Assembly (NCBI RefSeq): GCF_900129405.1
Contig: NZ_FQVQ01000016.1
Coordinates: 1 to 64,000 of the forward strand
DNA length: 64,000 nt
Source: Flavobacterium fontis
GTDB lineage: Bacteria; Bacteroidota; Bacteroidia; Flavobacteriales; Flavobacteriaceae
Reading direction: 5' to 3'
Part shown: positions 1 to 64,000 of the stretch, one piece after another
Layout of the letters: each line of letters begins with the position of its first letter
How positions within the stretch are numbered: the first letter of the stretch is position 1
Made by a program: the position numbers and the translations under genes
The notes under the pieces: model-generated
The model's database searches: none
What the model was told of the DNA's origin: nothing
Seen by the model: only the letters and a program-made list of their open reading frames with translations

Positions 1-89
<89 letters not shown>

Positions 90-96
90 TGTTTTA

Positions 97-131
97 GTGA
101 GGCCCTTCAATTTGAAGGGCCTCATTTTTTT
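97..131 (+). terminator. rRNA operon terminator
   Basis: A near-perfect inverted repeat, GAGGCCCTTCAA facing TTGAAGGGCCTC with almost no loop, is followed by a T-tract. It lies directly after the 5S gene and should stop the rrn transcript. Confidence 0.9.
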
Positions 132-188
132 TATCGGTGCGGCGTGTCCCTCCGGTCGATTGCTTCGCCAGTTCGGCTAAAGCCTCGG

Positions 189-246
189 GTCGCCGCCTTG
201 TTTTTTGAAAGACCTTTACAGTAGTGTATAGGTCTTTTTGTTTTTA
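189..246 (+). other. Second 5S-tail-like fragment plus a second terminator
   Basis: The 16-mer GTCGCCGCCTTGTTTT found at 80-95 (end of the 5S gene) recurs exactly at 189-204. It is again followed by a hairpin (AAAGACCT at 208-215, AGGTCTTT at 230-237) and a T-run. The bases between 132 and 188 look like neither 5S nor coding sequence. I infer a relic of another rrn operon end, for example left by recombination between rrn copies. A functional second terminator in tandem is equally possible. Confidence 0.5.
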
Positions 247-440
247 TTATAAATTGTGAATGATGAATTATAAATGACATGTAGAACCTGCCCATTGGCA
301 GGTTTTTATTATATAATAAATTGTGAATGATAGATTATAAATGATTGGTTGCCCATTGGCGGGTTTTTATTATATTATAAATTGTGAATGATAAATTATA
401 AATGATACGTAGAACCTGCCCATTGGCAGGTATTTTTTTG
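246..440. repeat. Three blocks of AT-rich heptanucleotide repeats, each followed by a palindrome
   Basis: Each block has five 7-bp units of the type ATTATAA / ATTGTGA / ATGATGA (246-280, 313-347, 374-408). Blocks 1 and 3 are followed by the hairpin ACCTGCC-catt-GGCAGGT with a T-run (285-310 and 412-435). In block 2 the left arm of the hairpin is degraded. The composite unit is about 64-67 bp. An 84-codon minus-strand reading frame across 335-589 has repeat-like composition and is not taken as a gene. No gene is visible anywhere from 97 to 648. Confidence 0.75.
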
Positions 441-482
441 GGGGGGAATGCGATAGGATTACTTGCCTGGTAAATTCTAACT

Positions 483-597
483 AGGGTTGTAAAAGCGCAC
501 GCAGCCGCGTGAGGGACAGCAGTGGAAAGCCCACAGCGCAGGGCAACGGAGCGAGGACTTGCAACGGATTGCCCGACCCGCAGGGGCACGCTAAAAG
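483..597 (+). repeat. Conserved, probably structured flavobacterial intergenic element (family 1, copy a)
   Basis: It contains two sequence blocks, GGACAGCAGTGGAAAGCCC (514-532) and GGACTTGCAACGGAT followed by TGCCCGACCC (555-579). Outer GCGTG/CACGC arms (508-512 and 587-591) could pair. The same two blocks in the same order, 22-25 nt apart, occur inverted at 55585-55654. I recall similar GC-rich elements as common between genes in Bacteroidota, but no function is known to me. It could be a non-coding RNA or a mobile palindromic repeat. Confidence 0.55.
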
Positions 598-606
598 AAT
601 TATTTT

Positions 607-641
607 GAATTATGAATTATGAGTTATGAATTATGAGTTGC
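607..641. repeat. GAATTAT heptanucleotide repeat, five units
   Basis: Five consecutive 7-bp units: GAATTAT, GAATTAT, GAGTTAT, GAATTAT, GAGTTGC. The array ends 8 bp before the stop codon of the DUF4268 gene. Confidence 0.7.
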
Positions 642-648
642 GATTCGG

Positions 649-1092
649 TTAGGTGTTTAGATCGAGATCGCGGATATAGTCCTCGTATTCTTTAAAAAAT
701 TCCTCGAAGGCATGCATTTGGGTGGCGAAGAAGCGATGAATTCGGTCCCAATCGTCTCTTCGATTCATGTTTACGCCCTCAAGTTCAACCCAAATGCGAC
801 TGATTATTTTTCCGTTTTCTAGGGTTAAATGCCTTTCAAAAAGGGCGTTGGGAAGATGTTCTTCTCGTAGAAGCGTTCGTAACGATTCAATTTTTTCATA
901 GTATATTTTTCGTTTTTCAGCATCGCGGGGTTCGATATCCAGTTGCACCCGTGCGATACGATTATCAACATAGAATTTGAAGCTAACATCTTTAATTTGA
1001 GTGTCATACAGCATCCATTTTCGCGGGTAATTGGTGCCAAAGGTAGCCCAAAATTCACGTTTTAAAAGTTGTTTTTCTTCCTTACTATACAT
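649..1092 (-). CDS. DUF4268 domain-containing protein
   Basis: Small soluble protein of 147 residues that matches, from memory, the DUF4268 family of flavobacteria: an N-terminal KEE...LKREFWATFG segment, a FPRKW-like NYPRKW, FKFYVDN, and a C-terminal EFFKEYEDYIRDL. The biochemical role is unknown; some DUF4268 domains are linked to nucleases, but I see no catalytic motif here. I chose the ATG at 1092 because family members usually begin MYSKEE. An upstream in-frame ATG at 1119 would add nine residues. The gene is divergent from the Nudix gene starting at 1131, so the two must share a very short promoter region or use promoters inside each other. Confidence 0.85.
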   Translation of the reverse strand: MYSKEEKQLLKREFWATFGTNYPRKWMLYDTQIKDVSFKFYVDNRIARVQLDIEPRDAEKRKIYYEKIESLRTLLREEHLPNALFERHLTLENGKIISRIWVELEGVNMNRRDDWDRIHRFFATQMHAFEEFFKEYEDYIRDLDLNT

Positions 1093-1130
1093 GCCGTTTT
1101 TTTTGGTAAATTTAAACATAATTACGGGTT

Positions 1131-1772
1131 ATGACGTTTACCACTTTTCAAGCTTTACTTCCTCTACTTCAACAGCTACCTTTACCTGCACTTTCTGCCC
1201 ATGCCAAAGTGGTACCCGAGGAACGCCGTCGGGCACTTTATGCTGGAAATATTCCTGACAATGCGCGTCAAGCTGCTGTTTTAATTTATTTATATCCCAT
1301 TGAAGCGGTCATGCATGCTGTATTTATCCGTCGAAATGAATATCCTGGAGTGCATTCGGGACAGATTGCTTTTCCGGGCGGTAAAGTCGAGACAGAGGAT
1401 GTTTCTTTGTGGCACACGGCATTACGAGAGGCTCAGGAGGAGGTAGGAATTATACCGGAACACGTTTCCTTGATAAAACCGATAACTTCGGTGTACATTC
1501 CACCCAGTAATTTTCAAGTCTTCCCTTTTCTTGCCTACGGACATGAACGTCCTCAATTTGTGTTGCAACTTGAGGAAGTGTCTGAGATTTTAGAATTTCC
1601 ATTATCGCATTTGTTGGAAGATGCGAATGTAACAACTATGCGTTTGGCGACTTCGTATTCCAAATCTATTGAAGTGCCAGCCTTTCAAATTGAGAATCAA
1701 ATTATTTGGGGCGCCACAGCCATGATGGTGAGTGAATTGAAAGACAGTTTTAAGGCCTTGTTATCCGTATAA
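1131..1772 (+). CDS. CoA pyrophosphatase (Nudix hydrolase)
   Basis: Nudix family hydrolase of 213 residues. It carries the CoA-pyrophosphatase subgroup pattern: HSGQIAFPGGKVE leads straight into the Nudix helix ending REAQEEVGI, whose Glu residues bind Mg2+. The spacing between GG and RE is one residue longer than the generic Nudix box, as is usual in this subgroup. The expected reaction is hydrolysis of CoA or acyl-CoA to phosphopantetheine and 3',5'-ADP. It starts 11 bp (ATG to ATG) from the outermost possible start of the divergent DUF4268 gene. The acyltransferase gene follows after 32 bp and may be cotranscribed. Substrate is inferred from the subgroup motif only. Confidence 0.85.
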   Translation: MTFTTFQALLPLLQQLPLPALSAHAKVVPEERRRALYAGNIPDNARQAAVLIYLYPIEAVMHAVFIRRNEYPGVHSGQIAFPGGKVETEDVSLWHTALREAQEEVGIIPEHVSLIKPITSVYIPPSNFQVFPFLAYGHERPQFVLQLEEVSEILEFPLSHLLEDANVTTMRLATSYSKSIEVPAFQIENQIIWGATAMMVSELKDSFKALLSV

Positions 1773-1804
1773 TTCTTCGTATCTTTAGCTCCCATTTTGG
1801 CGCT

Positions 1805-2608
1805 ATGAACTTGATAAAACGCAATCCGTTTGGACATATCTTATTTTTAAAAAAATGGCTTATCCGTATTGCAGGTGTAATTACGCATCGTCGGTATCGC
1901 GGATTCAATGAGCTGCAAATTGAAGGTTCTGAAATCTTACGTCAGTTGCCGGAACAAAATGTATTGTTTATCTCCAATCACCAAACCTATTTTGCCGATG
2001 TTGTAGCGATGTTTCACGTCTTTAATGCCAGTTTGAGCGGACGTCAAAATAACATTCGCAATGTTGGTTATTTGTGGAATCCCAAACTCAATGTATATTA
2101 TGTAGCGGCGGGCGAGACCATGCGCTCGGGATTATTGCCCAAAATATTGGCTTATGCGGGGGCCATAACGGTAGAGCGAACTTGGCGTTCGGGCGGGAAA
2201 GATATTGATGAAAAGAAAGCGGTCAATCCCAACGATACAGAAAACATCATGAAAGCATTGGCTGACGGGTGGGTCATCACTTTTCCACAAGGGACCACGA
2301 AGTCGTTTAAACCCGTTCGTAAAGGGACTGCCCATATCATAAAACAGCATAAACCTTTGGTTGTACCTATCGTAATCGATGGATTCCGACGTTCTTTTGA
2401 TAAAAAAGGGTTGCGGATTAAAAAGAAAAACATTTTACAATCGTTCACGATCAAACCTCCCCTTGAAATAGATTACGACCAAGAATCCATCGAGGAAATC
2501 GTTGAAAAAATTGAGTATGCCATTGAGCAACACCCTTCTTTTTTAAAAGTCATACCCGCCGAAGTTTTGGAAGAACAGGAACGGTTAAATGAATTGCGTC
2601 GCTGGTAA
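1805..2608 (+). CDS. Lysophospholipid acyltransferase (PlsC-like)
   Basis: Protein of 267 residues related to 1-acyl-glycerol-3-phosphate acyltransferases, which move an acyl chain onto lysophosphatidate in membrane phospholipid synthesis. The active-site region reads SNHQTYFAD at 57-65. His59 and Asp65 are separated by five residues rather than the classic four (HX4D). The third motif, normally FPEGTR, reads FPQGTT at 160-165. As I recall, both changes also occur in other Bacteroidota homologues, so this is probably a divergent subfamily rather than a dead enzyme. It abuts the convergent TraB-family gene (4 bp gap), with no clear hairpin terminator between them. Confidence 0.82.
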   Translation: MNLIKRNPFGHILFLKKWLIRIAGVITHRRYRGFNELQIEGSEILRQLPEQNVLFISNHQTYFADVVAMFHVFNASLSGRQNNIRNVGYLWNPKLNVYYVAAGETMRSGLLPKILAYAGAITVERTWRSGGKDIDEKKAVNPNDTENIMKALADGWVITFPQGTTKSFKPVRKGTAHIIKQHKPLVVPIVIDGFRRSFDKKGLRIKKKNILQSFTIKPPLEIDYDQESIEEIVEKIEYAIEQHPSFLKVIPAEVLEEQERLNELRRW

Positions 2609-2612
2609 GATG

Positions 2613-3464
2613 CTACAATACAGGTTCTACGGTATAGCCTAAATCTTTAAGCAGCTGTAAAACGCCTTCTTTGCCTGGTAAATGTGCGGCTCCTACCCCA
2701 ATAAACGTGGGCTTTTCTGCCATGATTTTGGGTAATCGCGATTGCCAATTTCGGTTGCGTTTGTTGAGGAGTTCTTCTTCGAATTGGGCATAAAATTGGG
2801 TTTCTGAACTTTTGAATAATTCCATCAACGCATCGAGGTCTTCTTTGGCGTAACAGGCCAACATTTTTTCGGTTTCTGAGCCGTTGAATTCGATTCCTTT
2901 TTCGGCCAATTTTACCAGTTCTTGGGCTTGTTCTTTGTAGGGAATGGCATCAAAAACGGCCATTTGTTCCAACACTTTTTCGAGTCCGATGATGGCTTCG
3001 TTCTGACTTTTTGCGACTTTCATCAATTCTTGTTCCACCGATTGCATAGGACAGGTTAACATTTTTGGGTACAACATGGCGGTGACCATAAATGGTTTCA
3101 TGGTATTTACCATTTTGGCGGAATATCCCAAGTGTTTCTTTAAAAACGCATCAACCGTTGCAAAGTCTTTGGCAGAAAGCAAGGAATCCAAACGCTGCCC
3201 ATTTTTCATGTTTATCCCAGCCATCATGACCATTTGTAGGCTTGGGTCGTCCATGTCTAATTCTAGACAAACTTGTTGTGTTTTCTCCAAGGCGTCCAAT
3301 ACCTTTGGCTTTAACGTTGCATCACAGGTAATATGAATGGTCCCAAACACATACGAGGGTTGGGTTAATCCATTCCCAGAAACTTTCCACAATAATGTTT
3401 TGGGGGTTTGTGCATAATTCCACACCGAGCACAATAGACCAAGGAGTAGCGCAAATTTTTTCAT
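2613..3464 (-). CDS. TraB/GumN family protein
   Basis: Exported protein of 283 residues with a signal peptide (MKKFALLLGLLCSVWNYAQ, cleavage after ~19). Family marks are FGTIH at 40-44 near the mature N terminus, an acidic ELDMDD segment, and a C-terminal GVGAAHLPG followed by a short helix ending GYTVEPV. TraB/PrgY/GumN proteins have a fold related to EreA and ChaN and are suspected metalloproteases, but the function here is not known. It is the last gene of a three-gene unit: its ATG overlaps the stop of the membrane protein upstream (TAATG), which follows an ECF sigma factor. Co-regulation with that sigma factor is likely. Confidence 0.88.
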   Translation of the reverse strand: MKKFALLLGLLCSVWNYAQTPKTLLWKVSGNGLTQPSYVFGTIHITCDATLKPKVLDALEKTQQVCLELDMDDPSLQMVMMAGINMKNGQRLDSLLSAKDFATVDAFLKKHLGYSAKMVNTMKPFMVTAMLYPKMLTCPMQSVEQELMKVAKSQNEAIIGLEKVLEQMAVFDAIPYKEQAQELVKLAEKGIEFNGSETEKMLACYAKEDLDALMELFKSSETQFYAQFEEELLNKRNRNWQSRLPKIMAEKPTFIGVGAAHLPGKEGVLQLLKDLGYTVEPVL

Positions 3465-4087
3465 TACAAATCAATTTTTTTCAATTCGTTATAATTTCGG
3501 AACAAACGTTTCATTAACGTACCATAAATGAGGTAGTAAAACAAGGCTGCAATACCAAAGAACGCCAGCAAGAAGACGACTAAAATGATGATCGTGATCA
3601 CCATAGCTTTGGGATTGTGGCTAATTTTTTGCATTTGCGGATTGGCAACAAAAGCCAAAACAAATCCTGCGATTGCACTCAATCCAATCATGATTAGGTT
3701 ATACCAAACATAGTATTTTACGGTACGTCGTGTTTTCAAGATGTCTTGCATCAATTTTTTGGTCGAACGTAAAGTTGAAATGTTTTTATAATTGACGTAG
3801 AAGGCATAGATAAACGCCGCGACCACCGCATAGTTGACATAGGTGATTATTTTGAAGTAGGGAATCATATATTCGGTATGATTTTTAACCATCACTTCGT
3901 CGGTGTTAAAAAACAAACTAATCGCCGTCCAAAGCGTTACTTCTAATATGCTGATAATCAAAATCCATTTTACAATCGATGAAGATCGCTTGTGAATCAT
4001 CGCAGCGATATCCGACTCTTGTAATTGTGGAAAAGGCTTTGTTTGTTTGTTCCAATCCTTTTTTAATAAATCCAATTCATTCATCAT
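3464..4087 (-). CDS. Four-helix membrane protein next to an ECF sigma factor, possible anti-sigma partner
   Basis: Protein of 207 residues. A cytoplasmic N terminus of ~37 residues is followed by four predicted membrane helices at roughly 38-60, 77-98, 128-147 and 162-189, and a short basic tail. No catalytic motif is seen. It starts 3 bp after the ECF sigma gene and overlaps the start of the TraB gene, so all three form one operon. By position it could be the membrane regulator of the sigma factor, but it lacks a recognisable zinc anti-sigma (HXXXCXXC) motif, so that role is inference. Homologues in flavobacteria are sometimes mis-annotated as beta-carotene monooxygenase. Confidence 0.8.
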   Translation of the reverse strand: MMNELDLLKKDWNKQTKPFPQLQESDIAAMIHKRSSSIVKWILIISILEVTLWTAISLFFNTDEVMVKNHTEYMIPYFKIITYVNYAVVAAFIYAFYVNYKNISTLRSTKKLMQDILKTRRTVKYYVWYNLIMIGLSAIAGFVLAFVANPQMQKISHNPKAMVITIIILVVFLLAFFGIAALFYYLIYGTLMKRLFRNYNELKKIDL

Positions 4088-4090
4088 TGG

Positions 4091-4585
4091 TTACGGATTT
4101 AATATTTTCTTTAATTTTCCTTTAATTCGGTTCATTTTCACACGGGCATTGACTTCGCTGATTCCGAGTGTTTCGGATATTTCACTGTAATCTTTGTCTT
4201 CCAAATACATGAAAATCAATGCTTTTTCAATGTCGTTAAGTTGGTGAATCGCTTGATACATCAACTTTAATTGCTCTTCTTCCTCGGGATTATAATCCTC
4301 TTGCTTGATAAAATAGCTCGCTTTTTCAAAGTCAACGGTGGCAACGGTTCGGGTACTTTTTCGATACAGCGTAATGGCTGTATTCAAGGCCACGCGATAA
4401 GCCCATGTTGAAAATTTGGCTTCTCCTCTAAATTTTGGAAATGCTTTCCAAAGTTGAATCGTGATTTCTTGAAACAAATCATTGTGTGCCTCTTCATTAT
4501 TGGTATAGAGGCGACAAATTTTGTGGACGATGTTTTGGTGGTCCGTGAGTTGTTTTACAAATGATGTTTCTAGCGATTCATTCAT
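4091..4585 (-). CDS. RNA polymerase ECF-type sigma factor
   Basis: Protein of 164 residues with the two ECF domains. Region 2 (roughly 15-80) includes the DLFQEITIQLWKAF and FSTWAYRVALNTA signatures for core and -10 binding. Region 4 (roughly 110-160) has the helix-turn-helix YSEISETLGISEVNARVKMNRIKGKL. It heads a three-gene unit with a four-helix membrane protein and a TraB-family exported protein. A TAAATTTG box on the minus strand at 4639-4646 is a possible promoter. Its target genes cannot be told from this window. Confidence 0.93.
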   Translation of the reverse strand: MNESLETSFVKQLTDHQNIVHKICRLYTNNEEAHNDLFQEITIQLWKAFPKFRGEAKFSTWAYRVALNTAITLYRKSTRTVATVDFEKASYFIKQEDYNPEEEEQLKLMYQAIHQLNDIEKALIFMYLEDKDYSEISETLGISEVNARVKMNRIKGKLKKILNP

Positions 4586-4638
4586 GGAAGTATTAGTGAT
4601 GTGAAGGTCTTTTTTGTTACAATGACGTAGTTAATTTT

Positions 4639-4646
4639 CAAATTTA
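4639..4646 (-). promoter_or_regulatory. Possible -7 promoter box of the ECF sigma operon
   Basis: Minus-strand TAAATTTG fits the Bacteroidota -7 consensus TAnnTTTG and lies 54 bp before the sigma factor start. I did not find a convincing -33 TTG. Confidence 0.4.
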
Positions 4647-4751
4647 TTGTAGGATTTTCATCTAACTATTTTATTTAAAATTTTATTAGTATCTATATTT
4701 AAAATACTTTGAAAATGAGGTTTTTGGTGTGTTTCTTGGGTAAAGAAATTA

Positions 4752-5816
4752 TTAATCTTTCAGAAAAAAGGTCTTTTTTTGGTACCCCATCAATAACCCC
4801 ACATACTTGCTGTATCCCGCCATTCCATCGGACTGTTGGTTTACTTTGAGAAAATGGTCATAAAACCCATGAAAGCCTTTGTGGATAACCGTATCATAGT
4901 TTTTCCAAAACAGTTTACTCTCCTCCAAATTGGCTTTTACACCCGCATGCAACGATTGATACAATGCTTTGGAAAGCTCGGGATGTGTTGCTTGTAACGT
5001 GCCCAAACAATACCGAAGCGCCGCGGTACAAACACTGTAGCGTAGGTAGGGATTAGTTTGATAATACCCTGCTAAGAATCCAATAAAATTGCATTCACTC
5101 TCACTTGCAATCCCCGTTTGATGCGCCATTTCATGACAAATGACATTGCCGCGTTGATACGATGGAAGCAACGAATTGACTTGAGCCTCGTGGGTAAACG
5201 GATTGAAATAACCCGAAAAGCCCATGTATGTGAGTGGGGTACTCAGCAGACTTTTTTTGACAGAAAGTTGTCCGTAGTTGATATCAGGATGCCGTTGCTG
5301 TAACGCTTGATATCCTTTCTGAGCCATTAGAAATAGAGAATCTATACCGTAAGGAACGCGAACGCTTTCTTTTGGATTTTGGGTAATTTGCAAATGAATG
5401 CGATGGGTTTCATCCCTCAACTGTCGGGTAAAAGTTACCAATTCTTCTGGCGTGTATTGCGGATTAAGGTTCCATTTATCGGTCAGTTTTTGTCGATGAT
5501 AGTTCAATCCCCAACTGAGTTGGAAAACCGCCAAAACGACTGCGCTCCATTGCCCTATCGCTATCCATTTTTGAACATAGGTTGTTTTTTTCCAGCGACA
5601 CAATGACCAAACGATTTTGAGGATAAGCAAGGTGTACAAAACATCGCCAACCGAAAAAGGGATATCACCCATACAAAAACGCCAAAATGCATCGATATAA
5701 CGATAGATGCCCTGACTGTAATAGCGTTCAATTGCTTCTGGAAATTGCCCAAGTATGGATAAGAGGAACAGTTGCAAGAGCACCGCATACCATCCCCAGT
5801 ACGTTCGTAGCTTCAC
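4752..5816 (-). CDS. DUF3810 domain-containing membrane protein, putative zinc metallopeptidase
   Basis: Protein of 354 residues. The N-terminal ~105 residues hold three hydrophobic segments (about 10-25, 55-72 and 86-104). The rest is a soluble domain with HEMAH at 228-232 (a gluzincin-type HExxH zinc site) and acidic residues in GIASESECNF (235-244) that could supply the third ligand. This matches DUF3810, a Bacteroidota family of unknown substrate. The ORF ends 168 bp before the sigma factor gene and is transcribed in the same direction, but the gap makes a separate unit more likely. Peptidase activity is inferred from the motif alone. Confidence 0.87.
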   Translation of the reverse strand: MKLRTYWGWYAVLLQLFLLSILGQFPEAIERYYSQGIYRYIDAFWRFCMGDIPFSVGDVLYTLLILKIVWSLCRWKKTTYVQKWIAIGQWSAVVLAVFQLSWGLNYHRQKLTDKWNLNPQYTPEELVTFTRQLRDETHRIHLQITQNPKESVRVPYGIDSLFLMAQKGYQALQQRHPDINYGQLSVKKSLLSTPLTYMGFSGYFNPFTHEAQVNSLLPSYQRGNVICHEMAHQTGIASESECNFIGFLAGYYQTNPYLRYSVCTAALRYCLGTLQATHPELSKALYQSLHAGVKANLEESKLFWKNYDTVIHKGFHGFYDHFLKVNQQSDGMAGYSKYVGLLMGYQKKTFFLKD

Positions 5817-5870
5817 CCTCTTTTTTAGGGTAAATGTACGGTAATCTTAGGCTACACCCAACATTCTTTG

Positions 5871-5878
5871 TATTTTTG
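5871..5878 (+). promoter_or_regulatory. -7 promoter box of the dipeptidase gene
   Basis: TATTTTTG fits TAnnTTTG and lies 36 bp upstream of the chosen ATG at 5915, which supports that start over the upstream ATG at 5834 (the latter would precede the promoter). Confidence 0.55.
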
Positions 5879-5914
5879 AAACGCTGTAATGGCACTAAAA
5901 ATAATTTTTATACT

Positions 5915-7381
5915 ATGAGTCAAGACGTACGTCAACTAGAACCCAAAGCCCTTTGGAATAAATTTGCCGATTTAAATGCGGTGCCACGTCCTTCCAAAAA
6001 GGAAGAGCGCGTGATTGAATTCATGAAAAATTTTGGAGCAAGTTTAGGATTAGAAACGTTTGAAGATGAAATTCGAAATGTTTTTATCCGAAAACCCGCG
6101 ACGCCCGGCATGGAAAATCGAAAACCGATTGTGATGCAAGCGCATTTGGATATGGTGCACCAAAAAAATAATGATACCGATTTTGATTTCAATACGCAAG
6201 GTATTCAAATGTATGTTGATGGTGATTGGGTGCGCGCCAAAGGAACCACGCTTGGGGCTGATAATGGCCTGGGTGTAGCTGCGATTATGGCCATCTTAGA
6301 AAGCAAAGATATTCCCCATCCCGCGATTGAAGCGCTTTTTACTATTGATGAAGAGACTGGAATGACAGGAGCTTTGAACTTAAAAGGAGGAATTCTTCAA
6401 GGGGAAATTTTGTTAAATCTCGATACGGAAGAAGACGATGAAATTGATATTGGATGTGCTGGCGGGGTGGATGTAACGGCGACTCGTTCCTACAACGAAG
6501 AGGACGTTCCCGAAGGCTCCCTTGGGTATACAATAACCGTAAAAGGGTTGCAAGGAGGACACTCGGGCATGGATATCCACAAAGGATTGGGTAACGCCAA
6601 TAAAATTATGAACCGATTGTTGTTTGATGGATTTGAAAATTTTGGTTTACAAATCGCCGCAATCAATGGGGGAAGTTTGCGCAATGCCATTCCAAGAGAA
6701 AGTGTGGCGCAAGTGATTATCGCTGCGATGTATGAAGAGGCTTTTGCTTTTGAAATGCAGGAACTTATCAACGAGATTAAAGCGGAATACAAAACCACCG
6801 AGCCTCAACTTCAAGTTACCATTGAAAAGTCGGCACTTCCTGCCAAAATTATGGATTTAGGGGTGCAAGAAGGATTGTTGCGCGCCCTTTACACGGCCCA
6901 CAATGGGGTGTATCGAATGAGTGCCGATATGGCGGATTTGGTGGAAACCTCCAACAATATTGCGCGTGTTATTGTGAAAGAGGGTCAAATCACGATTCAA
7001 TGTTTGACCCGTTCTTCCGTAGAAACATCAAAATTTGATTTGGCCAATGCGCTTCGTTCTGCCTTTGAATTAATCGGTTGTGAAGTGACTTTTTCGGGGA
7101 GTTATCCCGGTTGGACCCCTAATGTAAATTCGGAAATATTGAAGGTTTTGGTCGCTATTTATGAAAAACAAAACGGTCAAAAACCACGGGTGGTCGCGTG
7201 TCATGCGGGGTTGGAGTGTGGAATTTTAGGCACGAATTACCCTAAGATGGATATGATTTCTTTCGGGCCCACCATTCACGGTGCGCATAGTCCCGACGAA
7301 CGTGCTAGCATTTCGTCTTCTCAAAAGTTTTGGACGTATTTACTCGAAATATTAGCAACTATTCCCGAAAAAAGCAGTTAG
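5915..7381 (+). CDS. pepD: Aminoacyl-histidine dipeptidase (M20 family, PepD)
   Basis: Cytoplasmic zinc dipeptidase of 488 residues, expected to cleave Xaa-His dipeptides. Metal and catalytic signatures are in order: MQAHLDMVHQK (His and Asp), GADNGLGVA (bridging Asp), DEETGMTGA (catalytic and metal Glu), a dimerisation insert containing GGHSGMDIHKG, and HAGLECG near the C terminus. The reading frame is open from 5834, but homologues begin at MSQDVRQLEPKALW, and the TATTTTTG box at 5871-5878 falls inside the extended version, so I start at 5915. Downstream, a bidirectional hairpin separates it from the convergent lipoprotein genes. Confidence 0.93.
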   Translation: MSQDVRQLEPKALWNKFADLNAVPRPSKKEERVIEFMKNFGASLGLETFEDEIRNVFIRKPATPGMENRKPIVMQAHLDMVHQKNNDTDFDFNTQGIQMYVDGDWVRAKGTTLGADNGLGVAAIMAILESKDIPHPAIEALFTIDEETGMTGALNLKGGILQGEILLNLDTEEDDEIDIGCAGGVDVTATRSYNEEDVPEGSLGYTITVKGLQGGHSGMDIHKGLGNANKIMNRLLFDGFENFGLQIAAINGGSLRNAIPRESVAQVIIAAMYEEAFAFEMQELINEIKAEYKTTEPQLQVTIEKSALPAKIMDLGVQEGLLRALYTAHNGVYRMSADMADLVETSNNIARVIVKEGQITIQCLTRSSVETSKFDLANALRSAFELIGCEVTFSGSYPGWTPNVNSEILKVLVAIYEKQNGQKPRVVACHAGLECGILGTNYPKMDMISFGPTIHGAHSPDERASISSSQKFWTYLLEILATIPEKSS

Positions 7382-7416
7382 TCGTTAGCCCTAAAAATTA
7401 AGGTCAACACGAAAAA

Positions 7417-7455
7417 ATAAAAAATCCTGAGCCATGGCGTTCCAGGATTTTTTTA
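7417..7455. terminator. Bidirectional terminator
   Basis: AAAATCCTG (7421-7429) and CAGGATTTT (7443-7451) form a stem flanked by A and T runs, between the convergent pepD and DUF6265 genes. Confidence 0.8.
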
Positions 7456-7464
7456 TGGTTAAAA

Positions 7465-7992
7465 TTAATTATCGTCTTTACTCTCCTTAGGGGGGACTCC
7501 CTTCGACCAAAGATACGTTTGCGTTTGCGCCTTTTTACGAATTTGACCGCTTTCGGTTTGTTGCAGTTTTCCGTTACGCAATAAACGATAGACAATTTTT
7601 TTCGGATAGTCGTTGTCCGGATTCTCAAAGGTTATCGTGCTGTCAGTATCTTGTGTCATTTGAAAAGCAATAGGGGTTTCTCCTTTTTCTCCCTGAACCG
7701 TCGTAGTATAAATCAGGTAGTTTTTGCGTTGTTGTACTTCCATTTGCTCCCGGTGTAAGGTGTCCTTTTTCTCCCCATGAATAAACAAACAGGTTCCCGT
7801 ATAGGTGCTGTCGTCGGCTTCTTTCCATTGCATTTCCATCACACCCAACGAATCGGTTAACGTCCAATTTCCCTCCAAAAAGGACGCTTTATAACGCTCT
7901 TCAAATTGAATTTTACGTCCCAAAGCATCATATTTTTTGCACGAAAGGGTGATAAGGCCAATGCCCAAAAGGCAGAACATTAATTTTCTCAT
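7465..7992 (-). CDS. DUF6265-like lipoprotein (second of a tandem pair)
   Basis: Protein of 175 residues with a lipoprotein signal (ITLSC, Cys at 18). The mature part holds a lipocalin-like domain with an early GNWTLTD and a late PDNDYPKKIVYR, matching the neighbour's LGSWRNT and [11 protein letters not shown]. The two are therefore diverged duplicates. I recall these as DUF6265. The C terminus carries an extra polar tail of ~30 residues (KKAQTQTYLWSKG...). The ATG overlaps the upstream gene's stop by 4 bp, so they are translationally coupled. Function unknown; it probably sits in the cell envelope. Confidence 0.8.
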   Translation of the reverse strand: MRKLMFCLLGIGLITLSCKKYDALGRKIQFEERYKASFLEGNWTLTDSLGVMEMQWKEADDSTYTGTCLFIHGEKKDTLHREQMEVQQRKNYLIYTTTVQGEKGETPIAFQMTQDTDSTITFENPDNDYPKKIVYRLLRNGKLQQTESGQIRKKAQTQTYLWSKGVPPKESKDDN

Positions 7993-8450
7993 GGTTTTAT
8001 TTTTTTAAAAGGAAAGATTTCCGAGGTGGCTTTCCCATTTTGCGTGCCAAAGATAGTAGCAACCAAACTATCGGCCTTTATTTTTTTATACACAATACGA
8101 TTCGGAAAGTCGTGTTTTGAATTTTCAAATACCAACGAATCTTTTCCTATATAGGTTGAAGAAAAGGAAACCGGTTTTTCTTTATTTTGACCGCGAACCG
8201 AAACGATATAATCCCATCCTTTACTTGTTTTGACCAAATCGACATGCTCATGAAAAACAGTATCGTTTTGTACAAGTATAAAACTCTCAGCTTCGTAGAC
8301 TGTAGCATCCACTTTTTTCCAATGCTCTTGGGCATCCATGCTTGCTGTGGTATTGCGCCAAGAACCGAGGAGCCAATTCGGACCATCGGTGTCGTTTTGA
8401 CAACTCCCCAAAAAGAACATAAGGACGAGAAGAAAGGCAAGCAGCTTCAT
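7989..8450 (-). CDS. DUF6265-like lipoprotein (first of a tandem pair)
   Basis: Protein of 153 residues with a lipoprotein signal (FFLGSC, Cys at 17), then a lipocalin-like domain: LLGSWRN near the N terminus, paired strands, and [12 protein letters not shown] near residues 112-123. It is a paralogue of the gene that overlaps its 3' end. A hydrophobic-ligand-binding role is conceivable from the fold but not shown. Confidence 0.8.
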
Positions 8451-8547
8451 GTTTTATTTTTTACAATACTACAAAAATAATCATGATTCATAGGGTAAAG
8501 TCAAACGCGCCTCATGAAATAATTGCAATTCCATTCGCAAATTATTG

Positions 8548-8555
8548 TATTTTTG
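8548..8555 (+). promoter_or_regulatory. prfA promoter
   Basis: TATTTTTG (-7) lies 22 bp after a TTG at 8523-8525 and 27 bp before the prfA ATG. This supports the start at 8582 rather than the upstream in-frame ATG at 8483. Confidence 0.55.
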
Positions 8556-8581
8556 CAGTCCAAAAAAAGGAATATTACATT

Positions 8582-9655
8582 ATGTTAGAGCGTTTGCAAT
8601 ATGTAAAACAACGGTTCGACGAGGTGTCCGATTTGATTATTCAACCGGATGTCATTGCCGATCAGAAGCGTTACGTACAATTGAATCAAGAGTATAAAAA
8701 CTTGAAAGCGTTGGTTGAAAAACGCGATGAATACGTTCGATTGACCGATAATATTGCTGAAGCCAATGAGATTCTCGCCGATGGTTCAGATGCTGAAATG
8801 GTAGAAATGGCCAAAATGCAACTCGATGAAGCCAAAGAACGTTTGCCCCAGCTGGAGGAGGAAATCAAGTTTATGTTGATTCCCAAAGATCCTGAAGATG
8901 CCAAAAATGTCATGGTTGAAATTCGCGCCGGTACAGGTGGAGATGAAGCATCGCTTTTTGCAGGCGATTTGTATCGCATGTATACGAAATTCTGTGAAAA
9001 TAAAGGTTGGCGAACTTCAGTAGTTGATTTTAACGAAGGAACCTCAGGCGGATTCAAGGAAGTTATTTTCGAAGTATCGGGAGAAGATGTGTACGGCACT
9101 TTAAAGTTTGAAGCAGGAGTTCACCGTGTACAACGGGTACCCAAAACAGAAACCCAAGGACGTGTACACACTTCTGCGGCTACCGTTATGGTTTTGCCCG
9201 AGGCCGAAGAATTTGATGTACATATCGACATGAATGATGTTCGCATCGACTTATTCTGTTCATCAGGTCCTGGAGGTCAGTCGGTAAATACCACCAAGTC
9301 GGCTGTGCGTATGACTCACATTCCCACAGGATTGGTAGCACAATGTCAAGACGAAAAATCACAACATAAAAATAAAGACAAAGCACTTTCGGTATTGCGT
9401 TCCCGTCTTTATGAAATGGAACTGGCCAAAAAGCAAGAAGAAGATGCGAAAAAGCGAAATTCTCAGGTGAGTTCGGGTGACCGTTCGGCTAAGATTCGCA
9501 CGTATAATTTCCCTCAAGGACGCGTGACCGATCACCGCATTGGAATGGATGTTTTTGATATGGATGGCGTGCTGAATGGCAATATTCAAAAGTTTATTGA
9601 CGAATTACAATTGGTCGCCAATACCGAGAAACTTAAAGAAAGCGAAGTATTTTAA
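8582..9655 (+). CDS. prfA: Peptide chain release factor 1
   Basis: Class I release factor of 357 residues that reads UAA and UAG in the ribosomal A site and triggers peptide release. The [10 protein letters not shown] segment carries the universally conserved GGQ. The stop-codon recognition tripeptide of the RF1 type is PKT in [10 protein letters not shown], whereas RF2 would have SPF. The N-terminal coiled coil ([15 protein letters not shown]) and the C-terminal [13 protein letters not shown] helix are present. An upstream 33-codon extension to 8483 would run across the promoter and is rejected. pyrF follows after a terminator hairpin. Confidence 0.97.
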
Positions 9656-9660
9656 CCTCA

Positions 9661-9688
9661 AGTCCAACGGTGTCGTTGGGCTTTTTTT
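9661..9688 (+). terminator. prfA terminator
   Basis: AGTCCAACG-gtgt-CGTTGGGCT followed by seven T, five bases after the prfA stop. Confidence 0.85.
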
Positions 9689-9704
9689 ATAACAAAATTT
9701 CACT

Positions 9705-10517
9705 ATGGAAACCGCGGCATTGGTAGCGCAAATACAACAAAAGAAATCGTTTTTATGCATTGGTTTGGATGTGGACCTCGATAAGATTCCACCCCATTTA
9801 CTAGAAACCGATGATCCGATTTTTGAATTCAACAAAGCGATTATTGATGCGACTCATGATTTGTGTGTTTCATACAAACCCAACACGGCCTTTTATGAAG
9901 CGTATGGGGTAAAAGGATGGATGGCTTTGGAAAAAACGATTTCCTATTTGAATACAAATTATTCCGAGCAATTTACCATAGCCGATGCCAAACGAGGGGA
10001 TATTGGCAATACTTCAGGACGCTATGCAAAAGCATTTTTGGAAGATTTGGCCTTTGATTCGGTGACCGTGGCGCCCTACATGGGGAAAGACTCGGTAGAA
10101 CCTTTTTTGGAGTTTGAAAATAAGCATACGATTCTTTTGGCACTCACATCCAATGAAGGAGCCTTTGATTTTCAAACACAACAAGTGGATGCCCAAGAGT
10201 TGTATAAAAAAGTAATTGAAACCTCAAAGAATTGGAAAAACAGTCACCACCTCATGTATGTGGTAGGGGCTACCAAGGCCGAGTATTTGCAAGATATCCG
10301 TCGCATTATCCCCGATAGTTTTCTTTTGGTTCCCGGTGTGGGAGCACAAGGCGGAAGTTTGGAAGCCGTATGGCATTATGGCAAAAACAGTCAGATCGGC
10401 TTGTTGGTCAATTCGTCGCGGGGCATTATTTATGCGTCTTCGGGAGTTGATTTTGCCGAAAAGGCCCGAGGGGAAGCCTTGAAACTACAACAGCAAATGG
10501 CTACATTGTTAGCATAA
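9705..10517 (+). CDS. pyrF: Orotidine 5'-phosphate decarboxylase
   Basis: Enzyme of 270 residues that converts OMP to UMP, the last step of de novo UMP synthesis. It belongs to the longer PyrF subgroup: [14 protein letters not shown] near the N terminus and the catalytic Lys/Asp cluster in [12 protein letters not shown]. It also has the phosphate-binding VPGVGAQGG and a C-terminal SSRGIIYAS. It lies between a terminator after prfA and its own terminator, so it is probably transcribed alone. The window also holds pyrG, the CTP synthase downstream in the same pathway, 30 kb away. Confidence 0.96.
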
Positions 10518-10519
10518 AA

Positions 10520-10555
10520 AAAAGGCCGATTTTCAACAGAAAACCGGCTTTTTCT
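10520..10555 (+). terminator. pyrF terminator
   Basis: GGCCGATTTTC and GAAAACCGGC pair across an acaa loop and are followed by a T-rich run. Confidence 0.75.
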
Positions 10556-10688
10556 TAACTAACCTAAACCAAACAAAATAATAAATCATTATTTCAATAC
10601 AAATATCCAACTATTTTGAGTGCGGCTGTGTTAATAGATTGTTATTCTTATGTTATTGATAACTAAAAAATTAAGACAATTTTAAGGC

Positions 10689-11399
10689 TTATTTTCGGTC
10701 TTGTAAAGCAAACACTTGTTGCAATAACTTGGTGGGCCGTGCATTAAGATTGGAGCGAATATTTTGTTCTTCCAAAGCGATCATCGTAAACACACCCGTT
10801 AAGGCTTTTCGAGTGGTATAATCGGTCAAGTCGGGATTCACTTTTTTGACCAAAGGGAGTCCGTTGTATTTACTGATAATTTGATTCCAAACCTTATCTG
10901 CTCCAACTTTGGCAAACGATTGTTGAATTACGGGTTTGAATTGGGTGTAAAGCGGTTGCGTGGTTTGGGTTTCTAGAAAGGTTGTCGCTGCGCGATTGTC
11001 TCCCATAATTATTGACTTGGCATCGGCAATGCTTATATTTTTTACCGCATTCACAAAAATAGGTGTGGCTTCTTTCACCGCATCTTCAGCCGCTCGATTC
11101 AACATCAGTACGCCTTCATCGGCCAAACTACCCAGACCTACTTTTCGTAGCGCTTTATCTACCCGCTGCAATTCCTCGGGCATCATAATTTTTACTAACT
11201 CATTTTTGTAAAATCCATCCACAGCCGTAAGTTTTACAACCTGTTTGCGGATGCCGTGGTCTAACGCTTCTTTCAATCCACCAGCCAAGTCCAATTGATT
11301 ATGGCTTGATTGGTGTGAATGGGAAGCGGCTAAGGCAGGAAGCTCCAAACAAGAACTCATCATGTAAAGGGAAGTAGCCAAGTAAAGTATCGATTTCAT
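10689..11399 (-). CDS. DUF4197 domain-containing exported protein
   Basis: Protein of 236 residues with a signal peptide (hydrophobic to about residue 24). The mature region is all-helical and matches DUF4197: GGLKEALDHGIRKQV, GFYKNELVKIMMPEEL, AAEDAVKEATPIF, and TRKALTGVFTMIALEE near the C terminus. DUF4197 is widespread in Gram-negative bacteria, and the function is unknown. A minus-strand TATCTTTG at 11423-11430 supplies a good -7 box. It is convergent with pyrF and divergent from icmF. Confidence 0.88.
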   Translation of the reverse strand: MKSILYLATSLYMMSSCLELPALAASHSHQSSHNQLDLAGGLKEALDHGIRKQVVKLTAVDGFYKNELVKIMMPEELQRVDKALRKVGLGSLADEGVLMLNRAAEDAVKEATPIFVNAVKNISIADAKSIIMGDNRAATTFLETQTTQPLYTQFKPVIQQSFAKVGADKVWNQIISKYNGLPLVKKVNPDLTDYTTRKALTGVFTMIALEEQNIRSNLNARPTKLLQQVFALQDRK

Positions 11400-11422
11400 A
11401 TTTTATTTTTTTTAAATACCTT

Positions 11423-11430
11423 CAAAGATA
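11423..11430 (-). promoter_or_regulatory. -7 promoter box of the DUF4197 gene
   Basis: Minus-strand TATCTTTG matches TAnnTTTG, 24 bp before the start codon. The same octamer precedes terC, the rhomboid gene and lysA in this window. Confidence 0.55.
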
Positions 11431-11526
11431 GTGCCGTAAATGTTAACATTATTTCAATTAACAGCATAGGGTAGAAAAATTATATTATTCGTAAATTGCG
11501 CACTTAAAATCCTTTTACAATTTAAA

Positions 11527-14500
11527 ATGGAACAAGCGCAACCCTATATTCCTAAAAATAAAGTAAGAATTGTAACCGCAGCCTCTTTGTTTGATGGTCA
11601 CGATGCTTCGATCAACATTATGCGCCGAATCATCCAAGCAACGGGATGTGAGGTGATTCACCTTGGACACGACCGCAGTGTTGAAGAAGTGGTGAATACG
11701 GCCATTCAAGAAGATGCCAATGCGATTGCCATGACCTCGTATCAAGGCGGACACAATGAGTATTTCAAATACATGTACGACCTGTTGCAAGAGAAAGGAG
11801 CTGGGCATATCAAGATTTTTGGCGGCGGCGGCGGTGTAATTTTACCCGAAGAAATTGCCGAATTGCAAGCCTATGGCATCACACGTATTTATTCCCCCGA
11901 TGATGGTCGCGCTTTGGGACTTCAGGGCATGATCAACGATTTGGTACAACGGGCTGATTTTCCTGTTGGCGACGTGTTGAATGGCGAACTCAATCATTTG
12001 GAAGACAAAAATCCACGCGCTATAGCCCGAGTGATTTCTGCCGCTGAGAATTATCCAACGGTTGCCAAACCCGCTTTGGAGGCTATTTATGAGCGTAATC
12101 AAGAAGTTGCCATTCCTGTGCTTGGGATTACAGGGACCGGTGGTGCAGGGAAATCGTCGTTGGTAGACGAACTCGTGCGTCGTTTTTTGATTGACTTTCC
12201 CGAAAAAACAATCGGATTAATTTCAGTCGACCCATCTAAACGGAAAACGGGTGGCGCACTTTTGGGTGACCGTATTCGTATGAATGCAATCAATAACCCT
12301 CGCGTTTATATGCGTTCCTTAGCCACACGTCAATCGAATTTGGCTTTATCCAAATATGTCGCCGAAACCATCGAGGTGTTGAAGGCGGCGCGCTACGATT
12401 TGATTATTTTGGAAACTTCTGGAATTGGTCAAAGCGATACCGAAATTTTAGATCATTCGGATGTTTCTCTGTATGTGATGACCCCCGAATTTGGGGCGGC
12501 GACACAGTTGGAGAAAATCGATATGTTGGATTTTGCCGACTTAGTAGCTCTTAATAAATTTGACAAACGCGGAGCTTTAGACGCCATTCGCGATGTTAAA
12601 AAACAATACCAACGCAACCACAATTTATGGGATGTTGATCCTGAAACCATGCCCGTTTTTGGTACCATTGCTTCTCAGTTCAATGACCCTGGAATGAATG
12701 CGTTGTACAAATCCATCATGGATAAAATTGTGGAGAAGACAGGGGCAAATTTAAAGTCCACCTTCACGATTACCCGTGAAATGAGTGAAAAAATCTATGT
12801 AATTCCACCCAACCGTACCCGCTACCTTTCGGAAATTGCTGAAAATAATCGCAGTTATGACCAAACGGTGAGCATTCAAGTTGAAGTTGCCCAAAAATTA
12901 TATGGTATCTACAAAACGATAGAATCGGTGAGTGGTCAAGTGCCCGTGATGAACAAATCCGGACTTGAAGTAGCTAGCCCAGCGGCTGAAGATGCGCAAC
13001 AATTGGTCAATTTATTGGTCAAAGAATTTGATCGTGTAAAGATGAACTTAGATCCCTACAACTGGGAAGTTTTGTTGTCTTGGGAAGAAAAAGTTAATAA
13101 ATATAAAAATCCAGTGTACAGCTTTAAGGTGCGCGATAAGGAAATTAAAATCCAAACGCATACCGAAAGTTTGTCCCATTCCCAAATTCCCAAAGTCGCG
13201 TTGCCGAAATACCAAGCCTGGGGTGATTTGCTTCGTTGGTGTTTGCAGGAAAATGTTCCAGGTGAATTTCCGTATGCTTCAGGATTATATCCGTTCAAAC
13301 GCGAGGGCGAAGATCCAACTCGTATGTTTGCCGGTGAGGGCGGACCCGAGCGTACCAATCGTCGTTTTCACTATGTGAGTTTGGGCATGCCTGCCAAACG
13401 CTTGTCTACTGCTTTTGACTCGGTAACCTTATATGGAAACGATCCCGATCACCGTCCCGATATTTATGGGAAAATCGGAAACGCGGGCGTATCGATTTGC
13501 TGTTTGGACGATGCCAAAAAATTATATTCGGGCTTTGATTTAAGTCATCCTGCAACTTCGGTATCGATGACAATCAACGGTCCGGCGCCGATGTTATTGG
13601 GATTCTTTTTGAATGCTGCCATCGACCAAAATTGTGAAAAATACATTCGTGAAAACGGATTGGAACATTTGGTAGAAGCCCGTTTGAAAGAATTATATGA
13701 TGCCAAAGGTGTAGGTCGTCCACAATATATCTGTGCCGATGGGAAAGCCTATAATCCTTTTCATCCTGAAAAAGAGAGTACTTTACCCGAAGGAAATAAC
13801 GGTTTAGGCTTGTTGTTGTTGGGCGTTACTGGCGACCAGATTTTGGATGCTGAGGTTTATGCAACCATAAAGGCACAAACCTTATCGCAAGTTAGAGGTA
13901 CCGTTCAAGCCGATATTTTAAAAGAAGATCAAGCGCAAAATACTTGTATTTTCTCAACTGAGTTTGCTTTACGCTTAATGGGGGATGTGCAGGAATATTT
14001 TATTCATAAAAATGTACGTAACTTCTATTCGGTTTCCATTTCAGGTTATCATATCGCTGAAGCAGGAGCGAATCCCATTACGCAGTTGGCCTTTACGTTG
14101 GCCAATGGATTTACGTATGTCGAATATTACTTAAGTCGTGGGATGAATATCAACGACTTCGGTCCAAACCTGTCGTTTTTCTTCTCCAACGGTATCGATC
14201 CTGAGTATGCCGTAATTGGACGTGTAGCGCGTAAAATTTGGGCGAAAGCTTTAAAATTCAAATACGGCGCCAACGAACGCGCACAGATGTTGAAGTACCA
14301 TATTCAAACATCAGGGCGTTCACTACACGCACAGGAAATTGACTTTAACGATATTCGTACAACTTTACAAGCTTTGTATGCGATTTACGACAACTGTAAC
14401 TCGCTGCATACCAATGCGTATGATGAAGCGATTACAACCCCTACCGAAGAATCGGTTCGTCGTGCCATGGCGATTCAGTTGATTATCAATAAAGAATTGG

Positions 14501-14994
14501 GATTGGCGAAAAACGAAAATCCGATTCAAGGTTCGTTCATCATTGAAGAATTAACCGATTTGGTTGAAGAAGCGGTATTGGCCGAATTTGATCGCATTAC
14601 AGAACGTGGCGGGGTGTTGGGTGCCATGGAAACCATGTACCAACGCAGTAAAATTCAAGAAGAGAGTTTGTATTACGAAACCTTGAAACATACAGGCGAA
14701 TACCCAATTATTGGCGTAAATACGTTTTTGAGTTCAAAAGGTTCGCCCACCGTTTTACCCGCTGAGGTCATTCGTGCCACAGAAGAGGAAAAGCAAGTGC
14801 AAATTCAAACCTTGCAAAATCTTCACGGGGCACATGGTGTAAAAGTTAAAGAACTCATCGCTCAGGTGCAAGAGGCCGCTATTAACAACCGTAATATGTT
14901 TGACCAATTGATGGAAGCCACCAAGTACTGTTCCTTGGGTCAAATCACAGCCGGTTTGTTTGAAGTAGGAGGGCAGTACCGAAGAAATATGTAA
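11527..14994 (+). CDS. icmF: Fused acyl-CoA mutase with MeaB-type GTPase chaperone (IcmF)
   Basis: Protein of 1155 residues with three parts. A B12-binding domain (about 12-150) has the cobalt-ligating His25 in FDGHDAS and a GGGGG loop at ~99-103. A MeaB/ArgK-like G domain (about 195-430) has Walker [10 protein letters not shown] at 203-211 and NKFD. A TIM-barrel mutase domain runs from about 560 to the end. This order is diagnostic of IcmF, the isobutyryl-CoA mutase fused to its chaperone. It interconverts isobutyryl-CoA and n-butyryl-CoA with adenosylcobalamin, and some members prefer pivalyl- or isovaleryl-CoA. Substrate choice cannot be read from the sequence alone. A separate methylmalonyl-CoA mutase is not present in this window. 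A strong terminator follows. Confidence 0.93.
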
Positions 14995-15012
14995 AACAGC
15001 TGTTAAATACGT

Positions 15013-15046
15013 ACAGACAGGTAAATTGCCTGTCTGTTTTTTTATA
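15013..15046 (+). terminator. icmF terminator
   Basis: ACAGACAGG-taaattg-CCTGTCTGT followed by seven T. Confidence 0.88.
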
Positions 15047-15057
15047 ATTTTACATCT

Positions 15058-15576
15058 ATGCAAAAGGATTTACACCAAGAAGTAGCGCACTATCTTTCCA
15101 AAAATTACACCTACACCAATACGATTCGGTTTTTGGTGCGGGATGGTTTTACCGAAGAGGAAGTACGCACCGCTATTAAAGCGTATTTGAAGGAGAATCG
15201 CCCGATGGGGATGGATGTCCTTGCTTTTGCTTTTTTGGTTATACATACTGCAATGATTGTCCCTTTGTATGCCTATTTTATCCTTCCACAAGAATCATTT
15301 GCAGTTAAATTGACCATATTACCCTTAATGGTTGTAATCGGCATCATTGCTCGTTATGCGAAAGATGAACAACCGTGGGCCATGCGTTTGATGACTCTAA
15401 TTGCTGTTCCTGCTACAATTTATATTTTTTACCTAGGCATTACCTATTTTATGTTTTTAGAGTCCAAAGGGCAATCTGCTGGACATTATACAATTATCGC
15501 TGGACTATTACTCTATGCGCTATTTGCTTACAGTGCCTTTCGCGGGGTAAAAGTTTTTTTCGATAAACGAAAATAA
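15058..15576 (+). CDS. Small multi-pass membrane protein of unknown function
   Basis: Protein of 172 residues that I do not recognise. The first ~48 residues are soluble and helical (LHQEVAHYLSKNYTY, GFTEEEVRTAIKAYLKE), resembling a small winged or UBA-like helical domain. Four hydrophobic helices follow at about 52-73, 79-98, 107-129 and 139-162, and the protein ends in a basic FFDKRK tail. The stop overlaps the ATG of the GyrI-like gene (TAATG), so the two are coupled. Nothing in it points to a specific activity. Confidence 0.75.
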   Translation: MQKDLHQEVAHYLSKNYTYTNTIRFLVRDGFTEEEVRTAIKAYLKENRPMGMDVLAFAFLVIHTAMIVPLYAYFILPQESFAVKLTILPLMVVIGIIARYAKDEQPWAMRLMTLIAVPATIYIFYLGITYFMFLESKGQSAGHYTIIAGLLLYALFAYSAFRGVKVFFDKRK

Positions 15577-16043
15577 TGCAGCCTCAGATCATACAATTGC
15601 CCGAAAAGAAATTGGTTGGCATTGCTCGTACCATGTCTTTTTTGGATTATCAGGTGAGCGAACTTTGGCAATCGTTTATGCCAAGGCGTCATGAAATTCA
15701 GAATGTAAAAAGCAATCAGTTGTTTAACATTCAGGTCAATCCTCCCGGTTACTCGTTTGATCCCGAGACTGCATTTGAAAAATGGGCGGCTTTAGAAGTA
15801 GATGCCTATACAACTATTCCGGATGGTATGCAGAAATTAATCATTCCCGCGGGGCGTTATGCTGTATTTACCTATCGAGGTGACGGTTCAAATGCGTCAG
15901 ATTTTTTTCGTTCAATTTTTACCCAATGGCTCCCTGAAGCGCAATTGCAATGGGAAAACCGACCCCAGTTTGAAGTCTTAAGTGAGAAATATCAAAAAAA
16001 CTCCCCCGATTCGGAGGAGCTTATTTTTATCCCTGTGCTTTAA
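15576..16043 (+). CDS. GyrI-like / effector-binding domain protein
   Basis: Stand-alone domain of 155 residues of the GyrI-like (AraC effector-binding, SOUL-like) type: an N-terminal QPQIIQLPEKKLVGIART strand, a central segment with WAALEVDAYTTIPDGMQKLIIPAGRYAVFTYRG, and a C-terminal strand with FEVLSEKY and EELIFIPVL. These domains bind small hydrophobic or cationic ligands. Without a DNA-binding partner the protein may be a ligand binder or hydrolase. It is coupled to the membrane protein upstream by a 1-bp overlap. Only 6 bp separate its stop from the converging end of the interrupted GreA/GreB gene. Confidence 0.85.
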   Translation: MQPQIIQLPEKKLVGIARTMSFLDYQVSELWQSFMPRRHEIQNVKSNQLFNIQVNPPGYSFDPETAFEKWAALEVDAYTTIPDGMQKLIIPAGRYAVFTYRGDGSNASDFFRSIFTQWLPEAQLQWENRPQFEVLSEKYQKNSPDSEELIFIPVL

Positions 16044-16049
16044 TTCATA

Positions 16050-16493
16050 CTAGGATATAGCTAAAATTTTATGTCTTTTAGCTCCTAATTCAATCGTATC
16101 TCCTGCTTTTTTACCCCGCATCTCTGCATAAGCAGGGGCTTTTTCACTCAACGTAATCACCGTTTTATCTTCTCATTTAAATGAGGGGATAGAAATGCCC
16201 ACATAGATGTAATACGTTTCTGTTTCAATCAAGGCTCCGGGTAAAATGATAGCGTACGCGTTACTATCGTGTTCCATCATAAAGTTTTCCATTTCTTTAG
16301 CTTGTCGCAACAGTTGTTCATACCGCAATTGCATCTCCGCAGCCTCCGATTGTCGTGCATAATCTTCCGGATCTAAGGTGTCGTCGTCATCCAAATCGGT
16401 TGCTAACTTGTAGCGTTTTACAGAATTTTCAATTTGCTGAATATACGCATGTAATTCAGCGGCAATTTCTAAAACTAAAAGGGTCTTGTTCAT
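16050..16493 (-). pseudogene. GreA/GreB-family transcription elongation factor with an in-frame TGA
   Basis: Reading from the ATG at 16493, 106 codons give a coiled-coil N domain with an acidic tip (DLDDDDTLDPEDY, about 33-45) and the start of a C domain (PGALIETETYYIYVGISIPSFK). A TGA stands at 16175-16173. The same frame then continues for 40 more codons to a TAG at 16050: EDKTVITLSEKAPAYAEMRG and KKAGDTIELG...KILAIS. This is the expected FKBP-like C-terminal half, with the conserved GKKxGD turn. The gene is therefore full length (147 codons) apart from one nonsense codon, most simply a TGG or CGA change. The stop lies in a perfect 14-bp palindrome, CTCATTTAAATGAG (16172-16185). It could be a young pseudogene, a sequencing error, or a TGA read through. 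Confidence 0.8.
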
Positions 16494-16632
16494 GTGTTAT
16501 ACCAATTTATTACTAGTATAAAGGTATCTCCATTCCTTAACTTTCGATATGATATTTATCAGATGGATTTAATTTAATTTCTCTTATATTCAATTAGTTA
16601 TGCTTTTTTTTGGAGGATTGTTTTGGGATTAG

Positions 16633-16640
16633 TATATTTG
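16633..16640 (+). promoter_or_regulatory. Promoter of the T9SS/PKD protein gene
   Basis: TATATTTG (-7) is preceded 20 bp upstream by TTTG in a T-run (about 16609-16612). The ATG is 18 bp downstream, giving a very short leader. Confidence 0.55.
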
Positions 16641-16657
16641 GGCAAATTTTAAACAAA

Positions 16658-18229
16658 ATGCGAATCATTACGTTACTTTTATGCAGCATGACGGCTGTTT
16701 TTTATGGTCAAGCGACCTACACGTCGGCGAATTTCGCTTCGGTGGGCGATTCTTTTTATATTACAACGCCCGAACCGTCTGCGTTACAATTGGATTACAC
16801 GGTGACAGGTGCAGGAATAGCATGGGATTACAGTGCTTTGGTTCCTCAAACGCAAGAACTCATTGCTTGGAGTAATCCCAACGATAGTGGGTATAAAACC
16901 GTGTGGTGTTTTTTAAACGGATTCTTTTTTAATTGCAATTCGCAGTTTAATGCCAATTTTAACTTGGCTAATACGGCTACCGATGGTCTCGTTTTACAAG
17001 GATTTGGTTTGACCAATGTTGTTAATCATTTGAATAAAACGAATGCCGCCCTTCAAAATAAAATGATTGGCGCGCAAGTTACCCTTAATGGAACAACAGT
17101 CCCCTTTGTAGTATCTTACACAGACCCCGATGATTTGTATCAGTTCCCCATGAATTTCGGCGATACAGCCACACAGCCTTTTGCCATTAATGCCAATCTT
17201 TCTTCATTTGGTTTTCCGGTGCAAATTCAATCCACGGGACAGCGCACCAATTTGGTAGAAGGGTGGGGTACTTTGGTTACACCTTTTGGCTCTTTTGCCA
17301 ATGTGTTGAAATTGAAAAGTACTTTGGTGCAAACAACCACAATCACTGTCGATGGGACTCCACAAACGACCACCACCACAACTGTTTCGTACCAATGGTT
17401 TGATCCTGCTCACAAGATTCCTGTTTTGGAGGCTAGTGGAAATTTGGTCAACAACCAATGGGTTCCCACCACCGTTCGTTTTATGGATATCCAACGTTGT
17501 CTAACGCCACAAGCGGCATTTGCGTATGTACCGGTGCAACCCGATTTTAATCCAACAAACAATGGCGTTACAGTGAACTTTGTGAATTTGAGTTCAAATT
17601 ACATGGCATCCAGCTGGGATTTTGGGGACAATACTCCTTTAAGTACGCTCGAAAACCCATCGCATACGTTTGTTTGTCCCGGGTTGCAAGAGGTAACGCT
17701 TACAGTTACCAATACTTTTTGCGAACCCGATCAAGTGAACACCTTTACCATTCCGGTTTTTGTTTCTGATTCGCAAAATGCCTTTACAACCTCCGTGACG
17801 GTAACCGACACTCAATTGTCAGCCGATCGCACTCTGACGGGTACAACCTACCAATGGTTGGATTGTGACAATAACAATGCCCCGATACCCAATGCTACGG
17901 GGCAAGTATTTACCCCTACAGCCGATGGGAATTACGCCGTACAGCTTTCTACCAACGGTTGTGTCGCGGTATCCGATTGTTATCCTTTTGCAGCCTTAGG
18001 AAATACAGGATTTACGCAAGGCAATTCACGACTTGTTCCGAATCCAACCACCGGAGTATTCTCCATTACCGGAGCGGCCTCAGCGCAAATTCAAAAAATT
18101 GTGGTTTGGGATCTCCTCGGAAAGCCCGTAGCCAATTCCACTGATATTTCGCATTTGGCTGCTGGATGGTATATGGTACAATGGGAAACTGATGAAGGTG
18201 TTTTTCATCAAAAGATAATTAAGCAATAA
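16658..18229 (+). CDS. T9SS type A sorting domain protein with PKD domain
   Basis: Secreted protein of 523 residues. The signal peptide is MRIITLLLCSMTAVFYGQ. The long N-terminal region, about 18-270, resembles nothing I can name. A PKD domain (about 280-365) carries SSWDFGDNTP and NPSHTF. A type IX sorting domain (about 455-523) begins with LVPNPTTGVFSI and ends in KIIKQ. T9SS cargo crosses the outer membrane and is usually released or anchored on the surface. I start at 16658 because the upstream ATG at 16610 would precede the promoter box and disrupt the signal peptide. No catalytic motif is seen; a surface or adhesive role is a guess. Confidence 0.88.
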   Translation: MRIITLLLCSMTAVFYGQATYTSANFASVGDSFYITTPEPSALQLDYTVTGAGIAWDYSALVPQTQELIAWSNPNDSGYKTVWCFLNGFFFNCNSQFNANFNLANTATDGLVLQGFGLTNVVNHLNKTNAALQNKMIGAQVTLNGTTVPFVVSYTDPDDLYQFPMNFGDTATQPFAINANLSSFGFPVQIQSTGQRTNLVEGWGTLVTPFGSFANVLKLKSTLVQTTTITVDGTPQTTTTTTVSYQWFDPAHKIPVLEASGNLVNNQWVPTTVRFMDIQRCLTPQAAFAYVPVQPDFNPTNNGVTVNFVNLSSNYMASSWDFGDNTPLSTLENPSHTFVCPGLQEVTLTVTNTFCEPDQVNTFTIPVFVSDSQNAFTTSVTVTDTQLSADRTLTGTTYQWLDCDNNNAPIPNATGQVFTPTADGNYAVQLSTNGCVAVSDCYPFAALGNTGFTQGNSRLVPNPTTGVFSITGAASAQIQKIVVWDLLGKPVANSTDISHLAAGWYMVQWETDEGVFHQKIIKQ

Positions 18230-18234
18230 GAAAG

Positions 18235-18259
18235 AAGCTCCCGTTGTTGGAGCTTTTTT
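18235..18259 (+). terminator. Terminator after the T9SS/PKD gene
   Basis: AAGCTCC-cgttgtt-GGAGCTT followed by a T-run, five bases after the stop. Confidence 0.82.
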
Positions 18260-18377
18260 ATTGTAATATGCTGTCAATAAGACAACTACTTAATTGGGAT
18301 ACAGCAGGGGTAATTTTTGGCACGACTATTGAATAGGTATAAATACGTTTGAAGTATAATCTTAAAACACGACTCCT

Positions 18378-18884
18378 ATGCGAAAAATTACCTTATTGTT
18401 AGCCTTCATCGGGATGATGAGTCTTCAAAGTTGTACCGTTAATGAAGTTCGAGAGGATACGATAGACAATGATACGATTAGTCAAGTGTATGAAGTGACA
18501 CGTTCATTTACGCCCTCCAATAATTTCAGTACGTTGATTGCATTTCCGCAGCCCATTTTCAATTCTGATATGGTATTGGTCTATCGTTTGGCGGGAGTTT
18601 CAGGAGGCGTGGATGTGTGGAAATTAATGCCTGAAACCTATTTCTTCCCCGACGGGACTTTGGATTTTGGGTATGATTTTGACTTTACACGATTTGATGC
18701 AAATATCTTCATGCACGGTTTTGATTTGGCAGGGGTATCTCCTAATTTCCGTGTCAACCAAGTCTTACGTATTGTGATTGTTCCTGGCTTTTTTGGAAAA
18801 CAAGCCGCTACTTCCACATCGTTCAACGACTACCATGAAGTTGTTCGCCGTTACGGTATCCAAAACGTAACGAAATTACCATAG
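18378..18884 (+). CDS. Lipoprotein of unknown function
   Basis: Protein of 168 residues with a lipoprotein signal peptide (MMSLQSC, Cys at 19). The mature part is beta-rich and aromatic: FTPSNNFSTLIAF, SDMVLVYRL, VWKLMPETYFFPDGTLDF, and VLRIVIVPGFF near the end. It lies between two terminators and is transcribed alone. I recall similar small flavobacterial lipoproteins of this type but cannot name the family, and no activity is suggested. Confidence 0.78.
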   Translation: MRKITLLLAFIGMMSLQSCTVNEVREDTIDNDTISQVYEVTRSFTPSNNFSTLIAFPQPIFNSDMVLVYRLAGVSGGVDVWKLMPETYFFPDGTLDFGYDFDFTRFDANIFMHGFDLAGVSPNFRVNQVLRIVIVPGFFGKQAATSTSFNDYHEVVRRYGIQNVTKLP

Positions 18885-18925
18885 AAAATTAGGTTAATTA
18901 CTATAGTTTGTTTGTTTGGTTAGTG

Positions 18926-18954
18926 AAAAGGCGCTCTTCGGAGTGCCTTTTTTA
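18926..18954. terminator. Bidirectional terminator
   Basis: AAAGGCGCTC-ttcg-GAGTGCCTTT followed by T6. It overlaps the last codon of the convergent terC gene. Confidence 0.82.
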
Positions 18955-19929
18955 TTCTTCATCCCGAGACGGTTTGGCTGCTTCGGCTTTTGAAGCACTG
19001 TATAGTGAAAATACCACGCCGCCTACCAAACAGACCACAATAAAAAGCAAGGAAGCCCATTCAGGGAGTTTGACATAGTCGTGGGCCAACATTTTTACCC
19101 CAACAAACGTTAGGATGATAATAAGACTGTATTCTAAATGACTGAATTTTTCCAACATATTGGCTAAGAAAAAGTACATCGAGCGCAAGCCTAAGATGGC
19201 AAAAATATTGGAACTAAATACGATAAATGGATCAGAGGTTATCGATAGAATCGCAGGGACACTATCGACAGCAAACAATACATCCATGACTTCAATGAGC
19301 ATTAAGGCCACAAATAAAGGAGTCGCTGCTTTTTTACCCTGATGCGTACGAACAAAGAATTTTTCTTTATCGTGCTCCGATGTGATCGGAATAATTTTTC
19401 CAATTACTTTGTAAATCGTCGAATGTTTCGGGTCAAAAGCTTCGTCGTCTTTTTTAGAAAACAACATTTTAGCTGCTGTAAAAATTAAAAATGCCCCAAA
19501 CACATAAGTTGTCCAAGTAAACTTATTGATAATGGCAACTCCAAAACCAATCATCAACCCTCGGAAAACAATGGCCCCTAAAATGCCCCAAAACAATACC
19601 CGATGCTGGTATTTTTGCGGAATGCGAAATGAGGCAAAAATGACAGCAATCACAAAAATATTGTCAATACTAAGGGATAACTCAATGAGGTACCCTGTGA
19701 TAAACTTCATCGCTGCAGTGGATTGTGAAAGTTGTGTGGGATTGGCTAAGTAAACAGTGCCGTATAACCAGTAAATCACACCCGAAAATAAAAAGGATAA
19801 AGTTACCCATAGCGCGGTCCATTTTCCCGCTTCTTTCGAGCTAATGATATGGGGTGTCTTGTTAAAAACCCCTAAATCCAACGCCAAAATACCAACTACT
19901 AAAGCAAAAAAGAGAATCCAAACGGTCAT
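18952..19929 (-). CDS. TerC family integral membrane protein
   Basis: Membrane protein of 325 residues with about nine hydrophobic helices and the TerC/Alx signatures. The acidic ALDLGVFNK lies in the first helix, ELSLSIDNIFVIAVIF and EVMDVLFAVDSVPAILSIT in inner helices, and FLANMLEKF near the end. Alx/TerC proteins are linked to manganese export and to metalation of secreted proteins, and historically to tellurite resistance. Conserved membrane Asp residues are present, so it should be active. I see no yybP-ykoY riboswitch in the 183-bp region upstream. A minus-strand promoter lies at 19945-19973. Confidence 0.92.
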   Translation of the reverse strand: MTVWILFFALVVGILALDLGVFNKTPHIISSKEAGKWTALWVTLSFLFSGVIYWLYGTVYLANPTQLSQSTAAMKFITGYLIELSLSIDNIFVIAVIFASFRIPQKYQHRVLFWGILGAIVFRGLMIGFGVAIINKFTWTTYVFGAFLIFTAAKMLFSKKDDEAFDPKHSTIYKVIGKIIPITSEHDKEKFFVRTHQGKKAATPLFVALMLIEVMDVLFAVDSVPAILSITSDPFIVFSSNIFAILGLRSMYFFLANMLEKFSHLEYSLIIILTFVGVKMLAHDYVKLPEWASLLFIVVCLVGGVVFSLYSASKAEAAKPSRDEE

Positions 19930-19944
19930 ACGTCAATTTTTTTA

Positions 19945-19973
19945 CAAAGATAATTCTTTCCTTATCCCTCCAA
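19945..19973 (-). promoter_or_regulatory. Promoter of the terC-family gene
   Basis: Minus-strand TATCTTTG (-7, 19945-19952) is separated by 18 bp from TTG (-33, 19971-19973). It fits the Bacteroidota sigma-A consensus well. Confidence 0.6.
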
Positions 19974-20062
19974 AAATACATTATGTAATATTTAAGTATT
20001 AATAAATTGTAAACAGCCCCCTAAAAAAATAGGGGTATAATATTTTATTTGTCAAAAATCAA

Positions 20063-20070
20063 TATATTTG
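20063..20070 (+). promoter_or_regulatory. -7 promoter box of the GSIII gene
   Basis: TATATTTG fits TAnnTTTG, 43 bp before the ATG. Confidence 0.5.
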
Positions 20071-20112
20071 CACCACAATATTTAGGGTATAATCATTTTA
20101 AAACACATTTTT

Positions 20113-22302
20113 ATGTCAACATTGCGTTTTCAGGCCTTACAAGCTGCTGGTAATCGTAAACCAGTTAAGGTAGAAGAGCTCGACAAAAAGTCGGCCATCT
20201 TTGGTTCAAATGTATTTAACGACAAAGCGATGCGGCAATTTCTAACGCCAGAAGCGTACAAAGCCGTAAAAAGTGCCGTCCAATACGGGACAAAAATCGA
20301 TCGTAAATTGGCCGATTATATCGCTATGGGAATGAAAGAATGGGCGCTTACTAAAGGCGTAACCCATTACACGCATTGGTTCCAACCTTTAACAGGGACT
20401 ACCGCTGAAAAGCATGATGCCTTTTTTGAAACCTCATTTGACGGCAGTGATCCGGTAGAGAAATTTGGTGGAAGTCAGTTGGTACAACAAGAACCCGATG
20501 CTTCTTCATTCCCGAATGGAGGAATCCGAAATACCTTTGAAGCACGTGGATATACCGCTTGGGATCCCACTTCACCGGCATTTATCTACGGTACAACCTT
20601 GTGTATTCCTACGGTTTTTGTATCGTATACAGGAGAAGCGTTAGACAATAAAACGCCTCTGTTGCGTGCTTTAAACGCAATTGATGAAGCCGCAACTGAG
20701 GTGGCTAAATATTTTGATAAAAATGTAAAAAAAGTAACACCAACCTTAGGGTGGGAGCAAGAATATTTCCTGGTAGATGCCGCTTTAGCTGCCTCTCGTC
20801 CCGATATTACGTTGACAGGAAGAACATTGTTGGGTCACGCTTCAGCCAAGGGGCAACAATTGGAAGACCACTATTTTGGTTCGATTCCTACCCGTGTGTT
20901 GAACTACATGCGTGATTTGGAAAACGAATGTATGTTGTTGGGAATTCCTGTAAAAACACGTCATAATGAGGTTGCACCCAATCAGTTTGAGTTGGCACCT
21001 ATTTTTGAAGAAACCAACTTGGCAGTGGACCACAATTCCTTATTGATGGATGTGATGTACAAAGTTGCCGAGCGTCACGATTTCAAAGTCTTGATGCACG
21101 AAAAGCCTTTTAAAGGGGTAAACGGTTCTGGAAAACACAACAACTGGTCCATGGCAACCGATACGGGTGTAAACTTATTAGCCCCCGGAAAAACACCGAT
21201 GAGCAATTTACAGTTCTTGACCTTTTTCATCAATACCATCAAAGCGGTGTATCGCTATGAAGAGTTGTTACGTGCTTCAATTGCTTCAGCGAGTAACGAT
21301 CACCGATTGGGAGCCAATGAAGCGCCTCCTGCCATCATATCGGTATTCATTGGTCAACAATTGACAAAAGTTTTGGCCGAATTAGAGGGGGTGACCAATG
21401 GCAAACTTTCTCCGGAAGAAAAAACCGATTTGAAATTGAATGTGGTTGGTAAAATTCCAGATGTATTGTTAGACAACACCGACCGTAACCGTACTTCGCC
21501 GTTTGCGTTTACAGGAAACAAATTTGAATTCCGAGCAGTAGGTTCGTCAGCCAACTGTGCCAATGCCATGACGACTTTGAATACGATTGTAGCGAAACAA
21601 TTGAAAGATTTCAAAGTTGAGGTAGATGCTTTAATTGAGAAAAAAGGCTTGAAAAAAGACGAGGCAATTTTCAATGTGTTGCGCGAATACATCAAAGAAA
21701 CCAAAAACATCCTTTTTGAAGGAGATGGTTATAGCGAAGCTTGGGAAAAAGAGGCTAAAAAACGTGGCTTAAGCAATCATAAAACGACCCCCAAAGCGTT
21801 GAAAGCGAAAGTTTCTAAAGAAGCGGTGAAATTGTTTGAAGAATTACACATCATGAACCACGTTGAAGTGGAAGCTCGTTACGAAATCGAATTGGAAGAA
21901 TACACGAAAAAAATCCAAATTGAAGGTCGTGTGTTGGGTGATATTGCGCGTAATCACGTGATCCCAACCGCTATTCGTTATCAAAATACGTTGATTGAAA
22001 ATGTACGCGGTTTGAAAGAAATCTTTGGTAAAGACTTTGAAAAAATTGCCAAAGAGCAAATTTCATTAATCAAAGAAATTTCCGCTCACATCGAAGGAAT
22101 CAATAGTAATGTCGATGCGATGATTGAAGAGCGTAAGAAAGCTAATAATTTGACGACAGCTGAAAAACAAGCGGAAGCCTATTGCGATAAAGTTAAACCG
22201 TATTTTGATATCATCCGTGAGCATTGCGATAAATTGGAATTACTCGTTGATGATGAAATGTGGACGTTGACGAAATACCGTGAGTTATTGTTTACGCGAT
22301 AA
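20113..22302 (+). CDS. glnN: Glutamine synthetase type III
   Basis: Enzyme of 729 residues that makes glutamine from glutamate, ammonia and ATP. The length, well above GSI (~450), and the C-terminal extension with long helices (about 570-729) identify type III, common in Bacteroidota. Active-site blocks in order are LGWEQEYFLVD (metal Glu), TRHNEVAPNQFELAPIFEE, GVNGSGKHNNWSM (ammonium/ATP site), RLGANEAPPAI and NRTSPFAFTGNKFEFRAVGSS. It stands alone between its promoter and a terminator. No PII or amtB gene is nearby to suggest co-regulation. Confidence 0.96.
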   Translation: MSTLRFQALQAAGNRKPVKVEELDKKSAIFGSNVFNDKAMRQFLTPEAYKAVKSAVQYGTKIDRKLADYIAMGMKEWALTKGVTHYTHWFQPLTGTTAEKHDAFFETSFDGSDPVEKFGGSQLVQQEPDASSFPNGGIRNTFEARGYTAWDPTSPAFIYGTTLCIPTVFVSYTGEALDNKTPLLRALNAIDEAATEVAKYFDKNVKKVTPTLGWEQEYFLVDAALAASRPDITLTGRTLLGHASAKGQQLEDHYFGSIPTRVLNYMRDLENECMLLGIPVKTRHNEVAPNQFELAPIFEETNLAVDHNSLLMDVMYKVAERHDFKVLMHEKPFKGVNGSGKHNNWSMATDTGVNLLAPGKTPMSNLQFLTFFINTIKAVYRYEELLRASIASASNDHRLGANEAPPAIISVFIGQQLTKVLAELEGVTNGKLSPEEKTDLKLNVVGKIPDVLLDNTDRNRTSPFAFTGNKFEFRAVGSSANCANAMTTLNTIVAKQLKDFKVEVDALIEKKGLKKDEAIFNVLREYIKETKNILFEGDGYSEAWEKEAKKRGLSNHKTTPKALKAKVSKEAVKLFEELHIMNHVEVEARYEIELEEYTKKIQIEGRVLGDIARNHVIPTAIRYQNTLIENVRGLKEIFGKDFEKIAKEQISLIKEISAHIEGINSNVDAMIEERKKANNLTTAEKQAEAYCDKVKPYFDIIREHCDKLELLVDDEMWTLTKYRELLFTR

Positions 22303-22324
22303 TACAATTTTGAATCTAAATATA

Positions 22325-22353
22325 AAAACCCGTTAGCAATAGCGGGTTTTTTT
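22325..22353 (+). terminator. GSIII gene terminator
   Basis: AAAACCCG-ttagcaatag-CGGGTTTT followed by further T. Confidence 0.85.
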
Positions 22354-22388
22354 ATTTCTGGGCACTAAAATTTGTGTATTTTCGTTGT

Positions 22389-23249
22389 ATGAGTATGCAA
22401 AAACTAGTACTATTTCTCGGACTGCTGTTCGTTGGACTGCTTCAGGCGCAGGAACAATTTGTGGTGTATTTTGACAGTGGAAAATTTGAAACCAATCCCA
22501 AAGAAACCCAACGATTACAACAATGGATGCAAACCCATAAAGAGGTGAAAATCCTTGCCATTCAAGGCTATACCGATGAAGATGGTTCGAGTGGCTACAA
22601 CGATACGCTTTCCCGTAAGCGAGTTGATTTTGTGTACCAGCAAGTCCAGGGAAAAATTGCCACCCGTGCCGATTACAAAGCCCACAGTTTTGGGGAGAAT
22701 TTTACCCAATCCAAAAATAAAGCGGAAAACCGAAGAGCGACCATCTTATTTATTCAGCCCAAAGATTTTGCCCGTGAAAATGAAATTTTAGGCATAAAAC
22801 CTGCCGAGCCGGAGAAACCTGCCGAACCTGAAATTATTGAGGAAGAAGCTATGCATTTCCCTGAAAATGCTTCTTTGGAGGAGAAAATCCAGTTGGCGCG
22901 GGTAGGGACGTTAATTCGACTTCGGGATATCAATTTTTATCAAAACACCTTTGCCGTGATGCCTACTTCCAAAAATGCTGTCGATGAATTGGTCAATGTA
23001 TTGTACAAGAATCCCAAACTCCACATTGAAATTCAAGGCCATATTTGTTGTGTAAGTAAGGATTATAAAAACCTATCGTTGGATCGCGCCCGCCAAATCA
23101 AACGTATTTTAGTTTCAGAAGGAATCGCATCCGAGCGAATTACCGTTAAAGGATTTGGTGTTTCCAAGCCTAAATTCACCATTCCCGAAAAATCGGAAGA
23201 AGAAGCCGCTCAAAACCGCCGAGTTGAAATTTTAATCACTCAAAAATAG
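22389..23249 (+). CDS. Double-OmpA-domain exported protein 1 of 3
   Basis: Protein of 286 residues with a signal peptide (about 3-20) and two OmpA-like domains. The first (about 21-125) keeps the peptidoglycan-binding signature: GYTDEDG (Asp for diaminopimelate) and LSRKRVDF (Arg). A low-complexity PAEPEKPAEPE linker follows. The second (about 165-286) has GHICC where GHTD is normal, then LSLDRARQIKRIL and a C-terminal AAQNRRVEI. It is first of three tandem paralogues whose genes nearly touch. A TATTTTCG box at 22377-22384 sits so close to the ATG that the mRNA may be almost leaderless. An in-frame ATG at 22395 is an alternative start. Confidence 0.85.
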   Translation: MSMQKLVLFLGLLFVGLLQAQEQFVVYFDSGKFETNPKETQRLQQWMQTHKEVKILAIQGYTDEDGSSGYNDTLSRKRVDFVYQQVQGKIATRADYKAHSFGENFTQSKNKAENRRATILFIQPKDFARENEILGIKPAEPEKPAEPEIIEEEAMHFPENASLEEKIQLARVGTLIRLRDINFYQNTFAVMPTSKNAVDELVNVLYKNPKLHIEIQGHICCVSKDYKNLSLDRARQIKRILVSEGIASERITVKGFGVSKPKFTIPEKSEEEAAQNRRVEILITQK

Positions 23250-24104
23250 ATGCGTAAAATCCTTTTCGTTTTTTTATTCCTGTTTAATTTCCTTTCCGCC
23301 CAAAGAACGATTGCTGTCTATTTTGAAGTGGACCAAAGTTCGCTCTCCTTGGAGGAAGCAAAGAAATTGGTGATTAATTTCCAATTAGCCCATTTCAAAG
23401 TAATCGAAATTCGAGGCTATTGTGATGCTCGTGGAAGTATTGCCTACAATGATGCTTTGGCGCAACGTCGTATTAATGGAGTTCTTCAACATTTGGACGA
23501 ATTGTCAATTTCATACGAAAGTGCTTTGCAAAAAGTCATCGGGGAACGCCAATTGGAGTTTTCTACACATGCTCAAAATCGCAGAGTTGATTTAGTTGTT
23601 GAAACTTTACCTAAAATTAAAGATTCGGTGTTACCTAACGCAATTGAAAAAAAAGAGCAAATTGCGCCTCTTGTTGAAGAAACACTGACTCCAGAGGAAC
23701 AAATTGCTGAAGAAGCGGGACAATTGGAAACACAACTGACGCAATCTAAGGCTGGGACCGTTTTTAAAATAAAAAATCTTAACTTCGTATTCAACAGTGA
23801 TGACATTGAAATCTTGTCATTGCCCTTATTGGACAAATTGCTTGAAGTGATGCATAATTTTCCGAAATTGGAGATTGAAATTCACGGGTATATTTGTTGC
23901 AATCCCGATCCCAACGACACGAAACTGTCGATTCGAAGAGCCCATAAAATTTATAGGTATCTTACCCAAAACGGTATTGATGCCAAACGATTAGGGTATA
24001 AAGGATTTGGTAGTTCCAACCCCATTTTTCCCTTGCCAGAAAAATCAGAGGCCGAAAAAGCTGCCAACCGTCGTGTTGAAATTTTAATCAAGCACGCTAT
24101 CTAA
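23250..24104 (+). CDS. Double-OmpA-domain exported protein 2 of 3
   Basis: Protein of 284 residues with a signal peptide (about 1-17). The ATG follows directly on the stop of protein 1 (TAG then ATG, no gap). The first OmpA-like domain has GYCDARGS, with Asp kept and Cys at the Thr position, and LAQRRINGVL. A Glu-rich linker (EETLTPEEQIAEEAG) leads to the second domain, which has GYICCNPDPNDTKLSIRRAH and a C-terminal AANRRVEILI. Coupled translation with its neighbours is expected. It probably lies in the periplasm, with one domain able to bind peptidoglycan. Confidence 0.85.
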   Translation: MRKILFVFLFLFNFLSAQRTIAVYFEVDQSSLSLEEAKKLVINFQLAHFKVIEIRGYCDARGSIAYNDALAQRRINGVLQHLDELSISYESALQKVIGERQLEFSTHAQNRRVDLVVETLPKIKDSVLPNAIEKKEQIAPLVEETLTPEEQIAEEAGQLETQLTQSKAGTVFKIKNLNFVFNSDDIEILSLPLLDKLLEVMHNFPKLEIEIHGYICCNPDPNDTKLSIRRAHKIYRYLTQNGIDAKRLGYKGFGSSNPIFPLPEKSEAEKAANRRVEILIKHAI

Positions 24105-24109
24105 AGATT

Positions 24110-24895
24110 ATGTTTCGCCTTTTTTTTCTCCTGTTTTTTTGTTGCCCACTCTATGCGCAGCAAAAGCTTGACGTTTATTTTGATTTTGACAAATACGATT
24201 TGAATGCGCAAGCAATTCATAACCTCAATTCTTGGATTGCTGAGGGGAAAGCCTACAAGGTCACCAAGTTGTATGGGTTTTGCGATTGGAAAGGAAGTAA
24301 TGGATACAATGATACATTGGCACTCCGCCGTGTGCATGCGGTCTATGATTATTTGAAACAACAAAATATTTCGGTTGAGAAAAATATAGAAATTCGGGGT
24401 TTTGGGGAAGATTTCAAGCAGTCACCGCGCCAAGAAGAGAATCGTCGGGTCACCCTTTTTTATGAAGTGGAGCAACCCCAGAATCCGACTCCTGCTATGG
24501 AACCTCCCGCCGTTGTATTGAAGGACGCTGTGGCTCAGGCTAAAGTTGGAGATCGGATTGCTTTGAAGCAAATTCTTTTTCACAATCATTCGGCTAAGTT
24601 TATGCCCGAAAGCGAACCTGTTCTGTTGGAGTTGCTTTGTGTGATGGAGGAAAATCCAACTTTAAAAATCGAAATTCAAGGTCATATTTGTTGTGATACT
24701 GAAAGTCGGTACACGTATATCTCTGAAGCGCGTGCCAGAGCTGTTTATACCTATTTGTTGCGGTATAAAATTGATCGCAAACGAATGACCTACAAAGGCT
24801 ACGGTACCCAACAACCTCTTTTTCCCATACCAGAGCGCAATGCCCAAGAAGAAGCAGCCAATCGACGGGTAGAAATTCGCATCTTAGCGCGTTGA
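24110..24895 (+). CDS. Double-OmpA-domain exported protein 3 of 3
   Basis: Protein of 261 residues with a signal peptide (MFRLFFLLFFCCPLYAQ). The first OmpA-like domain contains GFCDWKGSNGYNDTLALRRV, and a Pro-rich linker (QPQNPTPAMEPPA) follows. The second has GHICCDTESRYTYISEARAR and ends EAANRRVEIRIL. It starts 5 bp after protein 2. The three proteins share order, linker position and the ICC motif, so they arose by tandem duplication. The set ends here, and the next gene is convergent. Confidence 0.85.
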   Translation: MFRLFFLLFFCCPLYAQQKLDVYFDFDKYDLNAQAIHNLNSWIAEGKAYKVTKLYGFCDWKGSNGYNDTLALRRVHAVYDYLKQQNISVEKNIEIRGFGEDFKQSPRQEENRRVTLFYEVEQPQNPTPAMEPPAVVLKDAVAQAKVGDRIALKQILFHNHSAKFMPESEPVLLELLCVMEENPTLKIEIQGHICCDTESRYTYISEARARAVYTYLLRYKIDRKRMTYKGYGTQQPLFPIPERNAQEEAANRRVEIRILAR

Positions 24896-24940
24896 TGTAA
24901 TTGTTTTAATTTCAAAAAGGTAGAAACTGCTTTGGTCTCC

Positions 24941-26083
24941 CTACTGTTTCATCAATTTTTGTTGGTAGCGTTCTCCCGACTTTGTAGTAAGTTCGAGGAT
25001 GTAGGTCCCCGCCGCGAGAAAGTCCACTGCAATTGTAGCTGAATTGTTTTTTTCTAAGACAATTTTTCCTTGAATATCGCGTAAGATCAGTGATTGTATT
25101 GCCGTTGCTGGTAAAGGAATGGACAAGGTTGATAGCATTGGATTAGCGAGTCGCAGTCCTTTTTCTTGCGGAAGATTGGCCAAATCCAATGCGCAGGATG
25201 TACATTGCCATTGGGCGGTAACTCCGTTGGCAGCATTTAGCAACTGAAGCAATTGGTCACGGTCGCTGCAACTGTCTTTTAGTTGTGCATTCATCCATAG
25301 GAGTAGATAACTATGCAGGATTGCTTGTTGTTGACTTCGGGTAATAGTAGGGCCCGGGGCGCAAGTAGCTTCTCCAAAACTACAATTGAAATTGCTGTTG
25401 GCCATTTGGCAATGGCTTCCCCCTGTAATCGAGAGGTATGCTTTACATGTCCCCGAAGGTAAAGCATTGTACATAGGTAATTGATTGGTGTTGGGGGGTG
25501 TGATGCAATCGTTACTTCCTGCTATAACAAGAGAAGGGAGTGTAATGTTTTGTGAGGCTGAAATGGCGCTTGGATTGGTCTCCGCAGGAGCTAAGGTACA
25601 TAGCGCATCGATAGGTGCACCGAGTGCAGCCGCCAAATGTGCACTTCCTCCGCCCATACTGTGCCCCATGACGCCTGCTTTGGGATGAATCCGTTGAAAA
25701 AAGAAGGCTCCATTTTGCGTGTTTTGCGCTTTAATTTGCGTAATCACAAAAGCCAAATCTTGGGCAAAGTTGAGGTGTGACGGTGAAAATCCACCCTCTG
25801 TTGTGGGTAAAGCTACAATATAACCTTGAGGCACCAAGAGTTCCCAAATATTTTGATAAGCGCCTACATTCATCACAAAACCGTGACCAAAAGCAATGAC
25901 TGGAAAACTACCCGAAGCTACGGGGGTATCGGTGCCGGCACTCACTGCGGGATAATAAATTTGTGTGCCCACCGACCGGTTATTGCGTGTAACATCAGTA
26001 AATGTTATCGCGGTACTCCCAATCGCAAAAGGTTGTGCCGAAACTGAAATCCAGACAAAAAGAAAATATAGAATATAACGCAT
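24941..26083 (-). CDS. T9SS-secreted alpha/beta hydrolase resembling PET-type polyester hydrolases
   Basis: Secreted protein of 380 residues: signal peptide (about 1-17), alpha/beta hydrolase domain (about 20-260), linker, and type IX sorting domain (about 312-380, ending QQKLMKQ). Catalytic residues are visible as GHSMGGG (Ser142), GSNDCITPP (Asp192) and GGSHCQM (His224), with the oxyanion loop near FGHGFVMNVGAY. The segment from Asp to His (NTNQLPMYNALP, then ITGGSH) lines up with PET hydrolase of Ideonella (ALPIYDSM, INGGSH). Bacteroidota PET-active enzymes with the same Por tail are known. The substrate-binding Trp after the serine loop appears replaced (LAPAETNPSAI). Extra Cys residues suggest disulfides. 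Activity on polyester is inference. The ATG at 26083 gives a proper signal peptide; 26101 is an alternative. Confidence 0.82.
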   Translation of the reverse strand: MRYILYFLFVWISVSAQPFAIGSTAITFTDVTRNNRSVGTQIYYPAVSAGTDTPVASGSFPVIAFGHGFVMNVGAYQNIWELLVPQGYIVALPTTEGGFSPSHLNFAQDLAFVITQIKAQNTQNGAFFFQRIHPKAGVMGHSMGGGSAHLAAALGAPIDALCTLAPAETNPSAISASQNITLPSLVIAGSNDCITPPNTNQLPMYNALPSGTCKAYLSITGGSHCQMANSNFNCSFGEATCAPGPTITRSQQQAILHSYLLLWMNAQLKDSCSDRDQLLQLLNAANGVTAQWQCTSCALDLANLPQEKGLRLANPMLSTLSIPLPATAIQSLILRDIQGKIVLEKNNSATIAVDFLAAGTYILELTTKSGERYQQKLMKQ

Positions 26084-26338
26084 TGTTTTGTTTTTCAGCA
26101 AAATACAAAATATTTACGGTCGGCAAACATTTTTTAATCAACAACAACAGTAAACATGTCCCAAGCCCCATAATTGTAGGTCAAAAAGAGCGCACTACTA
26201 CTATGGGGTGGACAAGCACTGCTTTGGGATTTCCAACGGCAGTTAGGTAAAGGTAAACGCATCCTGCAAAGCATCAAAAACTTTATCGTTGTGCTGCCAT
26301 GCGTAGAAAAGGAATACCTCTAAACTTTACAAAAAACC

Positions 26339-26548
26339 TTATGTGGTTTTGGTAACATGCTTTTTGACCAAATGATAGTACAAAATGTACGTCAAGGGAC
26401 CTAGGAATGGGAAAAAGATCATGCCGATAAATAATAACAGGGCACGCGGATTTTTCTCATTACGTTGCACTAACAGTAGGCCATAGATGAGAAGACCTAA
26501 TAAGGTTAGAAAAAATAAGGTTACTGGGATTGGACCAACTTTTGCCAT
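26339..26548 (-). CDS. Small PLDc_N-like membrane protein
   Basis: Protein of 69 residues from the ATG at 26548, with two hydrophobic helices. The second, ending FFPFLGPLTYILYYHLVKKH, carries the FLGPLxYLxY pattern of the phospholipase D nuclease N-terminal domain family (cardiolipin synthase-type leader). There is no PLD catalytic domain, so the role is unknown. The frame is open to 26611, but the upstream secreted-protein gene ends at 26560, so a start 11 bp later at 26548 fits an operon. Confidence 0.7.
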   Translation of the reverse strand: MAKVGPIPVTLFFLTLLGLLIYGLLLVQRNEKNPRALLLFIGMIFFPFLGPLTYILYYHLVKKHVTKTT

Positions 26549-26559
26549 AATATATAAAA

Positions 26560-27225
26560 TTAACTGGTGCAACACCACGCGAAGGTGGCGAAACAACCGA
26601 TGAAAAAACAATGGGTTTCTGCTTGAGTGCTAATAGCCGTACAATCGTCAAATGTTCCTAAAGCTTTATGTCTTTTAATGATGTGATTTAGGTGACTTAT
26701 TGCTGCCGCTGTGTTGAGACCAACACCTACAGAGTAATACGTATTAGATAAAGCACAATCTGTTCCCGATTGGGTAACATAATCCTCATACGCCTGTCGT
26801 TTGGTGGTGGTATCCGCAATTTCAGCAACACCCATAAGTAATATTGCAATTTGATTGTCTTCTGTAAATAGTGTTGTTGGAGCTTCTTTCAACGTTCCTT
26901 TATACCTTGGTGTCGTGAGGAATACCCCTGCTTTGGTAACATCCGCTTGGTAGGTTCCCAAATTGGTTTTGGGATTGAGCGCAACGAGACGATATTGACT
27001 TCCAGTACGATGCAATTGATAGGCATTTAAGTTTACAGCTTCTAAATTAAGAAAAAAATGTCGAAACGTACTAAAAGAAAATACCGTTGTTCCTTTAATT
27101 TCCTCTTGATGAATGGCTTGAACGCCCGCTTGCCAGAATACAGGCGTGATTAGCTTTTGGGTTTGTGCTTGTACTGAAGTCCCTCCAAAAAGAGTTACTA
27201 GGCAAAAAAATAAAAAATTTCTCAT
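26560..27225 (-). CDS. Exported protein of unknown function
   Basis: Protein of 221 residues with a clear signal peptide (MRNFLFFCLVTLFGGTSVQA). The mature part has no motif I recognise: an N-terminal beta-rich part (about 40-130), a helical part with LLMGVAEIADTTTKRQAYEDYV and GVGLNTAAAISHLNHIIKRH, and a Cys-rich C terminus (CALSN, DDC, HCFFIGCFATFAWCC). It is followed after 11 bp by the PLDc_N-like gene on the same strand. Confidence 0.7.
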   Translation of the reverse strand: MRNFLFFCLVTLFGGTSVQAQTQKLITPVFWQAGVQAIHQEEIKGTTVFSFSTFRHFFLNLEAVNLNAYQLHRTGSQYRLVALNPKTNLGTYQADVTKAGVFLTTPRYKGTLKEAPTTLFTEDNQIAILLMGVAEIADTTTKRQAYEDYVTQSGTDCALSNTYYSVGVGLNTAAAISHLNHIIKRHKALGTFDDCTAISTQAETHCFFIGCFATFAWCCTS

Positions 27226-27593
27226 AATTAATGGTGTATAAATGGGCCTACTATCTTGCTACGGGTATCGGTTCGGCTTCTTTTCCCCGTCCATAAACTA
27301 CCTTGTTTTTCCAAACTGCATCTTCATTTCCCTTTCGTAGATCGACGTCCCTAAGCGCTATTTCCGAATGCATAAGAGTCTATGGCCTATTGTGTTATTG
27401 GCTTATAATGGAGTAAAAGTAGTGGGTTTAGATTCAAGTTGGGTGTGCAAAAAGTGTACTATTTGTTAAAAATCCCGATGTAACCGTATACAAACATTTA
27501 TAAATGATTTTAATCCTATGACGATGAGTTTTCCAACGTTTAAATCGAGTCTCTAAAATGCATTTTGTAATGTAATGCCCCTAACAGCCCCTT
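27226..27593. other. Intergenic region between an exported-protein gene and purM
   Basis: About 370 bp without a convincing gene. On the minus strand an ATG at 27373 opens 40 codons to a TAG at 27251 (MHSEIALRDVDLRKGNEDAV...), ending 25 bp before the exported-protein start. It has no hydrophobic core or recognisable motif and may be chance or a gene remnant. On the plus strand the region leads into the purM promoter. No repeat or hairpin stands out. Confidence 0.5.
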
Positions 27594-27621
27594 GAATCTT
27601 CCGATAGAAATACTACCTTTG
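27594..27621 (+). promoter_or_regulatory. purM promoter
   Basis: TTG (27594-27596), 17-bp spacer, TACCTTTG (27614-27621). The purM ATG is 18 bp further, supporting 27640 as the start. Confidence 0.6.
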
Positions 27622-27639
27622 CAACACAACACAACAATT

Positions 27640-28821
27640 ATGGCTGCGCAAACCTCACAACGGTACCACCAACGCGGTGTATCGGCTTCCAAAGAAGAAG
27701 TTCACCAAGCGATTCAACATATCGACAAAGGATTATTCCCTAAAGCATTTTGTAAAATAGTTCCTGACTACCTCACCGGAGATCCCGACTATTGTTTAAT
27801 CATGCATGCCGATGGAGCTGGAACTAAATCTTCGCTCGCGTATATGTATTGGAAAACAACGGGTGATCTCTCCGTTTGGAAAGGAATTGCTCAAGATGCA
27901 TTGATCATGAATATCGATGATCTTTTGTGTGTCGGTGCCGTCGATAATATCTTGCTTTCTTCTACTATTGGTCGAAATAAAAATCTGATTCCCGGAGAGG
28001 TTATTGCTGCGATTATCAATGGGACAGAAGAACTTATTGCCGAATTGCGTCAACACGGAGTAACCATTCACTCCACTGGGGGAGAAACCGCCGATGTGGG
28101 TGACTTGGTGCGAACCATTATTGTCGATTCGACCGTAACTGCACGAATGAAACGCAGCGAGGTAATTGACAATGCGCGTATTCAGCCGGGTAATGTTATT
28201 GTAGGATTGGCTAGTTTCGGACAGGCTACGTATGAACAAGAATACAATGGCGGCATGGGGAGTAATGGACTAACCTCTGCCCGACATGATGTGTTTACGC
28301 ATGCTCTTGCACAACTTTTTCCTGAAAGTTACGACCCCGCTGTGCCCGACGATTTGGTGTATGCTGGAACGGTAGGTCTAACCGATGCAGTAGAAGGCAC
28401 ACCGTTAGATGCGGGGAAACTAGTGCTTTCTCCCACGCGAACCTATGCGCCCGTGATTAAAGCAATTTTGTCCGAAATTGGCGCAGCGGCTATACATGGT
28501 ATGGTGCATTGTAGCGGTGGGGCACAAACCAAAGTACTTCACTTTGTCGATGCAGTTCATGTTATCAAAGACAATCTTTTTCCGATTCCTCAATTGTTCC
28601 AACTCATACAAGAACAGTCAGGTACCGATTGGAAAGAAATGTATCAAGTTTTCAATTGTGGACACCGTATGGAATTGTATGTGCAACCCGAAACGGCCGA
28701 CGCTATTATCGCCATAGCCCATCGTTTTGGGATTGAGGCTCAAATTGTGGGTAGAGTAGAAGCAGCACCGCAAAAACAATTGACCATCCAAACGCCTCAG
28801 GGCACTTTTCTCTATAGTTAA
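27640..28821 (+). CDS. purM: Phosphoribosylformylglycinamidine cyclo-ligase (AIR synthase)
   Basis: Enzyme of 393 residues of the Bacteroidota type of PurM, which closes FGAM to AIR with ATP in purine synthesis. Markers are HADGAGTKSSLAYMYW near the N terminus, NIDDLLCVGA (metal/ATP), STGGETADVGDLVRT and VFNCGHRMELYV in the C domain. The frame opens 16 codons earlier at 27592, but the promoter lies inside that stretch, so the start is 27640. An unknown 143-residue protein follows with no gap (TAA then ATG). Confidence 0.93.
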   Translation: MAAQTSQRYHQRGVSASKEEVHQAIQHIDKGLFPKAFCKIVPDYLTGDPDYCLIMHADGAGTKSSLAYMYWKTTGDLSVWKGIAQDALIMNIDDLLCVGAVDNILLSSTIGRNKNLIPGEVIAAIINGTEELIAELRQHGVTIHSTGGETADVGDLVRTIIVDSTVTARMKRSEVIDNARIQPGNVIVGLASFGQATYEQEYNGGMGSNGLTSARHDVFTHALAQLFPESYDPAVPDDLVYAGTVGLTDAVEGTPLDAGKLVLSPTRTYAPVIKAILSEIGAAAIHGMVHCSGGAQTKVLHFVDAVHVIKDNLFPIPQLFQLIQEQSGTDWKEMYQVFNCGHRMELYVQPETADAIIAIAHRFGIEAQIVGRVEAAPQKQLTIQTPQGTFLYS

Positions 28822-29253
28822 ATGAAAATCGATCCCAAAAACGGTCTTGCCCAATTGCTTTTCGGCATGAAAACAAACGATGTCGTCGCACAACTCGGTT
28901 TGCCTAATCGTCAATTTCAAGATGAGGATGGCAATACTATTTATTTGTATGATTCCCATAAATTGCGACTCACGTTTTACGCCGATGAGGATTTTCGTCT
29001 AGGCTATGCCATAACTTCCCATGCTGACGCTACTTTGCTAGGACATGCGATCATAGGCGAACCCATAACTAAAATTCTTGAAGCGCTTCCCTTTTCTTCC
29101 TGGGAAACGGAGGAGTTTGATTCTGTAACCAATTATTTTAACGAGTCCAATTGGCTCACTTTACAAGTTGAATATGGGCAGGTGATACGTGTTGAAATCG
29201 GCGCTTTGATTGATGAGGTTTCCGATGTATTTATTTGGCGTTTTAAAGGGTAA
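28822..29253 (+). CDS. Unknown protein translated directly after purM
   Basis: Protein of 143 residues without a signal or membrane segment. FGMKTNDVVAQLGLPNRQ followed by a YLYDSHKLRLTFYAD strand pair resembles the GMxxxxVxxxLGxP pattern of BamE/SmpA-like small domains. A second, weaker repeat may start at IIGEPITKILEAL. Because its ATG abuts the purM stop, the two genes are certainly cotranscribed, but nothing suggests a purine role. A terminator follows. Confidence 0.75.
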   Translation: MKIDPKNGLAQLLFGMKTNDVVAQLGLPNRQFQDEDGNTIYLYDSHKLRLTFYADEDFRLGYAITSHADATLLGHAIIGEPITKILEALPFSSWETEEFDSVTNYFNESNWLTLQVEYGQVIRVEIGALIDEVSDVFIWRFKG

Positions 29254-29274
29254 ATCCGCTGCTGTAAAATAATA

Positions 29275-29304
29275 AAGGCTGTCGTTGTAGACAGCCTTAC
29301 TTTT
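29275..29304. terminator. Bidirectional terminator
   Basis: AAGGCTGTC (29275-29283) and GACAGCCTT (29290-29298) with flanking A and T runs, between convergent genes. Confidence 0.85.
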
Positions 29305-30393
29305 TTATTTACTATTGATTTTCAATAATTCAACTTCAAAAATTAAATCCGCTTTGGGAGGAATAACGCCTCCAGCGCCGCGGTCTCCATACGCCAGTTT
29401 GTAAGGAATATAAAACTTGTATTTGGCGCCTTCGGGCATTAATTGTACACCCTCTGTCCATCCTGGAATTACTTGATTTAATCCGAAATCGATGGGTTGC
29501 CCACGTTGTACACTACTGTCAAATATTTTACCATCGGTCAACATACCGGTGTAGTGCACTTTTACATTACTTGTTGCCACGGGTTTCTCTCCTGTACCGG
29601 GTGATAATACGATGTAACGCAATCCACTGGCTGTCATTTGCCCTTTTTCTTCAAACTCTTTCAAGGCTGCCGCATTGGCCAATTTACGCGCTTCTTCTGC
29701 TTTTTGCTCTTCCAAGGCAACACTCGCATAGTAATCGCTAAAAACTTTGGGTGCATCAAATGCTTTGGCCGCAGCCCCCTGGCGAATGATGGTTACTTTG
29801 GTCATCGGATCGTTTTGAGCTATCGTATTGACAACCTCTTGTCCTGTAATGATTTTTCCAAAAATAGTATGCTTACCGTTTAACCAAGCAGTCTCTTTGT
29901 GTGTAATAAAGAACTGCGACCCATTGGTTTTTGGTCCTGCATTGGCCATTGCTAAAATACCTGGGCCTGTAAATTTATCGTCGGTGATTTCGTCTTTAAA
30001 AGCATAACCCGGACCCCCAGAACCGTTACCAGAAGGATCGCCTCCTTGGATCATAAAGTCTTTAATAACGCGGTGAAAAATCAAACCGTCATAAAATTTC
30101 TTCCCTTTCATGGTGCCAGTTACATAGGGATGCGTTCCTTCGGCTAATGCCACAAAATTAGCCACGGTGATAGGCGTTTTTTGATAATACAATTCCAAAA
30201 GCATCTTCCCTTTTGGGGTGTCAATTTCGGCATACATTCCATCGGCGAGAGCGGGTTTCTTGGCTACAGGTGCCGCTACGGCTTGGGTTACTTTTGCTTT
30301 TGGTTTTGCGGTAGCTTTCTTTGGCGTTTGTGCTTGTGCTACCACGGTACATAACAACAATACGCCTATTCCTTTAAATATTGATTTCATCAT
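29305..30393 (-). CDS. Exported cyclophilin-FKBP fusion peptidyl-prolyl isomerase
   Basis: Protein of 362 residues: signal peptide (about 1-22), Ala/Lys/Pro-rich linker, cyclophilin domain (about 52-205) and FKBP domain (about 255-360). The cyclophilin has [22 protein letters not shown] and [11 protein letters not shown]. The FKBP has [33 protein letters not shown] and [14 protein letters not shown]. Such dual-family immunophilins are known from flavobacteria. It should catalyse proline isomerisation of envelope proteins. It is last in a minus-strand run with a second fusion, gldI and nrnA (13 bp gap upstream), probably one operon. Confidence 0.93.
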
Positions 30394-30406
30394 TTGAGTT
30401 GTTTTA

Positions 30407-31522
30407 TTATGGTTTTACTAATTCTAATTCAAAAATTAAATCGGTGTTTGGGGGAATTACTTTTCCAGCTCCAGTTTCGCCATAGCCTAGTGCTGCAGGA
30501 ATGAAAAGCACCACTTTATCGCCATAGTGCATCAAGTCCAAACCTTCCATAAAACCGGGTATGGCTCCAGCTTTGGCTCCGGCTTGCATCGGTAGGGGAG
30601 CATAGCCACCCATGCCTTCTTTTTGCGCGTTATAATTGCCCATTTTTTTGGCCAAATCCAAACGGCTGGTGTCAAAGAGTGTGCCGTTTTCAAAAAAACC
30701 AGCATACTGCACCAACAAATTATCTCCCATATTGGGTTTTCCACCCTTTCCTTTTTCCAATATATAATAGGCCAATCCGCTTTTGGTGACAGTAGCTTTT
30801 TTACGAAGATCAGCAAAAAAGCGCTGTTTTTCAGCTTCATACACTTTTAAATTCGCCGCATCGATTTTGGCTTGTTTTTTTTGTTTCTCAGCTTCAGCAC
30901 GGAAATAATCGGAAAACACTTTGACGGCATCAAACTTTTTAGCGGCTTCTCCTTTGCGGATAATCGTCACACTAATCAATTGGTCGTACAACTTAATCTG
31001 TTCCACTGCACTCATACCGTCACCTTCCACACGTCCAAAAATTGTATGCTTCCCGTCCAACCAAGGCGTGGGCACAAGGGTGATAAAAAACTGACTGCTA
31101 TTGGTGCCCGGACCCGAATTGGCCATGGCTAGCAATCCGCCTTTATCGAAACGTAATTTTGAGATTTCGTCTTTAAACTTATAGCCAGCATCACCCGAAC
31201 CCGTACCAGAAGGATCCCCTGTTTGTACCATGAAATCTTCGGCATCGCCATTGTTTTTGCTAATAACGCGGTGAAAACGAATGCCGTCATAGAGATTTTT
31301 ATCTTTATATTCCTCCCGCACAAACGGATTCGTCCCTTCGGCTAAGGTGATAAAATTGGCAACCGTAACCGGGGCATTTTCATAATCCAAGCGCAGCAAA
31401 ATGGTTCCTTTGTCTGTTTCCAATTCGGCATAGAGTCCGTCTTTCAATTGCGCATGTTCGTCTTTGCAACTTTGAAAGCCAAGGGCAAGCACCAAGAATA
31501 ATCCTGTGAGTAGGTGTCTCAT
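30407..31522 (-). CDS. Lipoprotein cyclophilin-FKBP fusion peptidyl-prolyl isomerase
   Basis: Protein of 371 residues with a lipoprotein signal (GFQSC, Cys at 19), then a cyclophilin domain (about 28-200: [40 protein letters not shown]). A charged coiled-coil linker and an FKBP domain (about 250-371: [49 protein letters not shown]) follow. It differs from its downstream paralogue by membrane anchoring and by an insertion in the FKBP flap ([18 protein letters not shown]). Its start overlaps the stop of gldI, indicating coupling. Confidence 0.92.
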
Positions 31523-32091
31523 TATTGTTCGTTTAATTTATTTTCGGGTCTAAAATCAGTGAGCGTTACTTTACAAATAATGGGTTCGTTTGTTCCAATT
31601 CGGCGGTTGTCGCCATGATAGCCATAGGCCATGTGCGAGGGAAACAAAAACGTCACGGTTTCATTTTTTCGCATCAGTTTCAATCCGTGTTGAAGCCCCG
31701 TAATAATCGTTTGTTTATCAACGCGATACGATTGTCCTTTGAGTTCCAAATCGGAATAGATTACATTCCCATCCAAATCCTTGATTTCATAGTCAAAAAA
31801 AGCAATATCGCCTTTCTTGGGGCGCAAGGTGTCGGTGGTGTTTTTCTTGTCGTAGTAATACCAATAACCCTTTTTGGAGGCAATGTATTGAATATTGGTA
31901 TTGCTCTTAATGATGGAATCAATCTTGGTTTCCTCATTCTTGATGAGTTTTTTGTTCCGCTCTACCGAAGCTTTCATAAATGCTCCTGATGAATGCGAAA
32001 CGGGACGACGGGCTTGTTGTTGTTGGCAACCTACAGTGAGAGTCAACAGCGCCAAAACCATGAAAAAAACAAATTTCTTAAACATAGCCAT
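31522..32091 (-). CDS. gldI: Gliding motility lipoprotein GldI (FKBP-type PPIase)
   Basis: Lipoprotein of 189 residues (signal ending LTVGC, Cys at 22). A charged N-terminal region is followed by an FKBP domain (about 85-185): [51 protein letters not shown] and [11 protein letters not shown]. GldI is a known flavobacterial protein needed for gliding and type IX secretion, probably folding other Gld lipoproteins in the periplasm. The window also encodes T9SS cargo, consistent with a working system. nrnA lies just upstream (4 bp gap) and the two fusion PPIases downstream, so one operon holds three prolyl isomerases. The ATG at 32085 is an alternative start. Confidence 0.9.
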
Positions 32092-32095
32092 AGAA

Positions 32096-33100
32096 TTAGG
32101 GGTGGTATTGGTGTATTAATTTTTCAAAACGTGCTACAGTAGCTTCGAGTGTATCATATGATTTTCCACCCGCTGCATTCTGGTGTCCGCCTCCTTGAAA
32201 ATGGTCCCGAGCAAACTGATTGACATCGAATGGGCCTTGGGAGCGGAATGAAATTTTAATCAATCCTTCGTCGCGGTGTTCGATAAACAACGCTGTCAAC
32301 TGAATGCCCTTGATTGAAAGCCCATAGTTCACAATGCCTTCGGTATCGCCTTTTACATAATGAAACGTGTCCAATTCTTCTTGCGACAGGGTAGCATAAG
32401 AAGCCTTGTACTCGGGAAACACTTTTAAATTTTGCAACGCCCGACCGAGCAGTTGTAAACGGTCGTAGGAATTGTTGTCGTATAATAGGGTGGGAATTTC
32501 TGTATTGGGTACGCCTAAATCGATAAATTCTGCTACGATACGGTGGGTTTCGCCTGTGGTTTTTGGGAAACGAAATTGCCCTGAATCGGTCATAATGCCT
32601 GTATACAAACAGGTGGCCACCGTTTTATTAATCCATTGGCTTTCGCCTAATTGATGTAAAAAGTGATACACCATTTCACAAGTCGAACCGTATCGGGTAT
32701 CCGAAAAGGTGAATTTTGCATAAGGGTCGGGACGTTCGTGGTGGTCGATCATGACCATGGGAACTGGAAGCGTTTTGAGCACCTGTTCCATGTCGCCAGT
32801 TCGATGCAAGGCATTGAAATCAAGGGTGAATACCAACGATTGCTCCTTTAAAAAAGCACTCCAACGGGGACGATCATGCTCAAAAATCGCAACCTCCTCG
32901 GCGCCGGGTAACCATTTTAAAAAGTCGGGAAAATCATTGGGTGACACTACTTTTACGGTATGTCCCCCTTGTTGTAGGGCGTGTGCCAAACCAAGTGTAC
33001 TTCCCATGGCATCGCCATCCGGGTTGCGGTGGGGAATGATAGCAATGGTTTGCGATGTAGCTAAAACCGAACGTAATGCCAAGTAATCGTTTGTATTCAT
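32096..33100 (-). CDS. nrnA: DHH-family bifunctional oligoribonuclease/PAP phosphatase
   Basis: Protein of 334 residues with a DHH phosphoesterase domain and a C-terminal DHHA1 domain. Metal motifs are HRNPDGDAMGS near residue 24, VFTLDFNA, and the MIDHHERPD that names the family. Substrate-binding GGGHQNAAGGK lies near the C terminus. NrnA degrades short oligoribonucleotides and dephosphorylates pAp. It begins the gldI-PPIase run; the link with gldI is, as I recall, conserved in flavobacteria. The ATG at 33100 gives the usual N terminus. A start at 33151 would add 17 residues across a TACCTTCG promoter-like box (minus strand, 33107-33114). Confidence 0.93.
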   Translation of the reverse strand: MNTNDYLALRSVLATSQTIAIIPHRNPDGDAMGSTLGLAHALQQGGHTVKVVSPNDFPDFLKWLPGAEEVAIFEHDRPRWSAFLKEQSLVFTLDFNALHRTGDMEQVLKTLPVPMVMIDHHERPDPYAKFTFSDTRYGSTCEMVYHFLHQLGESQWINKTVATCLYTGIMTDSGQFRFPKTTGETHRIVAEFIDLGVPNTEIPTLLYDNNSYDRLQLLGRALQNLKVFPEYKASYATLSQEELDTFHYVKGDTEGIVNYGLSIKGIQLTALFIEHRDEGLIKISFRSQGPFDVNQFARDHFQGGGHQNAAGGKSYDTLEATVARFEKLIHQYHP

Positions 33101-33208
33101 AGCTTGCGAAGGTACTAAAATTTGCGAAATCCAAGAAGGCGTTTCCGTCAATTCCTAGGGTATTTTTTGAAACGTTTTTTGGCTGTTTTTCTTTTAAAAA
33201 AACGAAAA

Positions 33209-34711
33209 TTAATTTCGCATGGGGAGTTTGTATTCTCGAGCGACTTCTTGTATTTGTTGGCGAATGCGCTCTCCAATGGATTCAATTTGCAGCTCCATAG
33301 TTTCAAGAGGCATTTCGTCGGAGGTTTTTTCTTGTATAAGGTCTAACTTATACCGAATGAATTTTTCGTGCAATGTACAGTAAGTGATACAATTTTTGGT
33401 TAACGCGCGAACTTTCTTAGGGAGTGTTGGGTCGTTGAGGCGATTGAGGAGCGTTTTATTTTTACGCCAATACACCAAGCCCGTTTCTTCCAATTGCTCG
33501 CGGTATTCGTCGGTAGAGTCCCCATTATATTGATAACTATCGATGGCAATGGACTCGTTTTGGGCAAATTCTTCCATGGCCGTCCAGTAATGAAAGAGTT
33601 GCATACGTGGCTGAAGGCTAGTGTAGGTATAGGCATTTCCCCCGATGATGATGAGGGTAAAACCCAAGGCGAGTACACTGTGTCGCCATAGACTTTGGGT
33701 GCGAAAGGCATGGTACCCCAAGGCCCAAAGAATTCCTGCGCCGAAGCCGCCCAAATGCGCTGCTGCGTCGATACCTTCTTCAAAACTGCCGATTAAATTT
33801 AGCCCCACAAAAATAGTGATGGCAATCCATGCCGAGGCGTTCATACGGTGGGTGATTGAACGAAACACAAGTGCCGTACACAAAAAGCCAAAAAGACCAA
33901 AAACTGCCCCCGATGCCCCAATACAAACGATGTTTTCATTCCAAAAAAGACTGCACGTACTCGCCACAAGACCCGTGCTGAGGTACAGGGCGGCCAATCC
34001 TTTTTTGCCCAAAAAGGGTTCGAGCGACAACCCTACCAGCGCCATTCCGATAGCATTGGAAAGCAGGTGAAACAGGTTGGCATGCAAAAACAAGGCTGTT
34101 CCCAACCGCCACCATTCGCCATCGAGGGTATGAAGGGTAAAATTGGCACCCCATTGCACGAGTTGTTCAGGGTTGGCATTCCACGGACTCACCCCGTTGG
34201 CTACCATGATGATCCAAAGAAGCACATTTATGCCAATCAACGCGGGCGTGAGGGTATATCCCGGGGCTGGGATGAGTACCGAAAGTGGGGTGTAAAATTG
34301 TTTAATAACTGGTGTGGGTTGCAGCCGCTGCGAAATCAGTACCGCTTGTTCTTGCAAACTGGCTTCGAGGTAAGCGTCCTCCAACGGAATTTCAGCGCTT
34401 TTCTTTTTGAGGGAATTGAAGGCGTTGATAAACAAATCGATGTTTTTCCCATTGCGACCCCCATCATAGAGTTGGTTCCCGTTGGATACCGAACGCAGCG
34501 CAATTTCACCGTCGAGGCATTCCAGGGTAAAGGTTTCATTCCAACTCCCGGCATAGTTGAGGGTAGTGGCAGTGACTGTAGTTTCGGTAATGGCTACGAG
34601 CGGCCAGCGCAACTCCCGGCATACGCGAAACGCCAAATACCGGTTGAGCGTGTTTGAACCCTCTGATTGCGGCAGATACCGAACTTCTTGTGCAGGAAAA
34701 CCAAAAGCCAT
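33209..34711 (-). CDS. Rhomboid family intramembrane serine protease
   Basis: Protein of 500 residues. The N-terminal ~150 residues are a soluble domain (SLEGS-like YLPQSEGSNTLNRYLAFR...). A six-helix rhomboid core (about 155-345) has WWRLGTALFLHANLFHLLSN (H-L-x-x-N), GASGAVFG (catalytic Ser) and AAHLGGFGAG (catalytic His). A ~150-residue charged C-terminal tail follows. Rhomboids cleave single-pass membrane proteins within the bilayer; the substrate is not known. A TATCTTTG box on the minus strand at 34728-34735 serves as promoter, only 57 bp from a 273-bp heptanucleotide array. Confidence 0.92.
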   Translation of the reverse strand: MAFGFPAQEVRYLPQSEGSNTLNRYLAFRVCRELRWPLVAITETTVTATTLNYAGSWNETFTLECLDGEIALRSVSNGNQLYDGGRNGKNIDLFINAFNSLKKKSAEIPLEDAYLEASLQEQAVLISQRLQPTPVIKQFYTPLSVLIPAPGYTLTPALIGINVLLWIIMVANGVSPWNANPEQLVQWGANFTLHTLDGEWWRLGTALFLHANLFHLLSNAIGMALVGLSLEPFLGKKGLAALYLSTGLVASTCSLFWNENIVCIGASGAVFGLFGFLCTALVFRSITHRMNASAWIAITIFVGLNLIGSFEEGIDAAAHLGGFGAGILWALGYHAFRTQSLWRHSVLALGFTLIIIGGNAYTYTSLQPRMQLFHYWTAMEEFAQNESIAIDSYQYNGDSTDEYREQLEETGLVYWRKNKTLLNRLNDPTLPKKVRALTKNCITYCTLHEKFIRYKLDLIQEKTSDEMPLETMELQIESIGERIRQQIQEVAREYKLPMRN

Positions 34712-34727
34712 AAGCGAAAGTAAAGGA

Positions 34728-34735
34728 CAAAGATA
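34728..34735 (-). promoter_or_regulatory. -7 promoter box of the rhomboid gene
   Basis: Minus-strand TATCTTTG, 17 bp before the ATG. Confidence 0.5.
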
Positions 34736-34791
34736 CGAAGTTGGGGGTTTTGTTAATGAGGCAATATGTCAATGAGGCGATGTGCCGATTT

Positions 34792-35064
34792 GGTTGTCGG
34801 TTGATGGTTACCGGTTGATGGTTGTCGGTTGCCGGTTGTCGGTTGTCGGTTGCCAGTTGATGGTTGTCGGTTGTCGGTTGTCGGTTGCCGGTTGTCGGTT
34901 GCCGGTTGTCGGTTGTCGGTTGTCGGTTGCCGGTTGTCGGTTGACGGTTTTCGGTTGATGGTTGTCGGTTGTCGGTTGATGGTTGTCGGTTGTCGGTTGT
35001 CGGTTGCCAGTTGATGGTTGTCGGTTGATGGTTGTCGGTTGTTGGTTGCCGGTTGTCGGTTGAT
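34792..35064. repeat. GGTTGTC heptanucleotide array, 39 units
   Basis: Exactly 39 uninterrupted 7-bp units (273 bp). GGTTGTC dominates, with variants GGTTGCC, GGTTGAT, AGTTGAT, GGTTACC, GGTTGAC, GGTTTTC and GGTTGTT. There are no indels across the array, and a longer pattern recurs (GCC unit, AGTTGAT, GTC unit at 34848-34868 and 35002-35022). A reading frame through it (34829-35014) translates to a pure heptapeptide repeat and is not a gene. Confidence 0.95.
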
Positions 35065-35077
35065 GGTTTTTTAGCTT

Positions 35078-35200
35078 ACTGCATACTGCTTACTGAATAC
35101 TGAATACTGAATACTGAACACTGCTTACTGCACACTGATGGCTGAACACTGAACACTGCCCCGACTGAACACTGAACACTGCGACTGCGACTGCGACTGC
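35078..35200. repeat. ACTGAAT/ACTGAAC heptanucleotide array
   Basis: Twelve 7-bp units such as ACTGCAT, ACTGCTT, ACTGAAT (x3) and ACTGAAC run from 35078 to 35161. Two more ACTGAAC units follow, then a run of the 6-mer ACTGCG. It starts 13 bp after the GGTTGTC array. From 35201 to the methyltransferase start at 35264 I see nothing further. Confidence 0.9.
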
Positions 35201-35263
35201 AACCCAACACCGTGTATCCAGATTTTTTCCTTATTTTAGCCCCGACGCACAGATACCGAGCCT

Positions 35264-35830
35264 ATGGATTGGAAGAAAAAACTCAAATGGTTGCGCAAGC
35301 GACTCACATGGAATTACAAATATGCCATTGGCAAGTGGGACAATATGGGGAGTGAGGCCGATCGTTACAATGCGATTGTGAGTCTGATACGCAGTTGTGC
35401 TATTCCCGAACCCCGTATTTTGGATCTAGGGTGTGGGTATGGGGCGCTCATGCAATACCTCAAGCCCGAAGATTATTCCTATTGTTTAGGAGTTGATCTT
35501 TCGGACACTGCTATTTTGAAAGCGCGCAAACAAAAGTATCCGAAATGCGATTTTAGAGTAGGAGACATCCATCGTTTTACACCGCCGGGGACTTTTGACA
35601 TCATCCTTTTTAACGAAGTGCTGTACTACCTTGATAACCGCACGGAAGTGGCCGTGCGCTATGCCGGGTATGCCCAACCCAATGGTTATATGATCGTCTC
35701 GCTGTATGATTTGAAAGAATCGATTGTGGCCGACCTGTCTCAGGAATTTACGTTTGTTGAAACGCGCGTGGTACACGACAACGACCGTAATGTGGTTTGG
35801 GGGATCAACTTGTTTAAACTCTTCCATTAG
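35264..35830 (+). CDS. Class I SAM-dependent methyltransferase
   Basis: Protein of 188 residues with the Rossmann methyltransferase motifs: ILDLGCGYGAL (motif I, SAM binding), GVDLSDTAI (motif II), VGDIHRF and FDIILFNEVLYYL (motif IV). The basic N terminus (MDWKKKLKWLRKRLTW) and small size suggest a polyprenyl-, sugar- or small-molecule-type enzyme. The substrate cannot be told. It is isolated, with heptamer arrays upstream and guaA 157 bp downstream. Confidence 0.85.
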   Translation: MDWKKKLKWLRKRLTWNYKYAIGKWDNMGSEADRYNAIVSLIRSCAIPEPRILDLGCGYGALMQYLKPEDYSYCLGVDLSDTAILKARKQKYPKCDFRVGDIHRFTPPGTFDIILFNEVLYYLDNRTEVAVRYAGYAQPNGYMIVSLYDLKESIVADLSQEFTFVETRVVHDNDRNVVWGINLFKLFH

Positions 35831-35930
35831 AAGCGATAACCCGGGTGGGGATTGTTTACAACCGCCTAAAATTGTGAAAAAGTTGCCGTGAAACCCTTCG
35901 GTAAAACTCAGGCATGTCCATTATTTTGTC

Positions 35931-35938
35931 TAATTTTG
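35931..35938 (+). promoter_or_regulatory. -7 promoter box of guaA
   Basis: TAATTTTG fits TAnnTTTG, 49 bp before the guaA ATG. Confidence 0.5.
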
Positions 35939-35987
35939 CAACCATTATTTTGGCCTTCGGGTCGCTTATTACGACAACACAACACCC

Positions 35988-37517
35988 ATGCAACACAACG
36001 TACTTATTCTCGATTTTGGTTCGCAGTACACGCAGCTCATTGCCCGACGCGTTCGTGAACTCCACATTTTTTGTGAAATTTTTCCTTACAACCAACTGCC
36101 CGAAGATTTATCGTCTTTCAAGGCCGTGATTCTCTCAGGGAGTCCGTTTTCGGTTCGTGCCGAAGATGCCCCACATCCCGATTTGAGTCAGATTCGCGGT
36201 AAACTCCCCCTGTTGGCGGTTTGTTACGGAGCACAATATTTGGCCCATTTCAATGGGGGTGAAGTGGCTCCGAGCGCAACCCGAGAATACGGGCGAGCAA
36301 ATTTGACGTACATCAAAGACGATGAGGACTTTTTTGAAGAAATCGCGTTAAATTCCCAAGTCTGGATGAGTCACAGCGACACCATTAAATCGTTACCGCC
36401 CCAGGGCATTCGTTTGGCAAGTACCAAAGATGTGGAAAATGCTGCCTATCGTTTGGAAGGCGAACCCACCTATGCCATTCAATTTCACCCCGAAGTGTAC
36501 CACTCCATCGATGGGAAACAATTGTTGGAGAATTTTTTAGTTAAAATTGCCCAAGTGCCCCAAAACTTTACCCCCAATGCCTTTGTGGAAGATATTGTGG
36601 TAGAATTGCGCGAGAAAGTGCAAAATGACAAAGTGGTCTTAGGGCTTTCTGGAGGTGTAGACTCAACCGTGGCCGCCGTTCTTTTGCACAAGGCTATCGG
36701 CAAAAATTTGTATTGTATTTTCGTGAATAACGGATTGTTGCGCAAGAACGAATTTGAAAATGTTTTGCTGCAATACCAAGGAATGGGACTTAATGTAAAA
36801 GGGGTTGATGCTTCGGCACGTTTTTTGACCGCTTTGGAAGGCATTAGTGATCCAGAAACCAAGCGCAAAACCATCGGTCGGGTTTTTATCGAAGTTTTTG
36901 ACGATGAAGCCCAGCAATTGACCGATGTAAAATGGCTTGCCCAAGGGACCATTTATCCCGATGTGATTGAGTCGGTTTCAGTCAAAGGACCTTCGGCGAC
37001 GATCAAATCGCATCACAACGTAGGTGGGTTGCCCGATTTTATGAAATTAAAAATTGTGGAGCCGCTTCGCATGTTGTTCAAAGATGAAGTACGTCGCGTA
37101 GGCGCTTCGTTGGGCATCGATGCTGAATTGTTGGGACGCCATCCGTTTCCTGGACCGGGCTTGTCGATTCGTATTTTGGGTGACATTACCCCCGAGAAAG
37201 TTCGCATACTTCAAGAAGTAGACGCCTTGTTTATTGACGGCTTGAAAGCACATGGACTCTATGATAAAGTCTGGCAAGCGGGGGCTATTTTGCTACCAGT
37301 AAACAGTGTAGGGGTGATGGGCGATGAGCGTACCTACGAAAAAGTAGTAGCCTTGCGTGCGGTAGAATCGACCGACGGAATGACTGCCGATTGGGTACAT
37401 TTGCCTTATGATTTTTTAATGAAAATCTCCAACGAGATTATCAATAAAGTGCGCGGGGTTAATCGCGTGGTGTATGACATCAGTTCTAAGCCCCCAGCCA
37501 CGATTGAATGGGAATAA
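35988..37517 (+). CDS. guaA: GMP synthase (glutamine-hydrolysing)
   Basis: Enzyme of 509 residues that aminates XMP to GMP. The N-terminal class I glutamine amidotransferase domain (about 1-190) has [17 protein letters not shown], the nucleophile in [10 protein letters not shown], and FHPEVYHS. The ATP-pyrophosphatase domain has the [11 protein letters not shown]-loop, and the C-terminal dimerisation domain ends [18 protein letters not shown]. The LysM protein gene follows 21 bp later on the same strand, so the two may be cotranscribed. Confidence 0.97.
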
Positions 37518-37538
37518 CGACTTAAAAACGATTACGGA

Positions 37539-39476
37539 ATGAAAGGGATTTTTTGGGGATGGGTACTGGGCATTTTGTGCAGTGTATCCCTCAACGCACA
37601 AAACCGAACGCACAAAGTTGTGGCCGGGGAAACCGTAGTTTCTTTGGCCCAAAAATATCAAGTGACGCCCTACGACCTCTATAAGGTGAATCCCGAGGCC
37701 AAAAACGGACTCAAACCCGCTATGGTATTGGTGCTTCCCCCCAACGCAGTGGTGCCTAAAACAAAGCCGACGCCGGCAGTTGTAGCGAATAAACCCAATG
37801 CAACGGTAGCGCGAACTCCTGTGCCAGCGACCCATACCGTACTAGCAAAAGAAACCGTTTTTAGTATTTCCAAAAAGTATGGACTTCCTACGGGGGCCTT
37901 GGAAGCCTTGAATCCCCAATTGAAAACCAATGGATTGCAAACGGGAATGGTATTGGTATTGAAAAAAGGTGTGCCTACCCCCAAACCCATGCCCGCTCCT
38001 TCGACAACCGAACATACCCATGTAGTGCAGGCGCAAGAAACCAAGTACGGCATTGCCACCCGCTATGGAATTAGTGTGGCCGAGTTGGAAGCTCAAAATC
38101 CTACCATCGTCGACAGTTTACCCGTAGGGGCAGTGTTGAAAATAAAGAAAAGTACCTCTAAACCCGCGACCACGGTTGCAGAACCTATCAAGCCTAAGCC
38201 TGTTGAAACGCTCGCTTACACAGTGCAAAACGGGGAAACGGTATTTAGCTTGAGCCGTCAATTTGGCTTATCGGAAGCGGCTTTGATACGGTTGAATCCC
38301 GAACTCAAGGATGGGCTCAAAGAGGGTATGGTGTTGCAAGTCCCCATGCAAGTTTCTTTTGCCAAAAACCGCACCGATAGTGGGGTAAAAGATCTGGCGC
38401 AATCTGCCAACCGACAAAAGCGTCGGGAGTTGGTACTGTTTTTACCTTTTAATGCCGCCAAGATTCAAAACGACACGGTAACAGGTGTGGTGGAACGGTT
38501 GAAAAAAGATAAGTTTTTGAACATGACGTTGGACTTCTATTCGGGGGCTTTGATGGCGATTGATTCGGCACGTACCCTAGGGTTAAATGTGAATGTTCGT
38601 ATTTTTGATTCGCAAGAATCCCGACAAACTACGGCCGCTTTGGATTTGCTTAAGCAAGAAGATTTTTCACAAGTAGATGCTGTCATAGGGCCGTTTTACC
38701 AGATCAATGTTGAAAAAGTAGCGGCTGCCTTGGAAGCGCAAAAGATTCCTGTGATTTCCCCTTTATCGCGGGACGAAGGCAAGAGTTACAGCAATTTATT
38801 GCAATCGACTCCTTTACCCGATGCCACCAAAGCAGCTATGTTAGATTATCTTCAAGCCAAAAATGGCAATATCATTGCAGTGGTTTCTCCCAAAAAACAG
38901 TCTATGCGGCAGTATTTACGCGATTATTATGAGGGCGTGAAACTCGTTGGGGTAGCCGATAATGGCTCGGTAGTTGCCGACAGTATAAAAAAGCATTTTG
39001 TAAAAGACCGAATGAACTATGTGATTTTGGCGACCGAAAAAACGGGGGCTGTCATGACAACTACCGCTTCTATGGTGGCCGCTCAAAAAGACTTTAAAGT
39101 ACAATTGGTCATATTGGAAGCCAATGAAACTTTGGATTATGAAGAGATTCCGATAGCGCGATTGACCAAGTTGAAATTAATGTACCCTTCCGTTACGCGT
39201 GAGAACGATAGTCCAACGGCAGAGCAATTTGATTTTGCTTACCGCAAAAAGAATAAAGTTTTCCCCAATACCTATGCGATTCGCGGGTTTGATGTCACCT
39301 TTGACACCTTGATGCGCATTTCACAAGAAAATGGTTTTTTAGGGACTTTAGAAGTGGCTACCGAACATTTGGAAAATCGTTTTGATTACGCGCGTAAAGT
39401 TTCAGGAGGCTATGCCAATACGGGCGTTTACATTTTATATTACGATGAAGATTTACAATTAAAACAAGCAAATTAA
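37539..39476 (+). CDS. LysM-repeat protein with periplasmic-binding-like domain
   Basis: Exported protein of 645 residues: signal peptide (about 1-21) and four LysM repeats (about 24-68, 98-142, 163-206 and 228-273). Each repeat has a GETVxSLA-like start and an N-P-x-L/A-K-x-G-L-x-x-GMVL-like end, and they are joined by Pro/Lys/Thr-rich linkers. The C-terminal half (about 300-645) resembles the type 1 periplasmic binding fold (VDAVIGPFYQINVEKVAAALEAQKIPVISPLS). It should bind peptidoglycan through LysM. The ligand of the C domain is unknown. OsmC follows with a 1-bp gap. Confidence 0.87.
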   Translation: MKGIFWGWVLGILCSVSLNAQNRTHKVVAGETVVSLAQKYQVTPYDLYKVNPEAKNGLKPAMVLVLPPNAVVPKTKPTPAVVANKPNATVARTPVPATHTVLAKETVFSISKKYGLPTGALEALNPQLKTNGLQTGMVLVLKKGVPTPKPMPAPSTTEHTHVVQAQETKYGIATRYGISVAELEAQNPTIVDSLPVGAVLKIKKSTSKPATTVAEPIKPKPVETLAYTVQNGETVFSLSRQFGLSEAALIRLNPELKDGLKEGMVLQVPMQVSFAKNRTDSGVKDLAQSANRQKRRELVLFLPFNAAKIQNDTVTGVVERLKKDKFLNMTLDFYSGALMAIDSARTLGLNVNVRIFDSQESRQTTAALDLLKQEDFSQVDAVIGPFYQINVEKVAAALEAQKIPVISPLSRDEGKSYSNLLQSTPLPDATKAAMLDYLQAKNGNIIAVVSPKKQSMRQYLRDYYEGVKLVGVADNGSVVADSIKKHFVKDRMNYVILATEKTGAVMTTTASMVAAQKDFKVQLVILEANETLDYEEIPIARLTKLKLMYPSVTRENDSPTAEQFDFAYRKKNKVFPNTYAIRGFDVTFDTLMRISQENGFLGTLEVATEHLENRFDYARKVSGGYANTGVYILYYDEDLQLKQAN

Positions 39477-39477
39477 T

Positions 39478-39885
39478 ATGGCTACCTCACGCGTTACATA
39501 CCAAGGGGAACTGCGGACTTCCTCTGAGCATTTGCAGTCGGGATCGATTATCATCACTGATGCTCCTGTCGATAATCAAGGGAAAGGAGCGGCTTTTTCA
39601 CCCACCGATACAGTTGCCAATGCTTTGGCGAGTTGTATGTTTACCGTGATGGGAATCAAAGCACGCGATTTAGGAGTGGATTTAGCGGGTTCGACCGCCG
39701 AGGTAACCAAAGTAATGGGAACCGATCCACGTCGTATTTCGGCGATTCATATTGTTTTTACTTTTGCTATCGCGGTAGATGATAAAACAAAAACCATTCT
39801 AGAGCGCACCGCAATGACCTGTCCTGTTCATTATAGTTTACATCCCGAAATTACGCAGGACATCGTTTTTCATTGGCCGGCATGA
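39478..39885 (+). CDS. OsmC family peroxiredoxin-like protein
   Basis: Protein of 135 residues with the two conserved OsmC/Ohr cysteines, in ALASCMFTVM and AMTCPVHYSL, as expected for thiol-dependent reduction of organic hydroperoxides. SPTDTVANALASC and the C-terminal half fit the YhfA/OsmC branch rather than Ohr. It begins one base after the stop of the LysM gene and overlaps the DUF3820 start (ATGA), so the three genes form a tight unit. Confidence 0.9.
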   Translation: MATSRVTYQGELRTSSEHLQSGSIIITDAPVDNQGKGAAFSPTDTVANALASCMFTVMGIKARDLGVDLAGSTAEVTKVMGTDPRRISAIHIVFTFAIAVDDKTKTILERTAMTCPVHYSLHPEITQDIVFHWPA

Positions 39886-40106
39886 ATCCCCAGCACAAAG
39901 CCTTACTCGATTTAGCCCACGCTCAAATGCCTTATGGGAAATACAAAGGGCGGTATTTGATTGATTTGCCCGAGTATTATGTCGTATGGCTGCAAAACAA
40001 CCGATTGCCCTCGGGAACCCTCGGGACCCAATTGCGTTTGGTTCATGAATTGAAAGTCAACGGCTTAGAAGATTTAGTACGACGGTTGCGCACCCCTTCG
40101 CGTTAG
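39882..40106 (+). CDS. DUF3820 family protein
   Basis: Protein of 74 residues matching DUF3820 (QPQ-like start): MPYGKYKGRYLIDLPEYYVVWL followed by LGTQLRLVHELKVNGLE. The family is small and of unknown function; PFGKYKG-like motifs also appear in exonuclease tails. I start at 39882 because that ATG overlaps the OsmC stop (ATGA), typical of coupling. An ATG at 39873 is possible. Confidence 0.85.
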   Translation: MNPQHKALLDLAHAQMPYGKYKGRYLIDLPEYYVVWLQNNRLPSGTLGTQLRLVHELKVNGLEDLVRRLRTPSR

Positions 40107-40159
40107 GTTGATAACTCCTGATAAAATGCATGACTTGCCATTTTCAGATTGGCGGATAA

Positions 40160-41815
<1,656 letters not shown>

Positions 41816-41851
41816 GCTGTGGCTTGAAGGTCCGGCGCAATGTAGATTATA

Positions 41852-43741
41852 ATGGAAGAAAAAAAGTTTGATAAGAATTCGGTTATCGGATTCGCCCTGC
41901 TCTTTGTATTGATTCTTTGGATGATGTATAACTCCAGTCAGGAGCAGCAAAAAGCCCAAACGGGCAAAGCGACCACCGCTCAAAAATCCACTCCCAAAAA
42001 AGACACGTCAGCCGCCACGCCAGCTCTCCCCACCGATACTACGGCGACCGATAGCAATGCCGTAAAAGCAGCCGAATCGAAGTTTGGTAAGTTTGCCTAT
42101 GCCGCAACATTGCCCGCAGCCAAAGGCGGAACAACTGTGTTGGAAAATGATTTGGTGAAAATCGTCGTGGCCAATCAAGGAGGCGCAGTACAGCAAGTAA
42201 CGCTCAAAAAATTTGAAAAGTTTCGCAAAAATTCGGGGCAACTCGTACAATTGGTCGATCAGAAAAACGCCCAATTCAATTTAGAAATCAAAACCACCGA
42301 TAACCGAGTGTTGCAAACGAAAGACTTGTTTTTTGAACCCCAACTGACCAAAGTGGGTGCCGATCAGGTCTTATCGATGAAACTCAAAGCGGGTCCCAAT
42401 GCCTTTTTGGAATATAAATATGTGTTGAAAGCCAAGGATTATATGTTGGATTTTGATGTTCGTTCCCAAGGTTTACGCAATGTATTGGCTCCAAATGATC
42501 CCGTGCAATTGGATTGGTCGTTAAAAACTTTTCGAAACGAGATTAGCATACCGTATGAAAATCGCTATACAGAGACCATTTTTGAATATGAAGATGGAAA
42601 AGACGATTATGTAGGGCAAGGCCAAGGGAAAGAAGAAAATCCAGAGGCAGTGACGTATGTGGCCTACCGTCAGCATTTCTTTGCTTCGGTGTTAATGACC
42701 AATAAACCGTTTAAAACCGCTAAGCTTACCTCAGATGATTTGGTTAAAGATGCCGAAAAAGATACGGTGTTTACCAAGCAATTGACCACGCGAGTTCCTT
42801 TGGAGTTGGCGCAAGGCGAATTGGATTATAAAATGAATTGGTACTTCGGACCTGCAGATTACCAACTTTTGAATAATTACGATCGCAATTTAGATGAAGT
42901 GGTTCCCATGGGTTGGGGGATATTCGGTTGGATTAACAAATTCATTTTTGTCCCCTTGTTCGGATTATTAGGCGGATGGATGGCTTTTGGATGGGCGATT
43001 ATTTTGTTTACCATCATCATTAAGTTGGCCATGTCTCCGATTACCTTCAAATCTTTCTTATCGCAAGCCAAAATGAAGGTGTTGCGTCCCGAGATTACCG
43101 AGCTCAACACGAAGTATAAAGATCCGGTGAAGCGTCAACAAGAGATGATGAAGTTATACTCCAAAGCAGGTGTCAATCCGATGGCTGGATGTATTCCCGC
43201 ATTGATTCAATTGCCGTTTGTATATGCTTCCTTTCAGTTTTTCCCAGCGGCTATAGAATTGCGTCAGAAAAGCTTTTTGTGGGCTGAAGATTTATCGTCA
43301 TTTGATGCCATTGTAAAATTACCGTTCTATATTCCTTTGTATGGGAATCATATCAGCTTGTTTCCCATCTTAGCGGCTATTGCCATTTTCTTTTACATGA
43401 AAATGACCTCCGGGGATAATGCCGCCATGGCTCAACCCGCGCAAGAGGGGATGCCCGATATGGCGAAGTTGATGAAGATTATGATTTATGTCTCGCCGAT
43501 TATGATGTTGATTTTCTTCAATAGTTATGGTTCGGGATTGAGTTTGTACAACTTTATGTCCAACGTCGTGACCATAGGGGTAATGTTGGTGATCAAGAAA
43601 TATTTTATTGACAGCGATAAAATCCACGCACAAATTCAAGAGAACAAACAAAAGCCTGCCAAAGAGAGCAAGTTTCAACGCAAGATGCGCGAGATGATGG
43701 AACAAGCCGAAGCACAAAAGCAGTTAAAAGGAAAGAAATAA
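41852..43741 (+). CDS. yidC: Membrane protein insertase YidC
   Basis: Protein of 629 residues of the Gram-negative YidC type: an N-terminal anchor (about 9-22), a Thr/Lys-rich linker, a large periplasmic domain (about 75-340), and the conserved five-helix core (about 360-590). The core has WGWAIILFTIIIKLAMSPI, MMKLYSKAGVNPMAGCIPALIQLPFVYASFQFF and a C-terminal helix with LSLYNFMSNVVTIG. The tail is basic and Gln-rich (KQKPAKESKFQRKMREM), as expected for ribosome contact. It inserts membrane proteins alone or with Sec. A terminator follows. Confidence 0.96.
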   Translation: MEEKKFDKNSVIGFALLFVLILWMMYNSSQEQQKAQTGKATTAQKSTPKKDTSAATPALPTDTTATDSNAVKAAESKFGKFAYAATLPAAKGGTTVLENDLVKIVVANQGGAVQQVTLKKFEKFRKNSGQLVQLVDQKNAQFNLEIKTTDNRVLQTKDLFFEPQLTKVGADQVLSMKLKAGPNAFLEYKYVLKAKDYMLDFDVRSQGLRNVLAPNDPVQLDWSLKTFRNEISIPYENRYTETIFEYEDGKDDYVGQGQGKEENPEAVTYVAYRQHFFASVLMTNKPFKTAKLTSDDLVKDAEKDTVFTKQLTTRVPLELAQGELDYKMNWYFGPADYQLLNNYDRNLDEVVPMGWGIFGWINKFIFVPLFGLLGGWMAFGWAIILFTIIIKLAMSPITFKSFLSQAKMKVLRPEITELNTKYKDPVKRQQEMMKLYSKAGVNPMAGCIPALIQLPFVYASFQFFPAAIELRQKSFLWAEDLSSFDAIVKLPFYIPLYGNHISLFPILAAIAIFFYMKMTSGDNAAMAQPAQEGMPDMAKLMKIMIYVSPIMMLIFFNSYGSGLSLYNFMSNVVTIGVMLVIKKYFIDSDKIHAQIQENKQKPAKESKFQRKMREMMEQAEAQKQLKGKK

Positions 43742-43756
43742 ATTCAATGGATTATG

Positions 43757-43789
43757 AAAAAAGGTTGTCTACGGGCAACCTTTTTTTTT
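43757..43789 (+). terminator. yidC terminator
   Basis: AAAAGGTTG-tctacggg-CAACC with a nine-T run. Confidence 0.85.
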
Positions 43790-43962
43790 GCTATCCATAA
43801 ACAAGGATTCTACGACAGGGAAGTATGAGGTAAGCTTATGAAGAAAACTTTACCCAAAGACAAGAACATAGCTTTCGTTTATGTTATCCGTAAAACAATT
43901 ATGCGCGTGTTTAACTTCATGTTTTCTGTAGAATGTAGTTTCCTTTCGGATATTCATGCGCC

Positions 43963-43994
43963 AAAAAAAAAAGACTGCCCGAAGACAGTCTTTC
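43963..43994 (-). terminator. Terminator of the fasciclin gene
   Basis: On the minus strand AAAGACTG-tcttcggg-CAGTCTTT is followed by a long T-run. From 43790 to 43962 there is no supported gene; a 73-codon plus-strand frame at 43838-44059 overlaps the terminator and the fasciclin gene and is rejected. Confidence 0.85.
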
Positions 43995-44018
43995 CAAAGT
44001 ATGAAGAAAATTTACGAA

Positions 44019-45029
44019 TTACAACTGGGGTTGCAATACGCGGTTTACCCCGTGAATAACACCATTCGAACACTGAACATCAGCTTGGTTAACGCGGGCT
44101 AAATTGTTTGCTGTATCACGAATATCAACGGTTCCAGAACCTAATATTACAGTAGTGTTTTGAACAGGATTTGTGATCATTGGAATGGATTGGTTGTTGG
44201 TCAATTGGTTTGAACGAACATTTCCAGCAACGGTTACGTGGTATTGTAAAACTCGTGATACTTGTGCTGGAGTAGCGCCTACTGCAAATCCGGTACCCGT
44301 AGTAGCCGCTGTGAAGGCAGCATTGTCAGGAGCAAATACAGTAGCAGGAGCAGCAGCGGTTAAACCATTCAACGCTGCTAATACGGCTGATTGATCACCA
44401 AAAGCACCTGTAGCACCACTGGTAACAACGGCTTGTAACGTATCAAATTGTGGGTTAGCAACAACGTGGTTAACAACAGTTGGAATTGCAATTACATTGT
44501 TTACTACGTGAATCACACCATTACTTGCATCAATGTCAGCTGTAGCTACCGTTGTTCCTCCGTTAGAAGCACCTCCGTTAATGGTTACCGTAGTTCCAAT
44601 TTTTTGTACAAACATACTGATGGTAGGTGCACCTGTAGTTGAATTGATAGGAGACAAAGTTGATACATATACGGCTGGTGGAATCGCTGAGCTCGCAATT
44701 TCGGTTCCGATAACGTGATTCAACAACAAGTTTCTTAACACAGGAACAGGTACTGCATTAACGTCAGCAAACCCGTTAGCGCTTAAAAAAGCAGCAAATG
44801 CATCATTAGTAGGAGCAAAAACGGTAAAATTACCACTTCCACTTAAAACTCCTGTTAACTCAGCGCGGTTCAACGCAGCTACTAATGAAGATAAATTAGT
44901 AGTACGTGAAGCAATACCGGCAATGGTGTTGTCGGGTTGTGCATTGTTGTTGTCGTCATCGCTACAAGCGGTTAGACCCAACGCCATGAATGCAATCAAG
45001 GCGAATTGTTTTAATCTGTTTGTTTTCAT
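44019..45029 (-). CDS. Fasciclin (FAS1) domain lipoprotein
   Basis: Protein of 336 residues with a lipoprotein signal (GLTACSDDD, Cys at 22) and two FAS1 domains. The first, about 38-180, has LSSLVAALNRAELTGVLSG, FTVFAPTNDAF and LLNHVIGTE. The second, about 190-335, has FDTLQAVVTS, ATVFAPDNAAF, LQYHVTVAGN and NGVIHGVNRVL. FAS1 domains mediate cell-surface adhesion. I start at 45029, which gives a standard lipoprotein leader; a longer frame opens at 45083. A minus-strand TACATTCG (45054-45061) may be the promoter, and AACGTT-centred palindromes lie further upstream. Confidence 0.92.
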   Translation of the reverse strand: MKTNRLKQFALIAFMALGLTACSDDDNNNAQPDNTIAGIASRTTNLSSLVAALNRAELTGVLSGSGNFTVFAPTNDAFAAFLSANGFADVNAVPVPVLRNLLLNHVIGTEIASSAIPPAVYVSTLSPINSTTGAPTISMFVQKIGTTVTINGGASNGGTTVATADIDASNGVIHVVNNVIAIPTVVNHVVANPQFDTLQAVVTSGATGAFGDQSAVLAALNGLTAAAPATVFAPDNAAFTAATTGTGFAVGATPAQVSRVLQYHVTVAGNVRSNQLTNNQSIPMITNPVQNTTVILGSGTVDIRDTANNLARVNQADVQCSNGVIHGVNRVLQPQL

Positions 45030-45132
45030 AAGACAATTTTTAAAAAGTTTTTTCGAATGTAAGCCGTCTATTTTGTTTAGCAATAATACGAAATGATTAA
45101 ACAGAACATTTTGTAAATTTCTTAACTTTTTT

Positions 45133-45192
45133 GTTTAACGTTTCCCGAAAACGTTTTCGCTTTTGTGAATTGTTTAAGGTTTAACGTTAAAC
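45133..45192. promoter_or_regulatory. Cluster of AACGTT-centred palindromes, candidate operators
   Basis: Two perfect 14-bp palindromes, CGAAAACGTTTTCG (45146-45159) and GTTTAACGTTAAAC (45179-45192), and an imperfect copy GTTTAACGTTTC (45133-45144) lie between the divergent fasciclin and MORN genes. Their centres are 13 and 33 bp apart. GAAAACGTTTTC has the form of LacI-family operators. No such regulator is encoded nearby, so this is a candidate only. Confidence 0.5.
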
Positions 45193-45242
45193 AAATGTGA
45201 AATGTAAAATGTAAGAAAATACTTAATTTTAGTCAACTTTGT

Positions 45243-45250
45243 TACTTTTG
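45243..45250 (+). promoter_or_regulatory. -7 promoter box of the MORN-type gene
   Basis: TACTTTTG fits TAnnTTTG, 46 bp before the ATG. Confidence 0.5.
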
Positions 45251-45296
45251 TGTACGAAAAGAGGTTATTTTTCGTTTCATATCAAAATATCAAAAC

Positions 45297-46010
45297 ATGC
45301 GTTATCTATTTCTCATTTGTTTGTGTGTGCAATGGGTTTGTGCCCAATCGATAAATCAGTTGGATGCGCAAGGAAAAAAACATGGAATTTGGAAGGGAAC
45401 TTATGCCGATACGGGTCGTCCTCGCTATGAAGGTACCTTTGAACATGGTAAGGAAGTGGGTACGTTTCGCTTTTTTGACAATACTAAAGAGGGTGCAGTA
45501 ATCGCCACACGCGAGTTTAACCCCAAAGACAATTCTTGTTATACCATAGTGTTTACGCCCAAAGGCAACAAAGTCAGTGAAGGCAAACTCGTTAATCGTT
45601 TGGAGGAAGGTGAATGGAAATTTTACCATGAAGATTCCCCTCAAATTATGACGTTAGAATTTTATGTTAAAGGTAAATTAAACGGTACGCGAAAAGTTTT
45701 TTACAAAAGTGGGGCCCTAGCCGAGGAATGTGGGTATAAAAACGGACTTCGTGAAGGAGTGTATCGCAAAATTACCGAACAAGGATTGGTATTGGAAGAA
45801 AGTAATTATAAAAATGGGGAATACGACGGACCCGCAGTGTTTCGAACCGCTGAAAACAAAATTGCTGCCCGAGGAACCTTTGTCAAAGGCAAAAAAGAGG
45901 GGATTTGGGAGGTTTTGGAAAAAGGCAAACTGGTCAAAAAAGATATGGGTAAACAAAAAGTTCGCAAATTTGTCAAAAAGCCCATCACCCGCGAAGAAGA
46001 TCGAGAGTAA
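45297..46010 (+). CDS. Exported MORN-repeat (YwqK-like) protein
   Basis: Protein of 237 residues with a signal peptide (MRYLFLICLCVQWVCAQ). Several MORN-type beta hairpins follow: GKKHGIWKGTYADTGRPRYEG, GKLNGTRKVFYKSGALAEE, GLREGVYRKITEQG and GKKEGIWEVLEKG. The tail is basic. Database entries often call these toxin-antitoxin YwqK antitoxins, but an exported flavobacterial protein is unlikely to be one; it is probably an envelope scaffold. It lies alone between the palindrome-rich region and a low-complexity region. Confidence 0.82.
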   Translation: MRYLFLICLCVQWVCAQSINQLDAQGKKHGIWKGTYADTGRPRYEGTFEHGKEVGTFRFFDNTKEGAVIATREFNPKDNSCYTIVFTPKGNKVSEGKLVNRLEEGEWKFYHEDSPQIMTLEFYVKGKLNGTRKVFYKSGALAEECGYKNGLREGVYRKITEQGLVLEESNYKNGEYDGPAVFRTAENKIAARGTFVKGKKEGIWEVLEKGKLVKKDMGKQKVRKFVKKPITREEDRE

Positions 46011-46079
46011 AATTTTTAAATCCCAAATTATAAATCTCAGACTACCTTCTCGCAATTGCGTCTATTTTAAATGAACACG

Positions 46080-46121
46080 TAATTCTTAATTTATAATTCA
46101 TAATTAATAATTCAAAATTTC
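46080..46121. repeat. TAATTCA heptanucleotide array, six units
   Basis: Six 7-bp units: TAATTCT, TAATTTA, TAATTCA, TAATTAA, TAATTCA, AAATTTC. The stretch from here to the mnmA promoter (46122-46258) is non-coding, moderately GC-rich and unassigned. A single GTAATTC occurs again at 46243-46249. Confidence 0.65.
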
Positions 46122-46258
46122 ATAAAGGTCTATCCGCCAAAAGTCCGCGTGCTGTTTCACACCGCTTTAGATTTTTCGCTTTTCCCTGCTTGACGCTAGG
46201 CAACTTCTTCAGGAAAACGGCTCCCTAACCTAGCATTCGTAATTCATAACTTTTCCGT

Positions 46259-46266
46259 TACCTTTG
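46259..46266 (+). promoter_or_regulatory. -7 promoter box of mnmA
   Basis: TACCTTTG fits TAnnTTTG, 15 bp before the ATG at 46282. An upstream TTG start at 46264 would lie within this box and is rejected. Confidence 0.55.
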
Positions 46267-46281
46267 CAAAAAAAAATAGTT

Positions 46282-47472
46282 ATGAAACGTGTGGTAGTGG
46301 GTTTGTCGGGAGGAGTCGATTCCAGCGTAGCCGCTTACGTATTGAAAGAACAAGGGTATGACGTCATCGGTCTCTTTATGAAAAATTGGCACGATGATTC
46401 TGTTACCATTTCCAACGAATGCCCTTGGTTGGAAGACAGCAACGATGCCTTATTGGTCGCTGAAAAACTGGGTATTCCCTTTCAAACCGTAGACCTCAGT
46501 GCCGAGTACAAAGAGCGTATTGTAAACTACATGTTCAACGAATACGAAAACGGACGTACACCCAATCCCGACGTTTTATGTAATCGCGAAATCAAGTTCG
46601 ACGTCTTTATGCGCATTGCCCTTGATTTGGGCGCCGATTTTGTCGCTACAGGTCATTATTGCCGCAAAGCTACTATTGACATCAATGGCAAAGAAGTCCA
46701 CCAATTGTTGGCTGGTGTCGATGGCAATAAAGACCAATCGTATTTCCTCTGTCAACTCTCGCAAGCGCAATTGGCCAAGGCGTTGTTTCCTATTGGCCAT
46801 TTGACCAAACCCGAAGTACGCGAAATAGCCACAAAAATGGACTTAGTAACCGCTGAAAAAAAAGATTCGCAAGGCCTATGTTTTATTGGAAAAGTGCGTT
46901 TGCCCGAATTTTTACAGCAACAGTTGCAACCCAAGACAGGGACGATTGTTGAAATTCCAGCCACCGATCCGTGTTACCAACAAACCCTACCTGAAGGACT
47001 TTCCCAAGAGGAGTTATTGCAATTGCAAGCGAAACCGTTTACCTACATGGTCGGTCAAGGGAAAATAGTGGGACAACATCAAGGGGCCCATTATTTTACT
47101 ATCGGTCAGCGTAAAGGCTTGAATGTTGGGGGTACCGCCGAACCCTTATTTATCATCGCCACCGATGTGAAAGAAAACATAATTTACACCGGTCAGGGAC
47201 AGCAACATCCCGGTTTGTTTCGTCAAGCGCTTCACATTCAACCCCACGAAGTGCATTGGATTCGCGAGGATTTGTCCTTAAACCACGGAGAATCGATGCC
47301 TGTTGAAGTCCGAATTCGCTACCGTCAGCCGTTGCAAAAGGCAACTTTGTACCAATTTGAATCGGGCCTATACATTGCCTTTGAAACACCGCAATCCGCC
47401 ATTACCCAAGGACAGTTCGCGGCGTGGTATCATGGTGAGGAATTACTTGGTTCAGGGGTAATTTCTTCTTAA
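46282..47472 (+). CDS. mnmA: tRNA 2-thiouridine(34) synthase
   Basis: Enzyme of 396 residues that thiolates U34 of tRNA-Lys, -Glu and -Gln using sulfur relayed from a desulfurase. The N-terminal PP-loop is [17 protein letters not shown]. Catalytic cysteines lie in [12 protein letters not shown] and [10 protein letters not shown], and the tRNA-binding and C-terminal beta-barrel parts include [23 protein letters not shown]. The length fits the longer Bacteroidota form. Confidence 0.96.
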
Positions 47473-47500
47473 ATTAACATTCGTCCCGCGCAATTATTTG

Positions 47501-47508
47501 TATTTTTG
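47501..47508 (+). promoter_or_regulatory. -7 promoter box of the subtilase gene
   Basis: TATTTTTG, 20 bp before the ATG at 47528. Confidence 0.5.
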
Positions 47509-47527
47509 GTTCCAAAGCCTAATTGCT

Positions 47528-49126
47528 ATGCGAAACCTGTTCCTTCTTCTATTTTGGGTCTCAACGTTGGGATGGACACAAGAAGATGCTCGTGTGTATT
47601 TTATAGACAAACCCAATGCCCAAGCTTATTTTGACGCGCCTTTGACCATGTTAACGCAGCGCGCTTTGGACCGAAGAATCCAACAAAATATTCCGTTATC
47701 GATCGATGACGTTCCTGTTGACGCCAATTATATTGAAACTATTTCTAACGTGCCGGGAATCACTTATAAAGCCCAATCCAAATGGATGAATTGCATTCAT
47801 GTGCGAGGCTCTGTGGCGGCGATTCAAGGCTTGGCCTCCTTCCCATTTGTAGAGCGCATCGTTTTTGCCAACCCGCAACTCAATGCCAAAAGCACCCCAC
47901 AAGTGCCCACCGCACAGCCCAAGACGATGGCGTTGCAAACCACTTATTCGTATGGAAATGCCCAAAACCAAGTCACGATGTTGAACACGCATTTGTTGCA
48001 TCAACAAAATCATGCCGGGGCTGGGAAAATCATAGCCGTATTGGATTCAGGTTTTCAGGGGGTCGACACCGCACCGCCTTTTCAATCGTTATTTAATCAA
48101 AATCGCTATCTCGGCGGCTATAATTATGTATCGCAATCGACCAATGTATTCGATTTACACCACCATGGAACTTTAGTGCTTTCTTCAATGGCAGCCGTTA
48201 CCGACGGGACATTGGTGGGTACAGCGCCCACAGCGAGTTATTACCTGTTTATCACCGAAGACGTCATGGAGGAGAATCCCGTAGAGGAGAGTTATTGGGT
48301 GCAAGCCGCCGAAGAAGCCGATCGATTGGGCTGCGATATCATCAGCAGTTCGCTGGGGTATTATGGCTATGATAATCCCGCTTACAGTTACACCTACAGC
48401 AACCTTACGGGCAATCAAGCCTTTGCATCCCAAGGGGCCAATAAAGCTTTTTCCAAAGGAATGGTTGTCGTGGTGAGCGCCGGTAATTCGGGGAATTCTA
48501 CCGCTCCCTATGTCGCCGTTCCCGCCGAAGCCACGCATGCCTTGGCCATCGGTGCTGTGGACTCGATGGAGTTTCGAGCCAGTTTTAGCTCGATAGGCCC
48601 TACTTTCGACGGACGTGTAAAACCCGACTTGATGGCTCGCGGCCTAGGTGCAGCAGTTTGCACTCCCCAAGGCGATTTTACGTATGTGAGCGGCACCTCT
48701 TTGTCGTGTCCCCTAATTTCGGGCTCGATTGCTTGTTTTTGGGCCGCAGCGCCTCAATTAACCAACCAGCAAGTCGTGGACTTAGTAAAGCAATCTGCCG
48801 ATCGTTTTACCAATCCTACGATGGAGTACGGTTATGGCGTGCCTGACTTTGCCGCCGCATTATCCAATGCCCTATCACTAACGTCATGGGGAAAATCTTC
48901 TGTAAAAGTGTATCCCAATCCTTTTTATTATGAGGTTACTTTCCAAGGCGATTTAACTGGAACTACCACTTTAAAATTCTTTAATGCCTTGGGGCAATTA
49001 GTGCGAGAAACACGTCTCACACCAAACCAGGCCACGGTTGACGTAGCCGACTTTCCCGCCGGTTGGTACACCTACCTGTTGCAAGAGGGAACCCAAACGA
49101 TCACAGGGAAACTTATAAAACCGTAA
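47528..49126 (+). CDS. T9SS-secreted subtilisin-like serine protease (S8)
   Basis: Secreted protease of 532 residues: signal peptide (about 1-17), an inhibitor-like propeptide (about 20-135), an S8 catalytic domain (about 150-450) and a type IX sorting domain (about 460-532, starting VKVYPNPF). The catalytic triad is visible as IAVLDSGFQGVD (Asp), LHHHGTLVLSS (His) and SGTSLSCPLISG (Ser), with the oxyanion Asn in VVVSAGNSGNS. It is probably released to degrade external protein. Nitronate monooxygenase follows 12 bp later and may be cotranscribed. Confidence 0.93.
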   Translation: MRNLFLLLFWVSTLGWTQEDARVYFIDKPNAQAYFDAPLTMLTQRALDRRIQQNIPLSIDDVPVDANYIETISNVPGITYKAQSKWMNCIHVRGSVAAIQGLASFPFVERIVFANPQLNAKSTPQVPTAQPKTMALQTTYSYGNAQNQVTMLNTHLLHQQNHAGAGKIIAVLDSGFQGVDTAPPFQSLFNQNRYLGGYNYVSQSTNVFDLHHHGTLVLSSMAAVTDGTLVGTAPTASYYLFITEDVMEENPVEESYWVQAAEEADRLGCDIISSSLGYYGYDNPAYSYTYSNLTGNQAFASQGANKAFSKGMVVVVSAGNSGNSTAPYVAVPAEATHALAIGAVDSMEFRASFSSIGPTFDGRVKPDLMARGLGAAVCTPQGDFTYVSGTSLSCPLISGSIACFWAAAPQLTNQQVVDLVKQSADRFTNPTMEYGYGVPDFAAALSNALSLTSWGKSSVKVYPNPFYYEVTFQGDLTGTTTLKFFNALGQLVRETRLTPNQATVDVADFPAGWYTYLLQEGTQTITGKLIKP

Positions 49127-49138
49127 TTAGCATTTTCA

Positions 49139-50077
49139 ATGAATCGTATTACCCAACTTTTTAATATAAATTATCCCATCATTCAAGGGGGAATGATTTG
49201 GAATTCAGGATATAAATTGTCCAGTGCCGTGAGTAATGCTGGCGGACTGGGACTTATCGGTGCGGGTTCGATGTACCCCGATGTACTGCGTACCCATATT
49301 CAAAAGTGCAAACAAGCCACCGATCGTCCTTTTGGGGTTAACGTTCCGTTACTTTACCCCAATATTGAAGAGATCATGCAAATCATTGTCGAAGAAGGTG
49401 TGAAAATTGTATTTACTTCGGCAGGAAACCCCAAAACGTGGACTGCATTTTTGAAAGAACACGGGATCACGGTAGTACATGTGGTGAGTAGTACCAAGTT
49501 TGCCCTCAAAGCCCAAGAGGCGGGTGTTGATGCGATTGTTGCTGAAGGTTTTGAGGCAGGGGGACATAACGGCCGTGAGGAGACCACAACGTTTACCTTG
49601 ATTCCTATGGTACGGGCCCAACTCTCACTTCCTTTAATTGCCGCGGGCGGTATAGCTACGGGACGAGGAATGTTGGCGGCCATGATCTTGGGTGCCGATG
49701 GGGTGCAAATGGGGAGTCGATTTGTTGCCTCCGTCGAAAGTTCGGCGCATGATGCCTTTAAGCAAACCGTTATAAACGCACAAGAAGGTGATACTGTGCT
49801 GACCTTGAAAGAATTAGCGCCGGTACGTTTGTTGAAAAATAAATTTTATGCCGATTTGCAAGCTTTGTACAAACAATGTCCTTCAGAGGAAGAATTAAAA
49901 GCGTTATTGGGTCGGGCACGTGCCAAACGCGGGATGTTTGAAGGTGACTTGGTGGAAGGCGAATTAGAAATTGGACAAATCGCAGGGTTGCTCAACGAGA
50001 TCAAACCCGTAGCAGAAATTATAGACGAAATCATCCGCGATTTTAAGGCGGCGCAACAAGAACGTATACTTTTTTAA
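49139..50077 (+). CDS. Nitronate monooxygenase-family flavoprotein
   Basis: TIM-barrel FMN enzyme of 312 residues of the 2-nitropropane dioxygenase family: NYPIIQGGMIWNSG, SNAGGLGLIGAGS, EGFEAGGHNGRE, IAAGGIATGRG and GADGVQMGSRFVAS (FMN phosphate site). Class II NMOs oxidise propionate-3-nitronate and other nitronates. The related enoyl-ACP reductase FabK has the same fold, and I cannot fully separate the two by eye. It lies 3 bp before the phosphatase gene, so they form an operon. Confidence 0.87.
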   Translation: MNRITQLFNINYPIIQGGMIWNSGYKLSSAVSNAGGLGLIGAGSMYPDVLRTHIQKCKQATDRPFGVNVPLLYPNIEEIMQIIVEEGVKIVFTSAGNPKTWTAFLKEHGITVVHVVSSTKFALKAQEAGVDAIVAEGFEAGGHNGREETTTFTLIPMVRAQLSLPLIAAGGIATGRGMLAAMILGADGVQMGSRFVASVESSAHDAFKQTVINAQEGDTVLTLKELAPVRLLKNKFYADLQALYKQCPSEEELKALLGRARAKRGMFEGDLVEGELEIGQIAGLLNEIKPVAEIIDEIIRDFKAAQQERILF

Positions 50078-50080
50078 CCG

Positions 50081-51688
50081 ATGAAAAAATACATTATAAT
50101 TATTATTGGAATGATCGGAACTCTTCACGCTCAAGAACGCCCAAAGTTGGTGGTCGGGATCGTCGTCGATCAAATGCGCATGGAGTATTTATACCGATTT
50201 CATAACGATTTTACCGAAACGGGTTTCAAACGCTTGATGCGCCAAGGCTACACCTTTCACAACGCTCATTTCAACTACATGCCCACTTACACCGCGCCCG
50301 GACATGCCAGTGTGTATACGGGCACTACGCCATCTGTACACGGTATTGTGAGCAATGAGTGGTTTAGTCGTAGCACCGGAAAAGAGCGTTATTGCACCGA
50401 TGATGCGTCGGTGACCCCTTTGGGTGAAGGCGCTGGAAAAGAAGGGTTAATGTCGCCCAAAAATTTAAAAGCGACTACCATTACCGATGAATTGCGTATG
50501 GCGACCCAATTTCAAGGGAAGGTTATCGGACTCAGTATTAAAGATCGCGGTGCTATTTTACCAGCGGGTCATTTTGCCAATTGGGCGTTTTGGTATAATA
50601 AATCGGGACAGTTTATTTCGAGTTCTTTTTACGGGGCACAACTACCCAATTGGGTAACGGCATTTAATGCGCAAAAAGGCTATATGAAATACCTCAATGC
50701 GGGTTGGAAACTTTACAAAGCTCCCGAGGTGTATAATGAAAGTGATCCCGACGATTCCCCATATGAAGGCAAATTGTATGGAGTGGAGAAGCCCATTTTT
50801 CCCTACGATTTGAAGGCAATGTATGAAAAAAATGATGCCGGGGTGTTGCGCGCTACTCCGTTTGGAAATGATTATTTAGCGGAGTTTGCCAAAAAAGCCA
50901 TTGAAAATGAAAACCTGGGCAAAGACGCCATTACCGATTTCCTCGCCGTTAGTTTTTCGTCTACCGATTATGTGGGTCACATTATGGGGGCGCGTTCTAT
51001 GGAATTGCAGGATACCTACTTACGCTTAGATCAGACGATTGCCGATTTTTTGGATTTTTTAGATAAAACCGTGGGTAAAAATCAATACCTCGTGTTCCTC
51101 ACTGCCGACCACGCTTGTGCCGAGAATGCTGTTTTTTTGCGCAACAAGCAGTATGCGGTAACTAATTTGGATTATAAGGCAATCGGTGCGGGACTCAAAG
51201 CTTTTTCCCAAGCGACTTTTGGGGAGAATTTTGTTTTGAATTACTCCAATTTCAATGTGTATTTGGACGAAGTTAAAATTCGAGAAAAAGGTTTGGACTA
51301 TGCCGTCGTAGAAACGCAATTTATGAACTATTTACGCCTGCAGCCTCATGTAAAAGCCGTTTTTAATCAGCAGGATATACAGGGAGCTTGTGAAGGGGAT
51401 TATTATAAAATGATGATTGCGCGCGGCTATGATCCTAGAGAAAACGGTCAAATTGTGGTCTTGGACGAACCGGGATTTATCGAATATGGTCCTACGGGGA
51501 CTTCCCACGGAACGCCGTATGCTTATGATACACACGTGCCCTTATTGTTTTTCGGGTGGAAAATACCCCAAGGGCAGAGTTATGAAAAACGATACATCAC
51601 TCAAATCGCTCCAACCTTGAGTCAGAAGTTGCAAATTACGTTTCCCAACGGTACCAGTTGCGAAGTCTTACCCGAACTTTTTCGCTAG
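50081..51688 (+). CDS. pafA: PafA-type alkaline phosphatase
   Basis: Exported protein of 535 residues (signal peptide about 1-17) of the alkaline phosphatase superfamily. Metal and catalytic sites are VGIVVDQM (Asp), PTYTAPGHASVYTG (Thr nucleophile), SFSSTDYVGH (Asp, His), LTADHACAEN (Asp, His) and GTSHGTPYAYDTHVPLLF (His). LSIKDRGAILPAGH has the Lys-x-Arg pair typical of the phosphomonoesterase PafA from flavobacteria, not of nucleotide pyrophosphatases. It should release phosphate from organic phosphomonoesters in the periplasm. A terminator follows. Confidence 0.88.
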   Translation: MKKYIIIIIGMIGTLHAQERPKLVVGIVVDQMRMEYLYRFHNDFTETGFKRLMRQGYTFHNAHFNYMPTYTAPGHASVYTGTTPSVHGIVSNEWFSRSTGKERYCTDDASVTPLGEGAGKEGLMSPKNLKATTITDELRMATQFQGKVIGLSIKDRGAILPAGHFANWAFWYNKSGQFISSSFYGAQLPNWVTAFNAQKGYMKYLNAGWKLYKAPEVYNESDPDDSPYEGKLYGVEKPIFPYDLKAMYEKNDAGVLRATPFGNDYLAEFAKKAIENENLGKDAITDFLAVSFSSTDYVGHIMGARSMELQDTYLRLDQTIADFLDFLDKTVGKNQYLVFLTADHACAENAVFLRNKQYAVTNLDYKAIGAGLKAFSQATFGENFVLNYSNFNVYLDEVKIREKGLDYAVVETQFMNYLRLQPHVKAVFNQQDIQGACEGDYYKMMIARGYDPRENGQIVVLDEPGFIEYGPTGTSHGTPYAYDTHVPLLFFGWKIPQGQSYEKRYITQIAPTLSQKLQITFPNGTSCEVLPELFR

Positions 51689-51713
51689 TCATAAATTGAT
51701 GTTAAACGCATGA

Positions 51714-51740
51714 AAGTCCTTTATTCAAAGGGCTTTTTTT
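51714..51740 (+). terminator. pafA terminator
   Basis: AAGTCCTTT-attc-AAAGGGCTT and an eight-T run. Confidence 0.82.
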
Positions 51741-51765
51741 TGTATTTTGGGTCAAAAGTACGTCT

Positions 51766-52674
51766 ATGAAAGTTCTGATTAAAAATCTATACCACGAGAG
51801 TTCACGCATCAAAGAACTAGTTTTTCAACGTCATGTGAAAGACATGATTTTAATTTCCATCGGCGTAGCCATGGCGACCATTGGATTAAAGCAATTTTTA
51901 CTGCCCAACGACTTTCTAGATGGAGGCGCTATGGGCTTGTCTTTGTTGACCGAGCGGGCTACAGGAATTAATCTATCGCTGTGGATTATAGTGATCAATT
52001 TCCCCTTTATTTTGGTTGGCGCCCGTCAGATTTCATGGGAATTTGCCCTAAAAAGCATACTTGCCATAGTAGCCTTGTCGCTTTTAGTGCATTTTGTGGA
52101 TTTCAAAGTGATTACTCAAGATAAACTTTTAATTTCCGTTTTTGGAGGCTTCTTCTTGGGCGCAGGCATTGGATTCACCATTCGGGGTGGTGCGGTGATT
52201 GATGGCACTGAGGTTATGGCCATCTATGTAAGTAAAAAAACAAGTCTCACGGTAGGCGATTTTATTTCGGTATTTAATGTCATTTTGTTTGCTTTTGCCG
52301 CTTTTTTGTTCAGTGTAGAAACGGCAATGTATAGTATGTTAACCTACTTTGCAGCCTCCAAAACGGTTGATTTTATCATCAATGGTATTGAGGAATATAT
52401 CGGAGTGACCGTAGTATCGAGTAAATCCATGGAAATCAAACAAGCCATCATCGACAATTTACAACATGGCGTTACCGTATACAATACCGATAGCGGCTAT
52501 GGGCGTCGTGGCTTGGATCCCAATAAAAATAAAGTGATTTACTGCGTCGTTACTCGTTTGGAGGTGACGAAGTTAATCTTGGAAATCCAAAAAGTCGACG
52601 AGGGGGCTTTCATTGTACAACATGCCATCAAAGATACCAAAGGAGGGATGATCAAAAAACGTCCGTTGCATTAA
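51766..52674 (+). CDS. YitT family membrane protein
   Basis: Protein of 302 residues. Five or six hydrophobic helices (about 28-215) carry YitT_membrane features (LLPNDFLDGGAMGLSLL, IRGGAVIDGTEVMAIYVSKK). A C-terminal DUF2179 domain (about 220-300) has GVTVYNTDSGYG and NKVIYCVVTRLEVTKL. YitT proteins are probable transporters of unknown substrate, and the PII-like DUF2179 may sense a ligand. A promoter-like TATTTTGG lies at 51743-51750, and a terminator follows the gene. Confidence 0.9.
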   Translation: MKVLIKNLYHESSRIKELVFQRHVKDMILISIGVAMATIGLKQFLLPNDFLDGGAMGLSLLTERATGINLSLWIIVINFPFILVGARQISWEFALKSILAIVALSLLVHFVDFKVITQDKLLISVFGGFFLGAGIGFTIRGGAVIDGTEVMAIYVSKKTSLTVGDFISVFNVILFAFAAFLFSVETAMYSMLTYFAASKTVDFIINGIEEYIGVTVVSSKSMEIKQAIIDNLQHGVTVYNTDSGYGRRGLDPNKNKVIYCVVTRLEVTKLILEIQKVDEGAFIVQHAIKDTKGGMIKKRPLH

Positions 52675-52680
52675 AAAAAG

Positions 52681-52709
52681 AAAGGCTGTCGATCGTGACA
52701 GCCTTTTTG
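52681..52709. terminator. Bidirectional terminator
   Basis: AAAGGCTGTC (52681-52690) and GACAGCCTTT (52697-52706) between the convergent yitT-family and lysA genes. The stem is nearly the same as the one at 29275-29298. Confidence 0.85.
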
Positions 52710-53915
52710 TTATAAGTCCAAAAGAATTTGATTTTGGAGTAAATCCTCAAACGTTTCCCGTTCCCGAATCAAGTGGCCTTGACCGTCTTTCCATAAGACT
52801 TCGGCGGGTTTAAATCGCGAGTTGTAATTAGAAGCCATCGAGAAACAATAGGCTCCTGCATTTTTAAAACACAACACATCGCCTTCGTTGATTTCGGCGA
52901 TGCGACGGTTATTGGCAAACGTATCCGTTTCACAAATGTAACCCACCACCGTATAAAAACGTTCCTTGCCTTTGGGGTTGGAAATGTTTTCAATGCTGTG
53001 CGAGGCGCCATAAAACATCGGACGAATTAAATGGTTGAAACCGGTATCAATTCCCGCAAATACGGTCGAAGTGGTTTGTTTGACGACATTGACTTTGGCC
53101 AAGAAATACCCGGCCTCACTCACCAAGAATTTTCCCGGTTCAAACGCTAAGGTCAGCGGTTTCCCGTATTCTTTTTCAAAGGCCAAAAAGCGTTTGGTCA
53201 ACTTTTTCCCCAATTCTTCAATATTGGTTTCAATATCGCCTTTTTTGTAAGGGACTTTGAAGCCCGAACCGAAATCCAGGAATTCCAAGTTTTGGAATTG
53301 TTTGGCAGTATCAAAAAGAATTTCAGCGGCATACAAAAACACTTCGATGTCCAAAATATCCGAACCCGTGTGCATGTGGATCCCGTTGATGGTCATGCCC
53401 GTATTTTCTACGATGCGCAAAATATGCGGCACTTGGTAAATTGAAATTCCAAATTTACTATCGATATGGCCCACAGAAATGTTTTCGTTTCCTCCTGCCA
53501 TAACATGTGGATTGATGCGAATACATACCGGCGTTTTAGGGTGCTTGGTGCCAAAATGTTCCAAAACCGATAAATTGTCGATGTTGATTTGCACCCCTAA
53601 GGCCGCGGCTTGTTCGAGTTCTTCAAACGAAACGCCATTGGGGGTGAAAATAATTTTATCGGGCGTGAACCCCGCATGTAGTCCAAGTTGCACCTCTTGA
53701 ATCGAAACGGTGTCCAGTCCGGACCCCATCTTTCGGAACAGCTTCAAAATTGAAATGTTTGACAATGCCTTCATCGCATAGTTGATGCGTAATGATTCTA
53801 CCTTGGCAAAGGCATTGGTGAGGCGTTGGTATTGGTGTTCAATTTTGGCGGCATCATACACATACAGCGGACAGCCGTAGGTTTGAGCCAATGCGAGTAA
53901 CTCTGTAGTTTGCAT
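52710..53915 (-). CDS. lysA: Diaminopimelate decarboxylase
   Basis: PLP enzyme of 401 residues that decarboxylates meso-diaminopimelate to lysine. The PLP lysine is in NYAMKALSN. Other marks are HMHTGSDI, FLDFGSGFKVPY (phosphate-binding Gly-rich loop), EPGKFLVSEAGYFLAKV and ICETDTFANNR, where the Cys starts the substrate-binding loop of the other subunit. The reading frame runs another 84 codons upstream to 54167, but the ATG at 53915 gives the family's usual N terminus and a good promoter lies at 53951-53981. Confidence 0.94.
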   Translation of the reverse strand: MQTTELLALAQTYGCPLYVYDAAKIEHQYQRLTNAFAKVESLRINYAMKALSNISILKLFRKMGSGLDTVSIQEVQLGLHAGFTPDKIIFTPNGVSFEELEQAAALGVQINIDNLSVLEHFGTKHPKTPVCIRINPHVMAGGNENISVGHIDSKFGISIYQVPHILRIVENTGMTINGIHMHTGSDILDIEVFLYAAEILFDTAKQFQNLEFLDFGSGFKVPYKKGDIETNIEELGKKLTKRFLAFEKEYGKPLTLAFEPGKFLVSEAGYFLAKVNVVKQTTSTVFAGIDTGFNHLIRPMFYGASHSIENISNPKGKERFYTVVGYICETDTFANNRRIAEINEGDVLCFKNAGAYCFSMASNYNSRFKPAEVLWKDGQGHLIRERETFEDLLQNQILLDL

Positions 53916-53950
53916 GCTGTTCAAAAAAATAGATTTTAAATTATACCTTA

Positions 53951-53981
53951 CAAAGATACCGTAAACCTCCCGGGAAGTCAA
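53951..53981 (-). promoter_or_regulatory. lysA promoter
   Basis: Minus-strand TTG (53979-53981), 20-bp spacer, TATCTTTG (53951-53958), 36 bp before the lysA ATG. It rules out the longer reading frame as the protein start. Confidence 0.65.
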
Positions 53982-54047
53982 GCACAGTGCGGATTTATGG
54001 GAATTTTTTAACAAAGGATGGGCGGGATTAGGAAAACGAAATTTTTT

Positions 54048-54146
54048 TAGCCCCAATAGAGCCGATATCCTATTTTTTTGGCTTTTTCGACGCTGCGATT
54101 GGGGCCAAAAAATAGATAAAGGCGAAAGCGGGAATAGCTCCAAAAA
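54048..54146 (+). repeat. Conserved structured intergenic element (family 2, copy a)
   Basis: It starts TAGCCCCAATAGAG and ends GGCGAAAGCGGGAATAGCTCC-like sequence followed by A6. Internal GCCCCAAT (54050-54057) and ATTGGGGC (54098-54105) are complementary. A second element with the same start, the CGAAAGCGGG core and the GCTCCAAAAAA end lies at 62382-62487. I recall such elements as very common in flavobacterial intergenic regions and possibly identical to a described RNA motif (Flavo-1), but I cannot confirm the name. It fills most of the 338-bp gap between lysA and sucC. Confidence 0.55.
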
Positions 54147-54193
54147 ACTTACTAAATTAGTATACATTTCTTTTTTGTTTGGGGCGATTTCTT

Positions 54194-54201
54194 TACATTT
54201 G
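54194..54201 (+). promoter_or_regulatory. -7 promoter box of sucC
   Basis: TACATTTG fits TAnnTTTG, preceded by TTTG at 54174-54177 (16-bp spacer) and 53 bp before the ATG. Confidence 0.55.
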
Positions 54202-54213
54202 TGGCACTTAATT

Positions 54214-54228
54214 TCGGACAGTGTCCGA
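54214..54228 (+). promoter_or_regulatory. Palindrome in the sucC leader, candidate operator
   Basis: TCGGACA-G-TGTCCGA is a perfect 7-bp inverted repeat around one base, placed about where transcription from the sucC promoter should begin. The one-base centre makes a protein site more likely than an RNA hairpin. Confidence 0.4.
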
Positions 54229-54253
54229 GCGCAACTAAACTTATTACAGTACT

Positions 54254-55447
54254 ATGAACATACACGAATATCAGGGGAAAGAGATTTTGGCAAAATACGG
54301 CGTTCGCGTTCAGCGCGGTATCGTTGCAAACAATCCAGTAGAGGCGGTTGCAGCTGCCAAACAATTAACGGCCGATACCGGAACGTCCTGGTATGTGGTT
54401 AAAGCGCAAATTCACGCTGGAGGCCGCGGAAAAGGAGGCGGGGTGAAATTGGCTAAAAACTTAGACCAAGTTACCGAAATTTCAGAACAAATCATCGGGA
54501 TGATGTTGGTCACTCCACAAACCCCACCAGAAGGGAAAAAAGTACACAAAGTATTGATTGCTGAAGATGTGTATTACCCAGGCGAAAGTGAAGTCTCTGA
54601 ATTCTACATGTCGGTATTGTTAAACCGTGGTACAGGACGTAATATGATTATGTATTCTACCGAAGGGGGAATGGATATTGAAGAAGTGGCTGAAAAAACG
54701 CCTCATTTGATTTTCACCGAAGAAATCGATCCGAATATTGGATTACAAGGTTTTCAAGCGCGTCGTATTGCCTTCAATTTAGGGTTGTCGGGCAACGCGT
54801 TCAAAGAAATGGTGAAGTTCGTAGATTCATTATACACGGCTTATGTCAACAGCGATGCGTCCTTGTTTGAAATCAACCCGGTATTAAAAACATCCGATAA
54901 TAAAATTTTAGCGGTTGACGCCAAAGTAAATATCGATGATAACGCGTTGTACCGTCAAGCAGCGATTGCCGAAATGCGCGACGTTCGTGAGGAAAATCCA
55001 ATCGAAGTGGAAGCCAAAGAAGCTGGATTAAACTACGTGGATTTGGACGGAACTGTAGGTTGTATGGTAAACGGAGCTGGATTGGCCATGGCCACGATGG
55101 ACTTAATTAAGTATGCCGGTTTTGAGCCTGCAAACTTCTTGGACGTAGGGGGAACTGCCGATGCAAAACGTGTGGAAACCGCCTTCCGTATCATCTTAAA
55201 AGATCCCAATGTAAAAGCGATTTTAATCAATATTTTTGGGGGTATCGTTCGTTGTGACCGTGTGGCGCAAGGGGTAGTAGATGCCTACAAAAATATGGGT
55301 GACGATATCAAAGTGCCGATCATTGTTCGTTTACAAGGAACCAACGCTGAGGTGGCCAAAGAATTAATCGACAACTCTGGAATGCCTATTTTATCGGCCG
55401 TACAATTCCAAGAAGCAGCCGATCAAGTGAAAGCCGCTTTGTCGTAA
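54254..55447 (+). CDS. sucC: Succinate--CoA ligase, beta subunit
   Basis: TCA-cycle enzyme subunit of 397 residues that makes ATP or GTP from succinyl-CoA with SucD. It has the ATP-grasp N-terminal domain (MNIHEYQGKEILAKYGV, HAGGRGKGGGVKL), ALFEINP-like SLFEINPVLK, DVGGTADAKRVETAF and the interface IFGGIVRCDRVAQGVV. sucD is not adjacent: a terminator follows directly, so the alpha subunit gene must lie elsewhere. Confidence 0.96.
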   Translation: MNIHEYQGKEILAKYGVRVQRGIVANNPVEAVAAAKQLTADTGTSWYVVKAQIHAGGRGKGGGVKLAKNLDQVTEISEQIIGMMLVTPQTPPEGKKVHKVLIAEDVYYPGESEVSEFYMSVLLNRGTGRNMIMYSTEGGMDIEEVAEKTPHLIFTEEIDPNIGLQGFQARRIAFNLGLSGNAFKEMVKFVDSLYTAYVNSDASLFEINPVLKTSDNKILAVDAKVNIDDNALYRQAAIAEMRDVREENPIEVEAKEAGLNYVDLDGTVGCMVNGAGLAMATMDLIKYAGFEPANFLDVGGTADAKRVETAFRIILKDPNVKAILINIFGGIVRCDRVAQGVVDAYKNMGDDIKVPIIVRLQGTNAEVAKELIDNSGMPILSAVQFQEAADQVKAALS

Positions 55448-55466
55448 CAAAATACAGCCAAAAAAT

Positions 55467-55502
55467 AAAATCCCGATGCTCCTAAAGTATCGGGATTTTT
55501 TT
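55467..55502 (+). terminator. sucC terminator
   Basis: AAAATCCCGAT-gctcctaaagt-ATCGGGATTTT with further T. Confidence 0.87.
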
Positions 55503-55526
55503 ATGGTATCAAGGGTTCATTTATCT

Positions 55527-55665
55527 TTTTGGGCACTCCCCCGAAGGGTAAAAACTACGCTTTTCAAGCTTGTTTTAAGCCCTCGGGGTCAGGCTATCCG
55601 TTGCAAGTCCGTTGCCTTCGTAAACTCCGGCATCCGGGCTTTCCACTGCTATCCTTAGTGCGGGA
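55527..55665 (-). repeat. Conserved structured intergenic element (family 1, copy b)
   Basis: On the minus strand GGATAGCAGTGGAAAGCCC (55654-55636) and GGACTTGCAACGGATAGCC followed by TGACCCC (55610-55585) repeat the two blocks of the element at 483-597, in the same order. The element sits immediately downstream of the lipoprotein gene ending at 55677. A plus-strand open frame of 115 codons here is a by-product and not a gene. Confidence 0.6.
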
Positions 55666-55676
55666 TAGTACTTCGA

Positions 55677-56642
55677 TTAGAGTTTGGCCAGCCAAAGGGA
55701 AGCATTCATGTGAAAGCGGGAATGTGAAACCAATTCTGTCCAGCCTGGGTATAAAGTATCACCAGGGGTACCCGTACCGTCGTCGGCGGGTGAACTATCA
55801 CAAATCACAACCACACGCCCCGTTCCAAAAGTTGAAGTTGCACACATTACATTACTGTTTCCTTGGGTTGAAGTAGAACGCCAAATTAATCCTTTAACTG
55901 TCGCATTTGCCGTGGGATTTAACGTTAAGGTAGAACCTGCTGAGAATTTCATATTGGTTACCACTCCTTGTGTTCCATTCAAAATCGGATCTGTTGTGGC
56001 GCTCAAACGGTTGGAGGAGGTTTCTGAAATATTGGTGGTGTTAAAGGTAAATCCAAATGGATTGGTTTTGACGGAGTTTGTGCTCATCAAATCGTTCCAA
56101 ACGCGAACGGCATCATAACCGTCATTGTTTCGGTCGGCACCATTATGATTCCCAATGATAAATAATCCGCCACCATTTTGTACAAAACGCAAAATTGCTG
56201 TTTTCTCCGCTGCGGTGTAACGTATATTGGGTTCCGCTACCACGTAAACATCATAGTTGCGTAAGTCTTGCGCACCCGTTCCTCCATAAGTAATGGGGGT
56301 TCCTGAAGGTAAAGTTTCAACGGTATGGCCCAATTTAACCAAAGATACTCCCCAAGCCGATAATCCGCCACGCCAAAAATTTTCGGGGGTTGTCGCGGTA
56401 ATACCCGATTGTGCGGGTGTAGGAAAGCGCTGTGGATTCGAATCTGCATCCAAAATCCAATCGGCATTTCCAGCAGTTTGCGCTTTGGTAGCGTCAAATA
56501 AGAATTTTTTAGGGGTAGTTGCTAAAGTCGTAGTAGTTGTTCCTACCCGAGCGTTTGCAGTGGACGTTGCCTCATTTTCTGTATTGCATCCAAAGGCAAT
56601 TACAGCTGCAACGAAAAGCAACGATTTAGTCATCATTTTCAT
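55677..56642 (-). CDS. Lipoprotein with a DUF4350/GATase1-like domain, function unknown
   Basis: Protein of 321 residues with a lipoprotein signal (VIAFGC, Cys at 19) and a Thr-rich linker. The main domain has KFLFDATKAQTAGNADWIL, NYDVYVVAEPNIRYTAAEKTAILRFVQNGGGLFIIGNHNGAD and a C-terminal FGTGRVVVICDSSPADDG. It resembles the flavodoxin-like glutamine-amidotransferase-type fold seen in DUF4350 and ThuA-like proteins, without a catalytic Cys at the expected elbow (GGGLFIIGNHNG). A minus-strand TACGTTTG box at 56670-56677 is a good promoter. Substrate unknown. Confidence 0.75.
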   Translation of the reverse strand: MKMMTKSLLFVAAVIAFGCNTENEATSTANARVGTTTTTLATTPKKFLFDATKAQTAGNADWILDADSNPQRFPTPAQSGITATTPENFWRGGLSAWGVSLVKLGHTVETLPSGTPITYGGTGAQDLRNYDVYVVAEPNIRYTAAEKTAILRFVQNGGGLFIIGNHNGADRNNDGYDAVRVWNDLMSTNSVKTNPFGFTFNTTNISETSSNRLSATTDPILNGTQGVVTNMKFSAGSTLTLNPTANATVKGLIWRSTSTQGNSNVMCATSTFGTGRVVVICDSSPADDGTGTPGDTLYPGWTELVSHSRFHMNASLWLAKL

Positions 56643-56669
56643 TTTAGAGTAGCATTATTGTTTGAAAAT

Positions 56670-56677
56670 CAAACGTA
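56670..56677 (-). promoter_or_regulatory. -7 promoter box of the DUF4350-like lipoprotein gene
   Basis: Minus-strand TACGTTTG fits TAnnTTTG, 28 bp before the ATG. Confidence 0.5.
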
Positions 56678-56744
56678 TAAAAAAAATCAGCTGCAAAGCA
56701 CTGATTTTGTATTAATCCAACAATAGTTATTCACAATTGGTTAA

Positions 56745-56945
56745 TTATTTTTTGCTTGTTTGTATGCCGAGTAATGTGTACAAAGGACAAAATCGCACCA
56801 ACGACGTTAGCGCAAATACTCCTGCGAAAACCAAGCCGAGAGTCCCTAATGTTCCTGAAATAATCCCTTTAGTATAAAGTAAAACCAACGCAGCGGCAAT
56901 AATTAATCGAATGGCACGGTCTGCAAAACCCATATTTTTTTTCAT
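56745..56945 (-). CDS. DUF2892 family small membrane protein
   Basis: Protein of 66 residues with two hydrophobic helices and the DUF2892 pattern NMGFADRAIRLIIAAALVLLY ... FALTSLVRFCPLYTLLGI. The family includes the membrane tail of the rhodanese YgaP, and the conserved Cys-Pro in RFCPLY is present. Stand-alone copies often lie near rhodanese or sulfide genes, but none is visible here. Confidence 0.88.
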   Translation of the reverse strand: MKKNMGFADRAIRLIIAAALVLLYTKGIISGTLGTLGLVFAGVFALTSLVRFCPLYTLLGIQTSKK

Positions 56946-57037
56946 CGTTTTTGTTTTTTTAAATTTTCTAAGTAAAGGTAATTGTATAAAAAACAGGAAA
57001 ACGTGACCTAGGTTACAAACCGTTGTAAACGAAAGTG

Positions 57038-57442
57038 TTACTTTTCTTTCTTCTTGCCGTTTTTGTAGTTGACTTTCTCCACAATAACGGGTTTGGCATT
57101 GAATTTTTTTACGGGTTTTTTGCCGTAGGATTTGGGCGTCGGCCCTTTTGGTTTGTCGCTGACTTCCTGCTTGGGTGGGGTTTTCTTGTGTGTGGCAATG
57201 ACCTCCAGCGGATTCTTAGGCGCGTCTTTTGTGCCCCGTAAGTGAATGATTAGTCCGTTTAAGAAATTGCGCAGAATTTGATCGCCACATTCCATGTACT
57301 TCGGGTGTTCCGCATCCCGGAAAAAATTACCCAATTCGCCTTTCGAAATGCGGAAATCCACCAAGTCCAAAATTGCTACAATCTGGTCATCGCGCAACTG
57401 TAAGGCTACCCGGAGTTTTTTAAAAATATCGTTGTTGTTCAT
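57038..57442 (-). CDS. DUF1456 family protein
   Basis: Protein of 134 residues. The N-terminal DUF1456 (YehS-like) repeats run over about 1-70 (NNNDIFKKLRVALQL, ISKGELGNFFRDAEHPKYMECGDQILRNFLNGL). A basic, Lys/Pro-rich tail (about 85-134, ending NYKNGKKKEK) could bind nucleic acid. The function of DUF1456 is unknown. Its start codon is separated by only four bases from a 196-bp heptanucleotide array that fills the whole gap to the upstream esterase gene. Confidence 0.9.
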   Translation of the reverse strand: MNNNDIFKKLRVALQLRDDQIVAILDLVDFRISKGELGNFFRDAEHPKYMECGDQILRNFLNGLIIHLRGTKDAPKNPLEVIATHKKTPPKQEVSDKPKGPTPKSYGKKPVKKFNAKPVIVEKVNYKNGKKKEK

Positions 57443-57446
57443 TTTT

Positions 57447-57642
57447 TCAGTGTTCAGTGTTCAGTGTTCAGTGTTCAGTGTTCGGTGTTCAGTGTGCAGT
57501 GTTCAGTGTTCAGTGTTCAGTATTCAGTGATCAGTAATCAGTGTTCACTAATCAGTATTCAGTGATCAGTAATCAGTGTTCACTAATCACTAGTCACTAA
57601 TCACTAGTCACTAATCACTAGTCACTAATCACTAGTCACTAA
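57447..57642. repeat. TCAGTGT/TCACTAA heptanucleotide array, 28 units
   Basis: 28 uninterrupted 7-bp units (196 bp). The DUF1456-proximal half is mainly TCAGTGT; the distal part changes to TCAGTAA and TCAGTGA and then alternates TCACTAA/TCACTAG. It occupies all but six bases of the gap between the DUF1456 start (57442) and the esterase stop (57645). Confidence 0.95.
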
Positions 57643-57644
57643 AC

Positions 57645-58454
57645 TCAAAACAGCCAAAGGTACGCTTTTTCAAACTGTTCTCGCCAGAGTTTTTCGTTGT
57701 GTTGTCCCCCTTCGATAATGGTACTTATATTCATTTTTTTACAGGAACAACGGCGGCTATTGATCCATAACTCAATCGCTTTCAGGTCTTTTACCATATC
57801 GTCATCTCCTTCTTGGTCGCCGCACATCAAATAGATTCGCGCTTTGTAGTGGGTCGTGTTCTCAAGAAGTTGCCGTAACGGTTCCCGATTAATCCAAAAC
57901 GCAGGCGAGAAACAACCTACTTTTCCAAAAACATCCGGGTAGGTAATCGAGGCATAAAAGGCCATTAATCCGCCCAACGAACTCCCAAAAATCGCCGTGT
58001 GTTTGGCTTGGGGTTTGGTGCGGTAATGGCGGTCGATATAGGGTTTCACCGTTTCTACCATAAACGCTAAAAAAGCATCCCCTTTCCCGCCACCATATTT
58101 GGCATGCGGAAAAGGCGTGAGTTCTTCGATACGTTTGTCTCCCCCGTGATCAATACCGACTACGATAGCAGGATTTTTTTGTTGGTCCATGATTTCATCG
58201 ATGCCCCATTCGCCGGAATAGGCCGTTTTGGAATCAAAAAGGTTTTGACCGTCGGGCATGTAGATTACGGGATAGCGTCGAGCGGTTTGGGTATAGTTTT
58301 TTGGGACATAAATCCGAATGGTTTTGGAGGTCCCCAATTGCGGAGCCTCCAGCGTAATGACTTCGAGTTGAAGCGCCGCCGTAGAAGGTTGCGCGTATCC
58401 AATCCCATGCATTACGCAGCAGAAAATCCATAATCGTAGCAGTAGCGTTCTCAA
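57645..58454 (-). CDS. Exported esterase-D-type alpha/beta hydrolase
   Basis: Protein of 269 residues with a signal peptide (about 1-21). It matches the esterase D/Fes/IroE group: SKTIRIYVPKNY, YPVIYMPDGQNLFD, AIVVGIDHGGDKR, nucleophile elbow FGSSLGGLMA (Ser), a likely Asp in YLMCGDQEGDD and His in EGGQHNEKLW. The group includes siderophore-releasing and acyl esterases; the substrate cannot be told. It is divergent from terB across 41 bp. Confidence 0.87.
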   Translation of the reverse strand: MRTLLLRLWIFCCVMHGIGYAQPSTAALQLEVITLEAPQLGTSKTIRIYVPKNYTQTARRYPVIYMPDGQNLFDSKTAYSGEWGIDEIMDQQKNPAIVVGIDHGGDKRIEELTPFPHAKYGGGKGDAFLAFMVETVKPYIDRHYRTKPQAKHTAIFGSSLGGLMAFYASITYPDVFGKVGCFSPAFWINREPLRQLLENTTHYKARIYLMCGDQEGDDDMVKDLKAIELWINSRRCSCKKMNISTIIEGGQHNEKLWREQFEKAYLWLF

Positions 58455-58495
58455 TTTTAAGAAAATTTTATATTTTAGCTAAAAATACGGAAATC

Positions 58496-58897
58496 ATGAA
58501 TACCGCTTCCGAGAAAATGAGTTTATTGGCCGATATGATTGCTTTTGCCATTGTCGATGGGGAATTGCACGAACGTGAATATACGTTTTTGACCATAGTT
58601 GCCACGGAACTAGGGGTTTCTAAAGAAGATTTTCGACAATTGTTTCATGAAGAAAACCGTTCAGAAATCATTAAATCCGAGTTTGAACGCATCCAACAGT
58701 TTTACCGTTTGGCCTTGTTAATGCACTGTGATGGAGTATTACACGAGCGGGAACGTATCAAAATTCATGAAATCGGTATCAACATGGGCTTAAATCCGCA
58801 CGCCATCAAACGGGTCTTGAAAGCGATGGAAGCCTCTCCCAACCGGATGATCGCTCCTGAATTTCTTTTGGAGGTTTTTCAAGAGCAACACAATTAA
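58496..58897 (+). CDS. TerB-like tellurite resistance family protein
   Basis: All-helical protein of 133 residues with two TerB-type metal-binding repeats: FAIVDGELHEREYTFL and LMHCDGVLHERERIKI, each D-G-x-L-x-x-x-E. TerB-like domains are sensors or adaptors at the membrane and do not themselves imply tellurite resistance. The TerC-family gene lies 39 kb away. A terminator follows. Confidence 0.88.
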   Translation: MNTASEKMSLLADMIAFAIVDGELHEREYTFLTIVATELGVSKEDFRQLFHEENRSEIIKSEFERIQQFYRLALLMHCDGVLHERERIKIHEIGINMGLNPHAIKRVLKAMEASPNRMIAPEFLLEVFQEQHN

Positions 58898-58968
58898 CAA
58901 TCAGATACTTTTCACTTCTTTGTAAGTGTAAAACACATTTGAGTTATTCATTCTGACGATTGCTTATA

Positions 58969-58993
58969 GCATCCTACGGGGTGCTTTTTTTAT
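58969..58993. terminator. Terminator between terB and the thioesterase gene
   Basis: AGCATCC-tacg-GGGTGCT (one G-T pair) followed by a T-run. It overlaps the stop codon of the convergent thioesterase gene. Confidence 0.75.
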
Positions 58994-59427
58994 TGGTAGC
59001 CCAAACGTTCATCCAACGCCAAACCACTTTTCATAAAGTTGCCCGTCCCGCGCGCGACTTCCCGTCCTTTACTGTCGTATAGAATTGCATCACCGATAAA
59101 CAAATTGCGCGAGACAAATTGCACCGTCCCTATCGCGGTAATTACCCCTGTTTTCACCGGACGTAAAATTTGGATATGAAATGAAGTCGTATACACAAAA
59201 CTATCGGTGATTTGCGAATTGACCGCAAAATAAGCGGCATCGTCTAGCATTTTAAAGTAGACCGAACCGTGAAGCGATTGCCCCGCATGAAAATAATCGG
59301 GTTGAACGGTCATCGTGATTTCCGCTCGACCTTCAGATACGGTGAGTTGCACATCGGGATAGCTTTTTTGATTAATCGGCCCCGAATGGTACATGTTTTC
59401 TAGTTTGCGGTAATGGGTTTCGTTCAT
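58990..59427 (-). CDS. PaaI-family hotdog thioesterase
   Basis: Protein of 145 residues with the hotdog fold: MTVQPDYFHAGQSLHGSVYFKMLDDAAYFAVNSQ, in which HGSVYFKMLDDA is the PaaI-type active-site helix with the catalytic Asp. A central beta strand pair (TTSFHIQILRPV) and EVARGTGNFMKSG near the end complete it. It should hydrolyse acyl-CoA thioesters. It is followed upstream by the CarboxypepD_reg-like gene, 3 bp away, in the same direction. Confidence 0.89.
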   Translation of the reverse strand: MNETHYRKLENMYHSGPINQKSYPDVQLTVSEGRAEITMTVQPDYFHAGQSLHGSVYFKMLDDAAYFAVNSQITDSFVYTTSFHIQILRPVKTGVITAIGTVQFVSRNLFIGDAILYDSKGREVARGTGNFMKSGLALDERLGYQ

Positions 59428-59430
59428 CGA

Positions 59431-60246
59431 TTAGTCCGTTAATTCAACGCCTAAATTTAAGGAACGGGTGGGATATAATTTCCATTTTTCATCATAAAAA
59501 CACCACGAATCTTTGCTGTCGCTATCTTCCGAAAAATAAAGTCCGGGTTCGTAGAAATAGGAAAGCGGTGTGGCATTTTTATCGTGCGAGTACATTTTAT
59601 TGTCTTCAATTAATAAATGCTGAAGCCCTACATAAACACCTTCTTTCGGGAGTTCAATCGCATAGTCCACAAGATCCACACGCGTTTCTTTGGTCCCTTT
59701 TTTTAAATTACACACTATAGTTTCGGTGTTTAAAAGTTCGCCCGGTTCCCCTTTTGCGTTTACGCTGTAAAAAATAAGGGCAATTTTTCGGTTTCTTGCA
59801 CTGGTTTGGGTAAAGAACGCAACTGATTTTAGAAATTTTTGTTTGGTATCTCCTTTGACGAGTTTGACCACACATACCGATTTTACATCATACTGAACAA
59901 AAAAGGCCTGTCCGTTTCGACTGGCTTTCGTAACTACGATCGGATTGGTGTTTTTGGGTTTGCGAATGACAACTTCTTGGAGTTGATAGGAAACAGGTTT
60001 TAAAAGTATTGGACTTTGATGCGAACGAATTACTTTTTCATCATAGCCAATCGCTGTAATTTTTAGCGGCTTTTTGTCGGCAATAACAACTTCAAAATTT
60101 CCTAACGAGTCTGAATTTCGTATAATTTGTTTTTCATTCCAAATGTTGGCATAGCTCACCGGTTGACGGGTAACGGAATCTAAAATTTGGATTTTCGTTT
60201 GACCAAAGCTGGAAAAGGCGAGTAGGAGCAGCAATAGATTTTTCAT
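59431..60246 (-). CDS. CarboxypepD_reg-like domain protein, exported
   Basis: Protein of 271 residues with a signal peptide (about 1-15). A beta-sandwich of the carboxypeptidase regulatory type (about 17-85) has DSVTRQPVSYANIWN and DSLGNFEVVI, followed by LKPVSYQLQEVVIRK. This N-terminal arrangement is that of TonB-linked outer membrane proteins, but no receptor or plug follows. The rest (about 95-271) is beta-rich and unknown. It lies between uvrB and the thioesterase gene on the same strand with short gaps (29 and 3 bp). Confidence 0.8.
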   Translation of the reverse strand: MKNLLLLLLAFSSFGQTKIQILDSVTRQPVSYANIWNEKQIIRNSDSLGNFEVVIADKKPLKITAIGYDEKVIRSHQSPILLKPVSYQLQEVVIRKPKNTNPIVVTKASRNGQAFFVQYDVKSVCVVKLVKGDTKQKFLKSVAFFTQTSARNRKIALIFYSVNAKGEPGELLNTETIVCNLKKGTKETRVDLVDYAIELPKEGVYVGLQHLLIEDNKMYSHDKNATPLSYFYEPGLYFSEDSDSKDSWCFYDEKWKLYPTRSLNLGVELTD

Positions 60247-60275
60247 GAAACAAAAACGTCTCGATTGGAATAATA

Positions 60276-62276
60276 TTATACTTTCGCCAATTGCGTTTCC
60301 AATGCTTTAATTGCATCCCGTAATTTAGCCGCTTGCATGAAATCCAATTCTTTAGCGGCTTTTTCCATTTCTTTCCGGGTGTCGCGAATGCGTTTTTCGA
60401 TTTCCGATTTGGTTAAATACTCCGTTTGGGGTTCGGCCGCTTTTGGAACCACTTCCTCGTAATTGTAGGTACCACCCAATTGATTTTTGGTCAACGGATT
60501 GCTCAGTTTTTTATTGAGTGCTTGCGGGGTGATGTTGTGTTTCGTATTGTAATTCATTTGTTTTTCCCGACGGTAGTTTGTTTCATCAATGGTTTTTTGC
60601 ATCGAATCGGTAATCTTGTCGGCATACATAATCGCTTTACCATTTACGTTACGTGCGGCACGACCCACGGTTTGGGTGAGCGAACGATGACTGCGCAAGA
60701 AGCCTTCTTTGTCGGCATCCAAAATGGCGACTAAGGAAACTTCGGGCAAGTCCAACCCCTCTCGGAGTAAGTTCACCCCAATCAATACATCAAACAAACC
60801 TTTGCGTAAATCTTGCATGATTTCAACTCGTTCCAAAGTGTCGACATCGCTGTGGATGTAGCGGCAACGAATGGATACTTTGGTCAAATATTTTGTCAAC
60901 TCTTCCGCCATGCGTTTGGTTAAAGTCGTAACCAGGGTGCGTTCATCCAGTTCGCAACGCTGTTGAATTTCTTCAATCAAGTCGTCGATTTGGTTGAGAC
61001 TGGGACGAATTTCGATAATCGGATCCAATAAACCTGTGGGACGGATAATTTGCTCGACATAAACGCCTTCTGTTTTTTGCAATTCATAATCAGCAGGTGT
61101 TGCCGAAACATAAATCACCTGATTTTGCAAAGCTTCAAATTCTTCAAATTTTAAAGGTCGGTTGTCCATTGCGGCGGGGAGGCGAAAACCGTATTCGACC
61201 AAATTTTCTTTACGACTGCGGTCACCGCCATACATCGCATGGACTTGCGAGAGAGTTACGTGACTTTCATCGACGACCATCAAGTAGTCTTCGGGGAAAT
61301 AGTCGAGCAGGCAGAACGGACGTGTACCGGGTTGGCGTCGGTCCAAATAGCGGGAATAGTTTTCAATACCCGAGCAATACCCGAGTTCGCGAATCATTTC
61401 CAAATCAAAATTAGTGCGCTCTTCCAAGCGTTTTGCTTCGAGGTGTTTTCCAATTTCTTTAAAATAATCGACCTGTTTTACCAAATCTTGTTGAATGTCC
61501 CAAATGGCTGCATGCAAGACTTCAGGCGAGGTTACAAACATGTTCGCGGGATAGATATTGAGTTTGTCGTAGCGCTCTATAACGCGCATAGTGGCGCGAT
61601 CAAAACATTCGATTTCCTCGATTTCATCTCCAAAAAAGTGAATCCGAAACGGGTCGTCTGCATAACTGGGAAAAACCTCTACCGTGTCACCTTTGATGCG
61701 GAAGGTTCCCGGTGTAAACTCAGCCTCCGTGCGGGCGTACAGACTTTGTACCAAGCGGTGTAATAATTTCGTTCGGGAAATGGATTGGTCGCGGTGTAGG
61801 GAAATCACATTTTTTTGAAATTCGACGGGATTACCGATACCGTATAAGCAAGAAACCGAGGCGACAACCAGCACATCCCGTCGTCCAGAAAGTAAGGCGG
61901 ATGTGGTGCTTAAACGCAGTTTTTCCAATTCTTCGTTGATCGATAAATCCTTTTCGATATAGGTTCCCGTGACCGGAATATAGGCTTCGGGCTGGTAATA
62001 GTCGTAATACGATACGAAATACTGTACCGAATTATTAGGGAAAAACTGTTTGAATTCCGAATACAACTGCGCAGCCAGTGTTTTATTATGGGCTAAGACC
62101 AAGGTCGGGCGCTGGATTTCTTGAATCACATTGGCTACGGTAAACGTTTTTCCCGAACCGGTGACGCCGAGTAGGGTTTGGTATTTTTCACCTGCTTCGA
62201 TGCCCGCTGCCAATTTGGTTATGGCTTGGGGTTGATCGCCAGTGGGTTGGTAATCGGAAATGACTTGGAATTTCAT
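60276..62276 (-). CDS. uvrB: UvrABC excinuclease subunit B
   Basis: Nucleotide excision repair helicase-like protein of 666 residues. Walker A is LLGVTGSGKTFTVAN. The beta-hairpin that holds damaged DNA carries YYDYYQPEAYIP. Walker B-type DESHVTL, the helicase motifs HSDVDTLERVEIMQDLRKG and QTVGRAARN, and a C-terminal UVR motif (RDTRKEMEKAAKELDFMQAAKLRDAI) that binds UvrC complete it. All motifs look intact. Confidence 0.97.
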   Translation of the reverse strand: MKFQVISDYQPTGDQPQAITKLAAGIEAGEKYQTLLGVTGSGKTFTVANVIQEIQRPTLVLAHNKTLAAQLYSEFKQFFPNNSVQYFVSYYDYYQPEAYIPVTGTYIEKDLSINEELEKLRLSTTSALLSGRRDVLVVASVSCLYGIGNPVEFQKNVISLHRDQSISRTKLLHRLVQSLYARTEAEFTPGTFRIKGDTVEVFPSYADDPFRIHFFGDEIEEIECFDRATMRVIERYDKLNIYPANMFVTSPEVLHAAIWDIQQDLVKQVDYFKEIGKHLEAKRLEERTNFDLEMIRELGYCSGIENYSRYLDRRQPGTRPFCLLDYFPEDYLMVVDESHVTLSQVHAMYGGDRSRKENLVEYGFRLPAAMDNRPLKFEEFEALQNQVIYVSATPADYELQKTEGVYVEQIIRPTGLLDPIIEIRPSLNQIDDLIEEIQQRCELDERTLVTTLTKRMAEELTKYLTKVSIRCRYIHSDVDTLERVEIMQDLRKGLFDVLIGVNLLREGLDLPEVSLVAILDADKEGFLRSHRSLTQTVGRAARNVNGKAIMYADKITDSMQKTIDETNYRREKQMNYNTKHNITPQALNKKLSNPLTKNQLGGTYNYEEVVPKAAEPQTEYLTKSEIEKRIRDTRKEMEKAAKELDFMQAAKLRDAIKALETQLAKV

Positions 62277-62381
62277 AGCAAAATGGCAATTTTTACCTTG
62301 AGGGTGTGGTTACAAAAATAACGAATAATTCCGGTGAAACGGGAACGCGTTTAGGAAGGTTTTGAACGATAAGGTTGACTA

Positions 62382-62487
62382 TAGCCCCGATTGAGGCTTT
62401 GTGGGAGCTCTTGGAGCTTTAGCGGAAAAGCGACAGCCGAAAGCGGGAGGCGGGTGGTGTATACATGGGAAATCGCTTGCTCCAAAA
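62382..62487 (+). repeat. Conserved structured intergenic element (family 2, copy b)
   Basis: It starts TAGCCCCGATTGAGGC, has the CCGAAAGCGGGAGG core and ends GGGAAATCGCTTGCTCC followed by A6. It matches the element at 54048-54146 in start, core and end, in the same orientation. It lies between uvrB and the thiamine diphosphokinase gene. The central hairpin differs (GGGAGCTC-type arms), as expected for a conserved structure with variable loops. Confidence 0.55.
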
Positions 62488-62535
62488 AATTATTTTGTAA
62501 CTTCTAGTCATAGTTATTCAACCCAAGAGGAATAA

Positions 62536-63198
62536 TTAAATTGATGATTCGATTAAGATTAAGTCACCGGTTTCATGCGTAATGGTAACGAGGCCGTCTT
62601 GCGCCACATGATTGCTGCTTCCAGTGCGATATCCCAGCGTGAGCGAATCCTCATGAAGGGGATAAAAAAGGTTTTGACTGCGGATTCCGTGCACCGTTCC
62701 AATGGGAATCAACGAAAGGACAGTGTCTTTGGGATACCATTTTTCAAAATGACGGGGGAGAAGATGGAGTTTGGAATAATCGTCAAAAAAGACAATTTTC
62801 AATGCTTCGCGGTAGGCCGCCATGATGGTCACATTGTGTAGGGTATGGTCCATCCGAAATCCGGTGGCCCAAACGACATTTACGGCTTTGTGGCCCCGCT
62901 GAATAAGGTAATCAAAGGCTTTTTCTAAGTCAGTTTTATTTTGATCGGGCGCAGGTACAATTTCGAGCGGATAATGTTTTTCTTTAAATGAATATGGGTC
63001 AAAATCCCGGTCAAAGTCGCCCAACAGCACATCGACTTTAATCCCCAATTCAACCACGCGTTCCATAGCCGAGTCCAGGACAATGACCAAGGGTTGCCAT
63101 TCCAAAAGCTGGTGGAGTAATTCCAACGAACAGGCGGCTCCATTGGCGATTATCAGTGCGGGCTCTTGGTCGTCGCGAACGATGTGGTGGGAGGACAT
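62536..63198 (-). CDS. Thiamine diphosphokinase
   Basis: Enzyme of 220 residues that makes thiamine diphosphate from thiamine and ATP. Typical motifs are LIIANGAACS, VLLGDFDRD, the NKTDLEKAFDYLIQRG block that binds Mg-ATP, VVWATGFRMDHTLHNVTIM, and IPIGTVHGIRSQNLFYPL in the C-terminal thiamine-binding sandwich. No TPP riboswitch is visible. Its start codon is followed upstream, after three bases, by a heptanucleotide array that must form its 5' leader or promoter region. Confidence 0.92.
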   Translation of the reverse strand: MSSHHIVRDDQEPALIIANGAACSLELLHQLLEWQPLVIVLDSAMERVVELGIKVDVLLGDFDRDFDPYSFKEKHYPLEIVPAPDQNKTDLEKAFDYLIQRGHKAVNVVWATGFRMDHTLHNVTIMAAYREALKIVFFDDYSKLHLLPRHFEKWYPKDTVLSLIPIGTVHGIRSQNLFYPLHEDSLTLGYRTGSSNHVAQDGLVTITHETGDLILIESSI

Positions 63199-63201
63199 GG
63201 G

Positions 63202-63321
63202 TTGGTGATTGGTGGTTAGTGACTGGTTATTAGTGACTTGTGACTAGTGACTAGTGATTAGTGATTAGTGACCTGCCTATGCCGGCAGGCAGGTTAGTGA
63301 CTAGTAATTAGTGATTAGTGT
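63202..63321. repeat. TTAGTGA/CTAGTGA heptanucleotide array with an inserted palindrome
   Basis: Ten 7-bp units (63202-63271), a 22-bp insertion containing ACCTGCC...GGCAGGCAGGT (63271-63294), then four more units (63294-63321). The array abuts the thiamine diphosphokinase start at 63198. The insertion lies exactly between two units. From 63322 to 63423 the sequence is AT-rich with no feature I can support. Confidence 0.92.
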
Positions 63322-63423
63322 ACTTTTCTAATTAGAGTTGACCGTTTTCAACATTAATTCCAGGGTTAAAAATAAGGAATATTTGGAATAATTTTCCTTT
63401 TGGTTCTAGGGTTGTTTCCCGGG

Positions 63424-64000
63424 TTACTCTACAATATAATCGCGGTAATCCACTTCCGACAGATGAAAGTAACCAAGTGGGAAATTGGCTTCATTGGTTT
63501 GGTTGACTATGTTACCGCGAAGGGTGGCTGGTGGGGTAGCAAAAGGGCTCCCGTTTTGATTCCCTGCGATGTTTAACAATTGATTCATGTAATTGAAGTA
63601 GCGTTCGGTGATGCCTTGCAAACGAAAACGAAGGGGAACGCCCGCCACCAAATCTTCTTGGGTGTAGAAGCCAAACATTTGATTTCCTTGAAAAAACTCA
63701 TCAGAAATAACGCCGAATTCGGGGATAGCTAATTGTGCATTTTGCACCCCAACAAAGTAAAAGTTGTCCTCATTACCGTTGTCTTGGTAGAAAAATTTAA
63801 CCTGAATTTCTTCGCCGCCGAAGCCTTGAACGGTAGTTTGCGAAACCGAATCAATTTCGGGTGTGGCCAATAGCGGTGCGGTAGCTCGGTAGGTCTCGCC
63901 ACTGTAAACCACCGTGAGTGTATACACTTCGTTAATCACCGGTACGAATGTGGTGCAAACGTATTCGCCCGAGTTGGGAACCACTTCCACAAAAGGAAAC
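63424..64000 (-). CDS. DUF4249 family protein, C-terminal part (truncated by the window end)
   Basis: 192 codons are visible on the minus strand, and the frame stays open at 64000, so the start lies beyond the window. The segment NEVYTLTVVYSGETYRATAPL, then STFPEID-like ATPEIDSV and FYQDNGNEDNFYFVG, matches DUF4249, a beta-sandwich lipoprotein family of Bacteroidota often encoded beside TonB-dependent receptors. A GTG at 63990 is not the true start, since conserved-looking sequence (FPFVEVVPN) continues through it. Function unknown. Confidence 0.83.
   Translation of the reverse strand, partial: FPFVEVVPNSGEYVCTTFVPVINEVYTLTVVYSGETYRATAPLLATPEIDSVSQTTVQGFGGEEIQVKFFYQDNGNEDNFYFVGVQNAQLAIPEFGVISDEFFQGNQMFGFYTQEDLVAGVPLRFRLQGITERYFNYMNQLLNIAGNQNGSPFATPPATLRGNIVNQTNEANFPLGYFHLSEVDYRDYIVE

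Follow-up and report, generated by a model that had tools for sequence, protein, structure and literature searches.

Heptanucleotide tandem arrays between genes of Flavobacterium fontis: dispersed unit families, turnover among close species and polarity towards genes

Tandem arrays of 7-bp units occupy gaps between genes in the 64,000-nt stretch of Flavobacterium fontis DNA analyzed here (the window). These arrays and those found elsewhere in the genome were biased to a period of 7 bp, had units common to several sites and species, turned over at orthologous positions, and were nearly absent from coding sequence. We concluded, with a probability of roughly 70%, that they are heptanucleotide SSRs of the kind called LSSR, STRR or VNTR, which fall into a few dispersed families and expand, shrink and vanish in tolerant gene gaps, with slippage or unequal recombination as the most likely cause. 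In this explanation, a few unit families would have become dispersed over this genome and those of close relatives, units would be gained and lost through slippage during replication or through unequal recombination, and intergenic DNA would tolerate the added length, in many cases directly after a stop codon (13 of 31 islands). The arrays would then be mainly tolerated, not needed.

Both TRF and direct layout of the sequence found arrays at all seven intergenic sites named in the original prediction (Table 1). The first of these sites, however, was best described by TRF as a 61-bp repeat, and the list was incomplete, as it missed the short AAATGTA array. The layout agreed that the 39 units at 34792-35064 and the 28 units at 57447-57642 follow each other without an indel; the latter occupy almost the entire gap between two genes. 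The main array at 34792-35064, which lies between divergently oriented rhomboid and methyltransferase genes, consisted of GGTTGTC (20 units), GGTTGCC (7), GGTTGAT (6), AGTTGAT (2) and four singletons. In the array at 57446-57582, the last CAGT word lay five bases from the DUF1456 start codon. None of the arrays in the window had a match in Rfam. The same search reported a 5S rRNA at positions 1-92, which the start of the window truncates, and, at 54045-54139, a Flavo-1 RNA with a score barely above the gathering threshold.

Table 1. Tandem arrays and embedded hairpins in the window.
Feature	Position	Strand	Basis and remarks
61-bp tandem repeat x2.9	245..436	none	TRF period 61; short ATTATAA-type heptamers and hairpin CCTGCCCATTGGCAGG inside
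Hairpins within the 61-bp repeat	287-302 and 415-430		Hairpin search
Heptamer array ATTATGA/GTTATGA, ~5 units	602..639	+	TRF, layout
Degenerate 8-bp run (AATGAGGC/AATATGTC/GATGTGCC)	34751..34791	+	By eye in layout, not flagged by TRF; abuts the main array
Main array GGTTGNN, 39 heptamers, zero indels	34792..35064	+	Layout, unit counts
Heptamer array ACTGNNN (ACTGAAT, ACTGCAT, ACTGAAC and others), ~12 units, interrupted once	35077..35181	+	TRF, layout
6-bp array ACTGCG x3.8	35178..35200	+	TRF
Short heptamer array AAATGTA x3.1	45193..45214	+	TRF
Heptamer array TAATTCA/TAATTTA, ~6 units	46080..46125	+	TRF
ACTGNNN array (sense ACACTGA)	57446..57582	-	TRF, layout; before DUF1456 gene 57038-57442(-)
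TCACTAA/TCACTAG array	57566..57642	+	TRF, layout; 2 bp from stop codon of esterase gene 57645-58454(-)
TTAGTGA-type array	63205..63320	-	TRF, layout; upstream of thiamin pyrophosphokinase gene 62536-63198(-)
Hairpin CCTGCCTATGCCGGCAGG embedded in the TTAGTGA-type array	63272-63289		Hairpin search

A sequence-blind detector of our own, covering periods of 2 to 30, was applied to 464 kb of this genome, comprising the window and 20 further stretches. It found 34 intergenic arrays, of which 24 had period 7, five period 8, one period 6, none period 9, one period 14, two period 15 and one period 23. Coding DNA contained two arrays, of periods 9 and 11, and none of 6, 7 or 8 bp. A first version of the detector gave 23 arrays of period 7 and two of period 14, with the other counts unchanged, and found zero arrays when the 464 kb were dinucleotide-shuffled five times. 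The excess of period 7 over 6, 8 and 9 and the enrichment of intergenic arrays over shuffled DNA were both in line with the original prediction. That prediction had also stated that all repeat sites share the 7-bp period; this held in so far as 7 was the commonest, but the 8-bp run and the ACTGCG run beside the main array depart from it, as do 8-bp arrays (AATGTGTC / ATTGCCAC) at other places in this genome. Period 7 is thus the commonest in an array-rich genome in which 8-bp arrays are a genuine minority. An 11-bp array, TATCCATACTT, on contig C26 (L050 17929-18103; TRF period 33 x5.2) was unlike both the 7- and the 8-bp families.

The genus sample covered 416 kb at 23 loci, three of which were those of the relatives identified by the rhomboid protein. 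Its intergenic arrays were four of period 7 and one each of 6, 11, 13, 14, 23 and 24, with none of period 8, and its coding DNA held one array of period 7 and one of 30. In the order sample (20 loci, 369 kb), four arrays of period 7 came from two genomes, one of the four lying on a contig chosen for its known GGTTG match (L103); the other five were single arrays with periods from 19 to 28, and none had period 6, 8 or 9. Stretches of two close relatives, which were picked where BLAST had located arrays, gave 45 and 33 arrays of period 7, zero and two of period 6, none of period 8, and one of period 16 in G255. As 7 was the commonest period in the own, genus and order samples, a process favoring 7 is likely, and to this extent the shared mechanism proposed from the common period was supported. 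Twenty stretches from other lineages (L123-L142), picked for ACTG arrays, gave 10 arrays of period 7, six of 8, one of 16 and one of 21, so that 7 led in them too but was not exclusive. The relative frequency of period 8 in these stretches means that the dominance of 7 may vary by lineage.

In this genome, ACTG arrays were located within about 100 bp of the contig end at the starts of C8, C12, C14 and C15 and at the end of C17. With at least five contig ends so close to ACTG arrays in draft assemblies, long arrays may have been collapsed or truncated. Assembly probably fails at the arrays, and the true numbers of units may be higher than those counted.

The unit sequences at the seven sites, which had been described as different, were only partly so, because three pairs matched after rotation or reverse complementation in the layout: GAATTAT (607) with TAATTCA (46080), ACTGAAC (within 35078-35177) with TCAGTGT (57447), and TCACTAA (57580) with TTAGTGA (63202). 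Over the genome, GGTTGNN was present at six sites, and ACTGNNN in 164 overlapping five-unit windows, with ACTGAAC, ACTGATT, ACTGTTG and ACTGATG as the commonest ACTG units of the own sample. In three close relatives, a 6.9-kb query from the window had 61, 35 and 101 matches, and many of those listed fell on its two array segments, indicating that the unit families are dispersed and common to the lineage. With a few families recurring in this way, the view that the arrays are not copies of one ancestor was not supported. Five successive ACTGNNN units were found in 47 of 198 genomes of the phylum and five of the reversed core GTCANNN in 29 of 198, a moderate preference only. GGTTG was rejected as a conserved core: by hand count, the pattern was present in 13 of 60 genomes (this one included) and its reversed control in 14 of 60. 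Since the two are about equally frequent, what is shared is the period and not the GGTTG sequence.

A stretch around GAAAATGTTCTTTCTAAGAAATA occurred 13 times in the genome at up to three mismatches; these 13 places (L055-L067; for example C25:74053, C17:40965-41438 and C26:18275) hold a dispersed composite module around GATTTGAAGATTTGAAAATGTTCTTTCTAAGAAATA. In the 11 module copies viewed, 8-mer words stood before the core and heptamers such as GACTTAC or GACTGTT after it, and some copies had a long AATGTGTC/GATGTGCC array ahead of the core. This arrangement of 8-mers and heptamers about a 13-fold stretch, together with the hairpins embedded within arrays, would fit dispersal by mobile elements, in which arrays are carried in composite modules or by a Y1 (IS200/RAYT) single-strand transposase. 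We regard this as very unlikely. The module core was absent from the window, and by hand count a Y1 transposase was present in 39 of 47 phylum genomes with ACTG arrays as against 106 of 151 others. This genome has one Y1 match (E 4.5e-8), and the array-rich genomes G087 and G187 have none, so a Y1/RAYT transposase is not required as the driver.

The preferred explanation, gain and loss of units in tolerant DNA, was examined at four gene gaps in four species. The three nearest relatives, G255, G256 and G257 (Flavobacteriaceae or Flavobacterium MAGs), have rhomboid proteins of 94, 89 and 80% identity, G255 being the nearest at 94%. At the 34792 site, the 39 units of this genome compared with about 1.3 unit in G255, and the GGTTGTC array was missing in G256 and G257, whose gaps are occupied by other repeats. 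By eye, a ~90-bp higher-order repeat of CAGCNNCT-like units was present upstream of the rhomboid gene of G257 instead of heptamers (L053 ~3400-3950). At the 46080 site, there were about five units in G255 and none in G257, and in G256 the matched flanks lay 32 bp apart, free of any array. At the 57446 and 63205 sites, where flank identity was 85-93%, each of the four species had the same families, with different counts, variants and embedded hairpins; G256 retained only about two TCACTAA-type units at 57446, and G257 only about four units at 63205. The distance from the DUF1456 start codon to the first CAGT word was five bases in all four species. GC-rich hairpins inside arrays, CCTGCC..GGCAGG here and CCCGAAGTTTCGGG-type in the relatives (L144, L145, L147, L148), differed between species at the same site.

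Unit counts therefore differed at all four gaps between close species, and the differences fit tandem repeats that expand and shrink in tolerant DNA. That two of the four gaps keep the same families in every one of the four species, however, argues against our main explanation.

The order of units was analyzed in arrays of at least eight units with at least three variants, using 500 shuffles. Identity at lag 2 (14 bp) was enriched in this genome (59 versus 31.6+-4.2 shuffled) and in G257 (91 versus 53.6+-5.0), with 0/500 shuffles reaching the observed value in either; identity at lag 1 was not enriched in these two (28 versus 33.3 and 46 versus 59.3). G255 showed enrichment at lag 1 (56 versus 38.7, 0/500) and a mild one at lag 2 (43 versus 34.8, 17/500). 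The lag-2 enrichment indicates that recent copying often took place in 14-bp moves, as would be expected if perfect 14-bp repeats were copied preferentially. Such moves point to homology-driven slippage or unequal recombination and, given that two of the three genomes were clearly enriched at lag 2 but not at lag 1, speak against the strict seven-base counter that had been proposed. The longest repeated block of the GGTTG array, five units in length, was ordinary (1252 of 2000 shuffles reach it). Growth at one array end was rejected, as homogeneity showed no polarity in 63 arrays (p=0.27 and 0.61), and so was loss of mismatch repair as a cause, since all 37 genomes examined, this one among them, have a MutS domain.

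Within ACTG arrays, variation was confined largely to three columns. The frame was set by the consensus word ACTG, with the next three bases taken as spacer. In eight arrays of this genome, where the rule was first seen, 5 of 32 core cells and 20 of 24 spacer cells were polymorphic. The test sets, which share ancestry with this genome and include some arrays that are mutual copies, gave 6/32 core and 17/24 spacer cells in G255 (8 arrays) and 3/40 and 24/30 in G257 (10 arrays). Six arrays from other lineages, a biased set picked for variable spacers, gave 5/24 and 16/18. Other frames showed the split weakly or not at all: the contrast was mostly non-significant for ACTA (p=0.13, 0.004, 0.5), TCAT (p=0.13, 0.3, 0.7) and AACC (p=0.2, 1, 0.49, 0.032), and variable columns did not cluster significantly in arbitrary frames (17 arrays, p=0.079).

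Plain slippage with neutral mutation should spread substitutions over all seven columns, and the sparing of the ACTG core argues against the main explanation in that form. Selection within the array would account for it: if only units with an intact core were copied, through re-annealing of the slipping strand or reading by an enzyme, mutated cores would be dead units, and no benefit to the host would be necessary. Such selection would explain both the fixed core with its free spacer and turnover without a host function. It nevertheless seems unlikely to us, as the lag-2 copying suggests that spacer identity counts too, polarity is left unpredicted, and the related idea of growth at one end failed in the 63 arrays above.

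The arrays also had a direction. Polarity was scored at the nearest gene border within 120 bp, and an array was called inward when its unit ran 5'-3' into the gene. ACTG arrays were inward in 15 of 17 cases in this genome and in 13 of 16 in other lineages, both sets being partly discovery data, and in 13 of 18 in G255 and G257 together, which are partly orthologous to those of this genome. ACTA arrays were inward in 8 of 9 cases here and in 15 of 18 in G255 and G257. TCATAAY and AACCNNN arrays followed no rule at stops (2:2 and 1:3), and their start-side arrays were all in sense (7/7; 3:0 and 4:0).

After discovery, the rule was fixed in writing, and 30 further regions were then fetched as a fresh test. 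They contained 36 arrays, of which six had no border in range, two were ORF-internal and 28 were scored. Inward orientation was found in 21 of the 28 (p=0.0125; 17:6 on the stop side, 4:1 on the start side), or in 22 of 30 when the two ORF-internal arrays are included (p ~0.016, by hand). For ACTG arrays abutting a stop codon, defined as 14 bp overlap to 12 bp apart, 30 were inward versus 2 (p=2.5e-7): 6:1 in this genome, 9:0 in other lineages and 15:1 at the fresh sites, where the 15 include one ORF-internal array (L250), an apparent ortholog pair (L269, L274) and several from G087. Stop-abutting arrays of G255 and G257 were 4:1 inward. Because of the ORF-internal array, the two apparent orthologs and the several arrays from one genome, the polarity p-values are too small.

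Strand composition was rejected as the cause of polarity, since single ACTG and CAGT words outside arrays numbered 19 versus 30 behind stops in this genome and 41 versus 43 in the genus and order samples, the former count being a mild lean in the direction of the rule. Start-side polarity could partly be an effect of ORF calling, as every reading frame of ACTGA units contains stops; at stops, this effect should act opposite to the observed polarity. A fixed register between stop codon and unit was also rejected (10 of 34 in one phase, the remainder spread). Of the 31 islands in this genome, with several in certain gaps, 13 abutted a stop and five a start, and their gene context was similar to that of background gaps (tandem 20, divergent 6 and convergent 5, versus 109, 40 and 26).

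Polarity towards genes is unexpected of neutral arrays and is a further point against the main explanation. It would be expected if the arrays were functional cis-elements, with the ACTG or ACTA core as a candidate RNA- or DNA-protein site repeated at 7-nt spacing, the core held by selection and the spacer free. Such elements would act in sense in 5' leaders and in antisense behind stop codons, possibly through proteins of the S1, Csp or Csr type, after the proposal of MacGregor for TAACTGA (PMC4679880). The sparing of core columns in ACTG arrays and the constant five-base DUF1456 spacing in four species agree with this, as does the report that TAACTGA arrays of BOGUAY are mostly forward before start codons, with the largest class 1 nt away (PMC4679880). 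We nevertheless consider a cis-element role rather improbable: the 39-unit array and the array at 46080 were absent from close relatives that retain the flanking genes, only five islands abutted a start against 13 at a stop, and the start-codon polarity may in part reflect ORF calling. Expansion and loss of tolerated repeats remains the explanation that we prefer.

Heptamer arrays are known from heterocystous cyanobacteria as STRRs. The arrays described here have a different host, the three nearest relatives being Flavobacteriaceae or Flavobacterium MAGs, and they share with LSSRs and VNTRs a 7-bp unit beyond chance, the lead of period 7 over its neighbors, and an intergenic location. In the 2007 survey of Mrazek, as cited by PMC4679880 and PMC4692102, heptanucleotides were the most abundant LSSR class in most genomes, and both papers credit that study with the proposal that slippage is tied to 7 nt. 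The arrays here resemble the LSSRs of that survey in being tandem and, as judged by dinucleotide shuffles, longer than chance. The original prediction knew of no described counterpart in Bacteroidota; this was mistaken, as TAACTGA arrays were reported from five genomes (PMC4679880) and VNTRs from F. psychrophilum (PMC4501049). The repeat class is therefore already known, including in Bacteroidota.

TAACTGA arrays of up to 43 copies were reported in Beggiatoaceae, Cyanobacteria and five Bacteroidetes (MacGregor 2015, PMC4679880). Most of those in BOGUAY are forward and precede a start codon, at a distance of 1 nt in the largest class, and Table 1 of that paper assigns 170 sets to 147 toward a start, 12 toward a stop, 6 at contig ends and 5 other, classes which tell what lies ahead of the array and not the distance. 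For F. litoralis, the paper reports forward orientation in 12 of 14 sets, at distances of 1 to 43 nt from the start that follows, and a single reversed set directly behind a stop codon (PMC4679880). TAACTGA rotates to ACTGATA, an ACTGNNN unit as found here, and its reported loci are like ours in being intergenic, with other heptamers in the gap, repeat-free shorter gaps in relatives and contigs ending in repeats (PMC4679880). The forward orientation, too, was seen here, in 15 of 17 own arrays (partly discovery data) and 21 of 28 fresh ones. TAACTGA arrays differ in using one heptamer, mostly before starts, with single-base variants rarely repeated in BOGUAY (PMC4679880), whereas in the present arrays ACTG is followed by three variable bases, and those abutting a gene stand more often behind stops. 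The exact ACTGATA unit was not among the commonest of the own sample; ACTGATA arrays were found in two genomes of the same family, G087 and G146.

For F. psychrophilum, 8 of 12 listed VNTR loci are heptamers and intergenic (one also intragenic), and eight VNTR loci, which may not be the same eight, had one to nine repeats in 53 isolates (PMC4501049). The VNTR unit AATTCAT, when rotated or reverse-complemented, is that of the arrays at 607 and 46080; these VNTRs have at most nine repeats, and no analysis of unit structure or polarity was found in PMC4501049. The heptamers GGGAATC of Xanthomonas and GGGGA(C/T)T of Nostoc are reported as mostly intergenic, and the conserved columns of the former are positions 1-4 and 6 (Rehm 2015, PMC4692102). 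They prefer the non-coding strand within 50 bp upstream of genes and the coding strand within 50 bp of stops, so that at either end of the gene it is the complementary strand that runs inward, the same mirror polarity as here (PMC4692102). The Xanthomonas GGGNATC heptamers form G-quadruplexes; units here differ, having at most GG and not three Gs. The heptamer GTGATTA of Helicobacter pylori, cited in PMC4692102, is identical to the TRF consensus at 63205.

The slippage and tolerance explanation leaves unexplained why the unit is 7, why a core is fixed among free positions, and why arrays point towards genes. We tentatively put forward, as a possible but doubtful extension, that one polarity rule applies across unrelated bacteria, with one strand of the unit running 5'-3' into the gene and carrying a fixed core and free bases. 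The strands in question would be ACTGNNN and ACTAATC here and, in the published cases, TAACTGA for Beggiatoaceae and, for Xanthomonas and Nostoc, the complement of GGGAATC; they would lie in sense before starts and in antisense behind stops. In a literature search with most subscription papers outside its scope, no paper joined these observations into one rule, and it is the joint rule of core and polarity that is worth following. If true, the polarity rule would mean one shared machinery that builds or reads 7-nt arrays at gene borders, not passive slippage. The array-rich genome, the four species with orthologous gaps, the fixed-core ACTG units and the polarity matched in two papers on other phyla provide a compact testable set. 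If the rule of core and polarity is general, the question of why bacterial microsatellites favor seven would become testable in cultured Flavobacterium.
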